A stretch of 51,755 nucleotides of DNA from a virus. The position numbers were made by a program, and so were the translations under genes. This document shows positions 1 through 51,755 of the stretch, piece by piece (within the stretch, counting starts at the first letter, position 1; each line of letters begins with the position of its first letter). The stretch is taken from positions 1-51,755 of the IMG/VR virus record IMGVR_UViG_3300042691_048901; one strand, written 5' to 3'. The notes below the pieces were generated by a model that was given only the letters and a program-made list of their open reading frames with translations, did no database searches and was not told the origin of the DNA.

Positions 1-789
1 GTTGCACAGTGGGAATATAATCAAGAAGCAAATGCACAAGCTCCTGAAGTTGGCGTTCAAATTGATCAGTTTTCTGTTAAATTGATTAGAAGAATGTTAA
101 GAGGAAAATTCACTCTTGATTCTATTACTGATGCACAAGCGTATCATGGTATTTCATTAGAAAACGAAATGATGGAAATTATGAAGTATGAATTAACTAA
201 TGAAATTAATAGAGAGATCATTAATGACCTTAGAAGTATGGCGGCGATTACAAACTCTGTAGATTACGCAGCTAATACTGTAACTAATACTTCTGGAAAC
301 TATGATGATTCTTTCAAATTAGTTCTTGATGCAATCAATGGTCTTGGTGCAGAAATTCTTAACCAAAGCAGATTAGGAAGAGGAAACTTTGTTGTAGGTA
401 ACCCTGTAACACTAGCTTTCTTAGATAGAGTACCTGGATTTGTTGGTTCTGGTGTTTCTTATGATGGAAAAGGTCTTTCTTATGCTGGTTCCCTTGGAAA
501 CAGAATTAAGTTTTACACTGATCCACAATATGTTAAGAATGAATTGCTTGTTGGTTATAAAGGCCCATCTGCAATTGATACTGGATATATTCATGCTCCA
601 TATTTGCCAATTACTGCAACACCTACATTGCTTAACCCTGAAACTGGTGATCCTAGCAAGATTTTTTATACTCGATATGGAAAAACTTATTCTGATTTTA
701 ATCCAGAAACAGGCGCAGCTAGCAATGCAATCTATAGAGGCGAATACGCTTACGGAAGATTATTTATGCAAAACTTCCCAACAATCTAA
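1..789 (+). CDS. 23: Major capsid protein, T4 gp23-like (3' part; 5' end outside window)
   Basis: The reading frame is open from base 1, so this is the C-terminal ~262 residues of a longer protein. The segment with EVGVQIDQFSVKLIRRMLRG, then TLDSITDAQAYHGISLE and NEINREIINDLRSMA has the order and spacing of the T4 gp23 region that reads as the beta-strand pair, the ELAQD-x-HG helix and the EINREI helix. gp23 forms the hexamers of the head shell after cleavage by the prohead protease. A strong terminator follows directly, as expected for a highly expressed late gene. The start and the gp21 cleavage site lie outside the window. Identification is by family pattern, fairly sure. Confidence 0.9.
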   Translation, partial: VAQWEYNQEANAQAPEVGVQIDQFSVKLIRRMLRGKFTLDSITDAQAYHGISLENEMMEIMKYELTNEINREIINDLRSMAAITNSVDYAANTVTNTSGNYDDSFKLVLDAINGLGAEILNQSRLGRGNFVVGNPVTLAFLDRVPGFVGSGVSYDGKGLSYAGSLGNRIKFYTDPQYVKNELLVGYKGPSAIDTGYIHAPYLPITATPTLLNPETGDPSKIFYTRYGKTYSDFNPETGAASNAIYRGEYAYGRLFMQNFPTI

Positions 790-814
790 TTTAAAAAAGA
801 TTATTGGATATACT

Positions 815-844
815 AAAGGAGAGCATTTGCTCTCCTTTTTTTTT
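815..844 (+). terminator. Rho-independent terminator after the capsid gene
   Basis: A perfect 10-bp stem (AAAGGAGAGC / GCTCTCCTTT) with a 4-nt loop runs into a T tract. It separates the capsid gene from the acyltransferase gene that starts 19 nt later. Confidence 0.92.
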
Positions 845-862
845 ATTTTAAAAGAGGATTAA

Positions 863-1543
863 ATGCTTATTTGCAGTATATTATCAAATATAAAAGAAGA
901 ATCAATAAAAAATGAAATACTAAGTTTAAGAAATATAATATTTCAAGAAACATATAGTTATGATATTAAAGATAATTGGGATAATTATGATGATAATAGT
1001 TATCATTTTTTAATATATAATAATGATAAAAAATTAGTTGGTTATTATAGATTAAGAAAATTTAATAATAATTTTAATGATACTTTGGCATCTGAACTTT
1101 TTGATTTAAATAATTTTTCATTAAATGAATTTGCAGAAATAAGCAGAGCATGTGTGCATCCAAATTATAGAGATGGTAGTGTGATTTCATTATTGTGGAC
1201 AAATATTTCAGGCTTTCTTTTAACACATGAAATTCAATATTGCATTGGTTGTACGTCAATTATTAATAATACTATAATATTAAATAATACATTTTCCTAT
1301 ATATTAAATAAAAATTTAATTTTTAAAGATTTAATTTTGCCAAAAAATAAAATTATTATAGAAAAGAAATTAGATGAAGAACATATAAAAAAGAAAAATG
1401 TCACAACACTAATTAGAGCTTATGGAAAACAAGGTGCATTATTTTCTCCATGGCCTAGTTTAGATGAAAAATGGAATACTATTGATTTTTTTACTGTATT
1501 TAGTGTTGCAAGTTTAACTAAAAAATTAGCAAAAATGGGATAA
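863..1543 (+). CDS. GNAT-fold N-acyltransferase, OlsB/N-acyl amino acid synthase-like
   Basis: 226 residues. The centre (about residues 90-130) reads EISRACVHPNYRDG, then a helix and CIGCTS. This is the signature of the Acetyltransf_5 group (ornithine acyl-ACP N-acyltransferase OlsB, N-acyl amino acid synthases, distant to LuxI-type autoinducer synthases): a conserved Glu, Arg-x-Cys-Val, P-x-x-R, then a GC motif. Later KQGALFSPWPSLDE and a conserved phenylalanine-rich tail also fit. Family members move an acyl chain from acyl-ACP to the amine of an amino acid. RBS gagg precedes the ATG. It sits alone between the capsid gene terminator and the first genes with the shared N-terminal peptide, and lacks that peptide itself. 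The substrate is not readable from sequence. Confidence 0.7.
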   Translation: MLICSILSNIKEESIKNEILSLRNIIFQETYSYDIKDNWDNYDDNSYHFLIYNNDKKLVGYYRLRKFNNNFNDTLASELFDLNNFSLNEFAEISRACVHPNYRDGSVISLLWTNISGFLLTHEIQYCIGCTSIINNTIILNNTFSYILNKNLIFKDLILPKNKIIIEKKLDEEHIKKKNVTTLIRAYGKQGALFSPWPSLDEKWNTIDFFTVFSVASLTKKLAKMG

Positions 1544-1561
1544 AATTAATAAAAATAAATT

Positions 1562-1762
1562 ATGAAAGAAATAGAAAAAAATTTAAAAGTAATATTAGAG
1601 AATGAAAATATTGATGAAAGTTTTTTAGGTTTACCAACATCTAAAGAAGAGTTAATAAAAACATTAGCAAATATGTTAGCAACAAATAAAGATTTTTTAA
1701 ATAAAATTCTAGCAAATGTAGATTTTGAAGTTAGAGTATCTGGAATTAAAAAAAGTCAATAA
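1562..1762 (+). CDS. Small protein of unknown function, possible capsid-targeting N-terminus
   Basis: 66 residues, mostly helical and charged. No family recognised. The first residues MKEIEKNLKVILE then N resemble a weak version of the shared N-terminal peptide (hydrophobic-x-Glu at residues 11-13). No clear Shine-Dalgarno sequence precedes the ATG, but it lies 18 nt after the acyltransferase stop and 9 nt before the next gene, in an apparent operon. Confidence 0.6.
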   Translation: MKEIEKNLKVILENENIDESFLGLPTSKEELIKTLANMLATNKDFLNKILANVDFEVRVSGIKKSQ

Positions 1763-1771
1763 GGAAAAAAT

Positions 1772-2092
1772 ATGAAAAAGTTTAATGATTATTTAACAAT
1801 AATTCAAGAATTAAGGCAAAGTGGTGATTCAGGAAATGGTGATTCAGAAGATATGAATGATAATTCTTGGAATGAAGTTTCAATGGACGATGGAGTTGAT
1901 GATGTTTTTGATTATAGCGAACTTTTAGATGATTTCAAAGATCCAATTTTAAAAAATAGATGGAAAAATATAATAATAGAAATAGAAGATGAAAAATTAC
2001 AAGGTAAAATGATTGAAAATTATGCAAATACTGGATATAATGTTTTTCATGAAACTAAAACGGGTAAATTTTATTATCAAAAGCCAAATTAA
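1772..2092 (+). CDS. Putative capsid-internal protein, acidic, unknown function
   Basis: 106 residues. It begins MKKFNDYLTIIQE, the same pattern as the protein at 7801 (MKSFKEYLQVIQE), with a hydrophobic-x-Glu site (I-Q-E) suited to a gp21-type prohead protease. The remainder is strongly acidic with Ser/Gly/Asp runs followed by a short basic C-terminus. RBS aagga lies 7 nt before the ATG. No enzyme motif seen. Confidence 0.75.
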   Translation: MKKFNDYLTIIQELRQSGDSGNGDSEDMNDNSWNEVSMDDGVDDVFDYSELLDDFKDPILKNRWKNIIIEIEDEKLQGKMIENYANTGYNVFHETKTGKFYYQKPN

Positions 2093-2096
2093 TTAA

Positions 2097-3344
2097 ATGA
2101 AATTTTGCTCAAAACTTAACTTGATATTAGAAGCTTCAAATAAAAAATTAGCATGGGGCGATAAAGAAGATTGGGAATTAATCTTTGGTGGTTATAATTC
2201 AAGAGATACTTATGATTTAATACCAATAACTAAAGAAGCATTTCCTATTAATGTAACATATCAAAGTATTTTTGGACATATTACTTCAATAAAGGAATTA
2301 AATAATTTAATTCAAAATCAAAATCAAGAAAATAATCCAATTTCTACTTTTAAAAATTTTGAAAGAAATTGGATGGCAATGCCATCTGGCGGTGGAACTT
2401 TAATTATTTTAAAAGGACAACCGCTTTTTGGTAGCGACATGGATACTTCATCTATTCCAGGTAAAGAAGGTATAAAAAGATATATTAATTCAGGAGAATT
2501 TACTTCTGAAGATAGATTTATAGATGAAAATGGTTTTCCTTATGATTTTTTAGATAGAGAAGAATATTTAAAATTACAAGAATTTAAAAATGAAAATGTT
2601 AAAATAAAAGCTAATATATTAAAAAAACATTTAAGCAAAATTAAAAAAATAATTACTGCATTAAAAGCTAAAAAAAAGAAAGATAAAACTTATGACGAAT
2701 ATGATTTTCAAATCTCTAATGATTTTACAGATTTTTCTTTTATTAGAGATTTTGAATATTTTGATATAGTAAATAAAGTATTATCAGAAACTCCTGATTT
2801 TGAATTTAATGGCGCTCCATATACAATAGAAGATTTTAATAAATTAAAAGAGCAAATGACTTCTGCATATTTTAATAATCTTAGAGAATTTAGCACAAAA
2901 TTTTGGAAAGATAATGATGAACTTTTATCTAAAGTTTTATTGCCAAAAAAAATAGGGTTTAAAATAACCTCAATAGTAGATTGGAATGAATTTATAGTAA
3001 AAAATTATACAATAGAAAAAATATATTTTTTTGATTTTATTAATTATTATACAGATAAAAGACAAGATGCTTCATTATTAAAAGAAGCATTAGAATTATT
3101 AATTGATTTTTTAAAAAATAGTAATTTAAAATCAAAAATAATTATAGAAGATTTTTCAAATTTTCCAATAAAAGTAGCAACAGTAAAAAAATTAAAAACT
3201 ATACAAGAAGAATGTTCCGAATTAATTAAAAAAATAAAAATTGAGTACAAAGATATAATTTTATCTAAGCCCCAATTTGAACAACAAATTAAAGCAGAAT
3301 TTAAAAATATAAAAGAAACTGAAATAAAAATAGACAACAATTAA
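2097..3344 (+). CDS. Putative capsid-internal protein, 415 aa, unknown function
   Basis: Begins MKFCSKLNLILE then A, a capsid-targeting-like peptide with a candidate cleavage after residue 12. Residues 24-110 contain W-rich segments and a Gly-rich stretch (MPSGGGTLIILKGQPLFGSD) that may be a folded N-terminal domain. The rest is Lys/Glu-rich and helical. Starts 5 nt after the upstream stop, so it is probably translated from the same mRNA. No family recognised. Confidence 0.75.
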   Translation: MKFCSKLNLILEASNKKLAWGDKEDWELIFGGYNSRDTYDLIPITKEAFPINVTYQSIFGHITSIKELNNLIQNQNQENNPISTFKNFERNWMAMPSGGGTLIILKGQPLFGSDMDTSSIPGKEGIKRYINSGEFTSEDRFIDENGFPYDFLDREEYLKLQEFKNENVKIKANILKKHLSKIKKIITALKAKKKKDKTYDEYDFQISNDFTDFSFIRDFEYFDIVNKVLSETPDFEFNGAPYTIEDFNKLKEQMTSAYFNNLREFSTKFWKDNDELLSKVLLPKKIGFKITSIVDWNEFIVKNYTIEKIYFFDFINYYTDKRQDASLLKEALELLIDFLKNSNLKSKIIIEDFSNFPIKVATVKKLKTIQEECSELIKKIKIEYKDIILSKPQFEQQIKAEFKNIKETEIKIDNN

Positions 3345-3365
3345 ATATAAGTATATAATAAAAAA

Positions 3366-3719
3366 ATGAAACATGAATTGTTTCTTCCTATTTTTTTTAT
3401 TATATGTTATTCTATTATTGCCTTAATAAGTTTACCAAAAAATAGTGCAACAATAAATAATAAATATAATCAACAATTTATAGTTAAACAAGAAGTTAAA
3501 CAAGAAGTTAAACAAGAAGTTAAACAAGAAGTTAAACAAGAAGTTAAACAAGAAGTTAAACAAGAAGTTAAACAAGAAGTTAAACAAGAAGTTAAACAAG
3601 AAGTTAAACAAGAAGTTAAACAAGAAGTTAAACAAGAAGTTAAACAAGAAGTTAAACAATTAAAACATCAGCAAAAGCAACAACAATATTTTCAAGAAGA
3701 TGAATGTCCGGCTAATTAA
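3366..3719 (+). CDS. Membrane-anchored VKQE-repeat protein
   Basis: 117 residues. Residues 5-23 form a hydrophobic N-terminal segment (signal anchor or uncleaved signal peptide), followed by a short linker and then 14 exact copies of Val-Lys-Gln-Glu plus a partial copy. The tail is Gln/Lys-rich and ends with a single Cys (DECPAN). The repeat would make a long charged helix or coiled rod outside or inside the membrane. A TAAATATA motif lies 17 nt upstream. No homologue recognised. Confidence 0.65.
   Translation: MKHELFLPIFFIICYSIIALISLPKNSATINNKYNQQFIVKQEVKQEVKQEVKQEVKQEVKQEVKQEVKQEVKQEVKQEVKQEVKQEVKQEVKQEVKQLKHQQKQQQYFQEDECPAN
3483..3659 (+). repeat. Tandem 12-bp repeat, 14 full copies
   Basis: Fourteen identical copies of GTTAAACAAGAA (3483-3650) followed by nine bases of a fifteenth. 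The unit is a multiple of three, so slippage changes protein length by four residues without frameshift. The absence of any base difference between copies points to recent expansion or homogenisation. Confidence 0.97.
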
Positions 3720-3726
3720 AAAAAAT

Positions 3727-3755
3727 TAGACACTTTTAATTAGTCTGGATATAAT
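3727..3755 (+). promoter_or_regulatory. Sigma70-type promoter for the methyltransferase
   Basis: TAGACA, 17 nt, TATAAT. The predicted start of transcription lies about 7 nt after the -10, followed by the RBS aaggag and a TTG start. It differs from the GTTTACAAAA promoters of the small early genes. Confidence 0.65.
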
Positions 3756-3777
3756 AAAACATAAGGAGAACAAAACA

Positions 3778-4767
3778 TTGATATTAGATTTATTTTGTGG
3801 AGCAGGTGGTTTCGGTGTAGGCTTTAAAAAAGCTGGTTTCACTGTCGGGCTCGCAAATGACATCTGGAAGGCAGCAGCGGAAACTTATAAACATAATAAC
3901 CCTAGCGTTCCATTTATCGAAGGCGACATTAGAAATTTAACAGAAGAAAGCGTATTACCTCATTTTCCAAATGGAGTAGAATTGATTATAGGTGGACCAC
4001 CATGTCAAGGTTTTTCTTTACAAAATGGTAAGCGAGACGCAGAAGATCCAAGAAACTTTTTATTCTTAGAATATGCAAGAATATTAGGATTTGCTAAACC
4101 AAAAATGTTTATTATGGAAAATGTTAAAAACATGGCTTCTATGAAAACAATTCATGGTGATAAATTTGTAGATTGGATGTTAAAAACATTTGATGAAGCC
4201 GGATATGATACAAAATTTAAAGTCCTTAATTCAAAAGATTATGATGTACCACAAGCGCGACAAAGAGTAATTATTGTTGGAACGCGCAAAGATTTGCCAA
4301 ATACTTGGGATTATCCTGCTCCTGTAACTGCAATACCGATTACATTATGGGAAGCAATTAGTCCATCTAGTGATGGTTTACCAAATGATTTTTATCCCGT
4401 TATGAGTGGTAAGCAACAAGAACGATTAGATTTTTTACAAATTGGTCAATGTAATTTAGACTTGCCAGATCATTTAAGAACAAAAGCACGATTTACAAAT
4501 CAATATAAAAAGTTATATCCAGATAGACCTTCCCCAACAGTAACAAATTGGAGAAGTACACATACGCAACATCCTTATGAACCAAGACTTCTTAAAGTTA
4601 GAGAAATAGCGCGAATACAATCATTTCCTGACAATTATGAATTTAAGGGTAGTATAAATTCTCAATATCAACAATTAGGTAATGCAGTTCCAGTTAATTT
4701 AGCTTATCATTTAGCACTACAAACTAAAAACTGGTTAAGCACAATCAAAGAACCAGTAACAGCTTAA
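3778..4767 (+). CDS. DNA (cytosine-5) methyltransferase
   Basis: 329 residues with the full C5-methyltransferase motif set: motif I DLFCGAGGFGVG (residues 4-15), motif IV GGPPCQGFS with catalytic Cys76, motif VI MENVKNM, motif VIII QARQRVIIVG, a short target-recognition region, motif IX around RPSPTV and motif X QLGNAVPV. It would methylate cytosine in phage and/or host DNA, probably against restriction. Start is TTG with RBS aaggag; no ATG in frame precedes motif I. The gene is less AT-rich than its neighbours and carries its own promoter and terminator, so it looks like an acquired cassette. The recognition site is not predictable here. Confidence 0.95.
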   Translation: MILDLFCGAGGFGVGFKKAGFTVGLANDIWKAAAETYKHNNPSVPFIEGDIRNLTEESVLPHFPNGVELIIGGPPCQGFSLQNGKRDAEDPRNFLFLEYARILGFAKPKMFIMENVKNMASMKTIHGDKFVDWMLKTFDEAGYDTKFKVLNSKDYDVPQARQRVIIVGTRKDLPNTWDYPAPVTAIPITLWEAISPSSDGLPNDFYPVMSGKQQERLDFLQIGQCNLDLPDHLRTKARFTNQYKKLYPDRPSPTVTNWRSTHTQHPYEPRLLKVREIARIQSFPDNYEFKGSINSQYQQLGNAVPVNLAYHLALQTKNWLSTIKEPVTA

Positions 4768-4774
4768 ATTTTAT

Positions 4775-4810
4775 TAGTCACTAATAGAAATATTAGTGAC
4801 TATATTATTT
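4775..4810. terminator. Bidirectional terminator between convergent genes
   Basis: A 12-bp perfect stem (TAGTCACTAATA / TATTAGTGACTA) with a GAAA loop and T-rich flanks. It sits between the methyltransferase (+) and the convergent minus-strand operon. Confidence 0.85.
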
Positions 4811-4811
4811 T

Positions 4812-5999
4812 TTATTTAATAGTTTTATTATAATTATTAATACAATTTTTAACATGCTGAAGAAAATCTGCAAGCTTACCTTCATCTTTTCCAGCCTTTT
4901 GACCTTTTTTTGTTAAAAATCTATTAGACTTTTGCATAAATCTATAAATAATATTATCTATAAATGAATAAAAATTATTTTTAAGATACTTTGAATTATA
5001 ATTAAATATTTTTGTTTTAAAATTAAAATTTTTATCTTTTGATAAAATATTCATTGTTTTATCTAATATATTTTGAAAATAAGGATATTTTTTAAAATAT
5101 TCTTTTATATCTTCAAATTTAACTTGTACATCTTCAAAATTTATTTTTTTAATTTCAGCACTTGGATTTTTTAAAAAATTTTGAACTTCTTTTCTTTTAA
5201 CTGTTTTTAAATAATTAAATATAATTGTATTTTTTAATATATGTAAGAAAAATGGGAATACAACATTATTGGGTGGATTTTCAGCAAAATTAATTATTTT
5301 ACCAGTATCTTTTATTTTCTTTATTTGTTCATCTTCAAAATCAAATTCATTTAGATTGCTAAGATTAACATCGGTAATTAATGCAGAAATTTCTTCTAAT
5401 AATTCTTTATTAGAATATCCAATTGGATTATCAAAATCTCCAAAATTTTTATTTGAAAATTTAGAAACAGTTTTTGGATTAATTACAATATGTATTATTT
5501 CATGTAAAATATTTCTAATCCAATCATAATTATCAAAAGGATTTATTTTAATTATATGAAAATCTTTATTTTTTGAATTAATATTAATAATAGAAAATTC
5601 AATAATAAAATTTTTCTTTATTTGTTTAAATAAAGAATCTGATATATTAAATTTATCTTTTTGATTAATTATTTTATTAATGTCTTTAAGTTCAATTTTT
5701 TTATTTATTAATTTTTTTATAATTCTTAAGAAAGTATAAAATTTTAATAAATCATTTTTTTCAAATTCAAACTTTTTAATATTATCTTTATAATCTAAAT
5801 TAAGATTTAATTTTTGTTTTGTATATTTTTGTAATCCATTTCTTTCTGCATATAATATCTGATAAATCATTATTATATAATTGCCTAAATCTTTTAAATT
5901 GTTTGGATTCTTAGGATTAAAATTAAAATCTGTAAATTTCCAATTACTACCTAAAAATCCACTTTCAATTATTATAGATAATTTTTTTGTAAACTTCAA
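4812..5999 (-). CDS. Putative capsid-internal zinc metallopeptidase-like protein
   Basis: 395 residues. N-terminus MKFTKKLSIIIE then S matches the shared targeting peptide. Residues 166-170 are HEIIH, a zincin HExxH motif in a predicted helix (WIRNILHEIIHIVI), and about 33 residues later KELLEEISALITD supplies a Glu (202 or 203) placed like the third zinc ligand of gluzincins. Paralogue of the protein at 9278-10684: both share GLLGSN-type sequence after the peptide, the NLKDL-NYI segment, the metal motif, and a C-terminal FMQKSNRFLTKKGQK-like region. I infer a protease delivered in the head; activity is not proven. Its start is 2 nt from the stop of the upstream GP88 gene. Confidence 0.72.
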   Translation of the reverse strand: MKFTKKLSIIIESGFLGSNWKFTDFNFNPKNPNNLKDLGNYIIMIYQILYAERNGLQKYTKQKLNLNLDYKDNIKKFEFEKNDLLKFYTFLRIIKKLINKKIELKDINKIINQKDKFNISDSLFKQIKKNFIIEFSIININSKNKDFHIIKINPFDNYDWIRNILHEIIHIVINPKTVSKFSNKNFGDFDNPIGYSNKELLEEISALITDVNLSNLNEFDFEDEQIKKIKDTGKIINFAENPPNNVVFPFFLHILKNTIIFNYLKTVKRKEVQNFLKNPSAEIKKINFEDVQVKFEDIKEYFKKYPYFQNILDKTMNILSKDKNFNFKTKIFNYNSKYLKNNFYSFIDNIIYRFMQKSNRFLTKKGQKAGKDEGKLADFLQHVKNCINNYNKTIK

Positions 6000-6001
6000 A
6001 A

Positions 6002-7717
6002 TTATTTTAATTTATCTTTTTTAGTTGGATTGTATATTTGTATTTTTTTTTCTTTTAATTTTCCAGAGTTTGTTCCATGAACTATTAACGCTATAGCATT
6101 AACATTTAAATTTACAGCTGGAATATCATCATCTGTAACTAATTCCCATTTTAAATTTGGAAAATTTTGCTTATATTTTTCAAATTCCTCTTTTGATGTA
6201 AATACTTGCGATATATTTAAATTATTTAATATTCTTTTAAAATTTTCTTCATCCCAATCTTGTTCTGTTATTTTTTCTTCCGGATTAGTATTGATATTTA
6301 AATATCTAATTATAGCTTTTCTTTCTTTTTCTGTTAAATCTTCTATTTTATTAAATTTAGGATTAGATTTAATTTTTAAAAGTTTACTTAAAAAAACATC
6401 ATTTCTTCCGCCAAAAGATTGTGTAAATTTAAAATTAGGTGGAAGTATTTTTGGTAAAAGATCAACTTGTTTTGTATATCCATAAAAATAAATATTTGGA
6501 AATATTTTAGCAATTTTAATCCATTTTTTAAGATAATTAGCACTATAAAAGTCACCAGAATCATGTATTCTAAACATAATAAAATATTTATTTTTCATAC
6601 TTTTTATAAGATTTAATAAATGAGCTCTCATTACTGGAACAAATTCATTAGATAAAGAAAACATTAATGAAAATTCACTTTTAAAAGTGCCTAATGGATA
6701 TTGATAGGTACCTGCTGCTGCATAACAATATGCAGCACAAGCACCCGCGCCGCTACATACTTTTTCGCCAATTTTTGATTTAAAAGCTGGCAAAGTATAT
6801 TGTAGTGCTTTTACAGCTTTTGCACCACTCTTTTCATTTTCAATTGTCTTAGGTTTAAATTCAATAAGATTAGTAGGTTTTATTTTAGAAAGAATTTTAG
6901 GGTTTTGTTTTTTAATGTATTTTTCATAATCTTTAATTACATTTGCATATTGATCCGTACTTAATTTTTGAGCAGTTAATAATATTTTATCATTTGGTTT
7001 AAGTATATCTTCTAAATAACCATCATATTTTCCATTTATATATACTTGATTTAATCTTATATGTAATGTAACCATAAAACTTAATTTTTTACAAGCTTCT
7101 TTAAAATTTTCATCATTTGGCAATTTTTTATATAATTGTTCTAATTCCTTAAATATTTCTTGACCTTCTAAAGTTTTTAAAAATTCATCGGAAAATTTTT
7201 TGCTATCTTTAAAAATACCTTCTTGTTCTTTTGTTGGTCTATTAGAAATATTATTTTTTTGTAATATTTCATTTTGAATTAAATTTTTAATTTCAAGACC
7301 TGCATTCGGTATAGAAAGTGTTTGCCCTTCTTTTCCGGAAGATTTAATTTGAGAATATTTATTTATTAAAGTAGTTAATATATTATCTAATTGATTTAAT
7401 GTAATTTTTTTAATATTATTATCTGAATATACTTGATTAATTGCTTTTAAACATAATCCTCTTGATATATCTTTAAATCTTTTTATTATAAAATCCATTG
7501 ATTGGTTTTCTAAATCCGCAAACACACCTTCTGTTTCTTTTACAATAGATTCTATACTATCTGTATTTGCATCAAGATTAGCCGCAAAATTTGAATCAAG
7601 TTTATCTAAAACATTGCCTTTTACTTGCATAGTAAAAGCTTTTTGGCTAATTTCGTTTATAATTTCTTTCTCAACTATATTTTTAAATACTTGTAAATAT
7701 TCTTGTAGATTTTGCAT
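6002..7717 (-). CDS. GP88-family protein with targeting-like N-terminus
   Basis: 571 residues. Residues 321-333 (CSGAGACAAYCYA), followed by FRIHDSGDF (382-390) and FYGYTKQ, form the core of the phage 'gene product 88' domain, first noted in mycobacteriophages; its biochemistry is unknown. The three Cys (321, 328, 331) could bind metal or a cluster. The first ~290 residues are a helical extension that begins MQNLQEYLQVF, similar to the shared targeting peptide of its neighbours, with later hydrophobic-x-Glu sites (IVEKE). Transcribed with the metallopeptidase-like gene downstream. RBS aagg lies upstream on the minus strand. Confidence 0.75.
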   Translation of the reverse strand: MQNLQEYLQVFKNIVEKEIINEISQKAFTMQVKGNVLDKLDSNFAANLDANTDSIESIVKETEGVFADLENQSMDFIIKRFKDISRGLCLKAINQVYSDNNIKKITLNQLDNILTTLINKYSQIKSSGKEGQTLSIPNAGLEIKNLIQNEILQKNNISNRPTKEQEGIFKDSKKFSDEFLKTLEGQEIFKELEQLYKKLPNDENFKEACKKLSFMVTLHIRLNQVYINGKYDGYLEDILKPNDKILLTAQKLSTDQYANVIKDYEKYIKKQNPKILSKIKPTNLIEFKPKTIENEKSGAKAVKALQYTLPAFKSKIGEKVCSGAGACAAYCYAAAGTYQYPLGTFKSEFSLMFSLSNEFVPVMRAHLLNLIKSMKNKYFIMFRIHDSGDFYSANYLKKWIKIAKIFPNIYFYGYTKQVDLLPKILPPNFKFTQSFGGRNDVFLSKLLKIKSNPKFNKIEDLTEKERKAIIRYLNINTNPEEKITEQDWDEENFKRILNNLNISQVFTSKEEFEKYKQNFPNLKWELVTDDDIPAVNLNVNAIALIVHGTNSGKLKEKKIQIYNPTKKDKLK

Positions 7718-7756
7718 GATTATACCTTTTATTTATTTAAATATATTTTTAATAAA

Positions 7757-7764
7757 TAAATATA
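7757..7764 (+). promoter_or_regulatory. Possible late promoter (TAAATATA) in divergent region
   Basis: TAAATATA lies 36 nt before the start at 7801. The same octamer precedes many plus-strand late genes in this window (3342, 16146, 17240, 18334, 20995, 36794, 39459, 41889, 47996). T4-like phages use a -10-only late promoter (TATAAATA). In such AT-rich DNA single matches are weak evidence. Confidence 0.3.
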
Positions 7765-7800
7765 AAATTATTTAAAAATAAATTAGAGGATTATTAAATA

Positions 7801-8127
7801 ATGAAAAGTTTTAAAGAATATTTACAAGTAATACAAGAAATGGAAGGTAATGATTCCGATTTAGGTAATATTTTAACTAATATTTTAACTGAAAACAAAA
7901 ACAAAATATTTGAAATTTTTGCTAATTTAAATATTTCAGGTGCATCTGGAATTGAAGAAAATTTAAAAAAAATTTGGAATAGACTATATCATAATATAGA
8001 TGGAATAAAAGAAAAATTTGGTGAATCAGCTGAGGCTGGTTATAATAAAATGGAAAAAATGAATCTTATTGGAGTTTTTAAAAATAAAATACTTATGATA
8101 TTTAATGCTCCAAATAAATCTAAATAA
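7801..8127 (+). CDS. Putative capsid-internal protein, 108 aa
   Basis: Begins MKSFKEYLQVIQE then M, one of the clearest copies of the targeting peptide with an I-Q-E cleavage candidate. The mature part (about 95 residues) is helical with no recognised motif. RBS gagga precedes the ATG. It stands alone between divergent and convergent minus-strand genes. Confidence 0.78.
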   Translation: MKSFKEYLQVIQEMEGNDSDLGNILTNILTENKNKIFEIFANLNISGASGIEENLKKIWNRLYHNIDGIKEKFGESAEAGYNKMEKMNLIGVFKNKILMIFNAPNKSK

Positions 8128-8139
8128 AACAATGTAATT

Positions 8140-8170
8140 GCCACCTTAATAAGGTGGCGCTATAATTTTA
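8140..8170. terminator. Terminator between convergent genes
   Basis: GCCACCTT / AAGGTGGC, 8 bp with a 3-nt loop, the most GC-rich stem locally. It lies between the stop at 8127 (+) and the stop at 8168 (-). T/A-rich on both sides, so it may act in both directions. Confidence 0.75.
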
Positions 8171-9277
8171 TAGATATTTCGAAATATAGCTCATATATGT
8201 TTTTAAATCTTTTTGTGAAAATAAAATACCATAGGAAGATGGTTCTACTTGCCATCCTTTAAAATTTCTTTTTATTAAGCCTTCATATATCCTTGAACGT
8301 CCAGATTTTGCATTAATATTTTTAAATACATCATTTTTAATTAAATCAAATTCTTTAAAAAATGTAATTGCATTATATTTTTTATTGCCAAAAATATTTT
8401 TATCTAAATTACCTTCAAACGCCATATTTAAAAAAGCAAGCATTTTATTTTTAGTTTTTTTTGCATTTTTTTGAATTGAATCAAATATTTTTTTCTTAAA
8501 TTGATTTTTTATTTTTAAATCAATATTCGTAAAATCAGATAATTCATCATTTATTTCTTCAGTTAAATCTTCTATTTGTTTTTTATTAGGTTTTGTTTTT
8601 ATAGATTCTTCGATTCTTGCCAAATATAAAGAAAATATATCTTGTAATGATTCAAATATATTATTAATAGCATGTTCAAATTCTTTTTCATGTTTTTCTA
8701 ATATAGGCCTCCACATATAAACATCTTTTTTTGGATTAGTTTCTTGTTCTATTATTGATTTTATAGAACCAAAAAGAATTGATAACTCTTCATTAGATAA
8801 CGGATTTTGTTTGTAGCCCTCTGATTGTGCAAAATAAATAGCTTTATCAAAAGATATTGTTTTCGTAACAAATCTCCAATTTTCATCATCTAATGGATCT
8901 TCACCTAAACTTAAAGAATAAACTTGAGAATTAACTTTAAAATAATAATGATAACCAGAATCAAAATAGCAATTTGTTTCTAAAAAAGTTTTAAAACTTA
9001 ATAATTCATCATTAGTAAATTTTTTATTTTTTAATAATATACCTAATTCAGATCGAATTTGCGTTAATTGTTGCTCTTCAATTTTTGTTTTATCATACTT
9101 AATTAATAATAATTGTTCAAAAGTAATTTTTTTTCCAATTTTATTTAAAAAATTTATTAAATTCTTTGCATCTTCAGTATTCATTTTTTTTAAAGATATA
9201 TTACCAATATTAGCTACAACTAATTCTTGATATACAATTGCTTTTTGTATTTCTTCTAAATATATATTCCAATTCAT
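8168..9277 (-). CDS. Putative capsid-internal protein, YLE-family paralogue
   Basis: 369 residues beginning MNWNIYLEEIQKAIVYQELV. The start, a central YYFKVNSQVYSLSLGE-like strand pair and the C-terminal RSRIYEGLIKR-x-F...ILFSQKDL align with the proteins at 43673, 45493 and 48019 (RMYKMILSKFG, RLYRMVIKQMFG, RIYIIIIKQMFG followed by LFS). This makes it a distant member of one duplicated family far from the main cluster. Function unknown. It ends next to the metallopeptidase-like paralogue, whose stop is 1 nt upstream of its start. Confidence 0.75.
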   Translation of the reverse strand: MNWNIYLEEIQKAIVYQELVVANIGNISLKKMNTEDAKNLINFLNKIGKKITFEQLLLIKYDKTKIEEQQLTQIRSELGILLKNKKFTNDELLSFKTFLETNCYFDSGYHYYFKVNSQVYSLSLGEDPLDDENWRFVTKTISFDKAIYFAQSEGYKQNPLSNEELSILFGSIKSIIEQETNPKKDVYMWRPILEKHEKEFEHAINNIFESLQDIFSLYLARIEESIKTKPNKKQIEDLTEEINDELSDFTNIDLKIKNQFKKKIFDSIQKNAKKTKNKMLAFLNMAFEGNLDKNIFGNKKYNAITFFKEFDLIKNDVFKNINAKSGRSRIYEGLIKRNFKGWQVEPSSYGILFSQKDLKTYMSYISKYL

Positions 9278-10684
9278 TCAATTCTCCATTTGAAAGAAGC
9301 TTAATGGCTCCATTACAGTTTTATTATATTTCATAACACAATCATCAACATATTTTGAAAAATTAGTAATTTTTAATTCTGATTCTCCAACCTTTTGTCC
9401 TGTTTTTGTTAAAAATTTATGCGATCTTTGCATAAAGCTAAAAATAATTCTATCTATTCCTTCATAATAATCAGATTCAGGGCTTTTTATATATTTAAAA
9501 GTTATAAAATTATCATTATTATCAATATCAGATATATATCTATTATATTTAAATTTTAATGTTCTAGCTTCATCCTCTTTATCTTCATCGCCATTTTTTT
9601 CATATTCTTTTATTTGTTTATTTAATTCTTCTACTTTTTGTTTTTTATTTTGAAGCATGCTTTGTGTTCTTTTTAATATTTTTTGAAAATCCGGATATTC
9701 ATTAAAATATTCTAATACATCGTCAAATTTAACAATACTATCTTTTGATAATAATTGGGATACAGCTGCTCCTGGATTTTTTTGAAATTGTTTTAATTCT
9801 TTTTTGTTTAATGTTTTCATATAATTAAAAACAATTGTATTTCTTAATATATTCATAAAAAATGTAAACATAACCGGAGGGTTATCTATATAGTCTATTG
9901 GTTTTTGATTATATCTACTTACATGCTTAGTGTTTGGTTTTTCAAATAATTTTTTATGTACATCTGTCATTAATGCCGGCACTTCTTGCAATAACTCTTC
10001 ATGTGTATAGCCTACTGGCATTAAAAAAGAGCCTAAATCTCCGCGATTAAATTTAGAAACAGTAGATGGATTGATAATTATATGAAACAAATCATGCAAT
10101 ACATTAACACCCCAACTAGAACTAGCTGAAATATTCCATGGATTTATACTTACTTTAACTGGTTTTTTAGTATTAGTATTTGAAATAAGAATTTCTATTT
10201 TAAATTTTTTAATAATTTCATTTCTAAAAAAGTTATCATCTATATTAAAAAATTCATTATTATTTTTATTGTTTATAAAAAGATTTGCTTTTTTTAAAGA
10301 ATTAATATTTTTCTTTTCATTTGGATTATCGCTTATAATTATATTTTGATTATTAATAGTACCATATTTAATTAAAAGATTTGTAAGATTTAAAAAATTA
10401 AGAAATTTAGTTTTATTTTGTGCAGTTATATTTCCTTTGATTTTTTGCTTTTTGGATATATATTTTTTTCCTTCCCAAAAAAAATCAATTTTTAATTTTT
10501 CATTTGTATAATTTTGCAGCCCATTATTTTTACCATATAATATCTTATAAAGCATAACTATATAATTTGCTAAATCTTTTAAATTATGCGGATATTTAGG
10601 ATTTATTGTAAACGTTTGAATAGGAAAATTGCTGCCTAAAAGTCCACTTTCAGAAAGCAAAGAAAAATAATCATATAATTTCAT
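9278..10684 (-). CDS. Putative capsid-internal metallopeptidase-like protein, altered zinc motif
   Basis: 468 residues; N-terminus MKLYDYFSLLSE then S. Paralogue of the 4812-5999 protein (shared NLKDLANYIVMLYKILY, GLQNYT, INPSTVSKF, VGY, and RSHKFLTKTGQKVGE). The metal motif here is HDLFH (residues 197-201): Glu is replaced by Asp, which in zincins usually lowers or abolishes catalysis, while the two His and the later Glu234 (LLQEVPALMTD) remain. It may therefore be a binding or decoy version, or use Asp. It carries an insertion of about 45 residues near the C-terminus with Lys/Glu coiled-coil character. Confidence 0.72.
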   Translation of the reverse strand: MKLYDYFSLLSESGLLGSNFPIQTFTINPKYPHNLKDLANYIVMLYKILYGKNNGLQNYTNEKLKIDFFWEGKKYISKKQKIKGNITAQNKTKFLNFLNLTNLLIKYGTINNQNIIISDNPNEKKNINSLKKANLFINNKNNNEFFNIDDNFFRNEIIKKFKIEILISNTNTKKPVKVSINPWNISASSSWGVNVLHDLFHIIINPSTVSKFNRGDLGSFLMPVGYTHEELLQEVPALMTDVHKKLFEKPNTKHVSRYNQKPIDYIDNPPVMFTFFMNILRNTIVFNYMKTLNKKELKQFQKNPGAAVSQLLSKDSIVKFDDVLEYFNEYPDFQKILKRTQSMLQNKKQKVEELNKQIKEYEKNGDEDKEDEARTLKFKYNRYISDIDNNDNFITFKYIKSPESDYYEGIDRIIFSFMQRSHKFLTKTGQKVGESELKITNFSKYVDDCVMKYNKTVMEPLSFFQMEN

Positions 10685-10727
10685 ATATTATTTTTAAAAA
10701 TATTTAATAAAAATACTTATTTTAAAT

Positions 10728-11378
10728 TTAAGGATCATATCCCCACTCGTGTATTGAGTCTCCATTCGTATAAATATTTTTTGCTTGTACTTTTTTACTT
10801 ATAATTTTATAATCATCTAAAGCCGAGTCGCCATGATCTTTAGCGTATTGTCTTGTAATACTTACCCAATCACCTTTATTTATTTTTAAAGGCTTTTTTA
10901 ATTGAGAGCGTAATTTAATTATTTGATTTTCTAAATCTTTTATAATTAAATTTTGTCTTTCATCATATTCATAATCTTCATAAGAATATTTATCTTCTAA
11001 TGAATATAATATAGGATGAACTATTTTACCTTTATTCAGCGACATGGGAAAAAAGCTATATTTATCTTTATAAGAAAATAAATACGTTATATCTTTTATT
11101 TGTTTATTTACTTGTTTATTTAGATCGGGTAATGCTCTATAAATTGTAATACTTTTATTAGGTTTATCTTTATAAGATTGAATTATATTTATAGTTATAG
11201 AATCATAAGAGCTTCCTGTGCCATAATATTCTTTTGCTTTAGAAGAATAAATATCATTAGGATATGTACCATTTAAAGTTAAGTCATACAAAGGTGAACC
11301 GCTTTCTTTATCAGGTGCAGTATGTTGACCTTTATAATCATTTTCAGAAAGCAAATGTAGATAATCATATAATTTCAT
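10728..11378 (-). CDS. Putative capsid-internal ADP-ribosyltransferase-like protein
   Basis: 216 residues. N-terminus MKLYDYLHLLSE then N is nearly the same as the neighbour at 10684. Downstream ITIYRALP (Arg81), NKGDWVSITRQYAKDHG (168-184) and IHEWGYDP (Glu211) occur in the order of the R-S-E signature of arginine-type ADP-ribosyltransferases. I know this YRA-P / GDWV / EWGY pattern from a widespread phage protein family usually left as hypothetical. T4 packages its ART Alt in the head, so a head-packaged ART would fit the targeting peptide. Assignment to ART is inference from motif order. Confidence 0.6.
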   Translation of the reverse strand: MKLYDYLHLLSENDYKGQHTAPDKESGSPLYDLTLNGTYPNDIYSSKAKEYYGTGSSYDSITINIIQSYKDKPNKSITIYRALPDLNKQVNKQIKDITYLFSYKDKYSFFPMSLNKGKIVHPILYSLEDKYSYEDYEYDERQNLIIKDLENQIIKLRSQLKKPLKINKGDWVSITRQYAKDHGDSALDDYKIISKKVQAKNIYTNGDSIHEWGYDP

Positions 11379-11474
11379 ATATTATCTTTAAAATTATTTA
11401 ATAAGAAAATTTATTTATTTTTGCGTCCTAAATGCCACACCAATTTAAATTATATGTTTTTATTTAAAATTCCA

Positions 11475-11505
11475 GGTTTACAAAAATATCTATATGCAGT
11501 ATGAT
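11475..11505 (+). promoter_or_regulatory. Early promoter P1
   Basis: GG then TTTACA (11477-11482), 17 nt, TATGAT (11500-11505). Drives the small gene at 11515, whose ATG is only 9 nt after the -10. Confidence 0.75.
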
Positions 11506-11514
11506 ATTTTTATT

Positions 11515-11736
11515 ATGAACAAAAAATATAAATCAGTAATCCATCCTGCAATTATTATTGCAATTTTTATTGGGGTTTTTGCTCTCCAATATGGTCTAGA
11601 AAAATTTGCATGTTATTCTTATGGAAGCGAAACAAATTTAAAAACTAAATATTCTATTTTAAATGGTTGTTTTGTAGAAACCAAAAATGGCTGGAGAAGT
11701 TTAAAAAATCTAAGAGTTTTTGAAGAAAATAATTAA
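11515..11736 (+). CDS. Small single-span membrane protein
   Basis: 73 residues with a hydrophobic segment at about residues 9-26 (HPAIIIAIFIGVFALQYG). An in-frame ATG at 11494 lies upstream of the promoter -10, so the start at 11515 is chosen; the mRNA would have a leader of only 2-3 nt. Unknown function; the C-terminal part has two Cys and is likely periplasmic or cytosolic. Confidence 0.65.
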   Translation: MNKKYKSVIHPAIIIAIFIGVFALQYGLEKFACYSYGSETNLKTKYSILNGCFVETKNGWRSLKNLRVFEENN

Positions 11737-11766
11737 GGTTTACAAAAAAAAGCAAAGCGCTATAAT
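11737..11766 (+). promoter_or_regulatory. Early promoter P2 (leaderless type)
   Basis: GGTTTACA, 16 nt, TATAAT (11761-11766). The ATG at 11773 begins exactly 6 nt after the -10, so transcription should start at or next to the A of the ATG. Confidence 0.85.
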
Positions 11767-11772
11767 AATATT

Positions 11773-11964
11773 ATGAAAAAAACTTTTAAGATTACTCTTA
11801 CAGATATTAAAAATAAAGCTTCTATTATTGAATATTTTGAAACTGAGGTTTCTAATCCTACTTTAGCAAAAATAAAAGCTATGTCATTTTTAAGACAAAT
11901 GCGAGCAATTAATCATTGGCATGGAAAAAGATATAAAAGTAATATACAACTAATTGAGGAATAA
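11773..11964 (+). CDS. Small early protein, 63 aa, unknown
   Basis: MKKTFKITLTDIKNKAS start, an amphipathic beta/alpha pattern and a basic middle (HWHGKRYK). No family recognised. Probably translated from a leaderless mRNA from promoter P2. The next gene starts 1 nt after its stop. Confidence 0.65.
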   Translation: MKKTFKITLTDIKNKASIIEYFETEVSNPTLAKIKAMSFLRQMRAINHWHGKRYKSNIQLIEE

Positions 11965-11965
11965 A

Positions 11966-12190
11966 ATGAAAAATCTATATATTGTAAAAAATCATGTTAA
12001 ATGGCTAGAAGAAGACAAAAAAAGATCAAATCCTTCTTTACCTAGCATTATTAAGCCTTGGAATGTAAAAGAAATAAAAGCGTCAGAAATTGATTCAGAT
12101 AGTGAACAATTTGTTGAAATTGCACTAAATAATGGCAGCGGTGTTCAATTTGTAATAAATAAGAAAATGGGAAATTATTTACCGCTATAA
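11966..12190 (+). CDS. Small early protein, 74 aa, unknown
   Basis: Start at ATG 11966 chosen because gagga lies at the right distance; an upstream in-frame ATG at 11954 would overlap the previous gene. Charged N-terminal half, and the C-terminal half predicts beta strands (FVEIALNNGSGVQFVINK). Co-transcribed with the 63-aa gene from P2. Confidence 0.65.
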   Translation: MKNLYIVKNHVKWLEEDKKRSNPSLPSIIKPWNVKEIKASEIDSDSEQFVEIALNNGSGVQFVINKKMGNYLPL

Positions 12191-12203
12191 GTTAAAAAGT
12201 CTA

Positions 12204-12234
12204 GGTTTACAAAAAAATAAAGAAGAATTATAAT
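12204..12234 (+). promoter_or_regulatory. Early promoter P3
   Basis: GGTTTACA, 17 nt, TATAAT (12229-12234); the start at 12270 follows after a 35-nt interval. Confidence 0.85.
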
Positions 12235-12269
12235 TAAAATATAAGCAAAAACACTTTAAGGTATATTAA

Positions 12270-12521
12270 ATGACTAATAAAACAAATATCACATTACAAA
12301 TGAATATAAAAATCGCACAAGAAGCTTTTTGCGCAGGAATAAAAATTAATCCAAATGGAAAATCAAAAATATTCATGATGCGAAAAATATATTCATATAT
12401 CTTTGAAAGTGATTTGCAAAAATATTATAAATCTAATAAGCGTTTTTTCAATACCATGCAAATTAAAAAAGCATTAGAGGCTTATCCAGATTTAATAAAA
12501 TTTTATGGAATTGGATTATAA
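12270..12521 (+). CDS. Small early protein, 83 aa, unknown
   Basis: Basic, helical protein; the C-terminal segment KKALEAYPDLIKFYGIGL could be a small DNA-binding or helical bundle fold but no family is recognised. Has a leader with aagg upstream, unlike the leaderless neighbours. Confidence 0.65.
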   Translation: MTNKTNITLQMNIKIAQEAFCAGIKINPNGKSKIFMMRKIYSYIFESDLQKYYKSNKRFFNTMQIKKALEAYPDLIKFYGIGL

Positions 12522-12529
12522 AAAGTTTA

Positions 12530-12560
12530 GGTTTACAAAAAATTATATAAAGATTATAAT
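12530..12560 (+). promoter_or_regulatory. Early promoter P4 (leaderless type)
   Basis: GGTTTACA, 17 nt, TATAAT (12555-12560); ATG at 12567, exactly 6 nt later. Confidence 0.88.
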
Positions 12561-12566
12561 TAAAAT

Positions 12567-12866
12567 ATGAAAACAAACGAATTAAGAAATAAAAAAATCA
12601 CTCTTGCAACTCTAAAATCATTTGTAAAAAAAGCGCCTAAGCTTTATGTAGAAAATCTTTCTTCTTTTAATGGCATGACTGATTGCGTTGAAACTCTTGA
12701 AGATACTAAATTATTTGAAATTTCTAAAGATAAAGCGCTTGGTGTTTATGGTATTTAGGTAGTTGGCGGTAGTAGAGATTATTTTAAATTTGTTGAAAAT
12801 GAAACTATGTTTGGTATTGAAGTTTATAATTCTTGTGGTTGCGGAATTCTTTGGACAGTAAAATAA
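12567..12866 (+). pseudogene. Small conserved phage protein interrupted by an in-frame amber codon
   Basis: Codons 1-63 give a protein ending LGVYGI, then TAG at 12756-12758, and the same frame continues for 35 codons (VVGGSRDYFKFVENE...GIEVYNSCGCGI) to TAA at 12864-12866. The region after the stop has the conserved look of a known type of small phage/plasmid protein that ends with a GSRDYF and GIEVYN motif, normally uninterrupted. A single change TGG to TAG would explain it. Either the gene is broken, or the amber is read through; no suppressor tRNA is visible here and other genes in the window use TAG as a normal stop. Confidence 0.75.
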
Positions 12867-12870
12867 TCAA

Positions 12871-12901
12871 GGCTTACAAAAAATAATAAAAAAGTTATAA
12901 T
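12871..12901 (+). promoter_or_regulatory. Early promoter P5
   Basis: GGCTTACA, 17 nt, TATAAT (12896-12901); the start at 12933 has an SD (gagg) in a 31-nt interval. Confidence 0.82.
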
Positions 12902-12932
12902 AATAATATAAAACAAAACGAGGTATTTTAGA

Positions 12933-13220
12933 ATGAAAAAAATTCAAACAAAAGTTACAAAAGTATATGAAGTTGATGGTGTAAATTACGCTTCAATTCA
13001 AGAAGCAAATATTGCTATCGCAGTTTCCGAAATTGCTGATTTAGTTGGCTCAAAAGAAATAGCAATGCTATTAGTAGATACTGCAAGCGATGCGACAAAA
13101 AGAGAAGTGTTGGTAAAAGCACTTAAGCTTTTAAATGTAAGAAAACCACTTGCCCCCAGAAAAAAAGTAGCAAAGACTACTAAAGTTGAGAAAACTGCGG
13201 TAAAAACTACTAAAGTTTAG
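12933..13220 (+). CDS. Small early protein with Lys-rich histone-like tail
   Basis: 95 residues: beta start (TKVYEVDGVNYAS), a helical middle and a basic tail with repeated KTTKV (residues 80-95) like nucleic-acid-binding tails. Function unknown. A pistol ribozyme begins 3 nt after its stop, so its mRNA is expected to be cut in the 3' untranslated region. Confidence 0.65.
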   Translation: MKKIQTKVTKVYEVDGVNYASIQEANIAIAVSEIADLVGSKEIAMLLVDTASDATKREVLVKALKLLNVRKPLAPRKKVAKTTKVEKTAVKTTKV

Positions 13221-13222
13221 TA

Positions 13223-13293
13223 TCTTCGATTGGACGAAGTAAAATAGCTCTTAGGTCCAATGCGTGCCACGCCGAGAAGGTGTTGCGGTGAGA
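13223..13293 (+). ncRNA. Pistol self-cleaving ribozyme A (divergent copy)
   Basis: P1 CTTCG/CGAAG (13224-13228/13235-13239) encloses ATTGGA, which pairs with TCCAAT (13256-13261) as the pistol pseudoknot. The core between them, TAAAATAG...TTAGG, and GCG after the pseudoknot match the consensus. P3 is imperfect and leads to GCGG|TG (cut expected 13288/13289). Stem sequences differ from the other copies while pairing is kept. It lies between a stop codon and promoter P6. Confidence 0.82.
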
Positions 13294-13300
13294 AAAATTA

Positions 13301-13331
13301 GGTTTACAAAAAAACTTAATTATATTATAAT
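13301..13331 (+). promoter_or_regulatory. Early promoter P6
   Basis: GGTTTACA, 17 nt, TATAAT (13326-13331); the ATG at 13353 is 21 nt later with SD ggag. Confidence 0.87.
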
Positions 13332-13352
13332 AAGAATACAATCGGAGAAAAT

Positions 13353-13634
13353 ATGTTAATCACAAAAAAAAGCACTACTACAACTCTTAATATTAAAACT
13401 TCCACTAAGCAAAATTTTGCAGATTTATTTGCATTTATAAAAAATCTTACACCAGATTCTTATATTGAAAATTTTAAAGTTTTAGACGAAGATGAAGATT
13501 CTAATTATTTTTATTATACTGTAGTTTATGATATTACCAATATTTACAATGAGTATATGTTGGCAGATGGTAATGAAGTTTCCGCTAGAACCTATATTCC
13601 AAAAAAGAAAAAAGTTAAGGTTTCTAAAAAATAG
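13353..13634 (+). CDS. Small early protein, 93 aa, unknown
   Basis: Thr/Lys-rich start, acidic middle (DEDEDSNYFYY) and a Lys-rich end (PKKKKVKVSKK). No family recognised. SD ggag; its last codons contain the -35 of promoter P7. Confidence 0.68.
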   Translation: MLITKKSTTTTLNIKTSTKQNFADLFAFIKNLTPDSYIENFKVLDEDEDSNYFYYTVVYDITNIYNEYMLADGNEVSARTYIPKKKKVKVSKK

Positions 13635-13649
13635 TAAACAGACTATAAT
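13619..13649 (+). promoter_or_regulatory. Early promoter P7 (weak -35)
   Basis: GG then TTTCTA, 17 nt, TATAAT (13644-13649). The -35 overlaps the end of the upstream gene, which may explain its deviation. ATG at 13671 is 21 nt from the -10. Confidence 0.7.
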
Positions 13650-13670
13650 AAAAATACAAGCGAGGTGAAT

Positions 13671-14036
13671 ATGAATACTACTGAAATTTCAATCAATCCC
13701 AAAGAATTAGGAATCAGCGGAAATGGTTCTTCTGAATATAGAAAATATGCTGCATTACAATATTTTCAAGAATCTTTCCCTTCTGAAGTTCTTGCCACCA
13801 CAACTGTTAAGTTTTTAAATTTTGAAGTTTCGAAATGGCAAGAAAGACAAGAACCAAAAATAGTTCTTCGAGACGAAAAATTTCTACCAGAAATTTCTTG
13901 GGTAAAGATTTATACCACCACTAGTGTTTATGAGTATAAAGTTTTTCAACAACCATTTCAAAATTTTGGCGAATATAGATATACTGTTACTTTTTACGAA
14001 GTGCTTCCAAGAAAAATTTTAGCAACAGTAAATTAA
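13671..14036 (+). CDS. Small early protein, 121 aa, unknown
   Basis: Start at ATG 13671 with gagg 5 nt upstream; an in-frame GTG at 13665 overlaps the SD. Predicted mixed alpha/beta with a C-terminal beta-rich half (KIYTTTSVYEYKVF, YRYTVTFYEVLPR). Not recognised. Followed by the MGLDMY gene in the same transcript. Confidence 0.68.
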   Translation: MNTTEISINPKELGISGNGSSEYRKYAALQYFQESFPSEVLATTTVKFLNFEVSKWQERQEPKIVLRDEKFLPEISWVKIYTTTSVYEYKVFQQPFQNFGEYRYTVTFYEVLPRKILATVN

Positions 14037-14058
14037 GATTATATAAGGAGAAATTATT

Positions 14059-14436
14059 ATGGGTTTAGATATGTATGCTTATTCAGTTGATTCAAAAAAT
14101 CTTTCACAAGAAAGCAATCTTATGCTTCATTTACAAAATGGTTCTGTTATTGCTGAATGGAGAAAGCATCATAAACTTTTTTCTTGGATGCGAGATTTAT
14201 ATATTCAAAAAACTGGTGATACAGAAACCGATTTTAATTTAGTTCCGGTTGTTTTAAATAAAAACGATATTAAAACATTATTGCAAGAAGTGCTTTGTAA
14301 TTGTGAAGAGTTGCCTACAGGTGTTACAATTAGTTATAATAAAGATCATTATCTTCCTGAAGATTTAGATTTTATTGAATATGCTGAAAAAGAGATTAAA
14401 AAAGGACGCAGTATTATTTTCATGGGGGATTATTAA
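14059..14436 (+). CDS. MGLDMYxY-family conserved protein
   Basis: 125 residues starting MGLDMYAY, then IAEWRKHHKLFSWM, FNLVPVVLNKNDI, PTGVTISYN and DLDFIEYAEKEIKKG. This order is typical of a small family common in phages and bacteria whose function is unknown (often annotated only as hypothetical). SD aagga. A pistol ribozyme follows the stop by 11 nt. Confidence 0.75.
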   Translation: MGLDMYAYSVDSKNLSQESNLMLHLQNGSVIAEWRKHHKLFSWMRDLYIQKTGDTETDFNLVPVVLNKNDIKTLLQEVLCNCEELPTGVTISYNKDHYLPEDLDFIEYAEKEIKKGRSIIFMGDY

Positions 14437-14447
14437 GCATCTCCAAT

Positions 14448-14532
14448 AGTCGTTATGGCGACTTTAAATAGTTTCTTAAGCCATTAGCGTGTATTACATA
14501 GAGTAAAAAAATTCCTATGTAATGCGGTGAAA
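14448..14532 (+). ncRNA. Pistol self-cleaving ribozyme B
   Basis: P1 AGTCG/CGACT; loop TATGG pairs with CCATT (pseudoknot); invariant core TTTAAATAGTTTCTTAAG and AGCGT as in the pistol consensus; P3 ATTACATAG/CTATGTAAT (14493-14501/14515-14523); then GCGG|TG with expected cleavage 14527/14528. It lies 7 nt upstream of promoter P8. Confidence 0.92.
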
Positions 14533-14538
14533 ACAAAA

Positions 14539-14569
14539 GGTTTACAAAAAAAATTAAATAGATTATAAT
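14539..14569 (+). promoter_or_regulatory. Early promoter P8
   Basis: GGTTTACA, 17 nt, TATAAT (14564-14569). Followed after 21 nt by a 22-aa ORF with SD aagga, then the tRNA genes. Confidence 0.88.
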
Positions 14570-14590
14570 AAATACATAAGGAAAACAAAA

Positions 14591-14659
14591 ATGATTATAA
14601 TTCAAATAATTCTTATTATATATATTGTAATTGGAATTAAAATTTGTATAGAATCTTAA
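14591..14659 (+). CDS. 22-residue hydrophobic peptide
   Basis: Reads MIIIQIILIIYIVIGIKI then CIES: essentially one transmembrane helix. SD aagga 8 nt upstream and promoter P8 at the standard 21-nt distance support translation. It leads the tRNA transcript. It is similar in kind to the 29-residue peptide at 15342. Confidence 0.6.
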   Translation: MIIIQIILIIYIVIGIKICIES

Positions 14660-14682
14660 TTCAAATAATTTTTTAAATTTTT

Positions 14683-14755
14683 GAGTTGTTAGCTCAGCTG
14701 GTAGAGCATCTCCCTTTTAAGGAGAGGGTCTCGGGTTCGAATCCCGAACGACTCA
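14683..14755 (+). tRNA. tRNA-Lys (TTT)
   Basis: Complete cloverleaf: acceptor GAGTTGT/ACGACTC, D arm GCTC...GAGC, anticodon loop CTTTTAA, T arm CGGGTTCGAATCCCG. No CCA encoded. Confidence 0.96.
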
Positions 14756-14765
14756 CGTAATACTT

Positions 14766-14837
14766 GATCTCGTCGCCAAGTGGTAAGGCAAGGGTCTGCA
14801 AAATCCTTATACCTCGGTTCGATTCCGAGCGAGATCT
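14766..14837 (+). tRNA. tRNA-Cys (GCA)
   Basis: Acceptor GATCTCG/CGAGATC, anticodon stem AGGGT/ATCCT with loop CTGCAAA, T loop TTCGATT. No CCA encoded; the unidentified RNA motif starts 4 nt later. Confidence 0.94.
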
Positions 14838-14840
14838 TAA

Positions 14841-14916
14841 ATTTTAGTGTAGTTTATCTAGTGAAAACAACGACTACATGTCGGAAAAGTGAGACTTGGA
14901 ATCTCACCACTAAAAT
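14841..14916 (+). ncRNA. Unidentified tRNA-sized structured RNA, copy 1
   Basis: Outer stem ATTTTAGTG/CACTAAAAT (9 bp) encloses three arms: GTTT/AAAC, CGAC/GTCG and GTGAGA/TCTCAC. A 39-nt core (14850-14888) is identical to copy 2 at 15071-15109, while the outer and third stems differ in sequence but still pair, i.e. covariation. It resembles a tRNA in size and layout but lacks a normal anticodon arm and T loop. T4 also encodes two stable non-tRNA RNAs in its tRNA cluster; this could be an analogue or another ribozyme class. Confidence 0.72.
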
Positions 14917-14919
14917 AAT

Positions 14920-15004
14920 AGTCGTTATGGCGACTTTAAATAGTTTCTTAAGCCATAAGCGTGTATTATATAGAGTAAAGAAATTCCTATGTAATGCGGT
15001 GAAA
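14920..15004 (+). ncRNA. Pistol self-cleaving ribozyme C
   Basis: P1 AGTCG/CGACT; pseudoknot TTATGG/CCATAA is perfect (14925-14930/14953-14958); core TTTAAATAGTTTCTTAAG; P3 ATTATATAG/CTATGTAAT with a T-G wobble where copy B has C-G; cleavage GCGG|TG at 14999/15000. It lies 10 nt upstream of promoter P9. Confidence 0.93.
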
Positions 15005-15014
15005 AAAAATAAAA

Positions 15015-15045
15015 GGTTTACAAAAACAAATAAAAAAAGTATAAT
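15015..15045 (+). promoter_or_regulatory. Early promoter P9 for RNA genes
   Basis: GGTTTACA, 17 nt, TATAAT (15040-15045). Transcription would start about 15052, some 12 nt before RNA motif copy 2, and read through pistol D and tRNA-Tyr. Confidence 0.87.
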
Positions 15046-15063
15046 AAAGATATAAACAATAAA

Positions 15064-15136
15064 CTGCATTTAGTTTATCTAGTGAAAACAACGACTACAT
15101 GTCGGAAAAGCAGGGCTATGGAATCCTGCAATGCAA
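15064..15136 (+). ncRNA. Unidentified tRNA-sized structured RNA, copy 2
   Basis: Outer stem TGCATT/AATGCA and third stem GCAGG/CCTGC replace the stems of copy 1 with different, still complementary sequences; the core 15071-15109 is identical. It is the first element after promoter P9, so the RNA itself is likely the product. Confidence 0.72.
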
Positions 15137-15154
15137 AATTGTTGTTATCTTAAT

Positions 15155-15236
15155 AGTCGTTATGGCGACTTTAAATAGTTTCTTAAGCCATTAGCGTGTG
15201 TTACACTCTATATATGTATTGTGTAATGCGGTGAAA
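15155..15236 (+). ncRNA. Pistol self-cleaving ribozyme D
   Basis: Same P1, pseudoknot and core as copy B. P3 has changed to a TTACAC...GTGTAA stem. Cleavage GCGG|TG at 15231/15232 would leave a 7-nt leader (TGAAAAA) with a 5'-OH on tRNA-Tyr. Confidence 0.92.
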
Positions 15237-15238
15237 AA

Positions 15239-15319
15239 GGGTTTGATGTTCTAATGGTAGGACAGTGGCCTGTAAAGCCACCGCTTCAAGCATAGTTGGT
15301 TCGATTCCAACCAAACCCA
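15239..15319 (+). tRNA. tRNA-Tyr (GTA)
   Basis: Acceptor GGGTTTG/CAAACCC, anticodon stem GTGGC/GCCAC with loop CTGTAAA, long variable arm typical of bacterial tRNA-Tyr, T arm GTTGGTTCGATTCCAAC. No CCA encoded. Confidence 0.95.
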
Positions 15320-15341
15320 AAATTTTTTCAAAGGAGAAAAA

Positions 15342-15431
15342 ATGTTAGAAACAATTGGAACAGTTTTAGTAGTATATATGGTAATTGGTTTTTTAATTAA
15401 TTTAAGTGCTGGACGCAAAATCATTCCTTAA
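15342..15431 (+). CDS. 29-residue single-span membrane peptide
   Basis: Begins MLETIGTVLVVYMVIGF and ends with GRKIIP: one transmembrane helix with a positive C-terminus. Strong SD aaggag 6 nt upstream. Similar in pattern to the peptide at 14591. Unknown function. Confidence 0.62.
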   Translation: MLETIGTVLVVYMVIGFLINLSAGRKIIP

Positions 15432-15440
15432 GATTATACT

Positions 15441-15671
15441 ATGAATTGGACAACTTTAGAAATTGAACCAAATATTTCATTTATCTGTAATACAGAAAAT
15501 GAAGAACCAGTTGTATATGTAACAAAAGCGCATACGCCTGGAGTTAGTAATTCAGACTATTGGGTTGTTGCTATTGAAAGTAAATATTTTTGTTTAGAGA
15601 AAAAATTTAGCACTGAAAATGAAGCACATATTTTTGCTAAAAATTTAATCTTGTGTGGAGTAAAAGCTTAA
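15441..15671 (+). CDS. Small early protein, 76 aa, unknown
   Basis: Beta-rich start (FICNTENEEPVVYVTK), then KKFSTENEAHIFAKNLILCG. This ending resembles that of the 69-aa protein at 21437 (EKSFQNEDNAIAFMQTFIDAG), so the two are probably paralogues. Starts 9 nt after the membrane peptide. Confidence 0.65.
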   Translation: MNWTTLEIEPNISFICNTENEEPVVYVTKAHTPGVSNSDYWVVAIESKYFCLEKKFSTENEAHIFAKNLILCGVKA

Positions 15672-15722
15672 AATATTTTAGACATTTTAATTAAGCGAAA
15701 AGTAAAATAAAAAAAACAATAC

Positions 15723-15794
15723 GCTCCCATCGTCTAACGGTTAGGACATTAGATTTTCATTCTAAGAATAGGGGTTCGATTCCCCTTGGGAGTA
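15723..15794 (+). tRNA. tRNA-Glu (TTC)
   Basis: Acceptor GCTCCCA/TGGGAGT (G-T at the first pair), anticodon stem TTAGA/TCTAA with loop TTTTCAT, T arm GGGGTTCGATTCCCC. No CCA. Confidence 0.94.
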
Positions 15795-15800
15795 TTACAA

Positions 15801-16102
15801 TGGCAAGTAGCTCAGTAGGTAGTAGCAAGGCACTGTTTTTTGGCAGTACATAAAAGAAATTTTATGATATAGCTTATGCAAATAAGTTGATGTAAATTCG
15901 GTGAACGGCGGACACTAAAATGTTGCCCAATACCGAGCGAAGCCTTAGAAATAAGGAACGTGTAGAGACTATAATCATCCGCCTAAGTATTGTAAAATAT
16001 ATGGTGAAGGGATAGTCCAGACCACAAACAACTTTTGTTGGTAGTGTAAACTATAGTGGTAAAGTAATGCCTAGGTCGTTGGTTCGAGCCCAACCTTGCC
16101 AG
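15801..16102 (+). tRNA. tRNA-Asn (GTT), split by a group I intron
   Basis: Exon 1 15801-15836 and exon 2 16065-16102. After splicing: acceptor TGGCAAG/CTTGCCA, anticodon stem AGGCA/TGCCT, loop CTGTTAA (anticodon GTT), T loop TTCGAGC, discriminator G as expected for Asn. The intron interrupts the anticodon between its second and third bases. Confidence 0.9.
15837..16064 (+). ncRNA. Group I intron in tRNA-Asn anticodon loop
   Basis: 228 nt. P1 is formed by exon ACTGT (15832-15836) and intron GCAGT (15843-15847), with the obligatory U-G wobble at the 5' splice site (15836-15843). P7 is GACTAT (15967-15972) with ATAGTC (16012-16017). The intron ends in G (16064). It carries no ORF; an HNH homing endonuclease follows 107 nt downstream and may be its mobility partner in trans. 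Confidence 0.88.
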
Positions 16103-16134
16103 CCAGTTATTTTTTTATTTTTTTTATTAAAAAT

Positions 16135-16171
16135 AAACTGTTAACTAAATATAATATAAGGTTAACAGTTT
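16135..16171 (+). promoter_or_regulatory. RBS-sequestering hairpin with possible late promoter in the loop
   Basis: An 11-bp perfect inverted repeat (AAACTGTTAAC / GTTAACAGTTT) ends directly at the ATG at 16172. The 15-nt loop contains TAAATATA and most of the SD (AAGG, 16158-16161). Long transcripts would hide the SD, while transcripts started in the loop would lack the left arm and be translated, as described for T4 I-TevI. Confidence 0.65.
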
Positions 16172-16834
16172 ATGAATTATAAAAAAATATATTTTAATTT
16201 AGTTAGAAAAAGAAAAAAAGAAGTTATAAAAAACGAATATTATGAAAATCACCATATTATTCCAAGATCTTTTGGTGGGAATAATAAAAAAAATAATATA
16301 GTTTCTTTAACTGCAAAAGAACATTATATTGCACATTTACTTTTAAGTAAAATGTTTAAATATAATAAAGAAAAAGAGATTAAAATGAAGTTTGCTTTAA
16401 TAATGATGACAGTTTCGGCTTTAAATCAAAAAAGATTTACTTCTATTAAATTTGAACAACTTAGAAAAAATGTTAGTAAATTAACAAGTATTTCTCAAGC
16501 GGGAAGTAAAAATTCTCAATTTGGAAAAATGTGGATTACTAATGGATTAGAAAATAAAAGTATTTTTAAAATTGATGCAATACCAGAAGGATGGGAAAAA
16601 GGAAGATTTATTAAAAAAAAATCTATAAAAGAAATAAAAATTAAAAATACAATAAATTATGAAAATAATAAAATTTATTATACAAATTTATACGAAATTT
16701 ATTCAAAAGAAGGATGGAATAAAATTAAAAATGTTTATTTATTTTCAAAACAAAATTTTGTGCAATGTTGCAAAAAATATGTTGATTCTTTTATTCCACA
16801 AAATGGAAAAAAAAGAGGGAGCCAGCAATCATAG
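16172..16834 (+). CDS. HNH homing endonuclease
   Basis: 220 residues. HNH core NHHIIPRSFGGNN (His27, His28) followed by NIVSLTAKEHYIAHLLL (Asn42, His51, His55) is typical of phage free-standing or intron HNH homing enzymes. Residues 111-125 (GSKNSQFGKMWITNG) look like a NUMOD-type DNA-binding segment. It cuts intron-less or empty alleles to spread. It lies just after the intron-containing tRNA-Asn, with an expression-control hairpin at its start. Its TAG stop is made from the first bases of pistol ribozyme E, so insertion was fitted tightly between RNA genes. Confidence 0.88.
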   Translation: MNYKKIYFNLVRKRKKEVIKNEYYENHHIIPRSFGGNNKKNNIVSLTAKEHYIAHLLLSKMFKYNKEKEIKMKFALIMMTVSALNQKRFTSIKFEQLRKNVSKLTSISQAGSKNSQFGKMWITNGLENKSIFKIDAIPEGWEKGRFIKKKSIKEIKIKNTINYENNKIYYTNLYEIYSKEGWNKIKNVYLFSKQNFVQCCKKYVDSFIPQNGKKRGSQQS

Positions 16835-16914
16835 TCGTTATGGCGACTTTAAATAGTTTCTTAAGCCATTAGCGTGTATTACACTCTATATATATATTGT
16901 GTAATGTGGTGAAA
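16833..16914 (+). ncRNA. Pistol self-cleaving ribozyme E
   Basis: P1, pseudoknot and core as in copies B and D; P3 ATTACAC...GTGTAAT. 3' strand reads GTGG|TG (C to T relative to GCGG), cut expected 16909/16910, leaving a 9-nt leader on tRNA-Asp. Confidence 0.9.
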
Positions 16915-16918
16915 ATTT

Positions 16919-16995
16919 GGAGCTATAGCTCAGTTGGTTAGAGCGCCTGATTGTCAATCAGGAAGTCACGGGTTCAAGTCCCGTTAGTTCCGCCA
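16919..16995 (+). tRNA. tRNA-Asp (GTC), CCA encoded
   Basis: Acceptor GGAGCTA/TAGTTCC, discriminator G, encoded CCA; anticodon stem CCTGA/TCAGG with loop TTGTCAA; T arm CGGGTTCAAGTCCCG. One of only two tRNAs here with encoded CCA. Confidence 0.95.
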
Positions 16996-17109
16996 TGGTT
17001 TCATTTATAGAAATAGTCGAACTGTTTTGCTATATTGGCGACTTTAAATAAACTTAGCAAAATAATACAATCTTTTGTTGGTTTAGATTGTATTCTATAC
17101 TAGAAACCA
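16996..17109 (+). ncRNA. Degenerate pistol-like pseudoknotted RNA
   Basis: P1 AGTCG/CGACT (17015-17019/17039-17043), pseudoknot TTTTGCTA/TAGCAAAA (17025-17032/17055-17062), core TTTAAATA and a 9-bp P3 AATACAATC/GATTGTATT follow the pistol plan, but the GCGGTG cleavage strand is missing. Extra flanking stems TGGTTTC/GAAACCA and TATAG/CTATA close the whole element. Either a dead ribozyme or a different structured RNA. Confidence 0.6.
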
Positions 17110-17117
17110 ACAAATAT

Positions 17118-17194
17118 TCCCTCTTGGCCAAGTTGGTAAGGCAACTGTTTTTGGCACAGTGATCCCTCGTTCGAGTCGAGTCAAGGAGAGGGAA
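17118..17194 (+). tRNA. tRNA-Gln (TTG), T arm enlarged by a 5-nt duplication (probable pseudo-tRNA)
   Basis: Acceptor TCCCTCT/AGAGGGA is perfect, D arm GCC...GGC, anticodon stem ACTGT/ACAGT with loop TTTTGGC. The T arm reads CCTCG, then TTCGAGTCGAGT, then CAAGG: CGAGT is present twice, making a 12-nt T loop. Deleting one copy restores a 7-nt TTCGAGT loop. Likely non-functional, or repaired/tolerated. Confidence 0.75.
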
Positions 17195-17213
17195 ATGTTA
17201 TTGTAAAAAAATT

Positions 17214-17221
17214 TATAAATA
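17214..17221 (+). promoter_or_regulatory. T4 late promoter match (TATAAATA)
   Basis: Exact T4 late -10 octamer, 33 nt upstream of the endonuclease start at 17255. A TAAATATA also occurs at 17240. No sigma70 -35 nearby. Confidence 0.45.
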
Positions 17222-17254
17222 GTTTTACCAATGAGTTATTAAATATAATAATAT

Positions 17255-18070
17255 ATGAATAGAAAAGATGGTAAATCAAAAACAAAAAGTTTTACAATTT
17301 GTAATAAATGTAATGATTCAATTAGCAATTATGCTTTTAATAGACATTATAATGTTTGTAAAGGAATAAATAAAAATTTAAGATATAAAAAAGAAGTAAC
17401 AGGTCTTCATCAAATGAATGTTAAAAAAATTGATGAAAATATTTATTTATGTTTAGATTGCAATAAAGAATATTCAAAAACCGGAATAGGATCGCATTAT
17501 TGGAGAAATCATACTAATATAGGAAAAATATTTACTCCTAATAAAGAAAAATCCAAAAAACCAGGATGGAATAAAGGATTAACAAAAGAATTAGATAGTA
17601 GATTAGCTCATTCAGAAGAAACAAAAAATAAAATTAAAGAAAAAAGCTTAGGTAGAAAACATTCAGAATCATTTAAGGTATCACAATCAAAAAAAGCAAA
17701 AGAAAGGGGATTAGGAGGGGTCAGGCAATCAAAAAAAATAAATTATAATGGAAAAACATTGGGAAGCACTTATGAATTAATTTTAGCTAAAAATCTTGAT
17801 GATAATAATATAAAATGGAATATACCAAATAGAATTAATTATATTGATCCTTTTGGTAAGCACAGAACATATCAACCTGATTTTTATTTAGAAGATTATA
17901 ATGTATATATAGATCCTAAAAATGATTTTTTAATAAATAATATAAACCCTTCTTTAGGTTTTAATGATTTAGAAAAAATATCATTAGTTGAAATTCAAAA
18001 TAATTTAAAAATAATAGTTGTTAATAAAAATCAATTAAGTTGGGAATATATTAAAAAAATGCTACCTTAG
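17255..18070 (+). CDS. Zinc-finger/NUMOD3 homing endonuclease with Vsr-like nuclease domain
   Basis: 271 residues. Two zinc fingers (Cys16/Cys19/His31/Cys35 and Cys66/Cys69/His81/His86), a NUMOD3 region at about 103-150 (PGWNKGLTKE, then SEETKNKIKEK), and a C-terminal nuclease domain with STYELILAKNLDD, GKHRTYQPDFYL and YIDPKND (about 170-223), the pattern of the PD-(D/E)xK/Vsr-like (EDxHD-type) homing enzymes. It would cut near or in tRNA-Thr of empty alleles. The last codons and the TAG stop (CTACCTTAG) belong to the acceptor and position 8-9 of tRNA-Thr, so gene and tRNA overlap by 10 nt. Confidence 0.82.
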   Translation: MNRKDGKSKTKSFTICNKCNDSISNYAFNRHYNVCKGINKNLRYKKEVTGLHQMNVKKIDENIYLCLDCNKEYSKTGIGSHYWRNHTNIGKIFTPNKEKSKKPGWNKGLTKELDSRLAHSEETKNKIKEKSLGRKHSESFKVSQSKKAKERGLGGVRQSKKINYNGKTLGSTYELILAKNLDDNNIKWNIPNRINYIDPFGKHRTYQPDFYLEDYNVYIDPKNDFLINNINPSLGFNDLEKISLVEIQNNLKIIVVNKNQLSWEYIKKMLP

Positions 18071-18131
18071 TTTAAAGGTAAAACTCTACACTTGTAATGT
18101 AGGTTTGCAAGTTCAATTCTTGCAGGTAGCT
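18061..18131 (+). tRNA. tRNA-Thr (TGT)
   Basis: Acceptor GCTACCT/AGGTAGC, anticodon stem CTACA/TGTAG with loop CTTGTAA, T arm GCAAGTTCAATTCTTGC. Its 5' end supplies the stop codon of the upstream endonuclease. Confidence 0.94.
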
Positions 18132-18142
18132 CCAGTTATCTT

Positions 18143-18224
18143 AGTCGTTATGGCGACTTTAAATAGTTTCTTAAGCCATTAGCGTGTGTTACACTCTACG
18201 TTTGTATTGTGTGATGCAGTGAAA
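18143..18224 (+). ncRNA. Pistol self-cleaving ribozyme F
   Basis: P1, pseudoknot and core as in the other copies. P3 TTACAC.../GTGTGA. The cleavage strand reads GCAG|TG instead of GCGG|TG (cut expected 18219/18220), so it may be weaker. It would leave an 8-nt leader on tRNA-Pro. Confidence 0.88.
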
Positions 18225-18227
18225 AAG

Positions 18228-18302
18228 CGGAATGTGGTGTAGCGGTCAACATGCCTGTTTTGGGAACAGGAGATTTCGCAGGTTCAAATCCTGCCATTCC
18301 GA
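18228..18302 (+). tRNA. tRNA-Pro (TGG)
   Basis: Acceptor CGGAATG/CATTCCG, anticodon stem CCTGT/ACAGG with loop TTTGGGA, T arm GCAGGTTCAAATCCTGC. No CCA. Confidence 0.94.
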
Positions 18303-18359
18303 ATTTTTTTAATATTTTAAATCTCCTTTTAAATAAATATATTAGAGAAAAAATTAATA

Positions 18360-18689
18360 ATGAAAAATTTTATAAATTATTTAGAAGAAGCTAAAAACTT
18401 AAGAAATTCTAATGAATATATAAGTGAAGGTAAAGTAACTGATTTTGTTTTTAAATCTGCAATGATTGCTTTAGTTTATTTAGCAATAGGTTTTGGATAT
18501 AAATCCTATGTTGTGAAAAAAGCAGAAGATATATTAAGCTTACCAAAAAAAGAGCAGATTGAAGAAATTAATAAAATGAAAAACTATATTGAAACAAGAA
18601 AAGGATTCCCACTTAAAGGCGAAAGATCAGTAGAAAGTCATTATACGCAAATCCTTAAAGAAATAGATAGTAAATTAAAAACAAATTAG
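18360..18689 (+). CDS. Putative capsid-internal protein with one membrane span
   Basis: 109 residues beginning MKNFINYLEEAKN (L-E-E then A), a canonical copy of the shared peptide. A hydrophobic segment at about residues 30-46 (SAMIALVYLAIGFGYKS) could span a membrane, and the rest is charged helix. If packaged in the head, the membrane segment suggests a role at the cell envelope during DNA entry (inference). TAAATATA lies 18 nt upstream. Confidence 0.75.
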   Translation: MKNFINYLEEAKNLRNSNEYISEGKVTDFVFKSAMIALVYLAIGFGYKSYVVKKAEDILSLPKKEQIEEINKMKNYIETRKGFPLKGERSVESHYTQILKEIDSKLKTN

Positions 18690-18724
18690 TGTATAAAAAA
18701 TTAGCCAAACCCAATGCCTCATAA

Positions 18725-18805
18725 CGGAAAGTGATGAAATGGTAGACATGCCTGTCTTAGAAACAGGTGCAGTAATGCGTGAGAGTTCAAATCTCTCCTT
18801 TCCGA
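18725..18805 (+). tRNA. tRNA-Leu (TAG)
   Basis: Acceptor CGGAAAG/CTTTCCG, anticodon stem CCTGT/ACAGG with loop CTTAGAA, long variable arm, T arm GAGAGTTCAAATCTCTC. It lies outside the pistol-punctuated block. Confidence 0.93.
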
Positions 18806-18827
18806 ATATTATTTTTAAAATCAAGAA

Positions 18828-18903
18828 GTTCACAATAGTTTAATGGTTAGAACCTCTGATTGTGATTCAGAAGATAACAGTTCAATTCTGACTTATGGAC
18901 CCA
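18828..18903 (+). tRNA. tRNA-His (GTG), G-1 and CCA encoded
   Basis: G-1 opposite C73, acceptor TTCACAA/TTATGGA with one C-A mismatch, anticodon stem TCTGA/TCAGA with loop TTGTGAT, encoded CCA. The mismatch slightly weakens the acceptor. Confidence 0.88.
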
Positions 18904-18945
18904 ATATTTTTAAGCATTTCTAATATATCCTAATAAAAATAAAAC

Positions 18946-19806
18946 ATGAAGTCATTTCAATATTATTTAGAAGCAGCGAAAAATCAAAATAAAAAATTAT
19001 GGTTAGATGATGAGCGATTACCTATAGAATCTAATTGGGTAGTAGTGCAAAATCAAAAAGAATTTGAAAATGCAGTACGTAAAAATCGTTGGTTGCGTTT
19101 TTCTGAATTTTCATTTGATAATGATTTAGGAACCGGAAATGGTTCTGGATATGATTGTGCTTGGTTTCTAATTAATGAAATATTAGATTATATTGCTATG
19201 CAACCAAAGAATGAAACATTAAAATTAAATTTAAAAATTAGAATTCATTCGCATAATCCAGTTGCTAGTAAACAGATTTATTCTTTATTTAATAATTTTT
19301 TTAAAGCTCAAAAAGAAGATGGTAGTATTGCGCAAGAAAGCATAATGGAATTAATACTTCTACCAGCAATTTATAAAAAAGAATTTTTTATACACAATAA
19401 AATTATAAGTTTAGCTATAAGAAAAAGTATAGCTTCTGTATATAAACAAGGTATATCATGCGGAATTGAAGATTGCTCTGATGCTTCTGCAGCTTTTGTT
19501 TATCATGCAAATACTGGAAAAACTGTGCTGGATGGCATTACAGAAAAATGGAATGATGGAGAAAGTGGGCCGTGGTATTTAGCTTATGTAGAAGTAAATG
19601 GTGCTCCACATAATGTAGCATATAATAACAAAACAAAAATAATTGTTGATCTTACCTTAGGACAATTTAAAAACTATAAAGATTTAAAAGCGGTTATTTT
19701 ACAAAAAGAAAATTATTTAAGCTTAATAAATTCAGAAGTATTTAATATACAAAAATATACAATAAGCGATACTCTACAAGTTCTTTATAAAAAATTAAAA
19801 AGATAA
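18946..19806 (+). CDS. Putative capsid-internal cREC domain plus papain-like protein
   Basis: 286 residues beginning MKSFQYYLEAAKN. Residues 17-115: KLWLDDERLP, FSFDNDLGTGNGSGYDCA, IRIHSHNPVASK, the signature of the cyclic-phosphate-processing receiver (cREC) domain, predicted in the literature to act in RNA-repair settings on cyclic phosphate ends. Residues 165-245: CGIEDCSDASAAFVYHA (Cys172/Cys177), NGAPHNVAY (His222) and IVDLTLGQF (Asp235), an order of Cys-His-Asp like papain/transglutaminase-type folds. A fusion of these with a head-targeting peptide is unusual. Catalysis by either domain is inference. Confidence 0.7.
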   Translation: MKSFQYYLEAAKNQNKKLWLDDERLPIESNWVVVQNQKEFENAVRKNRWLRFSEFSFDNDLGTGNGSGYDCAWFLINEILDYIAMQPKNETLKLNLKIRIHSHNPVASKQIYSLFNNFFKAQKEDGSIAQESIMELILLPAIYKKEFFIHNKIISLAIRKSIASVYKQGISCGIEDCSDASAAFVYHANTGKTVLDGITEKWNDGESGPWYLAYVEVNGAPHNVAYNNKTKIIVDLTLGQFKNYKDLKAVILQKENYLSLINSEVFNIQKYTISDTLQVLYKKLKR

Positions 19807-19851
19807 TAATAAATCTCTAGTAATATTTAAAAATAAATAAAGAGGGAAAAC

Positions 19852-20499
19852 ATGAGCAGATTTAAACAATATTTAGAAGCAGCACAACAAACTTTTGATT
19901 ATGCAAATATAGAAGATATAGAAGATAAAATTATTAAAGAACGTCTTACTAAAGAACAATTTTATAAATGGGAGCAAATAAAAGAAAAAATTGCAAGTGC
20001 TAAAACAGATATTGAAAACCTTCTTAAAAAAAATGAAAATAATGGAACAAACTTTTGGAATTCTTTTAAAAATCTATGGTTTCAAGATTGGGAAGATAAA
20101 AAAAGTGAAATAGATAGACAAGATTCTGAGTTTGGTCAAAAAAACAATATATATTATATAGGAATAACCGCGGCACATAGCGCTAGTGGTGACGAAAAAA
20201 GATATGGAAGCACTGCTCTACAAAAATATAAAGTTACAAATTTAGAATATAATAAAATATATAAGCTTGTAGATAATCCTAATACAGAAGATGAAGAGCT
20301 AATAAATAAAGTTAAAGAAATTAAAGGCAAAATACTATTAAATGTTTTAGACGCTAAAAGAAGAAATATTTTATTAGATATTTTACGTAATCAACTTAAT
20401 ATTAATCCACCAAGCTGGTTAAATTCATCAAATAAAGCTTTAAGTTTAAAAAATGCTTTTAATTTAATTATTCCAATAAAACAAACTAAAATACAGTAA
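19852..20499 (+). CDS. Putative capsid-internal protein, 215 aa
   Basis: Begins MSRFKQYLEAAQQT (candidate cut after Glu9). Largely helical, with a middle segment IYYIGITAAHSASGDEKRYG that may be a loop of a folded domain; Lys/Glu-rich elsewhere. SD gaggg. No family recognised. Confidence 0.75.
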   Translation: MSRFKQYLEAAQQTFDYANIEDIEDKIIKERLTKEQFYKWEQIKEKIASAKTDIENLLKKNENNGTNFWNSFKNLWFQDWEDKKSEIDRQDSEFGQKNNIYYIGITAAHSASGDEKRYGSTALQKYKVTNLEYNKIYKLVDNPNTEDEELINKVKEIKGKILLNVLDAKRRNILLDILRNQLNINPPSWLNSSNKALSLKNAFNLIIPIKQTKIQ

Positions 20500-20514
20500 T
20501 TAAGGAAATCAATA

Positions 20515-20811
20515 ATGAAAAATTTTCAACAATATTTAGAAATGGCATCAACAAATAATAAATATCAACAAATTTTAAATGCACGGGAAAGCAATACAAA
20601 TGTATATAAAGATATTAATAGTATGGGTGGAATAATAGCTTTTGATCCAACTATCTATAAAAACATTAATATAAAAAAATTAATAGATGAATATATAAAA
20701 TTAGGGGAAGTAACAAAAGACAATTTTTTTCGAATGCCAGAAGAAGATTTCGAAGATAATTTACCGGATGATAAAAAAAATTGGGAAGGTTTTGGTTGGA
20801 GCACTACATAA
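20515..20811 (+). CDS. Putative capsid-internal protein, 98 aa
   Basis: Begins MKNFQQYLEMAST. Acidic C-terminus (MPEEDFEDNLPDDKKNW). SD aagga 9 nt upstream. Unknown function; in the run of genes with the same N-terminus. Confidence 0.73.
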   Translation: MKNFQQYLEMASTNNKYQQILNARESNTNVYKDINSMGGIIAFDPTIYKNINIKKLIDEYIKLGEVTKDNFFRMPEEDFEDNLPDDKKNWEGFGWSTT

Positions 20812-20817
20812 TATAAA

Positions 20818-20976
20818 ATGTGGAGATTATGGTGTAAAGCAATTGGAGAAAAAGCAACATTAAATAATAATGAAGCTGATAAGATTGCTTATATACGCAC
20901 ATTTTTAATTCTTCAAGCAATAATAACAAATCTATTTATTATTTTAAATTTTATATTAACTCATATAATTAAATAA
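20818..20976 (+). CDS. Small conserved phage membrane protein (MWRLW...GEK family)
   Basis: 52 residues, starting MWRLWCKAIGEKA, then EADKIAYIRTFL and a hydrophobic C-terminal helix. I know this layout (W-K-A-x-GEKA, D-x-IA-x-IRT, then a membrane span) from a short protein found in many phages, function unknown. It begins 6 nt after the preceding stop. Confidence 0.72.
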   Translation: MWRLWCKAIGEKATLNNNEADKIAYIRTFLILQAIITNLFIILNFILTHIIK

Positions 20977-21017
20977 AATTATTATTTAATTATTTAAATA
21001 TATCGTAGGAGTATAAA

Positions 21018-21347
21018 ATGAAAGATTTTCAATATTATTTAGAAATAGCAGAAAAAAGCATAAGTGGTACATTTAAACAAGAAAAAATTATAATAAAAAA
21101 TGTAGATACCGCATATAAATTTTCTTTTAATTTAAAATATAATAACAAACAATATAAGTTTGAAATCAATATGCTTCATGATTTGTGGCCAGACAATGAA
21201 CAAGTTATAGGCGCAATATATCAACTTGATATTTCACAAGAAGGTAAAAATAAAATAGATGAATATATTGAAAAAAATAATTGGGAAAAAGTATTTAAAC
21301 CAATAGGGAAAATTTTTTATCCAAAACATTTACAAAAAACAAAATAA
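21018..21347 (+). CDS. Putative capsid-internal protein, 109 aa
   Basis: Begins MKDFQYYLEIAEKS. The mature part looks like a small beta-rich domain (KYNNKQYKFEINMLHDLW, then VIGAIYQLDIS). SD taggag; TAAATATA 15 nt upstream. No family recognised. Confidence 0.75.
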   Translation: MKDFQYYLEIAEKSISGTFKQEKIIIKNVDTAYKFSFNLKYNNKQYKFEINMLHDLWPDNEQVIGAIYQLDISQEGKNKIDEYIEKNNWEKVFKPIGKIFYPKHLQKTK

Positions 21348-21399
21348 ATTATAATAAATATTTATATCATATAAAAATTTATTATAATCAAAAACTTAA

Positions 21400-21430
21400 G
21401 GTTTACAAAAAATCTTAAAAAGATTATAAT
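21400..21430 (+). promoter_or_regulatory. Early promoter P10 (leaderless type)
   Basis: GGTTTACA, 17 nt, TATAAT (21425-21430); ATG at 21437 exactly 6 nt later. Confidence 0.88.
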
Positions 21431-21436
21431 AAATAT

Positions 21437-21646
21437 ATGATAATTCAAATAGATTCAAATACAACAATCAATTGCAATCCTAATAAATGCCAAGTTTATA
21501 TATATGACCAATTTCGGTCAGTTTTTCAAATTGATTTTATTGTCAATATTTCTGGACCTAATTTTGAAATAGAAAAATCTTTTCAAAATGAAGATAACGC
21601 CATAGCTTTTATGCAAACCTTTATTGATGCTGGATTTAATTTTTAA
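21437..21646 (+). CDS. Small early protein, 69 aa, paralogue of the 15441 protein
   Basis: Beta-rich with a helical end (EDNAIAFMQTFIDAG) similar to the end of the protein at 15441. Leaderless mRNA expected from P10. Function unknown. Confidence 0.66.
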   Translation: MIIQIDSNTTINCNPNKCQVYIYDQFRSVFQIDFIVNISGPNFEIEKSFQNEDNAIAFMQTFIDAGFNF

Positions 21647-21677
21647 GGTTTACAAAAAAAACTAAATAGATTATAAT
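21647..21677 (+). promoter_or_regulatory. Early promoter P11
   Basis: GGTTTACA directly after the stop of the upstream gene, 17 nt, TATAAT (21672-21677); ATG at 21699 after 21 nt with SD aagga. Confidence 0.88.
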
Positions 21678-21698
21678 AAATACATAAGGACGGGAATA

Positions 21699-21818
21699 AT
21701 GCAAACAGTTGCTTTTTTTACTTTGATGTTTTCTTTAATATTAAATATTTATTTATTAATTGATATAATAAATGATGAAGATGATGATTTTTTTGAAGAT
21801 GATCTTTTTAAATATTGA
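21699..21818 (+). CDS. 39-residue membrane peptide with acidic tail
   Basis: A hydrophobic segment (residues 3-24, FFTLMFSLILNIYLLIDII) is followed by a very acidic tail (NDEDDDFFEDD). Expressed from P11 with an SD. Unknown function. Confidence 0.62.
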   Translation: MQTVAFFTLMFSLILNIYLLIDIINDEDDDFFEDDLFKY

Positions 21819-21838
21819 TAAAATACAAAAGTAATGCA

Positions 21839-22138
21839 ATGAATAAATTTGTTTATCAAGATACTTTAATAATTCCGGAAACAGAGCATGATTATGATGT
21901 ATGCTACCCAATTGAAACTGATATGTCATTACAAGATTTAATTGCTTTCTTACAATTAAAGGCAGAAGCTTTTAAAGCAGAAAATCCAGAAGAAGATATT
22001 TTTTATCCTTTTGGCGGCGCTTATTATCAAATGTCAGCATCAACTTTTTTATCAGAACTTAGTTTAGGATATAAAGCAATTTTAATTCCTATAGAAGATT
22101 GGAAAGGTGTCAATACTGCAATACCACCACAATGGTAA
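21839..22138 (+). CDS. Small early protein, 99 aa, unknown
   Basis: Start at ATG 21839 (MNKFVYQDTL) chosen over an upstream TTG at 21815 that overlaps the previous stop. Contains PIETDMSLQDLIAFLQLKAE and PFGGAYYQMSASTFL. No family recognised; no strong SD. Confidence 0.65.
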   Translation: MNKFVYQDTLIIPETEHDYDVCYPIETDMSLQDLIAFLQLKAEAFKAENPEEDIFYPFGGAYYQMSASTFLSELSLGYKAILIPIEDWKGVNTAIPPQW

Positions 22139-22159
22139 AATATTAAAAGGAAATTAAAA

Positions 22160-22405
22160 ATGAATGCAAAAACAAAAGCAATAGAAATATTAAGAAAATT
22201 TGCAAATATTGAATTATCAATTAATATTAATTTACATGAATCTATAGATGGATTTTTAGGCGATGAAGATCGTAATGCAGTTGTAGCTTGTGCATTAATT
22301 TTAGTAGAAGAAATAATAGCGAACACTTCAGCAGAAATTTGGAAAGAAGTGCGAGATGAGATATTAAATTTTAGTCCATCAGAATTAAAAACAATAATAA
22401 ATTAG
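22160..22405 (+). CDS. Small early protein, 81 aa, unknown
   Basis: Helical throughout, SD aagga. The next promoter's GG begins immediately after its stop. Unknown function. Confidence 0.65.
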   Translation: MNAKTKAIEILRKFANIELSININLHESIDGFLGDEDRNAVVACALILVEEIIANTSAEIWKEVRDEILNFSPSELKTIIN

Positions 22406-22435
22406 GTTTACAAAAAAATTTAAATAGATTATAAT
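22405..22435 (+). promoter_or_regulatory. Early promoter P12 (leaderless type)
   Basis: GGTTTACA (TTTACA 22407-22412), 17 nt, TATAAT (22430-22435); ATG at 22442 exactly 6 nt later. Drives the RNA ligase operon. Confidence 0.88.
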
Positions 22436-22441
22436 AAAAAT

Positions 22442-22615
22442 ATGAATAAAAACGAACTATTAAAAACTTTAAATGCAAAACTTGCAGAATTAGATCCTGT
22501 ATTATTGGATTCTTTTTTTTGTGGCTCAAGTGAAAGTAATGCGGCTTATGAACAAGGTTATGAAAATGGTTTATTATTTGCATTACAAATGCTTTCTAAA
22601 TTAGAGGATTCATAA
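22442..22615 (+). CDS. Small early protein, 57 aa, leads the RNA ligase gene
   Basis: MNKNELLKTLNAKLAELD start, then CGSSESNAAYEQGYENG and a helical end. Its TAA overlaps the ATG of the RNA ligase gene by 1 nt (TAATG), so the two are translationally coupled. It resembles small phage proteins with an AYEQGYENG motif; function unknown. Confidence 0.68.
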   Translation: MNKNELLKTLNAKLAELDPVLLDSFFCGSSESNAAYEQGYENGLLFALQMLSKLEDS

Positions 22616-23673
22616 TGAAATTAAATGAACCAGAAATAAATGAATTACGTTCACTTATTGCAGACGGAATGGTAAATGATAGACGTCATTCTTCTTTGCC
22701 ACTTACCATTTATAGCTATTCTAAAAGTGCACAATTTGCACCACGCTCAGTTTGGAGTCCTATGCTATCATTATGCAGAGGATTAGTTTTAGATGACACA
22801 TATAATATTGTGGCGCATCCTTTAAAAAAATTTTGGAATATAGAAGAAGAAAGTGCTTTTAAAATTAAAGAGCTACTTAATTTGCAATACACTGTTACAA
22901 AAAAAATGGATGGTAGTTTAGGTATTCTTTTTAATTATAATGGTCAATGGATTTGGGCAACACGTGGATCTTTTATTTCAGAGCAATCGCTTGAAGCATA
23001 TAAAATCCATAATGAAAAAAATTATTCTTATGAAGTTTTAAATCCACAATATACATATCTATTTGAAATACTATATCCACAAAATAGAATAGTAGTTGAT
23101 TATGGTGATACACGAGAATTAATTTTACTTGCAATTTTTGATAGAAATAGCGGTGAAGAAATTCTACAATATCCACCTCAATATCCACTTGTATCAAATG
23201 AAGCGCTAGCAAGTCCATCTGAATTAAAATCTAAAAATATTATCAATGAAGAAGGCTATGTAATACGTTTTAGTAATGGTATGCGAACTAAAATTAAATT
23301 TGAAAATTATGTTACTCTACATGGTATTATGACTGAATGCACCAATTTAAGAATTTGGAGCGCACTTAGTAGCGGCGAAAGTTGGGATTCGCTAATTGAA
23401 TTAATTCCTGATGAATTTTATGCAGGTATGCAAGACGTAATAAATGAATTTAATACTGAATATGATTCTATGTTGAGCGCAGCAAAAATAATAGCGGATA
23501 GATATTCAAATTTCCCTAGTCGTAAAGAATTTGCAATAGAAGTTACTACATGCTATTCAAAAATTTCAGGTGTTATTTTTGCATTATTACGATCAGAAGA
23601 AGAAGCAAGTAAAATTATTTGGGGCTTATTAAAACCAAAAGAAATTTTTAAAATTAAAATAAAAGGACAATAA
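22615..23673 (+). CDS. rnlA: RNA ligase, T4 Rnl1-like
   Basis: 352 residues (T4 Rnl1 has 374). Nucleotidyltransferase motif I is KMDGS at 97-101 (Lys97 would be adenylated). Upstream CRGLVLD and downstream WATRGSF, YLFEILYPQNRIVVDY, EEGYVIRF and KIKFENY are motifs III, IIIa, IV and V of Rnl1-type ligases. It joins 3'-OH to 5'-phosphate RNA ends, in T4 to repair tRNA broken by host anticodon nucleases. In this phage pistol cleavage also makes ends that need repair chemistry, although a kinase/phosphatase is not seen in the window. Early expression from P12. Confidence 0.9.
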   Translation: MKLNEPEINELRSLIADGMVNDRRHSSLPLTIYSYSKSAQFAPRSVWSPMLSLCRGLVLDDTYNIVAHPLKKFWNIEEESAFKIKELLNLQYTVTKKMDGSLGILFNYNGQWIWATRGSFISEQSLEAYKIHNEKNYSYEVLNPQYTYLFEILYPQNRIVVDYGDTRELILLAIFDRNSGEEILQYPPQYPLVSNEALASPSELKSKNIINEEGYVIRFSNGMRTKIKFENYVTLHGIMTECTNLRIWSALSSGESWDSLIELIPDEFYAGMQDVINEFNTEYDSMLSAAKIIADRYSNFPSRKEFAIEVTTCYSKISGVIFALLRSEEEASKIIWGLLKPKEIFKIKIKGQ

Positions 23674-23674
23674 A

Positions 23675-23881
23675 ATGACAAAAAATCAAATCACTAAAAA
23701 ATTATCAAAGCCTGGAAAATATAAAGTTTCCTTTACAAAAGTAAATGGTAAAGCTCGTGTAATGCAATTTGATGCAGATAGTGTTGAACTAAAAGATAGC
23801 ATTGCTGTTGTAACTGACGCTAGAAAAAAAGAAATCAGAAGTTTTAGATATGCTTCTGTTAATTCATTAGAAAAAATGTAA
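23675..23881 (+). CDS. Small SH3-like phage protein (DUF2693-like)
   Basis: 68 residues: KPGKYKVSFTKVNGKARVMQ, then VVTDARKKEIRSFRYASV. The pattern of a tandem of strands with VTFTK-G-R and a V-D...W/I-RSFR motif resembles the DUF2693-type proteins of T4-like phages. Starts 2 nt after the RNA ligase stop. Function unknown. Confidence 0.6.
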   Translation: MTKNQITKKLSKPGKYKVSFTKVNGKARVMQFDADSVELKDSIAVVTDARKKEIRSFRYASVNSLEKM

Positions 23882-23891
23882 AATAAATAAT

Positions 23892-23966
23892 GACTCGGTA
23901 GCTCAACTGGAATAGAGCAATTGCCTACGAAGCAATTTGTTGGGGGTTCAAATCCCTCTCGAGTTG
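23892..23966 (+). tRNA. tRNA-Arg (ACG)
   Basis: Acceptor GACTCGG/TCGAGTT (two wobble pairs), anticodon stem ATTGC/GCAAT with loop CTACGAA, T arm GGGGGTTCAAATCCCTC. It lies alone, 5 kb from the other tRNAs, before a terminator. Confidence 0.92.
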
Positions 23967-23969
23967 TTT

Positions 23970-24008
23970 TGGCCTGATAGATAATTTCTTCAGGCCATAT
24001 TGTTTTTA
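23970..24008 (+). terminator. Terminator after tRNA-Arg
   Basis: TGGCCTGA/TCAGGCCA, 8 bp with a 12-nt loop, followed by TATTGTTTTT. Confidence 0.8.
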
Positions 24009-24030
24009 TAAATTAAAAAGGAGCACTTAT

Positions 24031-24261
24031 ATGACAAATTCAGAAGTTGATAAATTTTTATATCATTTAGATGACATTTGGAATCATGATGCTGGTAAAA
24101 TAGAATATACAAAAAGCTTAGGCAATCATTATATTGATTTTATAACAGGAAATAATGAATCAAATAAAGCTATTATTGAGCAATTAATTTCAGGTAGTAA
24201 ATTTGTTACAATTACAGGTTGGGATGGTAAGGGTAATTTTAGCGGTAGAATTAATAGATGA
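24031..24261 (+). CDS. Small protein, 76 aa, unknown
   Basis: SD aaggag. Helical start and a beta-rich end (KFVTITGWDGKGNFSG) that could be a small OB/SH3-like piece. Its stop overlaps the next start (ATGA). Confidence 0.66.
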   Translation: MTNSEVDKFLYHLDDIWNHDAGKIEYTKSLGNHYIDFITGNNESNKAIIEQLISGSKFVTITGWDGKGNFSGRINR

Positions 24262-24422
24262 CAATATATAAATGTGATATATGCAAACAAGAAACAAATA
24301 GAGATTGCATCTCTCATTTAGAACATACTTTTAGTTATGGACATTTGCGAGATGGAGAGACATGGCATATTGATATATGTGAAAACTGTTTAGAAAAAAT
24401 TATAGAGGAAAATAATCTTTGA
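24258..24422 (+). CDS. Small zinc-ribbon-like protein, 54 aa
   Basis: Begins MTIYKCDICKQE and ends with DICENCLEKII: two C-x2-C pairs 36 residues apart, suggesting one zinc site. Linked by ATGA overlap to the gene before and by TTGA overlap to the gene after. Function unknown. Confidence 0.7.
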   Translation: MTIYKCDICKQETNRDCISHLEHTFSYGHLRDGETWHIDICENCLEKIIEENNL

Positions 24423-24787
24423 AACCGCATTTACATGCAATTATAAGTGCTAAAAAATATGGTGGAACAATGGAAGAGTATATGCACTTCCATGAATTTT
24501 TTGATTCTACTAAAGCTCATTGTGCGGATGGTCGACATAGATTATTGCTACATAATTCTTGGGGTATATTTATGTTAGCAGAAAAATTTGGAGCGCTCTA
24601 TACAAATAGTGAAGGCAAAATAGTTGCAGTACGAGATATTGGAGAAGATCATGTATTACAAGATTTAGGACGCATTCCTGCTATTAGCGAAATATTAGAT
24701 ATGTTTACAATGCAAGATGTTGAAAAACTATTCAAACCTAAAAATACAAAAAAATTATCTCTTGAAGAATTTTTAAAAATTGATTAA
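24419..24787 (+). CDS. DUF6915-like conserved protein
   Basis: 122 residues starting at TTG 24419 (overlaps the previous TGA; gagg upstream). SAKKYGGTMEEYMHFHEFFD, then KAHCADGRHRLLLHNSWGIF, YTNSEGKIVAVRDIGEDHV and DLGRIPAI form a widespread phage/bacterial family of unknown function (DUF6915 type). Several conserved His/Asp suggest metal binding but this is unproven. Confidence 0.72.
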   Translation: MKPHLHAIISAKKYGGTMEEYMHFHEFFDSTKAHCADGRHRLLLHNSWGIFMLAEKFGALYTNSEGKIVAVRDIGEDHVLQDLGRIPAISEILDMFTMQDVEKLFKPKNTKKLSLEEFLKID

Positions 24788-24798
24788 TGGAGAATATA

Positions 24799-25287
24799 AT
24801 GGATCTACAAGAATTAGAAAAAGAATTAGCAATTATTGAAGAAAAGAAAAAACAAATTAATAAAAACTTTAAAGATGTTTTAAGTCATACGCTTAAGAAT
24901 ATAATTGATGAAAATATTTTAGGTATACGATGGGAGCAATATATTCCAAGTTTTAATGATGGTTCACCATGTTTATTTACATTAAGCAATTTAGAATTTT
25001 ATTTGCATAAAGATTTTGCAAAGCAATATGGATTTTTAAGTTGGACTTCTGAAGATGAACAACATGCTCTAGATGGAGAAAAGCAAAAATATATTACTGG
25101 ATTTAAATGGTATGAACAACCATATAAAGATGAACTATTAGAAGCGCTACCATCATCATTTCAAAAGTTAATAAAATTATTTAGCACTATTGAACCTTCA
25201 TATTTTGAAAATTGCTTTGGATATAATATAAAAATAAGCTTTATTAAAAATGAATTTATTATTGATGATTGGGATTGTGGTTATTAA
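24799..25287 (+). CDS. Protein of unknown function, 162 aa
   Basis: Start at ATG 24799 chosen because ggag lies 6 nt upstream; the ATG at 24787 contains that SD. N-terminal coiled coil (residues 2-25), then an acidic alpha/beta region. Not recognised. Confidence 0.68.
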   Translation: MDLQELEKELAIIEEKKKQINKNFKDVLSHTLKNIIDENILGIRWEQYIPSFNDGSPCLFTLSNLEFYLHKDFAKQYGFLSWTSEDEQHALDGEKQKYITGFKWYEQPYKDELLEALPSSFQKLIKLFSTIEPSYFENCFGYNIKISFIKNEFIIDDWDCGY

Positions 25288-25289
25288 AA

Positions 25290-25535
25290 ATGGAACATGA
25301 AGATTTACAAATATTAGCAGAAGAATGTGCAGAAGTACAAGTAGCTATTTCAAAAATTATTAGATTTGGTATTACTGAACAAAATATAGAGCGACTAAAA
25401 TGTGAATTAGGAGATTTGCAATGTCTTATTGATATTGTAAAATCTAAACATAATATTTTAGATTCAGAAATAAATCTACAAATAACAAAGAAAAAAGAAA
25501 AACTTAGTATCTTTTCATCTTTATTTAAAAAATAA
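25290..25535 (+). CDS. MazG-like nucleotide pyrophosphohydrolase, small
   Basis: 81 residues. LAEECAEVQVAISKIIRFG followed by RLKCELGDLQCLIDIV gives the E-x2-E ... E-x2-D metal-binding pattern of the all-alpha NTP pyrophosphatase (MazG) superfamily. Start at MEHED chosen; an upstream in-frame ATG at 25269 overlaps the previous gene. Phage MazG proteins hydrolyse nucleotides or alarmone and adjust host metabolism. Confidence 0.75.
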   Translation: MEHEDLQILAEECAEVQVAISKIIRFGITEQNIERLKCELGDLQCLIDIVKSKHNILDSEINLQITKKKEKLSIFSSLFKK

Positions 25536-25540
25536 TTTAA

Positions 25541-25570
25541 AAGCCTACTACTAAGTAGGCTTATTATTTT
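25541..25570. terminator. Bidirectional terminator
   Basis: AAGCCTACT/AGTAGGCTT, 9 bp, 4-nt loop, A-rich on the left and T-rich on the right. It lies between convergent genes at 25535 (+) and 25574 (-). Confidence 0.88.
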
Positions 25571-25573
25571 CAA

Positions 25574-25801
25574 TTAACCAAAAATAAAATCATTAAAAGT
25601 TTTAGCTCTCTTAATAACATCATCCTCATTCGGAAATTGATTTTTAGGTTCCAGTTTATTTACAGTTTTTCCAGCATTTTCTGCATAATTAGCCTTCATT
25701 TCCCAATTAAGTCTTTCAACTTCTTTTCTATTGAAAAATGAATATACAGAAATATCTTTAGCCATTTCAAGCACTTTTAATTTTATTTCTAATTCATTCA
25801 T
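25574..25801 (-). CDS. Small protein, 75 aa, tandem duplicate of the next
   Basis: Shares IKLKVLEMAKDI, VERLNWEMKA, QFPNEDDVIKRAKTFNDF with the 79-aa neighbour at 25801-26040 (IRLKLLEIAKDL, VERLNWERKA, QFPTEEDIVRKAKTLNFF). Clear tandem duplication. Unknown function; stop and start of the pair overlap at 25801. Confidence 0.72.
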   Translation of the reverse strand: MNELEIKLKVLEMAKDISVYSFFNRKEVERLNWEMKANYAENAGKTVNKLEPKNQFPNEDDVIKRAKTFNDFIFG

Positions 25802-26040
25802 TATTCGCCAGCCTTAGATGAAACAAAAAAATTAAGAGTTTTTGCTTTTCGTACTATATCTTCTTCTGTTGGGAATTGCGAGTGTCTTTCAAAAGTTGGT
25901 GGTGTATTACCTAATTTTTCCGCTTCTAAAGCTTTTCGCTCCCAATTAAGTCTTTCAACTTCTTCATCTTGATTGTATCTTTCAATCAATAAATCTTTTG
26001 CTATTTCTAAAAGCTTGAGTCTAATCTCATAAGCAGTCAT
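25801..26040 (-). CDS. Small protein, 79 aa, tandem duplicate
   Basis: Paralogue of the 75-aa protein just downstream on the minus strand; three conserved blocks separated by variable linkers. SD gagg on the minus strand. The pattern (helix, then F-P-T-E-E-x-I-x-x-A) is seen in other T4-like phages without assigned function. Confidence 0.72.
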   Translation of the reverse strand: MTAYEIRLKLLEIAKDLLIERYNQDEEVERLNWERKALEAEKLGNTPPTFERHSQFPTEEDIVRKAKTLNFFVSSKAGE

Positions 26041-26064
26041 ATTTTACCTCAGTGTGTGTGTTTT

Positions 26065-26090
26065 ATAGGATAGAATTTAATCTATCCTAT
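26065..26090. promoter_or_regulatory. 10-bp hairpin between small minus-strand genes
   Basis: ATAGGATAGA/TCTATCCTAT with a 6-nt loop. No T run follows in the minus direction, so it is more likely an RNA-stability or processing element than a terminator; function unknown. Confidence 0.5.
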
Positions 26091-26106
26091 ATAATTATAC
26101 GGTTTT

Positions 26107-26157
26107 TTAATATGGTTTTTTTGGATTTTTTGAACTTGGTTTTGGTTTTTTAGGCAT
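26107..26157 (-). CDS. 16-residue cationic proline/lysine peptide
   Basis: Reads MPKKPKPSSKNPKKPY then TAA. It is preceded by a perfect AAGGAGG Shine-Dalgarno at good spacing, the best SD in the window, which argues for real translation. Highly basic with Pro every 2-3 residues. Unknown function; could bind nucleic acid or ribosome, or be a leader peptide. Confidence 0.55.
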   Translation of the reverse strand: MPKKPKPSSKNPKKPY

Positions 26158-26178
26158 TTTTTTCCTCCTTAAATAATT

Positions 26179-26361
26179 TTAAGAATCAGTTAGTTTGTCT
26201 ATTAAATTTTCTAATAATAACTTTAAATGCTCTAATTGTTGCATATCTGTAATATGATTTATTTCAGATCTTATAAATAATAATGTTGAAAGTTTTGTAA
26301 CATTATCGCCTTTATATGCTAAAAATTCATAACTTTTTTCTTGTAAGCTTTTTATTTCCAT
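26179..26361 (-). CDS. Small helical protein, 60 aa, unknown
   Basis: Leu-rich helical protein (NHITDMQQLEHLKLLLENLID). Overlaps the upstream 95-aa gene by 35 nt in another frame, so one of the two starts may be later. Unknown function. Confidence 0.5.
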   Translation of the reverse strand: MEIKSLQEKSYEFLAYKGDNVTKLSTLLFIRSEINHITDMQQLEHLKLLLENLIDKLTDS

Positions 26362-26614
26362 TCTTTATTTTACTAAATTGTTCTAAATAGTAAATATCAT
26401 TTTCATAATTTTTACCACGCTTTAAAAGAAAATTATTTATCCTTTCATCTATATTTTGTTTATCTTTTATTGCACGTTTTGCAATCTCAAGAAGATATGA
26501 TAATGGGTATCCAAATGTAATAGCTTTTTCTTTTAATATATAATAATAAGGTGGACGTTTCTTTTTTTGTATAGGAAATTGCACTATATTATTTTTTTTA
26601 ATTGGATAACCCAT
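26327..26614 (-). CDS. Small basic protein, 95 aa, unknown
   Basis: Begins MGYPIKKNNIVQFPIQKKKR, with a central helix (LEIAKRAIKDKQNIDERINN) and a basic tail. No family recognised. Confidence 0.58.
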   Translation of the reverse strand: MGYPIKKNNIVQFPIQKKKRPPYYYILKEKAITFGYPLSYLLEIAKRAIKDKQNIDERINNFLLKRGKNYENDIYYLEQFSKIKNGNKKLTRKKL

Positions 26615-26674
26615 TATTTATTTTACCTTTATTTGCTTAATTGTTCTAATAATCGTTGTAATTCGTTTTTTAAT

Positions 26675-27127
26675 TTAAAATCCAATAGTTGCACTAATAT
26701 CTTCAGGACTCATTCCTTTTTCAAGAAGTTTATTTAATAAAACTAAACAATTTTCTAATGGATTTTCTCCATCATTCATACCAATAGCATAATCTTTAAA
26801 AGAATTTGCACTTTCTTTGGTTCCATCAGGAAAATATACTCCACCCTTTAGTGCACCAAAATGATCTTCAAAAAAAGTTCTCATCCACTGTCTAACATCG
26901 CTATAAGCTTTACTTTTTGGATTGACTCCAATTCTAGAAGCTTCCATTAGTGTTTTATAATCACTAACTCCAGTTAATTCTTTTTTAAGCGAATTAGAAA
27001 TATTCATAACAAATTTTTTTATAAATACCATGTCTGTTTTAGCTAATTCTTTCAAAGGGCCCATTGGATTTACTTTAACTTGTTTTGCTTCATTTATTAC
27101 TTCCATATAATCCCAAAATTGTTTCAT
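26675..27127 (-). CDS. Putative capsid-internal protein, 150 aa
   Basis: Begins MKQFWDYMEVINE then A, matching the targeting peptide with I-N-E before the expected cut. SD aggaga on the minus strand. The mature domain has RQWMRTFFEDHFGALKGGVYF and DGENPLENCLVLL; no family recognised. It diverges from the late operon starting at 27241. Confidence 0.74.
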   Translation of the reverse strand: MKQFWDYMEVINEAKQVKVNPMGPLKELAKTDMVFIKKFVMNISNSLKKELTGVSDYKTLMEASRIGVNPKSKAYSDVRQWMRTFFEDHFGALKGGVYFPDGTKESANSFKDYAIGMNDGENPLENCLVLLNKLLEKGMSPEDISATIGF

Positions 27128-27240
27128 ATTTAATCTCCTATTAAATATTTTTATTGTTATATTTTTTTAAACTATTTTATAATAAATATTAAAAAAATAA
27201 TACAAACCTGCCCTTGAGGCAAAAAAAGGAGATTTTTAAA

Positions 27241-27660
27241 TTGAAAGAATATAAAAGTAAAGGTGCTTCTGTAACATTTGTAGTTGAAGTTGAAAGTTTA
27301 AGTACTGATGCAGTAACTGGAACATGGACTGGAAATGCTTATGGAACAGTAGTTTTTTCTAAGGCTTCTTCTAGCAATCCTATGTGGAATTTTGAACCTA
27401 GTTCAATCGCAGTACAACCAGATGGCGATGGAAACGTAGCTACAGATAAAACCTATCAATTAGTGCAAAATGCAAATACTGGATTTATTGGTGTAAGAAG
27501 TGGCGATAATAATGCAATTAAAGCTGGATCTGTAATTGTTGTTTCCGGTGTATTTGTAAATAACCCTAGTGATACAATTTATCCAAACGGAATAGGAAAT
27601 AATTATTCAACTAGATTAACAGATATTTCTCAATCTCAATCTGGAAATAAAGTAGTTTAA
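27241..27660 (+). CDS. Probable beta-rich virion protein
   Basis: 139 residues from TTG 27241 (aaggag 9 nt upstream; an in-frame TTG at 27214 precedes the SD). Ala/Gly/Ser/Thr/Val-rich, lacks Cys, alternating strands and Gly turns (TGTWTGNAYGTVVFSK, TGFIGVRSGDN), like phage decoration or fibre-associated proteins. It has a higher GC content and its own terminator, so it is probably highly expressed. Exact role unknown. Confidence 0.6.
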   Translation: MKEYKSKGASVTFVVEVESLSTDAVTGTWTGNAYGTVVFSKASSSNPMWNFEPSSIAVQPDGDGNVATDKTYQLVQNANTGFIGVRSGDNNAIKAGSVIVVSGVFVNNPSDTIYPNGIGNNYSTRLTDISQSQSGNKVV

Positions 27661-27679
27661 TAAGTTTTAGTGTATATTA

Positions 27680-27710
27680 AGTAGGTAGTAAATCTACCTA
27701 CTATTTTTTT
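27680..27710 (+). terminator. Rho-independent terminator
   Basis: AGTAGGTAG/CTACCTACT, 9 bp with a 5-nt loop, followed by ATTTTTTT. Confidence 0.9.
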
Positions 27711-27722
27711 CTTGGAGAAAAA

Positions 27723-29723
27723 ATGAAATTATTTCAACATTATATTATAGAAGCAAAAGCAATAAAATTCCCAACAAATAATGATGGCTGGTTTGAATTA
27801 TTTTGGAATAAAGCAGATGGTCAAGGTGGTCAATGGAAAAATGCAGTTAAAGATTTTGTAACTAAAACTGGACTACCATCTTCACAAATACCAGGAGATA
27901 TTAGAGAATTTTTTATTGAAAAAAATAAAAACTTTGGTACATCACAATTTAAAGAAGCAGCAATACGTTATACTAAAAATAAAAGTAAGCAATTAAAAAA
28001 TTATCCAGAAGAAAAAAAAGATCTTAAAATATTGCAAGATTTTTTTAGTGATGAATTATTAAAACATTTTTATTCTACAAATAAAAAATTATTCTTTAAA
28101 GAACCAATTGAAAAATCTAAAAGAAACCCTAAAAATAGTACAGATGTTTATACAGGATATTTTAGTGGTGAATATGAAGGTAGCATACCAAATACCACAA
28201 CAGAAACCTCTAGTAAATTTCCATGGGATGGATTTAAATTATCAGGTTCTGAATTAACTACTTATAATAATTTTTGGAAAAGTATAGAAAATGATCTAAG
28301 TTTAGATATGAAAGCTTTAGAAAAAGAATTAAAAGATATAGAAAAAGAAATTGATAATTTAATAAAAAATAAAGCAAGTCAGGGTAAGATTGATAAGAAA
28401 CAAGAAGAGTATGATGAAAAAGAAAAACCATTTTTTTTAAATTCATCAATAAATGAATTACAAACTGGCGAATATCCTTTGCCGTATATGAGCAAAAAAG
28501 GAAAACAATATTCTTTAGATTTATCTGGAATTAAAAATGATGTACATGCACAATGGATTTTTAATCAAATCCAAAAAGTAAAAAATATAAAAACAACAGA
28601 TAGAATTACTATTTTAGAAGATTTTTCTGTGCTATATAATATTCAATCTTTAGCTAAATTAAATAAGATAAAAGATAATCAAGGCGAATTGCTTTCAATA
28701 TTTGGAAAATCAAGTGGTGATATTTCAAAAGTAGCCCTTTCAAAATCTTCTATATCAGATTATATTTCAGCACGAGAAAAAGAAGTATCTGATATTGAAG
28801 TTATTGATCCTTCCAAAAAAGGCGCAATCAAAGCAAGAAAAAATGCACTACGAGATAAAGGGTTATTAATAGCAACTAAAGCGCAAGAAAAAGCAATTGA
28901 AAAACAAATTGAAGATACTATTGATATAGTTATTGATGCGATTGAAATATTTAGGAAAGATAATTTAAGTTCTGCAATTACAGATGATTATCCAACATTT
29001 AAGGAATTTCAAGATGATGTTGTTAACTCTATTGAATATATAGAATTAATAGATAAGATCCCATTAGATAAGCGTAAAAATTTTAAAGCACAATTATGGG
29101 ATAATTTAATTAGACCAGCTTATAATGAATTAAAAGAAGAAGATAGAGGAATTAAAAATCTATTAAAAGATGATAAAAAAAGAACAGAATTTTTAAAGAA
29201 AGCCGGCATTCGAGATATAACTCAAAAACTTACACAAAAATATCAAGATAAAATGACTAATGCAATGCCAACAGTTAGAGCATCTAAAGATGCTATTTTA
29301 GAACCAGTAGAAACAAAAAGTGATAAAACTGGAATTGAATGGTTAGAATCTAATAAAGTTAAAACTTCACAATTGGTAAGTAGTATTCAAGCTGGACGTT
29401 CATCTTTAAGTGTAAAAAATCAAGGCAAAGTAGATGAAGAATTAAATTCAGTATTAACAGCAAAATATTCTAGTTATGATAAATTTGAAAGTGCATTAAA
29501 AAAGAAAATTAATTCATTATCAGATAGAATAAATAAAATGATTGAAAAGAAAAAAGAATCGCAAGCTTTTTCAAAAACAGAAAGAAAAACATTTAAAGAT
29601 AATGTTTATGATGGATTAGGTAATTTAGGTGATTATTCTGATATTGAAGAGCTTATGGGCGCTTCGCAAGTTTATGAAAATACTATAATAAGTGAAATAC
29701 TAAAAAGGCATAAACTTAAATGA
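27723..29723 (+). CDS. Putative capsid-internal protein, 666 aa
   Basis: Begins MKLFQHYIIE then A, a targeting peptide with I-I-E. Mostly helical and charged, with coiled-coil stretches near 197-230 and 585-610. A short Pro/Trp-rich part near 145-170 may be a fold boundary. No family recognised. SD ggag. Its end overlaps the gp13-like start (ATGA), placing a head-packaged protein in the neck operon. Confidence 0.75.
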   Translation: MKLFQHYIIEAKAIKFPTNNDGWFELFWNKADGQGGQWKNAVKDFVTKTGLPSSQIPGDIREFFIEKNKNFGTSQFKEAAIRYTKNKSKQLKNYPEEKKDLKILQDFFSDELLKHFYSTNKKLFFKEPIEKSKRNPKNSTDVYTGYFSGEYEGSIPNTTTETSSKFPWDGFKLSGSELTTYNNFWKSIENDLSLDMKALEKELKDIEKEIDNLIKNKASQGKIDKKQEEYDEKEKPFFLNSSINELQTGEYPLPYMSKKGKQYSLDLSGIKNDVHAQWIFNQIQKVKNIKTTDRITILEDFSVLYNIQSLAKLNKIKDNQGELLSIFGKSSGDISKVALSKSSISDYISAREKEVSDIEVIDPSKKGAIKARKNALRDKGLLIATKAQEKAIEKQIEDTIDIVIDAIEIFRKDNLSSAITDDYPTFKEFQDDVVNSIEYIELIDKIPLDKRKNFKAQLWDNLIRPAYNELKEEDRGIKNLLKDDKKRTEFLKKAGIRDITQKLTQKYQDKMTNAMPTVRASKDAILEPVETKSDKTGIEWLESNKVKTSQLVSSIQAGRSSLSVKNQGKVDEELNSVLTAKYSSYDKFESALKKKINSLSDRINKMIEKKKESQAFSKTERKTFKDNVYDGLGNLGDYSDIEELMGASQVYENTIISEILKRHKLK

Positions 29724-30496
29724 AAATAAGTAATTTTGTATTACCTTTAGATTATACACATCCTTATTGGAAAGATAATTTTGGTTTTCTAAAAGGTTAT
29801 ATAATGCAATCATTAGGTTATCCATTAGTAAGGGTTGAGCTAACTGAATCAATGTTAGCTCAATCTATACATGATGCTTTAGCTATTTATTTTAAATATA
29901 GTCCAGATGTTACTTGGACTGGATTTGAAGTGCTTGATTTAGATGCCGATGGGCAAGCTACTTTGCCAACGCATATTGTATCATCTCTTATAAAAGATGT
30001 TGTATTTCCACAAAATAGTAATGCTTTTGGGTTTGTTAATCCAATTGATGAAGGATTATATGCTACTTTACCAATGGCTTCTTTTATAAAAATAAATGGT
30101 GGTACATTAGAATTAGGACATTATTATCAAGCGCGACAGCAATTAGAAGATGCAAATAAAATAACAGGACGTTCTAAAAGCTGGGAACATATTAATGGTA
30201 AATTGCAAGTTTTCCCAACCCGCCTTACAGGTGAAACACGACAAATTGGAGTATTGTATGGTTCTATCCCGGAACCAATTGATTTAGAAAGTGATGATTT
30301 TGTTAGAGCTTATGCAGTTGCTTCAGCAAAAATAATATTAGGAACAATAAGAAGAAAATTTAGTGGATTCGCAGCTGCGGGTGGTAATGGTACAGCAGAT
30401 GGTTCTGATTTAATTAGCGAAGGTAAAACAGAACAAGAAACACTAGCAACCAATGCAAAAGCAAATAGACCAGCAATACCAATATTACAGGAATAA
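29720..30496 (+). CDS. 13: Neck protein, T4 gp13-like
   Basis: 258 residues. IMQSLGYPLVRVELTESML, then IHDALAIYFKYS matches the start of T4 gp13 (LGAPIINVELT...AL-x-x-Y). Later TLPTHIVSSLIKDVVFP and a C-terminal RRKFSG plus SDLISEGKTEQETL segment occur in gp13-like connectors of other phages. gp13 forms the neck ring with gp14 where tails join. Synteny supports it: gp15, gp18 and gp19 homologues follow in T4 order. Confidence 0.78.
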   Translation: MKISNFVLPLDYTHPYWKDNFGFLKGYIMQSLGYPLVRVELTESMLAQSIHDALAIYFKYSPDVTWTGFEVLDLDADGQATLPTHIVSSLIKDVVFPQNSNAFGFVNPIDEGLYATLPMASFIKINGGTLELGHYYQARQQLEDANKITGRSKSWEHINGKLQVFPTRLTGETRQIGVLYGSIPEPIDLESDDFVRAYAVASAKIILGTIRRKFSGFAAAGGNGTADGSDLISEGKTEQETLATNAKANRPAIPILQE

Positions 30497-30501
30497 ATAA
30501 A

Positions 30502-33132
30502 ATGAATGATAAACATATAATAAATGAATATTTTAATACATATTATCCAAAGAAAAAAGTATTTATACATAATGAAATGGTTGAATTACTATTTGGATTA
30601 TTCTTAGGTTTCTTTTTTAGTGCATTAAAAGATACTATTAGCAATAGAGCAGTACAAATTGTACAACGTCTTGATGATCCAAGGATAGCTAATAATTTTA
30701 TAAAAGATAATGAAAAAATAATTGCACAAATAGAAGAATACGCTGAAGGCAATAAAAAATTAGAAGAAAAATTAAAAAGCATTGAAGAAGTTTTAGGCGA
30801 TCTACAAAAAAAATTAAAAGAAGCTAAAACTTCGCCAGAAACGGAAACAACACCTAGTCCTGCATCTACTCCTATAGAGGAAAAAAATCCTACGGTAATC
30901 GCTATAATAGATCTTACTATTAAAATAACTGAAATATTTACAGAATTACAAAAAAGTGGCGAAGCAAATCAAAATGATATTAAAGAATTAATTAAAGAAA
31001 TAGGGAAAAATTTTGATAGAATTGGATTGCCTCAAGAAATTATTTCTAAAAAAATAGTGGAAAAGGTTAAAAATGCAAATAAAAAAAATGAAATAACAAA
31101 AGAAAAATCAGATGAAATAATGCAATTTTCCAATTTTGTTGTATTACCGCCCGAAAAAAACCCAGAAATTGTAATAAAAATAGAAGATAATAAATTTACT
31201 GCAATTAATAATGATGGACAAGAATTTAATATTAAAATATTTGGTCCAGAAGAGGTTCCATATATTAATGCTTTTTTAAAACAAGCAATAAAAACAAATT
31301 CATTAAAACAAGAAAATGTAGATAAAATACAAAAAAAATTAAATTCAATACGACAAGAATTTCTTATCACTCCAGTTAAAATTAAAGTTGATAAAGAAGG
31401 TACAGTATTCAAAGACAATAAAAATACTAAAATTTTATTATTACCAGCAAAATCACAAACAATAGAAATATTTAATAAAAGTATTTTAAAAGATTTAAAT
31501 AATAAAGAATCATATAAAAAATTATTTTTACAATCAAGAATTAATAAAAAAGCATTACCAGAATTAGAAATACCAAAAGAATCTAAAGTACAAGATAAAA
31601 AAGAAGAAACTAAAGAAATAATTGAAGATTGGTTTAAAGATAAAAAATTTAATGTAGATATTTTATTTAATAATGAGACAAAATTAAAAGAAACTAAAAA
31701 TAAAGATAATTATATTATAATAGATAAATATCAAACAGATGCACTTTCTATAAACATTTATTTAAAAGACTATAAATTAACAAGCTCTAATTTTAAAGAT
31801 AACAATGGAAAAGAAATAACTTTAGAAAATAAAATTATAAAATATATTTTTGAAGCAGAAAATGAGCAAGAAATATTAATTACCGGAAGGTTTTATTATC
31901 AAAATTTTACAACTGAGGAATTTAAAAGTATTGTTGAAAAAAAAATTATACCAAAAAATATTATAAAAGAATTAATAGATAAAATTAAAAAAAAATTTGA
32001 TGATCTTAAAAAAGAAATAGAAAAAAAAGCATCTACAGAAGAAACACCTGAAGAAACGTCCGCAGATACAGGAAAAACTCCACAACAAGATAATAAAGAA
32101 ATTGAAGATAAAAAATTTGTATTCCCAAAAAATTTATATTGGTATAAATGGACATTTAAAAATAAAAAAAATATTTTAAAAGAAAAAACAAAATTAACAA
32201 CTACCCCGCCATCAGAAAATAAAAATAAATCCATAATAATATTTACTTTAAAAGAACCAAAACAAGATAGCGCAACATATATTGGCGAAATTAATATTAA
32301 TAAAGAAGATAATATTAGTAAAAATCAATTAGAAAATATTTTAGAACAAATTTTAAAACAAGAAGCAAAACAACAATTAACTATAACTGTTGATAAAAAT
32401 TTTAAAATAATTAAAATAAATAATAAAGGCAAATTATCGTCTCCTGGAATTTTAGATAAAATCTTAAGAAGAGATGCTAATAATGTGGATAATTTAACAG
32501 AAAGTGATTATTTTAAATTTGGTATAAAAAACAATAATACCATAATTATATCTAATATAACAAGTATTCAAGATGATAAAGAATATGTATTATTGCTTCC
32601 ATTAATTAATAATTTATATTATATTAATTTAACAAAACAAACACTACCAGATGTTCTTAGAAAATTAAGAATGTTTGCTGGATATATATCTAAAAATAAG
32701 CGCTTTGCAATTAGACCTTTGCAAAAAAGCTTTCCCGTAAATCTTCCAGAAAAATTTGTAGAAAAAGATAAAAATTTTATGAATAATTTAACTCTTTTAA
32801 TTAATAAATTAAAAACATTATTTCAAAATAATTATATTAATTCACTTAGAGAATCAAGGCAAACTCCGATTGTTTTAAGTAATATAGCTATTCAAGGTAT
32901 TGGAATAATTGAAACAAATTGGGATGGTAAATGGAATAATTCATACACAATACAATCCGAAAAAGATGTAAATATATCTTCCAACAAAGAACCACAATCT
33001 CAAAATACAACAAACGCTCTATCTATGCAAAAAAAACCGTCTATAGAGGAATTAGAAAAAAGAAGTAATTCATTAAAAGAAAAAACTAACCAATTTAAAT
33101 CAAGTATTCCAAAATCAAGTGGAAAAAAATAA
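30502..33132 (+). CDS. Large unknown protein, 876 aa, in neck-tail operon
   Basis: No family recognised. Residues 27-42 (MVELLFGLFLGFFFSAL) are hydrophobic, followed by a coiled coil (about 70-110), Thr/Pro-rich linkers (110-125; 510-540) and long Lys/Glu/Asn-rich parts. It does not start with the shared targeting peptide. It lies between gp13- and gp14/15-like genes where T4 has none, so it may be a structural or head-tail junction protein or an ejected protein. Confidence 0.7.
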   Translation: MNDKHIINEYFNTYYPKKKVFIHNEMVELLFGLFLGFFFSALKDTISNRAVQIVQRLDDPRIANNFIKDNEKIIAQIEEYAEGNKKLEEKLKSIEEVLGDLQKKLKEAKTSPETETTPSPASTPIEEKNPTVIAIIDLTIKITEIFTELQKSGEANQNDIKELIKEIGKNFDRIGLPQEIISKKIVEKVKNANKKNEITKEKSDEIMQFSNFVVLPPEKNPEIVIKIEDNKFTAINNDGQEFNIKIFGPEEVPYINAFLKQAIKTNSLKQENVDKIQKKLNSIRQEFLITPVKIKVDKEGTVFKDNKNTKILLLPAKSQTIEIFNKSILKDLNNKESYKKLFLQSRINKKALPELEIPKESKVQDKKEETKEIIEDWFKDKKFNVDILFNNETKLKETKNKDNYIIIDKYQTDALSINIYLKDYKLTSSNFKDNNGKEITLENKIIKYIFEAENEQEILITGRFYYQNFTTEEFKSIVEKKIIPKNIIKELIDKIKKKFDDLKKEIEKKASTEETPEETSADTGKTPQQDNKEIEDKKFVFPKNLYWYKWTFKNKKNILKEKTKLTTTPPSENKNKSIIIFTLKEPKQDSATYIGEININKEDNISKNQLENILEQILKQEAKQQLTITVDKNFKIIKINNKGKLSSPGILDKILRRDANNVDNLTESDYFKFGIKNNNTIIISNITSIQDDKEYVLLLPLINNLYYINLTKQTLPDVLRKLRMFAGYISKNKRFAIRPLQKSFPVNLPEKFVEKDKNFMNNLTLLINKLKTLFQNNYINSLRESRQTPIVLSNIAIQGIGIIETNWDGKWNNSYTIQSEKDVNISSNKEPQSQNTTNALSMQKKPSIEELEKRSNSLKEKTNQFKSSIPKSSGKK

Positions 33133-34182
33133 ATGAAACTATATAATTTATTAAACTATTATGCAGAAGATGTAAGCGATAAATATAATAAATTATATAG
33201 AAAATATTTAAAATCATCAAAAAGTTTATTAGGTCGATTAGATTATTTAGAAGATTTCTCTGTATTGCCTGGAAAAGTAAAAAGATTTTCTACTGCAAAT
33301 TTACAATTTTATTTATTCTGCAATACAACTTTAAGAGAAAAAAATAATTTTACTTTTAATAATGATGATGAATTTAAAGATTTAGATTCTTTAAATAATT
33401 ATTTAAATCGTTATTTAGAATCTAGTTCATCTTTAAGCTTATTTATATCAAGAGAATTTTTAGATTATATTCAAGATGAAGAAGGTAGTAAAACAAAACA
33501 ACTTAAAGAAGCAAATAAAATTGATTTACAAAAAGTAACAATATTAACTTTTCAATTATATAAAATAACACAATATATCTCTTCAATGCTTTATAAATAC
33601 TTTAGTAATGAAAAAATAAAACAAGAAATGATTTCACAAACAGATAATCTAATTGAAAAAATTGCTGATCTATTTGAAAGAGATGGTATAGCAGAAAGAT
33701 TATTTCCAAAATTAGATGAAACATATTTTAAAAACTTTCCTCCAACTAAACCATCATTTGGATTAAATAATGTTGTATTAACTATAAGAGATCAAGTTAA
33801 ATTACAAAATAAAGATTTAAAAAGCGTAAAATTTTATTTTTATTACGATATTGCAACAAATACATATTCAATAATTAATTATGAAGGTGATACAAAATTA
33901 ATATTAGGTAGTTCTAAAATATTTAATTTTATTACAGAATTAAATGCTGGATATACGCCAATAGAATTAGAATTGCAAAAAAATGAAAATAAAGAAATAT
34001 TAAAACAAGAATTAAAAAATGAGAACTCAATATTATATACATTATTCAATATACCAAATATAAAAGATAAATTTAATAAAGTAATTTTTAGTAATCCTAA
34101 AAGTTTTAATATTCCTAAAGATAAAATGCAAAATATAAAAATAGAAGATATTGGTAAATTAGGGGATCTTAGCTTTGAATAA
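33133..34182 (+). CDS. Unknown protein, 349 aa, possible targeting peptide
   Basis: Begins MKLYNLLNYYAE then D, similar to MKLYDYLHLLSE at 11378, with hydrophobic-x-Glu at 10-12. The rest is helical and Ser/Lys-rich, no motif recognised. It starts directly after the 876-aa gene and overlaps the next by 8 nt. Confidence 0.7.
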   Translation: MKLYNLLNYYAEDVSDKYNKLYRKYLKSSKSLLGRLDYLEDFSVLPGKVKRFSTANLQFYLFCNTTLREKNNFTFNNDDEFKDLDSLNNYLNRYLESSSSLSLFISREFLDYIQDEEGSKTKQLKEANKIDLQKVTILTFQLYKITQYISSMLYKYFSNEKIKQEMISQTDNLIEKIADLFERDGIAERLFPKLDETYFKNFPPTKPSFGLNNVVLTIRDQVKLQNKDLKSVKFYFYYDIATNTYSIINYEGDTKLILGSSKIFNFITELNAGYTPIELELQKNENKEILKQELKNENSILYTLFNIPNIKDKFNKVIFSNPKSFNIPKDKMQNIKIEDIGKLGDLSFE

Positions 34183-34699
34183 AAAATATAGTGTAATGCT
34201 TAATGAAATTATAGGATTAGATGCTAGTATGGTTGGCGCTGCGCTTGTAAGAGGCGCTCAATGGTTAAAAGATAAAGCGTTTGGTAAATCTGAAAAAACA
34301 GAAAAAATAAATACAAGCAAAGATGATAAAGAAATTAAAAGTAATATCCCTAGTTCTAAAAATATATGGGAAAAATTTGAAAAAAATTATCTTGATAAAT
34401 TAAGAAGCGTTAAAAAAGTTATAAAATATGTATATTTAAGAGACTATGAAAAATTTGATTTTGAAAGTAAAAATGAAGAAGCTCTAGCAATTGACTTTAA
34501 TAAAAAAATAGAACAATTAAAAAAAGGCAATTCAATGTGGAGCAAGGAATGGGATGATAAATATAATGATAAAATATTAGAAATAACTAAGCTATTAAAA
34601 ACAGCAGGCTTTTTAAATAAATTAAAGCAAGATATGAATTTAGAATACAAACAAATAAAAGAAGCAGAACATATTTTAGCTTTTGTAAATAAAGAATAA
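34175..34699 (+). CDS. Unknown protein, 174 aa, possible targeting peptide
   Basis: N-terminus MNKKYSVMLNE then I carries L-N-E but lacks the usual Phe/Tyr spacing, so targeting is uncertain. Residues 16-34 (SMVGAALVRGAQWLKDKAFG) form an amphipathic Gly/Ala helix, then charged helices. SD not obvious; overlapping start suggests coupling. Confidence 0.65.
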   Translation: MNKKYSVMLNEIIGLDASMVGAALVRGAQWLKDKAFGKSEKTEKINTSKDDKEIKSNIPSSKNIWEKFEKNYLDKLRSVKKVIKYVYLRDYEKFDFESKNEEALAIDFNKKIEQLKKGNSMWSKEWDDKYNDKILEITKLLKTAGFLNKLKQDMNLEYKQIKEAEHILAFVNKE

Positions 34700-34700
34700 T

Positions 34701-35249
34701 ATGGCACAATGGCATCATCCAATAAATATAGAAAATGTAACTTATGATCCACTAAATTATGAGCATTGGTTAGTAGATCAAACAGATTCAGATCATATTA
34801 TTTCATACTCTCCATATATTTTATATTGGAAAATAGATTATAATGCTACAGAGCTTCAAAATGATGAATTAAGCAATCTGTATCAAGAAAGTAATGAATT
34901 AGTATACTATGATTCAGAACCAACTAGAGTATATATGTACGCCGATATAGCTCCAATTATAAATGAATTAACACGACTTGGTGAAAACATAATTAAAGAA
35001 GGTACATTCTTTTGTAATAAAACAGATATTGAAGAAAAATTACAACGTTTACCAACACCAGGTGATTTATTTTGTGTTTATTATTTTAATATAGATAAAA
35101 CCCATAGTAAAACATTTTATACTATTGCAAGTGTTTCAGATTCTGATTTACATTTATATAGATATTTGCATTTAGTTATTAATGCAGAACAAACTAATCT
35201 AAGTAATATTCCAAAAGATATATTTGATTTTCAAATAAACGAACATTAA
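34701..35249 (+). CDS. Possible neck protein, gp14-like by position
   Basis: 182 residues. Trp/Tyr-rich and acidic. TRVYMYADI and RLPTPGDLFCVYYFNID recall the gp14 layout in which a P-x-x-GD strand precedes the C-terminal half. Position between gp13- and gp15-like genes is where T4 has gene 14. The sequence match alone is weak, so the call rests mainly on synteny. Confidence 0.45.
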   Translation: MAQWHHPINIENVTYDPLNYEHWLVDQTDSDHIISYSPYILYWKIDYNATELQNDELSNLYQESNELVYYDSEPTRVYMYADIAPIINELTRLGENIIKEGTFFCNKTDIEEKLQRLPTPGDLFCVYYFNIDKTHSKTFYTIASVSDSDLHLYRYLHLVINAEQTNLSNIPKDIFDFQINEH

Positions 35250-35348
35250 TCATTACCAACAGATAATTATATTTAATCAATATTGCAACTGTCTGTTTTT
35301 TTGATAATAAATCTTAAAAAAAAATAAAAATAAAATAAGAGGGAATAT

Positions 35349-35681
35349 ATGGAAATAAATGAAATACTTAAAAATGTAATAATGGAAAATGAAGTTATTG
35401 CTGAATCTAATGATTATATGAATGAAGAAGAGCATGATAGATTAAGTGATTGCGATAGAGTTGAAATTGCTCTTGAAATGCTTTATGGAGTAAAAAATAA
35501 CTATCCTGGACTTGCTAGCGCTATAATTAGATTAGAAGAACTTTGTGATTTAGTAGAAGAAAATAGTGACGAAGAAGAATACGAAGATAGCGAAGATGAT
35601 GATATGTATGAGGATGAAGATGAGGAAATGATGGCTCCAAATCCATCTTTGCAAAATTTTACATTATCATTAAGAAAATAA
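35349..35681 (+). CDS. Small highly acidic protein
   Basis: 110 residues; residues 71-95 are almost all Glu/Asp (EENSDEEEYEDSEDDD). T4 has acidic prohead core proteins (gp67), and an acidic scaffold or DNA-mimic role is possible, but no homology is visible. SD gaggg. The 99-nt gap before it holds nothing clear. Confidence 0.68.
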   Translation: MEINEILKNVIMENEVIAESNDYMNEEEHDRLSDCDRVEIALEMLYGVKNNYPGLASAIIRLEELCDLVEENSDEEEYEDSEDDDMYEDEDEEMMAPNPSLQNFTLSLRK

Positions 35682-35682
35682 A

Positions 35683-35997
35683 TTGAAATTAGATTTTTCA
35701 TCTTTTATTTCTGAAATTACCAAGCAAGCTAAAGATTTAGCACAACAAAATGATGCTTTATTAAAAAAAGCATTACCAATTGCAACAGAAAAAGCTATTA
35801 AATCTTATTTACCTAATTTTGATTTTAAAAAAAACCCTATAAATTATAAAATAAAAAATACAAAATTAGGTAAAAATGAAATAACAATAGAAGGCGAAGG
35901 TGTAAATTTAATTTTAAAATCAGATTGGATAAAAATTAAATCATATTTAGGTTTTGGAATTTTAAAAGAAGAAATAAATAAGGCTAATAAGAAATGA
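35683..35997 (+). CDS. Putative capsid-internal protein, 104 aa (TTG start)
   Basis: TTG start 1 nt after the preceding stop. N-terminus MKLDFSSFISE then I fits the targeting pattern (F-I-S-E). Basic; C-terminal half beta-rich (TKLGKNEITIEGEGVNLIL). Overlaps the gp15-like start by 4 nt (ATGA). Confidence 0.65.
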   Translation: MKLDFSSFISEITKQAKDLAQQNDALLKKALPIATEKAIKSYLPNFDFKKNPINYKIKNTKLGKNEITIEGEGVNLILKSDWIKIKSYLGFGILKEEINKANKK

Positions 35998-36767
35998 ATG
36001 AACAAAGCGTTTGGACATATAGACCACTTTTTGGTCATTATTTTCTTGAATTACAAAAATTTTTTGCATCATTTAGCTCATCAAAAGTAGATCAAAATGG
36101 TAATCAAGTAAAACCTATTGTTATAATGGGTACACCTACTGCTACATTTAGAAAAATAACATCTCCTGGAACTAATATATCAAGCACTAATCCATCATCA
36201 TATAATGGTATGGTTAATTTACCTGTAATAAATTTTATGGTGTCTGATTTTAGAAGAGTATTTGCGCAAGAAAATCCATATGTACGTTATAAAATAAACA
36301 ATTATAATACAAATAATTTTGGAAAAAAAGAAGTGCTTATTGGTTATTCTCCCCAAACTTGGGATTTAACTTTTCAAATATCTGTATGGACAGATACTCT
36401 TAAAGAACGTGATGATTTAATGAGCAAAATTTTAACATGTTTTAGACCAGATATAAATTTAAAACATTTTCCAGATCCAATTAATTATCCAAATCAAGTA
36501 CTATGGATGAATTTTAAAATGGATGAATCCTTCACTGATGAAACCAATAATGAAGATTTACAAGAAAAAGAAACTAAAAAAATAATACGCAGTTCTTTTG
36601 GATTAATTTGCTCTGCAATACTTCCTTATGATTCAGAATATATTCCTCTAATAGAAAGAATTGAAATACTACAAAAAATAGAATCTAAAGATGATAGAAA
36701 ATATATTTGGAGTTTAGAAACAGTAGATGATGAAGAAATTGTTATTTTTTCATCATATAAACAATAG
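35994..36767 (+). CDS. 15: Tail terminator/sheath stabiliser, T4 gp15-like
   Basis: 257 residues. VNLPVINFMVSDFRRVF, then VLIGYSPQTWDLTFQISVW and RDDLMSKILTCFRPDIN follow the T4 gp15 order (LPRINLHLVDF; YNPSPIKMIYELSIFTR; QILPYFQPHFN). gp15 caps the tail tube and sheath and joins tail to head. The C-terminal 50 residues differ from T4. It sits upstream of the sheath gene, as expected. Confidence 0.85.
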   Translation: MNEQSVWTYRPLFGHYFLELQKFFASFSSSKVDQNGNQVKPIVIMGTPTATFRKITSPGTNISSTNPSSYNGMVNLPVINFMVSDFRRVFAQENPYVRYKINNYNTNNFGKKEVLIGYSPQTWDLTFQISVWTDTLKERDDLMSKILTCFRPDINLKHFPDPINYPNQVLWMNFKMDESFTDETNNEDLQEKETKKIIRSSFGLICSAILPYDSEYIPLIERIEILQKIESKDDRKYIWSLETVDDEEIVIFSSYKQ

Positions 36768-36818
36768 TTCTTTACATTTTTTTTAAAAACAAATAAATAT
36801 ATAATTAGGAGAAACGAA

Positions 36819-37013
36819 ATGGTTTATGATTTAACAATAACAAACAAAAAATATCAACCTATAAAAGTATTCTTAAGTAATGATGAAACTCTTGTTCTTA
36901 ATTCTAAAGAAACAAAAAAAATTAAAATAGGTGCTATATCTCAACACTTAGCAGATATGGAATCTGAAAGTGTAATATCAATTAAAAAAACAATAAGTCA
37001 AGGAGATAAATAA
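36819..37013 (+). CDS. Small virion-operon protein, 64 aa
   Basis: Beta-rich (DLTITNKKYQPIKVFLSND, ETLVLNSKETKKIKIG). SD taggag; TAAATATA 17 nt upstream. Its stop overlaps the sheath ATG (TAATG). It could be a small decoration or assembly factor; unknown. Confidence 0.68.
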   Translation: MVYDLTITNKKYQPIKVFLSNDETLVLNSKETKKIKIGAISQHLADMESESVISIKKTISQGDK

Positions 37014-39400
37014 TGGCAAACTACACAGTTAGTGATATATTAGGTGTAGGTTTTAAATATGAGCAATACGCCGAAGAACAACAAGTGCCACAAGCAACAG
37101 GAACTAGAGCTGTTGTTCTTGGAACAAGTACATGGGGTCCTATTAATACACCAACTTTAATTACTGGCGGATTAAGAGAATTTAAAAATACTTTTGGATA
37201 TGCTGGAACTTCTGCAGATGAAGGTTGGGAAGGCGCTTATAGTCATTTTTTAAATTCTTCTGTTGGATATTTTACACGTATTGCATCATCTACAAATCCA
37301 CCTACACGTTCTTATAAAGAAGTTGTTAATAATGCAACCAAAGCATTTATTGTTGGAAGTAATGCTTTAGCTTCAACAGTAAAAATATATCCTTCCGGCG
37401 CACCATCGCCTTCGCATCAATTAGATTTTGTTTTAAGACATAAAACTAGTTCAATGACAACTTTTGAAGATTTAAGTTTTTCAACAAACTTAGAAACTGC
37501 TGGATTAACTTCTGAGCCTGCTGAAGTTACCGCTACTTATACAACTAGCGGTGCTTTTGAAAATGGTGAAACAGTTTCTTTTAAAGTATATAATGAATCT
37601 GGAACATCAACTGGAACATTTACTTTTACATCTTCTGGTGCAACTAATATTACATCTGCAGCTTCTTATGTTAGTGCATTACTTACTTCAGGTTCTATTT
37701 CTGCTGGACAAGGTACACATTTTAATTTAAGTTCAATCGGAAATGTTATTAAAATAACAACCGCTGGATATTACTATGGACCTAATGCAAGAATTGAAGT
37801 TTTAAATGATGATTTTGGATTATTAACTGGAAAAGATGATTCTGGAGTAAATCCTAGTAGATCTACTTTAGTTTCTTATATTAATGAAGTAATAACATCA
37901 AAAGTATCGCCTGCGAATAATGATAATACTTTAGGTGTTGTATATGGTTCTTCATTAACATTTGTAACTTTAAATGCAGATAATAAAGCTGTTTTTACAG
38001 CTCCATCTTCTGGCGCTACATCTAAAATTACTTTTGGTAGTGGAAGTTTTAATACAATCATTGGAGTATCTAATAATGCTACGTCTACTGGTATTGCAGC
38101 AAAAACTATTGGTACTTTTAGAGCAGTAAGAAAAGGTAGCGAAGGAAATTTAATTAGAATAGTAGTAACGGGATCAGCAACAGCAGAACCAAATTTATCT
38201 GTTTATTTTAGAGGTTCACTAATTGGATCTGCAAATTTATATAATTTTATTTCTGGTAATGCAGATAATTTAAGTACATTAATAAGTGATAGTTCCGCAC
38301 TATCTTCTATTATTAAATTCGATCATGCTAAAACATTTGATGAATTTAATGATGATGACGCTTTATTATCTACCGGAACAGTGATACCTGATATTACATC
38401 TACCGATATAATTGGGGATGGGGAATATATTTTAACAGGTGGAACAAATGGAGAAACTATTACAGTTCTTTCTGATTTGATACCTGAAATTGTTAAATAT
38501 GGAAATGAAGATTTATTTGATTTTGATTTTATATGTGCTCCAGGTTATCCAGAACAAGATGTTCATAATGCGCTTTTAAATGATGTATGTCAAATAAGAC
38601 AAGATTGTTTTGCATTGATTGATATGCCTGATTTTGGAACATCATCCGCAGCGATTGATAGAGCTATTGCATGGACAAATGGAAAATATACAGGTAGAAG
38701 TGTAAAACTAGATTCTTATTTTGCGCATGTATCTTATCCATATGTAAAAATTAGAAAACAATTATATAATGCAAATGGCGAAGTTGAAGGTGTATTAGGT
38801 GATTATTCACCAACATGCAGATTGCCGGGTACCATTAGTAGAAGTGATTTTATTTCTAAAACTAAATACGCTGCAGTTGCAGGAGAAACACGCGGTGGTA
38901 TTGCAAATATAGAAGGACTAAGACAAGTATTAACTCAAGCTAATAGAGATAGACTTTATGGCGATGTTTATGATAATTGTATAAACCCAATTATGTTTAA
39001 TTTAACTGGCGGTTTCTTTATTAATGGACAAAAATCATCTTTAAGAAAAAATGCAAATGGAAGATTAACTGCACTAAGTAGATTAAATGTTGTAAGAGTA
39101 GGGCTATTTATTAAAAAATCAATTTCTAATATTAATAGATTCTTTTTCCATGAGCCAAGCGATATAAAAAGTCAAGAAAATTTTGCAGCTTTAATTACTC
39201 AAAAAATGAATGAGCTAGTTGAAGCACGAGCAATTCAAAGTGACTTTATAGTTATTTGCGATGCTACTGTTAATACAGATGAAGTTGTTAATAATAATGG
39301 ATTAGTTGCCGTAATTGATTTTACTCCAATTAAAACTATTGAGAGAATTAAAGTAATAGCAAACATTAAAGAAAGAAATACAACAGTAACTGTTGTATAA
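37013..39400 (+). CDS. 18: Tail sheath protein, T4 gp18-like
   Basis: 795 residues. N-terminal region GTRAVVLGTSTWGP, FGYAGTSADEGWEGAYSHFL, then variable outer domains, and the conserved C-terminal sheath domain: KYTGRSVKLDSYFAHVSYPYV, LPGTISRSDF, GGIANIEG, LNVVRVGLFIKKSI, NRFFFHEP, and IKTIERIKVIANI. It forms the contractile sheath. It is larger than T4 gp18 (659 aa), with the extra length in the middle (about 150-400), typical of surface insertions. Followed by a strong terminator. Confidence 0.95.
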   Translation: MANYTVSDILGVGFKYEQYAEEQQVPQATGTRAVVLGTSTWGPINTPTLITGGLREFKNTFGYAGTSADEGWEGAYSHFLNSSVGYFTRIASSTNPPTRSYKEVVNNATKAFIVGSNALASTVKIYPSGAPSPSHQLDFVLRHKTSSMTTFEDLSFSTNLETAGLTSEPAEVTATYTTSGAFENGETVSFKVYNESGTSTGTFTFTSSGATNITSAASYVSALLTSGSISAGQGTHFNLSSIGNVIKITTAGYYYGPNARIEVLNDDFGLLTGKDDSGVNPSRSTLVSYINEVITSKVSPANNDNTLGVVYGSSLTFVTLNADNKAVFTAPSSGATSKITFGSGSFNTIIGVSNNATSTGIAAKTIGTFRAVRKGSEGNLIRIVVTGSATAEPNLSVYFRGSLIGSANLYNFISGNADNLSTLISDSSALSSIIKFDHAKTFDEFNDDDALLSTGTVIPDITSTDIIGDGEYILTGGTNGETITVLSDLIPEIVKYGNEDLFDFDFICAPGYPEQDVHNALLNDVCQIRQDCFALIDMPDFGTSSAAIDRAIAWTNGKYTGRSVKLDSYFAHVSYPYVKIRKQLYNANGEVEGVLGDYSPTCRLPGTISRSDFISKTKYAAVAGETRGGIANIEGLRQVLTQANRDRLYGDVYDNCINPIMFNLTGGFFINGQKSSLRKNANGRLTALSRLNVVRVGLFIKKSISNINRFFFHEPSDIKSQENFAALITQKMNELVEARAIQSDFIVICDATVNTDEVVNNNGLVAVIDFTPIKTIERIKVIANIKERNTTVTVV

Positions 39401-39425
39401 TTTTTAAGATTAAAACTAAAGAATT

Positions 39426-39455
39426 AAAAGGAGCCTTTTTGGTTCCTTTTTTTTT
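39426..39455 (+). terminator. Terminator after tail sheath gene
   Basis: AAAAGGAGCC/GGTTCCTTTT, 10 bp with one G-T pair, T5 loop, followed by more T residues. Confidence 0.9.
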
Positions 39456-39501
39456 ACCTAAATATAAACAAAAATAAAATATTTGCATAAAATAGTACAA
39501 T

Positions 39502-39825
39502 ATGAAAAAAAGAATTAAAAAGTTTAATAAAGAACGTATACTTTTTAATGGAATATTAAATGATTTATATATTGAAAAAGATATTTATGGTAATCAAATA
39601 GAAAAAGTTAAGATTTCAAATATAAAATCAGATAATGGATTATATAATATAGATAGTTGTTATTTTATAAAAAGCAAAGAATTTGAAAGTTTTGAAATTG
39701 GTGAAAATATTACTTTTTATGCTAGGGTAACATATAATACATCTGGATATTTAGGCAAAATAGAAAATATTTCTCAAAAGCAATTAGAATTAAAATTAAT
39801 AAGGCCTACAAAAATAAGGAGATAG
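39502..39825 (+). CDS. Small protein, 107 aa, possible OB-fold
   Basis: Basic N-terminus, then strands GILNDLYIEKDIYG, KVKISNIKS, GENITFYARVTYN. This is compatible with an OB-like barrel but no family is recognised. SD aagga precedes the next gene. Co-transcribed with the glycosyltransferase. Confidence 0.62.
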   Translation: MKKRIKKFNKERILFNGILNDLYIEKDIYGNQIEKVKISNIKSDNGLYNIDSCYFIKSKEFESFEIGENITFYARVTYNTSGYLGKIENISQKQLELKLIRPTKIRR

Positions 39826-39827
39826 AT

Positions 39828-40808
39828 TTGATAAGAGTTGGCGCAGTTATAAGCACACCACAAGGTGCTTGTTCATATTATCGCAGTGTTGGACCATTTT
39901 CAAAAATAAAAGGTGTTTCTTTTGAATTATTAGAAAAAGGGAATTGGGTAAATTATAGTTCTATTGATGTTTTATATTTAGAGCGCCCTGTATTACCTGC
40001 TTTTATTGAAGGCATGAGAATGGCAAAAAACTTTAATATACCTATTTGGATTGATTTTGATGATGATTTATTTAATGTACCAAAATATAATCCTGCTTTT
40101 AATTTTTATAATAAAGGCGAAACAATACAAACAGTAGTGCAAGCTGCTCAAATGGCTGATGTTATAACTGTAACCACTCCTGCATTAGTTAACCTTTTTG
40201 GTAGATATAATAAAAATACAATAATGATTCCAAATGCTTGGAATGATTATAATTTTCCATTACAAGATAATTTTTCAAATAAAAAAATAATAAATTGGCG
40301 TGGTAGCGCAACACATAGAAATGATTTATTAGAGCATAAAGAAGCACTATTAAATGCAGTAAATAAAAAACAAGATTGGAAATGGAGCTTTATTGGAAAA
40401 GAGCATTGGATGATTAGTGATTTTATTCCAGACAATCAAAGATTAACTTTTGATGAAATGGATATTATACAGTTTTTTAATACTATGTGGAGTTTAAATC
40501 CAGGAATTCAAATTGTACCACTTAAAGTAAATACATTCAATGAATCAAAAAGCAATATTGCATGGTTAGAAGGTAGTACAAGTGGTGCAGTAACTATAGC
40601 GCCAAAAATGGAACAATGGGAACGTCCAGGAATTGTAAATTATTCGTCTAATGAAGAGTTAGAAAGTTTATTATTTGAATTACAAATGAATGATAAATAT
40701 AGAAAATCTTGTTGGAAATCATCTATAGCTTATATTCAAGAGCATTTATTATTATCAAAAATAAATAAAATTAGATATGAATTATTACAAGCAATAGTTA
40801 AACATTAA
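39828..40808 (+). CDS. Glycosyltransferase, GT-B fold (GT4-like)
   Basis: 326 residues from TTG 39828. YYRSVGPF near the start, IWIDFDDDLFNVP at about 72-84, TVTTPALVN, MIPNAWND, INWRGSATHRND, and a C-terminal NIAWLEGSTSGAVTIAPK donor-site region with EQWERPG. This is a pattern of phage/capsular GT4-type enzymes. It could glycosylate a virion protein (it sits between the sheath and tube genes), DNA, or host surface sugar. Acceptor unknown. Confidence 0.82.
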   Translation: MIRVGAVISTPQGACSYYRSVGPFSKIKGVSFELLEKGNWVNYSSIDVLYLERPVLPAFIEGMRMAKNFNIPIWIDFDDDLFNVPKYNPAFNFYNKGETIQTVVQAAQMADVITVTTPALVNLFGRYNKNTIMIPNAWNDYNFPLQDNFSNKKIINWRGSATHRNDLLEHKEALLNAVNKKQDWKWSFIGKEHWMISDFIPDNQRLTFDEMDIIQFFNTMWSLNPGIQIVPLKVNTFNESKSNIAWLEGSTSGAVTIAPKMEQWERPGIVNYSSNEELESLLFELQMNDKYRKSCWKSSIAYIQEHLLLSKINKIRYELLQAIVKH

Positions 40809-41031
40809 TTTTACCATTTTGCTTCCAGTCTCTCCAATTAACACCATAATCTCTTAGAAAGTTTCTAATACGATTTGGAGAGACTTTTATATTATGGTTT
40901 ATCTTTATTCTAACGGATAAAATATATGGACTTAATCCAATCAAATGCCCAGTTAAAACAAAAGTTTGTAAATTAATTGAAAGCCCTTTATATCTTCCAT
41001 TTTTTATTCCGTATCGCGCTTTATTGCTCAT
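40798..41031 (-). CDS. Small helix-turn-helix-like protein, 77 aa
   Basis: Minus strand between tail genes. SPYILSVRIKINHNIKVSPN then RIRNFLRDYGVNWRDWK looks like a HTH with a basic tail, similar to DNA-binding parts of homing endonucleases or transposase remnants. Overlaps the end of the glycosyltransferase by 11 nt. May be a regulator or a relic of a mobile gene. Confidence 0.55.
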   Translation of the reverse strand: MSNKARYGIKNGRYKGLSINLQTFVLTGHLIGLSPYILSVRIKINHNIKVSPNRIRNFLRDYGVNWRDWKQNGKINV

Positions 41032-41122
41032 TGTTATATATTTATGTTTGCGATGAACAAAAATAATAAAAATCTATATTTTATATTTTATAAAAATATT
41101 TTATATATAGGAGAAACTTGAA

Positions 41123-41857
41123 ATGGCAAATATATTTCAAACAGCAGCAATTAAATCAAAGACACCTAGAATGTCTCATCGCTTTTCATTACAATTTGAT
41201 GGATTACAAAATATTATGGCTTTAGCAGCAAGAAGAGCAGATACATATACATATAACGCTATAACTGGAAATAGATATACTCAATTATTGCAAGCAATAA
41301 ATGATGAAACTGGTAGAAGTATTTCTGAATCTTTAGAGCTTTCATTATTAAGTGTTTCATTGCCAAGTAATGAAATGGAAACAGTAGAAATTTCTCGTTT
41401 TCATGATACAGTAAAACATATTTCAAAATTTAGCTCTATTCCAGATATGGAAGTTTCTTTTTATGATTATATTAGCGGTAGTGCTTCTGCTATTATGTCT
41501 GTATGGCATGGAATGGTAGGGGATAGAAGAACTGGTACTATTAGCTATAAGAAAGAATATATATTACCATTAGCGCGATTAATTGAATATGGACCAACAG
41601 CACCCGGAGAAGGAACTACTCCTCAAAAATTAGCTGAACATGCTATTGTTAATTTATATCCTAAATCTGTAAATTTAGGAGAACATTCTTATGAAAGCGC
41701 AGAAGTGCGAAAAGTAATGGTAACATTTGCTATTGATAATGTTTTCCCTCTTTATTATAATGGCGTTGATTACGCAATGCCAACTGCCGGAACAGGACCT
41801 ACTACTAATCCACTATATAATTCTAGCCTTACTGGAATTGGTGGTCAAACAATATAA
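41123..41857 (+). CDS. 19: Tail tube protein, T4 gp19-like
   Basis: 244 residues. RMSHRFSLQFDGL, LSLLSVSLPSNEMETVEISR, VKHISKFSSIPDMEVSFYDY, KKEYILPLARLIEYGP, AIVNLYPKSVNLGEHSYESA and VRKVMVTFAIDNVFPLYY correspond to the strand series of gp19-type tube proteins. Forms the inner tail tube through which DNA passes. SD aggag. Larger than T4 gp19 (163 aa) through loops at about 30-60 and the C-terminal tail. Confidence 0.9.
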   Translation: MANIFQTAAIKSKTPRMSHRFSLQFDGLQNIMALAARRADTYTYNAITGNRYTQLLQAINDETGRSISESLELSLLSVSLPSNEMETVEISRFHDTVKHISKFSSIPDMEVSFYDYISGSASAIMSVWHGMVGDRRTGTISYKKEYILPLARLIEYGPTAPGEGTTPQKLAEHAIVNLYPKSVNLGEHSYESAEVRKVMVTFAIDNVFPLYYNGVDYAMPTAGTGPTTNPLYNSSLTGIGGQTI

Positions 41858-41874
41858 TTTAGACAACAATATAA

Positions 41875-41901
41875 TTCCCTATATATAATAAATATAGGGA
41901 A
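41875..41901 (+). promoter_or_regulatory. RBS-containing hairpin with possible late promoter
   Basis: TTCCCTATAT/ATATAGGGAA, 10 bp perfect, 7-nt loop. The right arm contains the SD (AGGGAAG) of the gene at 41911 and loop plus arm contain TAAATATA (41889-41896). Same design as the hairpin at 16135. Confidence 0.6.
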
Positions 41902-41910
41902 GATATAACA

Positions 41911-43023
41911 TTGCAAAAAGTATTTTTAGTATTTTTATTTTTAGTCGGAGTTACTATATCTGCTATTGCAGGTATTTTTTCTGTAACCGGACTTACAACA
42001 ATATTTAGAGGCGCAATTTTTTCTGTATTATTAATGGGTTCATCATTAGAAATTGCTAAAGTATCTATTTCTGTTTATTTACATTTATATCATAAAAAAT
42101 TAAATATATTCTTAACCACTTATTTAGCTTTTGCATTAATAGTTTTAATGGCTATTACGTCTTTAGGCGTTTATGGTTATTTATCAAAATCATTTTTTGC
42201 TTCAACTAATACATCTGGTGTTGCAAATAAAGTTAGTTCATATTCTACAAAGCTTGAGGTAGAAAGAGAAAAATTAAAAAGTATTAGAGATGAGATTTCA
42301 TCAATAACAAGTTTACCACAAGAAGAAAAGAAACGTTGGCATCAATGGAGAATACAAGAACTCTCAAAAAAAATTGATATACATACAACAAAAATTGATG
42401 AATTAAATGATGGATATATAGAAGAAAAAACAAAATTAAATACATTAGAATCAGAAGTAGGCCCATTAAAATATTTAGCATTTATATTATATAATTCAAA
42501 CGATAGCGATTCAATTGGACGTGCAGTACAAATACTTATAATTTTATTAGTAGTGGTTTTTGATCCTTTAGCGATATTATTAATATTATCATCTATAAAA
42601 GGATTTGAATTAATAAATAAAAAAGAAGAGCGTGAAGATTTAAAGCTACATTCATTAAGAGAAGAAAATATAGAACCTAATATTATGTTTTCAGATGTAT
42701 TAGGTGATTTTAATAATATTATAGAACAAGAAGAAGAAATAAAATCTAAACCAATAAAAAAACAAAAAGTTTATAAAAAACCTTCCATTCCTATTAAAGA
42801 TAAAGATGTAAGAAAAGAGGATGCAGTTGTTGTAGAAAATAGTATTCCAGAAGTTCATATTTCTCCTACTGAAGAGAGTTTAGATGACTCTTTGCTCTCT
42901 TCAGTTATTGATGAATCTGTTGCGGAAACTTTTGAACAACAAAATAATCCAACTAATTACGAGGAGCAGGTTCAAAAAATGTATAACCAAACACCAATGA
43001 TTGCCGGGAGATTTAAAGAATGA
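41911..43023 (+). CDS. Membrane protein of virion operon, conserved in T4-like phages
   Basis: 370 residues from TTG. Three N-terminal hydrophobic helices (about 4-24, 30-52, 63-88, with SSLEIAKVSISVYL and ITSLGVYGYLSKS), a coiled coil (110-175), a fourth span (VQILIILLVVVFDPLAILLIL) and a cytoplasmic acidic tail. This arrangement (GA-x-SVLLMG-x-x-LE-x-AK, then ITS-G-Y-GFLSKA) recurs in T4-like phages next to tail or portal genes, function unknown; perhaps assembly at the membrane. A RBS hairpin controls its start. Confidence 0.72.
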   Translation: MQKVFLVFLFLVGVTISAIAGIFSVTGLTTIFRGAIFSVLLMGSSLEIAKVSISVYLHLYHKKLNIFLTTYLAFALIVLMAITSLGVYGYLSKSFFASTNTSGVANKVSSYSTKLEVEREKLKSIRDEISSITSLPQEEKKRWHQWRIQELSKKIDIHTTKIDELNDGYIEEKTKLNTLESEVGPLKYLAFILYNSNDSDSIGRAVQILIILLVVVFDPLAILLILSSIKGFELINKKEEREDLKLHSLREENIEPNIMFSDVLGDFNNIIEQEEEIKSKPIKKQKVYKKPSIPIKDKDVRKEDAVVVENSIPEVHISPTEESLDDSLLSSVIDESVAETFEQQNNPTNYEEQVQKMYNQTPMIAGRFKE

Positions 43024-43316
43024 TTTCTTCTAATAGCTTTGCTCCATCACAACCAAACAATAATACAAGTGGTTGGAACGCTGGATCTAGATATGCAGGC
43101 GCTTTATTTAATTTAATAAGACGAAGAATTCCTAATACATTAAATATCATTTCTCCTTATGTAATGGAACCTTCATTATCTAAAAAACTTACTGGAAAGA
43201 AATCATCTAAAATCAAACCATTTAAAGGTGTTACTGTTGGCTTAAAAAATATTGAAGATATGGAAAGAGCTGGCTTTAAAAACGGTTCATATATTATTGG
43301 ACAATCACTAACTTAA
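43020..43316 (+). CDS. Small basic protein, 98 aa, unknown
   Basis: Starts with ATGA overlap. Ser/Asn-rich N-terminus, then RYAGALFNLIRRRIP, KKLTGKKSSKIKPF and a C-terminal FKNGSYIIGQ. Probably a virion or assembly protein by location; no family recognised. Confidence 0.6.
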   Translation: MISSNSFAPSQPNNNTSGWNAGSRYAGALFNLIRRRIPNTLNIISPYVMEPSLSKKLTGKKSSKIKPFKGVTVGLKNIEDMERAGFKNGSYIIGQSLT

Positions 43317-43327
43317 AAGGAATGAAT

Positions 43328-43606
43328 ATGAATTTTCAAGACTATTTAAATAAAAAAACAAATTCGCCATTAAAAGAAAATGGTAGTTTTTTTGGTAATG
43401 GCTATCAGCATGATAAATATGAGGATGAATATCAAGAAATAGAAATGGTATTAGGTGACCTTAAAAAAATAAATGATTTATCATATAAACTTTATGATAT
43501 GATTAAAAAAGGTGATTGTGATATAGAAGATTGGTTACAAATTAAAATATCACAAGCCGCCGATAGACTTTCAACTGCGCATGATTATTTAAAATATAGA
43601 GAATAA
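43328..43606 (+). CDS. Small protein, 92 aa, partial targeting-like start
   Basis: ATG 43328 preferred over 43322 because aaaagg is 7 nt upstream. N-terminus MNFQDYLNKKTNS has the F-x-x-YL spacing but no Glu at the cut, so packaging is uncertain. Acidic helical remainder (YEDEYQEIEMVLGDLKKIN). Confidence 0.62.
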   Translation: MNFQDYLNKKTNSPLKENGSFFGNGYQHDKYEDEYQEIEMVLGDLKKINDLSYKLYDMIKKGDCDIEDWLQIKISQAADRLSTAHDYLKYRE

Positions 43607-43616
43607 AAAAAGAAAA

Positions 43617-43654
43617 AAAATCAACTTGAATATTTTGTTTTTTAAGTTGATTTT
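43617..43654 (+). terminator. Probable terminator / hairpin
   Basis: AAAATCAACTT/AAGTTGATTTT, 11 bp with a 16-nt T-rich loop. It closes the tail operon before the duplicated gene family. The T run after the stem is short (part of the stem). Confidence 0.6.
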
Positions 43655-43672
43655 GAAGGAATATAATATTAA

Positions 43673-44746
43673 ATGAAAATAATAAATAAATTTGAAATAT
43701 ATTTAGAAGCAATACAAAAAGTTATATATAATGAATTATTTAGTATAAAAACTATATATAACTTTGAACAAATAAAAGATGCTTCTTTTCCTCTTCAATT
43801 AGAAGAGTATATGAAAAAAAACAATATAAAAACTTTTAAAGAATTATATGATAATAAACAAACTTTAACTTTTGAAGAAGAAAAAGAAGAAGAAAAAAAA
43901 GAAACTTTTAAAGATAGAGTAAATTTATTTTTATCTGGCGAAGGATATACAATTAAAAATTCAAATTATTTTGTTTTTATAGAAGATTTGTCTTATGCTT
44001 TTATATTTACTGAAAAAACTTTTGTAGAAGATTATCCAGAAGCTAAAGCTAAAAATATTAATTCTTTTATTGATATTTCTTTTGATTCGGTAAATTCTTT
44101 TTCTGTATTACATTCATATAAAAGAGTTGATAATTTTTCTTCTAATCAAGAAAAAATGGATAAATTATTTTCTTTTATATTTTATATTTGTTCCAAATAT
44201 TCAGAAGATACTATTTTTTCATTTAAATCTAAATTAGAACTAGACGAGGAAAAGAAAAAAGATGAACTTGTTTCTATTGAACGAGCATTTAAATATATTT
44301 TTTCAGATTTTGCAAAATTGCAAATAACTGGATTTATAAATAGATTAGGAATAGTGATAAATTGCGTTTTAATACCTAAAAATATATATATAAATTATTT
44401 AACGGACTTAGAAAAACATATTATGGAAAAAGATGGATATTCCTCAATAAATTCAGAAGCAAAGAACTTTATATCAAATTTATTTGCTTCTTTAATAAAC
44501 AAAAAATTGCCGGAAATATTGCAAACTGAAGATGGAATTGAAAAATTGAAAAAACTTGTATCTGAAAATGAAAGCTTTAAAAATTTTCTTATAGGTATAA
44601 AACCAAAAGCCTTAAAAAGCTATATGGAAAAACTTGCAAATAATTTTCTAAGAAATAGAATGTATAAAATGATATTAAGTAAATTTGGCATTAAAAAATT
44701 AGAATATATTTCAGATAGAATATTATTTTCTAAAAAATGGGAATAA
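43673..44746 (+). CDS. Putative capsid-internal protein, YLEA family member 1
   Basis: 357 residues, begins MKIINKFEIYLEAIQKVIYN. Shares with the proteins at 45493, 48019 and 8168-9277 the start YLEAI-x-x-x-IYNELF-I, a strand pair resembling NYFVFIEDLSYAFIF, SF-SKLEL, and the C-terminal RMYKMILSKFG...RILFSKK. Function unknown. First gene of a run of six on the plus strand. Glu/Lys-rich insert at about 62-75. Confidence 0.75.
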   Translation: MKIINKFEIYLEAIQKVIYNELFSIKTIYNFEQIKDASFPLQLEEYMKKNNIKTFKELYDNKQTLTFEEEKEEEKKETFKDRVNLFLSGEGYTIKNSNYFVFIEDLSYAFIFTEKTFVEDYPEAKAKNINSFIDISFDSVNSFSVLHSYKRVDNFSSNQEKMDKLFSFIFYICSKYSEDTIFSFKSKLELDEEKKKDELVSIERAFKYIFSDFAKLQITGFINRLGIVINCVLIPKNIYINYLTDLEKHIMEKDGYSSINSEAKNFISNLFASLINKKLPEILQTEDGIEKLKKLVSENESFKNFLIGIKPKALKSYMEKLANNFLRNRMYKMILSKFGIKKLEYISDRILFSKKWE

Positions 44747-44752
44747 AATAAA

Positions 44753-45496
44753 ATGAAATTAATTGACCACTTTAAAATGATGAATAAAGATTTATGCGAT
44801 ATATCTAAAAAAGAAATGAAAGAACATATATGGATTGTTTTTGATTTAGAGACTACAGGATTAATAGGTGGACGTGATTTAAAATTAATTTCAGGTAAAC
44901 AATATTATGATGAAAATGAAAAAAAAATAAAAAATGAATATTTAGATAAAGATTTAGAAATTGCAGAAATTGGTGCATTTGCTTATGATCCAAAAAATAA
45001 AAAACGTTTTTCTTTTCATAAATATTTAAAAGCAGATTTAAGTAATGAAATAAAAACATTAATATCTTGGAATGATATAAAAGAAAATAACGCAAAAGAA
45101 CCACTTAAAATATTAAAAAAAATAGATAAGTTATTAGGATTAATTAAAAATAGAAAAAAAATAATTATTGCACATAATGGGAATGCTTTTGATTTTAAAA
45201 TAATGAGTCTTATTGGCGATAAATATAATCTACAAAATATAAAAGATAGTTTTTATTTAAATAAAGAAAATACAATTCTTATTGATACTAAAGATACAAA
45301 AAAATTAAGGACTAAATTAAATTTTTTAAAATGGCCATATAATATAAATGAAAAAACAAAAAAAGAAAATCCTGCAAATAATTTAAAAGTTCTTTTAGAA
45401 ATGTTTGAAATAAAAAATATAAAAGCACACACAGCAATTGAAGATGTTATTTCGCTTTGCAAATATCTAATTAAAATATTAAGGTTATTAAAATGA
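44753..45496 (+). CDS. DEDDh 3'-5' exonuclease
   Basis: 247 residues. WIVFDLETTG (Asp31, Glu33), IIIAHNGNAFDFKIM (Asp147) and KAHTAIEDVISL (His226, Asp231) give the complete DEDDh set of the DnaQ/RNase T family. The first 24 residues (MKLIDHFKMMNKD...) precede the exonuclease domain and resemble a degenerate targeting peptide without Glu. Substrate (DNA or RNA) is not evident. Located inside the cluster of putative head-packaged proteins; overlaps the next start by 4 nt. Confidence 0.85.
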   Translation: MKLIDHFKMMNKDLCDISKKEMKEHIWIVFDLETTGLIGGRDLKLISGKQYYDENEKKIKNEYLDKDLEIAEIGAFAYDPKNKKRFSFHKYLKADLSNEIKTLISWNDIKENNAKEPLKILKKIDKLLGLIKNRKKIIIAHNGNAFDFKIMSLIGDKYNLQNIKDSFYLNKENTILIDTKDTKKLRTKLNFLKWPYNINEKTKKENPANNLKVLLEMFEIKNIKAHTAIEDVISLCKYLIKILRLLK

Positions 45497-46575
45497 AATT
45501 TGAAACTTATTTAGAAGCAATAAGACTAGGTGTTATTAATGAATTATTAAATATTAATGTACAAAATAAACCTATGATAGAAATAGAAAACAATGTTACA
45601 CATTTTTCTCATATGTTATTTTTTATGATTAATTATGCAAAAAAATATAATTTATCTTCAGATAAATTATTAACAACCTATAACAAAGATTCATTTTTTA
45701 AGGCATTTAAAGATGAAGATATTATAAAATATATAAAAGATAATATTAAGATATTTAAAGATATTATAAAAGATAATAGCTTAGAGATCTCAAATGACTT
45801 GATTGAAAATTTTATTAAAATAATTACAGAATTAAGAAATGAATCTTCTTATATTAGATCTAAACAAGATTATTATTTTTTTGTAAAAAAACAATTATAC
45901 GGTCTTGAAATTAAAAATGATAATACATCTGTAAAAGAATTAATTTTTTTTACTTATAATGAATCAAGTAAAAATTTTGATTCAAATTCAATAATGCGTA
46001 AGGGAGGAAGTGATTTATTTAACGGAATTGCTTCTATAGTAAAGAAAGAAGTACCAAGATGGGAAAGTGAAATATTTACATTTTCACCTCAACTTGAATT
46101 TAAAGAAAAAAATAACGCGGACAACATTAGATCCGCACAACTAGAGCTTCGTTTATTGTTTGGCGCATATTTTAGAAATGTATCAGAAGTAGAACAAATA
46201 GATGTTGATGAGTTTAGAAAATATCTAGATCAATTAAGCGACCAAACAAAGAAAAAATTAAAAGAATCTTTATATGAGTTACTAATAGTTGAAAAATTAC
46301 CAAAAGACCTTAAAAGTTCTGGAGATTATTTTTTAAATTTTCTTTTTTCAAATGAAAAAGTTAAATCTCTTAAGCGTCCTAAAAAATATTCATCAGAAGA
46401 AGCTGAATCTATTAAAAATTTTTATACTTTAAAGGAAAAACTATTGGAGCTTGTATATAAAAACTCAATGAGGACAAGACTTTACAGAATGGTTATAAAA
46501 CAAATGTTTGGAAGCAAAATATTTATCAAAGAAAAAGAAAATAGATTGTTTTTTTCTTTAAAGGAAATAAAATGA
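45493..46575 (+). CDS. Putative capsid-internal protein, YLEA family member 2
   Basis: 360 residues, begins MKFETYLEAIRLGVINELLN. Same family blocks: DYYFFVKKQLYGLEIKN, NSIMRKGGSDLFNGI, VPRWESEIFTFSPQLEFKE, and C-terminal RTRLYRMVIKQMFG then LFFSL. Closest to the protein at 48019 (which has NSIMSTKENSSELFNKI and IPNWKNKIFAFESKLEKKE). Function unknown. Confidence 0.76.
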   Translation: MKFETYLEAIRLGVINELLNINVQNKPMIEIENNVTHFSHMLFFMINYAKKYNLSSDKLLTTYNKDSFFKAFKDEDIIKYIKDNIKIFKDIIKDNSLEISNDLIENFIKIITELRNESSYIRSKQDYYFFVKKQLYGLEIKNDNTSVKELIFFTYNESSKNFDSNSIMRKGGSDLFNGIASIVKKEVPRWESEIFTFSPQLEFKEKNNADNIRSAQLELRLLFGAYFRNVSEVEQIDVDEFRKYLDQLSDQTKKKLKESLYELLIVEKLPKDLKSSGDYFLNFLFSNEKVKSLKRPKKYSSEEAESIKNFYTLKEKLLELVYKNSMRTRLYRMVIKQMFGSKIFIKEKENRLFFSLKEIK

Positions 46576-47063
46576 AATTTATAGATTATATTACTGAAGT
46601 TGGATTAAAAATAGCATCATCTATAGATTTTAATAATATTAAACTTATAGAAATTAAAAGTTTTAATGAGTTAAAAACACATTTAAATCAAAATAAATAT
46701 ATATATTATATTGTTGAATGGGATGAAGAAGAACATAAAGAATTTTATTTTACATTTGAAAAAAAAATATACCTCCTAACTTTTAATCTTGAAGATAATG
46801 TATATGAAATTGTTTTTTCTACAGAACAACAAAAATGGGATGAAGAAGTAAATCATGGAAATATTAAAAAATTTTTTTCAATTATAGCTTTAATAATAAA
46901 ATCATATTTTAAATCAGGAGATAAATTTTCATTTTCTGGAACAAAAAGACCAGAGGAACAATCAAATACAAAAAGAGCAAGAAATAAAATGTACACAAGA
47001 ATACTTAAAAATTTAAGATTGAATCCAGAAGAAAAAAATAATACTATAACATTTAAAATATAA
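46572..47063 (+). CDS. Putative capsid-internal protein, short YLEA family relative
   Basis: 163 residues, begins MKFIDYITEVGLKIASSI. Has the strand segment KEFYFTFEKKIYLLTFNLED and the C-terminal RARNKMYTRILKNL, so it looks like a shortened family member lacking the middle and the last LFS strand. ATGA overlap with the preceding gene. Confidence 0.7.
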   Translation: MKFIDYITEVGLKIASSIDFNNIKLIEIKSFNELKTHLNQNKYIYYIVEWDEEEHKEFYFTFEKKIYLLTFNLEDNVYEIVFSTEQQKWDEEVNHGNIKKFFSIIALIIKSYFKSGDKFSFSGTKRPEEQSNTKRARNKMYTRILKNLRLNPEEKNNTITFKI

Positions 47064-47070
47064 ATATATT

Positions 47071-47988
47071 ATGAAATTATTTAATTATCTTGAAGCGCTA
47101 GTAACAAATCCATCAGTAATAGAAGATTTCATAATTCCTACACTTAAAAATAAAGGTACATTTTGGGTTCCGTTAAAAGGTAAATACACATCTTCTTTAT
47201 TACCAAAAAAAATAAATAAATTTTATCAATTAAGAACAAATAATCTAAATAATTTTTTAAATATTAAAAACAATTCTTGGATTCCGTTAAAAAGCAATTG
47301 GATTGCATCTCAACCAGTAAAAAAATTAAAAGCTTTTCATCAATTAGGAGTAGAGAGTCTTAATAAATTTTTAAATATTAAAAGAAACGTAGCAATATCA
47401 ACGTTTACAAGCACATATGATATTGATAATTTATTGAAAGAAGCAATAGGAAGCGCAGGATTTGGATTAGTTGCTCTTGTTGAAGGAACGCCAATAGTTA
47501 GTTCACCCAAAGACCTCAGGTCAAGACGGGAAGAAAATCGCAGATGGGTAAATTTTGATAAGAATATCAGTTTCAATAGTTATCAAGATATTAAAGATGA
47601 TGTAGTACAAAAAATAAAAAAATTTTTGGATGGCAAAGAAATATCATCTTTAAATGAAAAAGAAAGAAATAAATTAATTTCATTTTATTACAAAACAGTT
47701 TGGGAAACATTAAAAGAAAAAAATTCGAATAATACAAACTTCTATAAACATCTTTCTTTTAAAAATCCTATAAAAGATCTTCTATTTTCTAAACCTATTT
47801 CTTTTAAAGGAAATAGATCTAATGATATGAGCTATAATGAAATAATAATGAATAATATAAAAATTAAAAAAATTTATTATTCAGATGCCATTGCAGATAA
47901 AATTGATACAACAAATAAACTTTTTGTTCCTTTTGATGCAGATTCTTTTCATATAGATTTAATGGAAATACAAAAACAAAATTTATAA
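47071..47988 (+). CDS. Putative capsid-internal protein with internal duplication
   Basis: 305 residues, begins MKLFNYLEALVTN. Residues 32-66 and 70-104 are two copies of a ~35-residue unit (WVPLK...KK-x-x-x-FYQL...LNNFLNIK and WIPLK...KK-x-x-AFHQL...LNKFLNIK). The rest has a central Gly/Ala-rich stretch (EAIGSAGFGLVALVEG) and RSRREENRRW. An ART-like role was considered but no R-S-E set is visible. Unknown. Confidence 0.7.
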   Translation: MKLFNYLEALVTNPSVIEDFIIPTLKNKGTFWVPLKGKYTSSLLPKKINKFYQLRTNNLNNFLNIKNNSWIPLKSNWIASQPVKKLKAFHQLGVESLNKFLNIKRNVAISTFTSTYDIDNLLKEAIGSAGFGLVALVEGTPIVSSPKDLRSRREENRRWVNFDKNISFNSYQDIKDDVVQKIKKFLDGKEISSLNEKERNKLISFYYKTVWETLKEKNSNNTNFYKHLSFKNPIKDLLFSKPISFKGNRSNDMSYNEIIMNNIKIKKIYYSDAIADKIDTTNKLFVPFDADSFHIDLMEIQKQNL

Positions 47989-48018
47989 AAATAATTAAAT
48001 ATAATTTAGAGGTAAAAC

Positions 48019-49137
48019 ATGAGCAGATTTGAAGAATATTTAGAAGCAGTTAAATTAAATATTTATAATGAATTATTTAATATAGATACATCAAAAATAA
48101 AAATGAAAAAAATAATTAAAAAATATAATTATAATTTTACCTATACTCTTTTTAGCCTTTTAGGCAAAAAAAAAATAGAACAAGTTTTTTCTTTAGATAA
48201 AGAAGCTATAAAAAAATTAGTATATAAAAAAATGAATGAGCAATATGAACCTAATGAAGAATATGAACCTAATGAGGAAAATGAACCTAATGAAGAAAAT
48301 GAACCTAATGAAGAAAAAACTATAATATCGCCATCAGATGATTTTATTGATATATTTTATAAATTAAAAGATAAAAATTATTATATTATAGAAGAGGGAG
48401 AATGTACATTTATAATAGGTAAAAAATTATATAAATTAAAAAAATTATCAGAGGATAAAAATAAAATTATTTATATTACATTTTTTGAAGAACCTGGTTT
48501 TTTTAAAGCTAATTCTATAATGTCCACCAAAGAAAATAGCAGTGAATTATTTAATAAGATAAGGGGAATTATACAAAATGAAATTCCAAATTGGAAAAAT
48601 AAAATTTTTGCATTTGAATCTAAATTAGAAAAAAAAGAAGAAAAAAAAGATGATATTGTGAATGATATTTTTTTTACAATACGTTATTTAACGCAAAATT
48701 TTATTGAAAATAATAGAGCTATGATACCAATAAAATTAAAATATTTAAAAGCAGATTTAAAAAAAATATCATCTATTGCTACAAATAAAATTAAAGAAAA
48801 AATTTTTTCAAATATAAAATCAAGTAAAATAAGTGATAAATTTAAAAAAGAAATTTTAAATTTTTTAAATGCAGCTTTTGATGGTACAAAACTTCCAGAA
48901 GCAAGCCCTGCCATTATAAAATTTTCTTCAACAAATAAATGGAAAAATAGTGATTATCATGATTTAATTATAGGATCATTAAATGATTTAGGAGTAATAT
49001 ATCATTTATCTGCTAGAACAAGAATTTATATAATTATAATAAAACAAATGTTTGGAAAAAATGTAAAAGTAAAACCAGTTGGAAAAAGTTTATTATTTTC
49101 AATGTCGCCAATACCTGAAGATATTAAAATAGTTTAA
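48019..49137 (+). CDS. Putative capsid-internal protein, YLEA family member 3
   Basis: 372 residues, begins MSRFEEYLEAVKLNIYNELF. Family blocks as in the 45493 protein, ending RTRIYIIIIKQMFG and LLFSMSP. Residues about 75-97 carry a short EPNEE-x repeat (four near-identical 18-bp units) in a linker. SD gagg; TAAATATA 15 nt upstream. Function unknown. Confidence 0.76.
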   Translation: MSRFEEYLEAVKLNIYNELFNIDTSKIKMKKIIKKYNYNFTYTLFSLLGKKKIEQVFSLDKEAIKKLVYKKMNEQYEPNEEYEPNEENEPNEENEPNEEKTIISPSDDFIDIFYKLKDKNYYIIEEGECTFIIGKKLYKLKKLSEDKNKIIYITFFEEPGFFKANSIMSTKENSSELFNKIRGIIQNEIPNWKNKIFAFESKLEKKEEKKDDIVNDIFFTIRYLTQNFIENNRAMIPIKLKYLKADLKKISSIATNKIKEKIFSNIKSSKISDKFKKEILNFLNAAFDGTKLPEASPAIIKFSSTNKWKNSDYHDLIIGSLNDLGVIYHLSARTRIYIIIIKQMFGKNVKVKPVGKSLLFSMSPIPEDIKIV

Positions 49138-49140
49138 AAT

Positions 49141-49173
49141 AAAAGCGGTTTTAATTTTTTATATACCGCTTTT
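49141..49173. terminator. Bidirectional terminator
   Basis: AAAAGCGGT/ACCGCTTTT, 9 bp with a 15-nt loop and A/T-rich flanks. Lies between convergent genes ending at 49137 (+) and 49181 (-). Confidence 0.82.
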
Positions 49174-49180
49174 AAAAATA

Positions 49181-51061
49181 TTACCCAATTCTAAGTAAGC
49201 TTTCCCCATTTCGTTTTGTAACTATATAAGTACCATCTGGAACAAATGAATGTAAACCATATTCATGAGATACTATAAAAACTGCAGTATCAAGTGAATA
49301 TGTAGTTCGCAATAAATTAAGATACTTTTCAATAGTTGCTTCATCAATATGACTAAATCCTTCATCAATAAATAGTAATGATGTACCGCCTAAATTAATT
49401 CTGAATAACGAAAATAGCGCTAATGATATTGCTAAATTAACTTTTGCTTTTTCACCTAAAGATAATTGTCCATAATCATAATTTTCACCATAATATGAAA
49501 TATTTTCATTCCAGAAATTATCAAATATTATTTCCATTTTACCTTCAAAAATTATTTCTAATACAGAACGTAATACATTATTAAATACAGGAATAACTTT
49601 TGAAACAACATAATTTTTTAATGAACCTTCATTTTTAAAATCTAAAGATGATTCCCAAAAGCTACCAATATCTATTTGAGATTTAAGATAATTCATTTTT
49701 TGTAAATTAGTAGCACATTCTTTATTAATTTCATTTAATCTCTTTCGAAGATCCCAAAGAATTGAAATATCTATTTTTATTTTTTTAATCTCATCTATTT
49801 GTTTTTGTAATTCAATAATAGAGTGTATTTCCGTTAACGGATCTTTATTTGTAGATATAGCTTTAGTTATTGACTCTTTTAATGCAGGCGGAATATTTGA
49901 AGCTAGATTTAATAATCCTACTTTAGTATTTAAATCATTTATTTCAATTATAAGATTTTTAATATTTTTAATTTTCTGCATAGAAGTTTCTCTATAATTT
50001 GCTATATTGTTTTTATTAAGTGAAATCATTTTAAGACTATTAGCAAGTAACTCTTCTGTAGCGCATGAAGATATTTCTTTATCGCAATGACCACATTGTG
50101 ATATTTTTGGTATTAAATAATCTTGATGTATTTTTATATTTTGAAATAAACTTTTCTTTTGAGAAGCATAAGTTTTATAAAATTTATTAAAATCGTTCTG
50201 AATATTTATTAATTGATTTCTTTTAGCATTAAGAATATTTTTATTTTTTTGAAGTTCTATAAATGCGTGTATCTCTTCCATAGAAATACCATTGCTTAAC
50301 ATTTGTAATTCTTTTGATAAAACTTCAATTTTTTCCGCATTTGAAATTTGTGTTTTTCTAAATTTAGTAATATGTGTACCAATTTGAGCATCTATAGATC
50401 GTTTTTCACCAATCATTTGATGATTTTCAAATTGTAATTCACTCCATTCTTTTTTTTGTATAGTTAATTTATCTTTAGCAAATTTAGCAAATGGTTTAAG
50501 AGCATCTATTCTCATTAGAGATTCAAGAAATGGCGAACGAACATTATTTGGCATTTCAATTAAATTGATATTATATTCTTTAGATATTAATAAAGTATAT
50601 AATGCAATTTCATAATTAAATCCAATTAATTCATTTATTTTTTCTTGTGTTAATTTAACATCGCTAAAAGATGAATCTTCCCAAACATCTCCATTTTTAT
50701 ATAATAATGTTAATCCACTTCCAGCGGAAGTTTTTCTATATCTTATTATTTTCCAAATATTATTTCCAATAGAAAAAGAAATAGAAACTTCCGTATCACG
50801 TTTTGATTTTTTATTAATAACAGAATCTGCTTTTAATTTCTTACCACTTTCTCCAAATAGCGCCCAAAGTAATGATCGTAATAATGCAGATTTACCACTA
50901 CCATTTGTATTCTTAATTTCAGTTATTCCAAGCTCTTTTTGTAAATCTAAATTTTCACCTTTTAATAAAAATAATCCTTGAGATGGTAATTCAATAGTAA
51001 CAGAATCTTTAAAAGAAAAAAAGTTTTTAAGTGATAATTCTAAAAATTTAACAGTATTCAA
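49181..51061 (-). CDS. 46: Recombination nuclease ATPase subunit, T4 gp46-like (SbcC/Rad50)
   Basis: 626 residues. Walker A NTNGSGKSALL (51-61), long coiled coil interrupted by a zinc hook CGHC (Cys323, Cys326), ABC signature LSLGEKAKVNLA and Walker B LLFIDEGFSHID near the C-terminus with a final SHEYGLHSF His switch. With gp47 it resects DNA ends for recombination-dependent replication and host DNA breakdown. The Walker A is separated from the preceding GEN by a short insert, common in phage gp46. Start ATG overlaps the upstream gp47-like stop region. Confidence 0.94.
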   Translation of the reverse strand: MNTVKFLELSLKNFFSFKDSVTIELPSQGLFLLKGENLDLQKELGITEIKNTNGSGKSALLRSLLWALFGESGKKLKADSVINKKSKRDTEVSISFSIGNNIWKIIRYRKTSAGSGLTLLYKNGDVWEDSSFSDVKLTQEKINELIGFNYEIALYTLLISKEYNINLIEMPNNVRSPFLESLMRIDALKPFAKFAKDKLTIQKKEWSELQFENHQMIGEKRSIDAQIGTHITKFRKTQISNAEKIEVLSKELQMLSNGISMEEIHAFIELQKNKNILNAKRNQLINIQNDFNKFYKTYASQKKSLFQNIKIHQDYLIPKISQCGHCDKEISSCATEELLANSLKMISLNKNNIANYRETSMQKIKNIKNLIIEINDLNTKVGLLNLASNIPPALKESITKAISTNKDPLTEIHSIIELQKQIDEIKKIKIDISILWDLRKRLNEINKECATNLQKMNYLKSQIDIGSFWESSLDFKNEGSLKNYVVSKVIPVFNNVLRSVLEIIFEGKMEIIFDNFWNENISYYGENYDYGQLSLGEKAKVNLAISLALFSLFRINLGGTSLLFIDEGFSHIDEATIEKYLNLLRTTYSLDTAVFIVSHEYGLHSFVPDGTYIVTKRNGESLLRIG

Positions 51062-51755
51062 TTATATCTCCAGATAATTTAATAATTCAGTTTTTGAAAA
51101 AGGTAGATCGCTTTCATTTTCATTTAAATAAGATTTTAATAATTCGGTTGGTTCGGAATTAATTGCTATGCTCCATTCTTTAGCAACAGCCATTTTATTA
51201 GATATAGAACTTAAATCCCATTCAAATAACACTTCATAATTTTTTCTTAATAATTTTTCTTTATATTTTAGTAATAAATTATTATCAATTACTTTTTTAA
51301 GTGTTAATCTAATAAAGCATTTTTGTATACTATTAAGATAATCTAAATTCTTTGCATTTAATTCTACAGAAATAAAACGAGGAGAGTCTATATTTTCATA
51401 AAAAGTTATTTCATCTAAATTTGAATCCCATATAACATATCCATGTTTTCCTTCATCTCCCCAATGACTTTCAAGTGGTGAAGAAACATATGTCCAATTT
51501 CCACGTGTTTGAAAAGAATGATAATGTCCACTAAATACTCGATCAAAAGAAAGTGAATTAAAATTAGCTACAGATAGCTCACTAAATATATCCTCGTGGC
51601 CATTATCAAGATCAAAACCACGTAGCCCTAGATGAGTGCATAAAATATTTTTGGAGTATCCCATTTCAAATTGTGGTAGCTTTTGAAGTATTATTTCATC
51701 ATTAAAATATGGAAGAAAATGTATTCTTAATTCTCCAAAATCTTTATAAGCATAA
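51062..51755 (-). CDS. 47: Recombination nuclease subunit, T4 gp47-like (SbcD/Mre11), N-terminus outside window
   Basis: The frame stays open to the last base, so at least 230 C-terminal residues are present and the start is beyond the window. ILCTHLGLRGFDLD and FSGHYHSF are the later metallophosphoesterase motifs (T-H and G-H-x-H), and WTYVSSPLESHWGDEGKHGY matches the cap region of Mre11/SbcD-type nucleases. Partner of the downstream gp46-like ATPase, directly adjacent. Confidence 0.9.
   Translation of the reverse strand, partial: YAYKDFGELRIHFLPYFNDEIILQKLPQFEMGYSKNILCTHLGLRGFDLDNGHEDIFSELSVANFNSLSFDRVFSGHYHSFQTRGNWTYVSSPLESHWGDEGKHGYVIWDSNLDEITFYENIDSPRFISVELNAKNLDYLNSIQKCFIRLTLKKVIDNNLLLKYKEKLLRKNYEVLFEWDLSSISNKMAVAKEWSIAINSEPTELLKSYLNENESDLPFSKTELLNYLEI

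Follow-up and report, generated by a model that had tools for sequence, protein, structure and literature searches.

Six pistol ribozymes at gene boundaries in the early and tRNA region of a phage, and their probable role in separating its transcripts

Six pistol ribozymes lie within 5 kb of the early and tRNA region in the genome of a large phage, IMG/VR virus record IMGVR_UViG_3300042691_048901, which was analyzed over positions 1 to 51,755 (51,755 nucleotides; hereafter, the window). Judged from the sequence, the probable work of these ribozymes is to divide long transcripts into individual RNAs, three tRNAs keeping a short extra stretch at the 5' end. Pistol ribozymes cleave themselves at G|U, yielding 2',3'-cyclic phosphate and 5'-OH ends, and the cut sites and end chemistry assigned to the present copies are predicted from this knowledge of the family. 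On balance, we favor a role for the six pistols in cutting a tightly packed polycistronic region at its internal boundaries, and we infer both that they cut in vivo and that the separation of RNAs is their selected function. The six copies (A–F) are as follows.

13223..13293, + strand: pistol A, predicted cut before U13289; 2 nt past the stop of the ORF at 12933-13220
14448..14532, + strand: pistol B, predicted cut before U14528; 11 nt past the stop of the ORF at 14059-14436
14920..15004, + strand: pistol C, predicted cut before U15000; adjoins the cloverleaf RNA E1
15155..15236, + strand: pistol D, predicted cut before U15232; downstream of the cloverleaf RNA E2
16833..16914, + strand: pistol E, predicted cut before U16910; overlaps the stop codon of a homing-endonuclease ORF
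18143..18224, + strand: pistol F, predicted cut before U18220; between tRNA-Thr and tRNA-Pro

Covariance searching of the whole window (Rfam cmscan) returned exactly six matches to the pistol model RF02679 above its gathering score of 34.5 bits, all on the + strand and all where the original prediction had placed pistols (34.6-47.2 bits). The matches were 13224-13293 for copy A (47.2 bits), 14448-14508 for B (38.3 bits), 14920-14980 for C (39.8 bits), 15155-15230 for D (34.8 bits), 16833-16911 for E (42.5 bits), and 18143-18216 for F (34.6 bits). The scores of D and F barely exceed the cut-off, and D reached 42.0 bits in a second scan, which gave the same six matches. The matches to B and C stop early because P3 is long in these copies. 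P1, P2, P3, and the pseudoknot, which pairs the P1 loop with the P2-P3 junction, are kept in all six copies, as tabulated pair by pair together with two other phage pistols. UUA-R-G-N6-GCG, present in every copy, supplies the core of purine 32, G33, G40, C41, and G42, the catalytic residues of pistol ribozymes (PMC6154101). The conserved P1, pseudoknot, and core of the original prediction are thus found in each copy, and its 5' ends for the six 3' products agree with the cut sites listed above. Its placement of the G|U before the 3' strand of P3 is corrected here: in the published nomenclature, the two-nucleotide GU junction, which reads G|U in all six copies, links P3 to the 3' strand of P2.

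The longer core motif AAAUA-N4/5-UUA-R-G-N6-GCGU occurs in the window solely at the six copies; it was absent from the opposite strand of the window and from 300 order-1 Markov windows. Of 83 other phage records examined as controls, one, the closest relative (290 kb), gave a pistol match at E<=0.01, and the remaining 82 gave none. A chance origin of the Rfam hits was rejected because of this single match in 83 control records and the lack of motifs in the 300 simulated windows. On this evidence from sequence comparison, the six elements are bona fide pistol ribozymes.

The helices were tabulated by hand because automatic alignment misplaced P3. For copies B–F, all pairs of P3 are kept, mostly via one-sided changes among G-C, G-U, and A-U, and only the distal pair is changed on both sides (U-A in B and C, C-G in D–F). 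The compensating bases originally described in P3 are therefore right in kind and modest in extent within B–F. The base of P3 is U-A in copy F, where the others have U-G. For copy A, P3 is unlike that of B–F throughout and includes one C-U mismatch, and P2 has 3 bp. If any copies cut weakly, A, with its P3 mismatch and 3-bp P2, and F, with its altered P3 base, would be the first candidates. The 5' half is nearly identical across B–F, and the placements of these copies are not independent, because they are recent duplicates. The stretch conserved between copies stops at the leader, with the tRNAs outside it.

This kinship bears on an alternative in which recombination, or travel with homing endonucleases and tRNA cassettes, has spread the copies as repeats whose places reflect insertion into scarce non-coding gaps and not selection for processing; such repeats may still cut. 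The near-identical 5' halves fit such spreading, as do two endonuclease-like ORFs interspersed with the pistols, a chimeric pistol-like element at 17013, and the non-coding space of only ~1.4 kb in 13-18.9 kb. Insertion of this kind would leave unexplained the varying P3 with its pairing kept, the distance of 7-9 nt from cut to tRNA found three times, the location of all copies on the transcribed strand, and the end of inter-copy conservation at the leader, and we consider it an unlikely account, albeit one of some weight.

With respect to their upstream neighbors, all six pistols start <=16 nt from the 3' end of a gene or structured RNA, and this spacing is their constant feature. No terminator-like site was found on the forward strand in 11-19 kb. 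Located directly behind a gene, tRNA, or structured RNA, each pistol would cut at G|U during transcription, giving an upstream product that would end in the compactly folded pistol, closed by a 2',3'-cyclic phosphate, an end that may replace a terminator, and a downstream product that would begin with a 5'-OH. Conceivably the 3' side alone matters, the pistols being protected 3' ends or terminator substitutes and the downstream tRNA or promoter merely what comes next where genes are so closely spaced. Although the constant upstream spacing and the lack of terminator-like sites are in line with this proposal, it is at odds with the short leaders that three copies would leave downstream and with two other phage pistols, which likewise occupy the gap from a stop codon to the following start codon (predicted leaders, 13 and 18 nt); we regard it as rather improbable.

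The tRNA genes next to the pistols, as assigned by ARAGORN, are as follows.

15239..15319, + strand: tRNA-Tyr (GUA)
16919..16995, + strand: tRNA-Asp (GUC)
18061..18134, + strand: tRNA-Thr (UGU), with pistol F directly downstream
18228..18302, + strand: tRNA-Pro (UGG)

Relative to the ARAGORN 5' ends, the predicted cut of D would leave a 7-nt leader, UGAAAAA, on tRNA-Tyr, that of E a 9-nt leader, UGAAAAUUU, on tRNA-Asp, and that of F an 8-nt leader, UGAAAAAG, on tRNA-Pro, which bears out the 7-9 nt originally given for these three copies. The chance of three cuts 7-9 nt before tRNA 5' ends is ~0.008 if the copies are independent, and B–F are recent duplicates. With such A-rich leaders, the three tRNAs would be short precursors for the host RNase P, freed, respectively, from a structured RNA, the message of a homing endonuclease, and another tRNA. 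The original prediction went further, to tRNA processing independent of host RNases, on account of the cuts near these three 5' ends. That claim is unsupported and, in our estimate, hardly credible: because the leaders remain, formation of the mature 5' end still depends on RNase P, and because the upstream RNA would retain the entire ribozyme as a 3' trailer of about 65-80 nt, 3' maturation still calls for nucleases (e.g., tRNA-Thr, where the cut of F is predicted ~85 nt beyond the gene). In addition, no pistol precedes 9 of the 12 tRNA genes in the window.

Copies A, B, and C are followed by early-type promoters, as had been predicted.

13303..13331, + strand: TTTACA-17-TATAAT promoter following pistol A (11/12 matches)
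14541..14569, + strand: TTTACA-17-TATAAT promoter following pistol B (11/12 matches)
15017..15045, + strand: TTTACA-17-TATAAT promoter following pistol C (11/12 matches)

These are members of a repeated promoter family, of which the copy at 15017 is the last ahead of the stretch from tRNA-Tyr to tRNA-His; several promoters of the same family have no pistol. At A, B, and C, the upstream unit would be terminated just ahead of the next promoter.

Overall, boundary cutting is favored because the six Rfam matches exceed the cut-off with core and helices intact, every copy starts close behind an upstream 3' end, three cuts fall shortly before tRNA 5' ends and three copies just before repeated-family promoters, forward-strand terminator-like sites are missing, and the two other phage pistols are likewise intergenic. 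Counting against it are the duplication of B–F, the lack of pistols at most tRNAs and several promoters, the relative's pistol away from any tRNA, and the low scores of D and F. The earlier proposal that ribozymes break up the transcript is supported, and the earlier interpretation as a whole is supported in part.

Two further structured RNAs and one pistol-like element lie among the six copies.

14841..14916, + strand: cloverleaf-shaped structured RNA E1, immediately upstream of pistol C
15062..15138, + strand: cloverleaf-shaped structured RNA E2, downstream of the third promoter and upstream of pistol D
17013..17116, + strand: pistol-like relic just upstream of tRNA-Gln, with P1, UUAAAUA, and then two long-range pairings

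E1 and E2 share a 40-nt exact repeat and differ by seven two-sided compensatory changes; the fold z given for E1 is -3.5. No match was found in a pattern scan of viral contigs for the cloverleaf repeat or in a blastn comparison of 14830-15250 with phage records. Nor did 28 other records yield a copy when searched with a two-sequence cloverleaf model, one weakened by an alignment in which the 3' half of E2 is one base out of register. Located next to pistols C and D, E1 and E2 represent an undescribed RNA worth study. The element at 17013-17116 was rejected as a seventh pistol, since it has no Rfam match up to E 5 and lacks GCGU, the P2 3' strand, and the GU; its two long-range pairings are nevertheless improbable as chance events, with p values of 0.007 and 0.003 in mononucleotide shuffles of regions picked after inspection.

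Two genes for RNA-end repair lie within ~5 kb of pistol F.

18946..19806, + strand: cREC-domain protein, predicted cyclic-phosphate processing (PF20274, E 3.8e-16)
22615..23673, + strand: T4 Rnl1-type RNA ligase (PF09511, E 2.6e-17; phrog_562)

No kinase gene was found within the window. The 290-kb relative encodes Pnkp, cREC, and Rnl1, and an Ochrobactrum phage has a kinase-cREC-ligase operon; such phage repair sets (PMC7824862, PMC9503650) are not known to work with ribozymes, which PMC7824862 does not mention. The proximity of these genes, the two other phages, and the action on cyclic phosphates predicted for cREC (PMC7824862) would suit a reading in which the ribozyme ends are substrates for the phage enzymes, with cREC, a kinase/phosphatase, and Rnl1 healing and rejoining or circularizing the products. 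The accepted role of these enzymes is the repair of host-cleaved tRNA, the kinase is missing, and the 82 pistol-free phage records had been searched for the same ligase or sheath, all of which speak against it; we think this very improbable.

Among the other pistols examined, the tRNA neighborhood has no counterpart. The 290-kb relative has a single pistol with no tRNA beside it, no tRNA was found near 16 clostridial pistols, and none is close to any of the 18 other pistols examined. Four pattern scans of viral contigs for pistols gave one match overall; the zero from the first is uninformative, because its pattern was wrong at two points, the P1 loop and the gap preceding TTA, by one base. 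Pistol ribozymes were reported close to phage genes by Harris et al. (2015, PMC4604425), who do not mention tRNA. The present copies share with those P1, P2, P3, the pseudoknot, the conserved core, and the GU junction, whereas six copies within 5 kb and predicted cuts 7-9 nt before tRNAs set them apart.

The closest precedent is provided by the theta ribozymes of gut phages, likewise a small self-cleaving class adjoining phage tRNA genes, for which a part in tRNA maturation was proposed (Kienbeck et al., 2024, PMC10879173). Theta ribozymes have an HDV-like fold and cut at the tRNA 3' end, in most cases no more than 1 nt away (PMC10879173), whereas the ribozyme here is unrelated and its predicted cuts precede tRNA 5' ends; none falls within +/-5 nt of a tRNA 3' end, the range used for theta. 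No HDV-like family was detected in the window even at E 5, and at the gathering threshold only Pistol and tRNA families were found.

We found no precedent for such a pistol layout in the searchable literature. To our knowledge, no natural function has been established for pistol ribozymes, and the literature searched gives none. Tentatively, and with considerable doubt, the six pistols could be punctuation marks that free RNase P-ready tRNAs, early messages, and a new class of cloverleaf small RNA, the 3' ends of E1 and E2 being made by C and D, with ends that may pass to the phage cREC and Rnl1. The presence of several pistols exactly at boundaries, including three that lie 7-9 nt ahead of tRNAs, would give pistol ribozymes a concrete job, the cutting of polycistronic early and tRNA transcripts. 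If this is true, then, alongside theta ribozymes at tRNA 3' ends, phages would have enlisted ribozymes of unrelated kinds on either side of their tRNAs.

Exactly six matches to the Rfam Pistol family (RF02679) exceeded the gathering score in the window, at the places where the original prediction had put them from the sequence alone.

Pistol ribozymes and neighbouring features of the window
13223-13293, + strand, pistol A
14448-14532, + strand, pistol B
14841-14916, cloverleaf-shaped RNA E1, ending 3 nt before pistol C
14920-15004, + strand, pistol C
15062-15138, cloverleaf-shaped RNA E2, ending 16 nt before pistol D
15155-15236, + strand, pistol D
16172-16834, homing endonuclease ORF inside the tRNA cluster
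16833-16914, + strand, pistol E
17255-18070, another endonuclease-like ORF, also within the tRNA cluster
18143-18224, + strand, pistol F
18946-19806, cREC-domain protein, just downstream of the ribozyme cluster
22615-23673, Rnl1-type RNA ligase, just downstream of the ribozyme cluster

The core AAAUA-N4/5-UUA-R-G-N6-GCGU was restricted in the window to these six places and did not occur in 300 Markov-simulated windows. As a control, 83 other phage records were searched, 80 of them carrying related RNA ligases and three carrying distant relatives of the sheath. A Pistol match at E<=0.01 was seen in the closest relative alone, indicating that chance matches are rare. The helices, tabulated by hand, comprise 4 pairs in P1, 4 in P2 (3 in pistol A), 6-7 in the pseudoknot and 9-12 in P3. 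In pistols B-F, all P3 pairs are kept despite differing P3 sequences, the changes being mostly G-U exchanges; pistol A has one P3 mismatch, and at the base of P3 in pistol F a U-A pair replaces U-G. Purine 32, G33, G40, C41 and G42, which are important residues of pistol ribozymes (PMC6154101), were found in all six. Judged from sequence, these ribozymes are ordinary pistols in all features tested.

The window derives from a T4-like tailed phage, with a Gp23-type capsid protein at the left end, a tail sheath gene, and SbcC/SbcD-like genes at the right end. Since the closest relative found is a 290-kb contig (53% sheath identity), the window, an IMG/VR virus record of 51,755 bases, probably represents part of a jumbo phage genome. 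ARAGORN detected eleven tRNAs, ten of them within 14.7-18.9 kb, and a twelfth, tRNA-Asn(GUU) at 15801-16105, once introns were allowed. Its anticodon loop is split by a 228-nt intron of group I-like sequence, for which Rfam reported no group I intron.

All six pistols start within 16 nt of where an ORF, tRNA or structured RNA ends. This upstream placement is more constant than the downstream one, where A, B and C are followed by promoters (TTTACA-17-TATAAT, 11/12 positions matching) and D, E and F by tRNAs. At least seven near-identical copies of the promoter family GGTTTACA-N17-TATAAT lie ahead of small ORFs at 11463-15055 (11.4-15.1 kb). Because the final copy sits at 15017, the stretch from tRNA-Tyr to tRNA-His is probably a single long transcript; a search of the + strand for terminator-like sites across 11-19 kb found none.

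Pistol ribozymes cut within the GU junction joining P3 and P2 (PMC4604425). By this rule, the predicted 5' ends are 13289, 14528, 15000, 15232, 16910 and 18220, identical to those proposed originally, and the predicted leaders are 7 nt for tRNA-Tyr (D), 9 nt for tRNA-Asp (E) and 8 nt for tRNA-Pro (F). If the copies were independent and their cuts drawn from the non-coding positions of 13-18.9 kb, three or more of the six would fall within 12 nt before a tRNA with p = 0.008; because the six are duplicates, this value serves as a guide only. The further proposal that the tRNAs are processed without host RNases fails on anatomy: each of the three tRNAs would retain a leader, so that RNase P is still required, the upstream RNAs would carry a ribozyme-length trailer, and 9 of the 12 tRNAs have no pistol in front.

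E1 and E2 share an exact 40-nt core, whereas their outer stem and last hairpin differ, with seven two-sided compensatory changes. The predicted fold is a cloverleaf of four arms, its linker 2 nt and its 'variable' stretch 5 nt long. As in tRNA, the last hairpin would stack directly onto the outer stem; unlike tRNA, the model has no recognisable T loop and no 7-nt anticodon loop. Neither RNA matched an Rfam family, and no further copy was found in the viral contigs and phage records searched.

An element at 17013-17116 combines a pistol-like P1 and UUAAAUA with a larger loop and a pseudoknot that differs from the pistol one (UUUUGCUA/UAGCAAAA). Next comes a P3-like hairpin; an 11-bp pairing is possible between its loop and the sequence directly preceding tRNA-Gln. 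The element is a relic, a chimera or a new variant.

Pistol cleavage at G|U leaves a 2',3'-cyclic phosphate and a 5'-OH. The cREC and Rnl1 genes of the window fit tRNA repair following host attack; they are also candidates for acting on cyclic-phosphate or 5'-OH ends, and a link to the ribozyme ends is possible. Besides cREC and Rnl1, the 290-kb relative encodes a T4-like polynucleotide kinase, located about 4 kb from its pistol, and in an Ochrobactrum phage kinase, cREC and ligase are consecutive. For cREC, processing of 2',3'-cyclic phosphates has only been proposed (PMC7824862, PMC9503650).

The single pistol of the 290-kb relative is flanked by two ORFs, and its predicted cut yields a 13-nt leader. 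Within this leader (1493-1505, minus strand, of L010, the stretch holding the pistol), GGAG is both the P2 3' strand and the likely Shine-Dalgarno sequence of the ORF that follows; translation of that ORF could thus be affected by folding or cutting. In a second virus record, the order is stop codon, pistol, predicted 18-nt leader and ATG. No tRNA lies within 1.5 kb of the pistol in either record, or near any of 16 clostridial pistols (14 genomes) within the locus fetched around each. Small as this sample is, a boundary position appears common to phage pistols, and the tRNA pairing appears peculiar to the window's phage.

The nearest precedent for this layout is the theta ribozymes of gut phages, located at tRNA 3' ends (PMC10879173). 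The open-licence PMC papers searched contained no report of pistols in front of tRNAs; as these are ordinary pistols, their novelty is the arrangement, not the chemistry. On their identity, positions and spacing, the pistols are best read as putative co-transcriptional boundary cutters. Pistols D, E and F would cut the tRNA-Tyr to tRNA-His transcript at tRNA starts, the cut at E parting the homing-endonuclease message from tRNA-Asp, and pistols C and D would form the 3' ends of E1 and E2.
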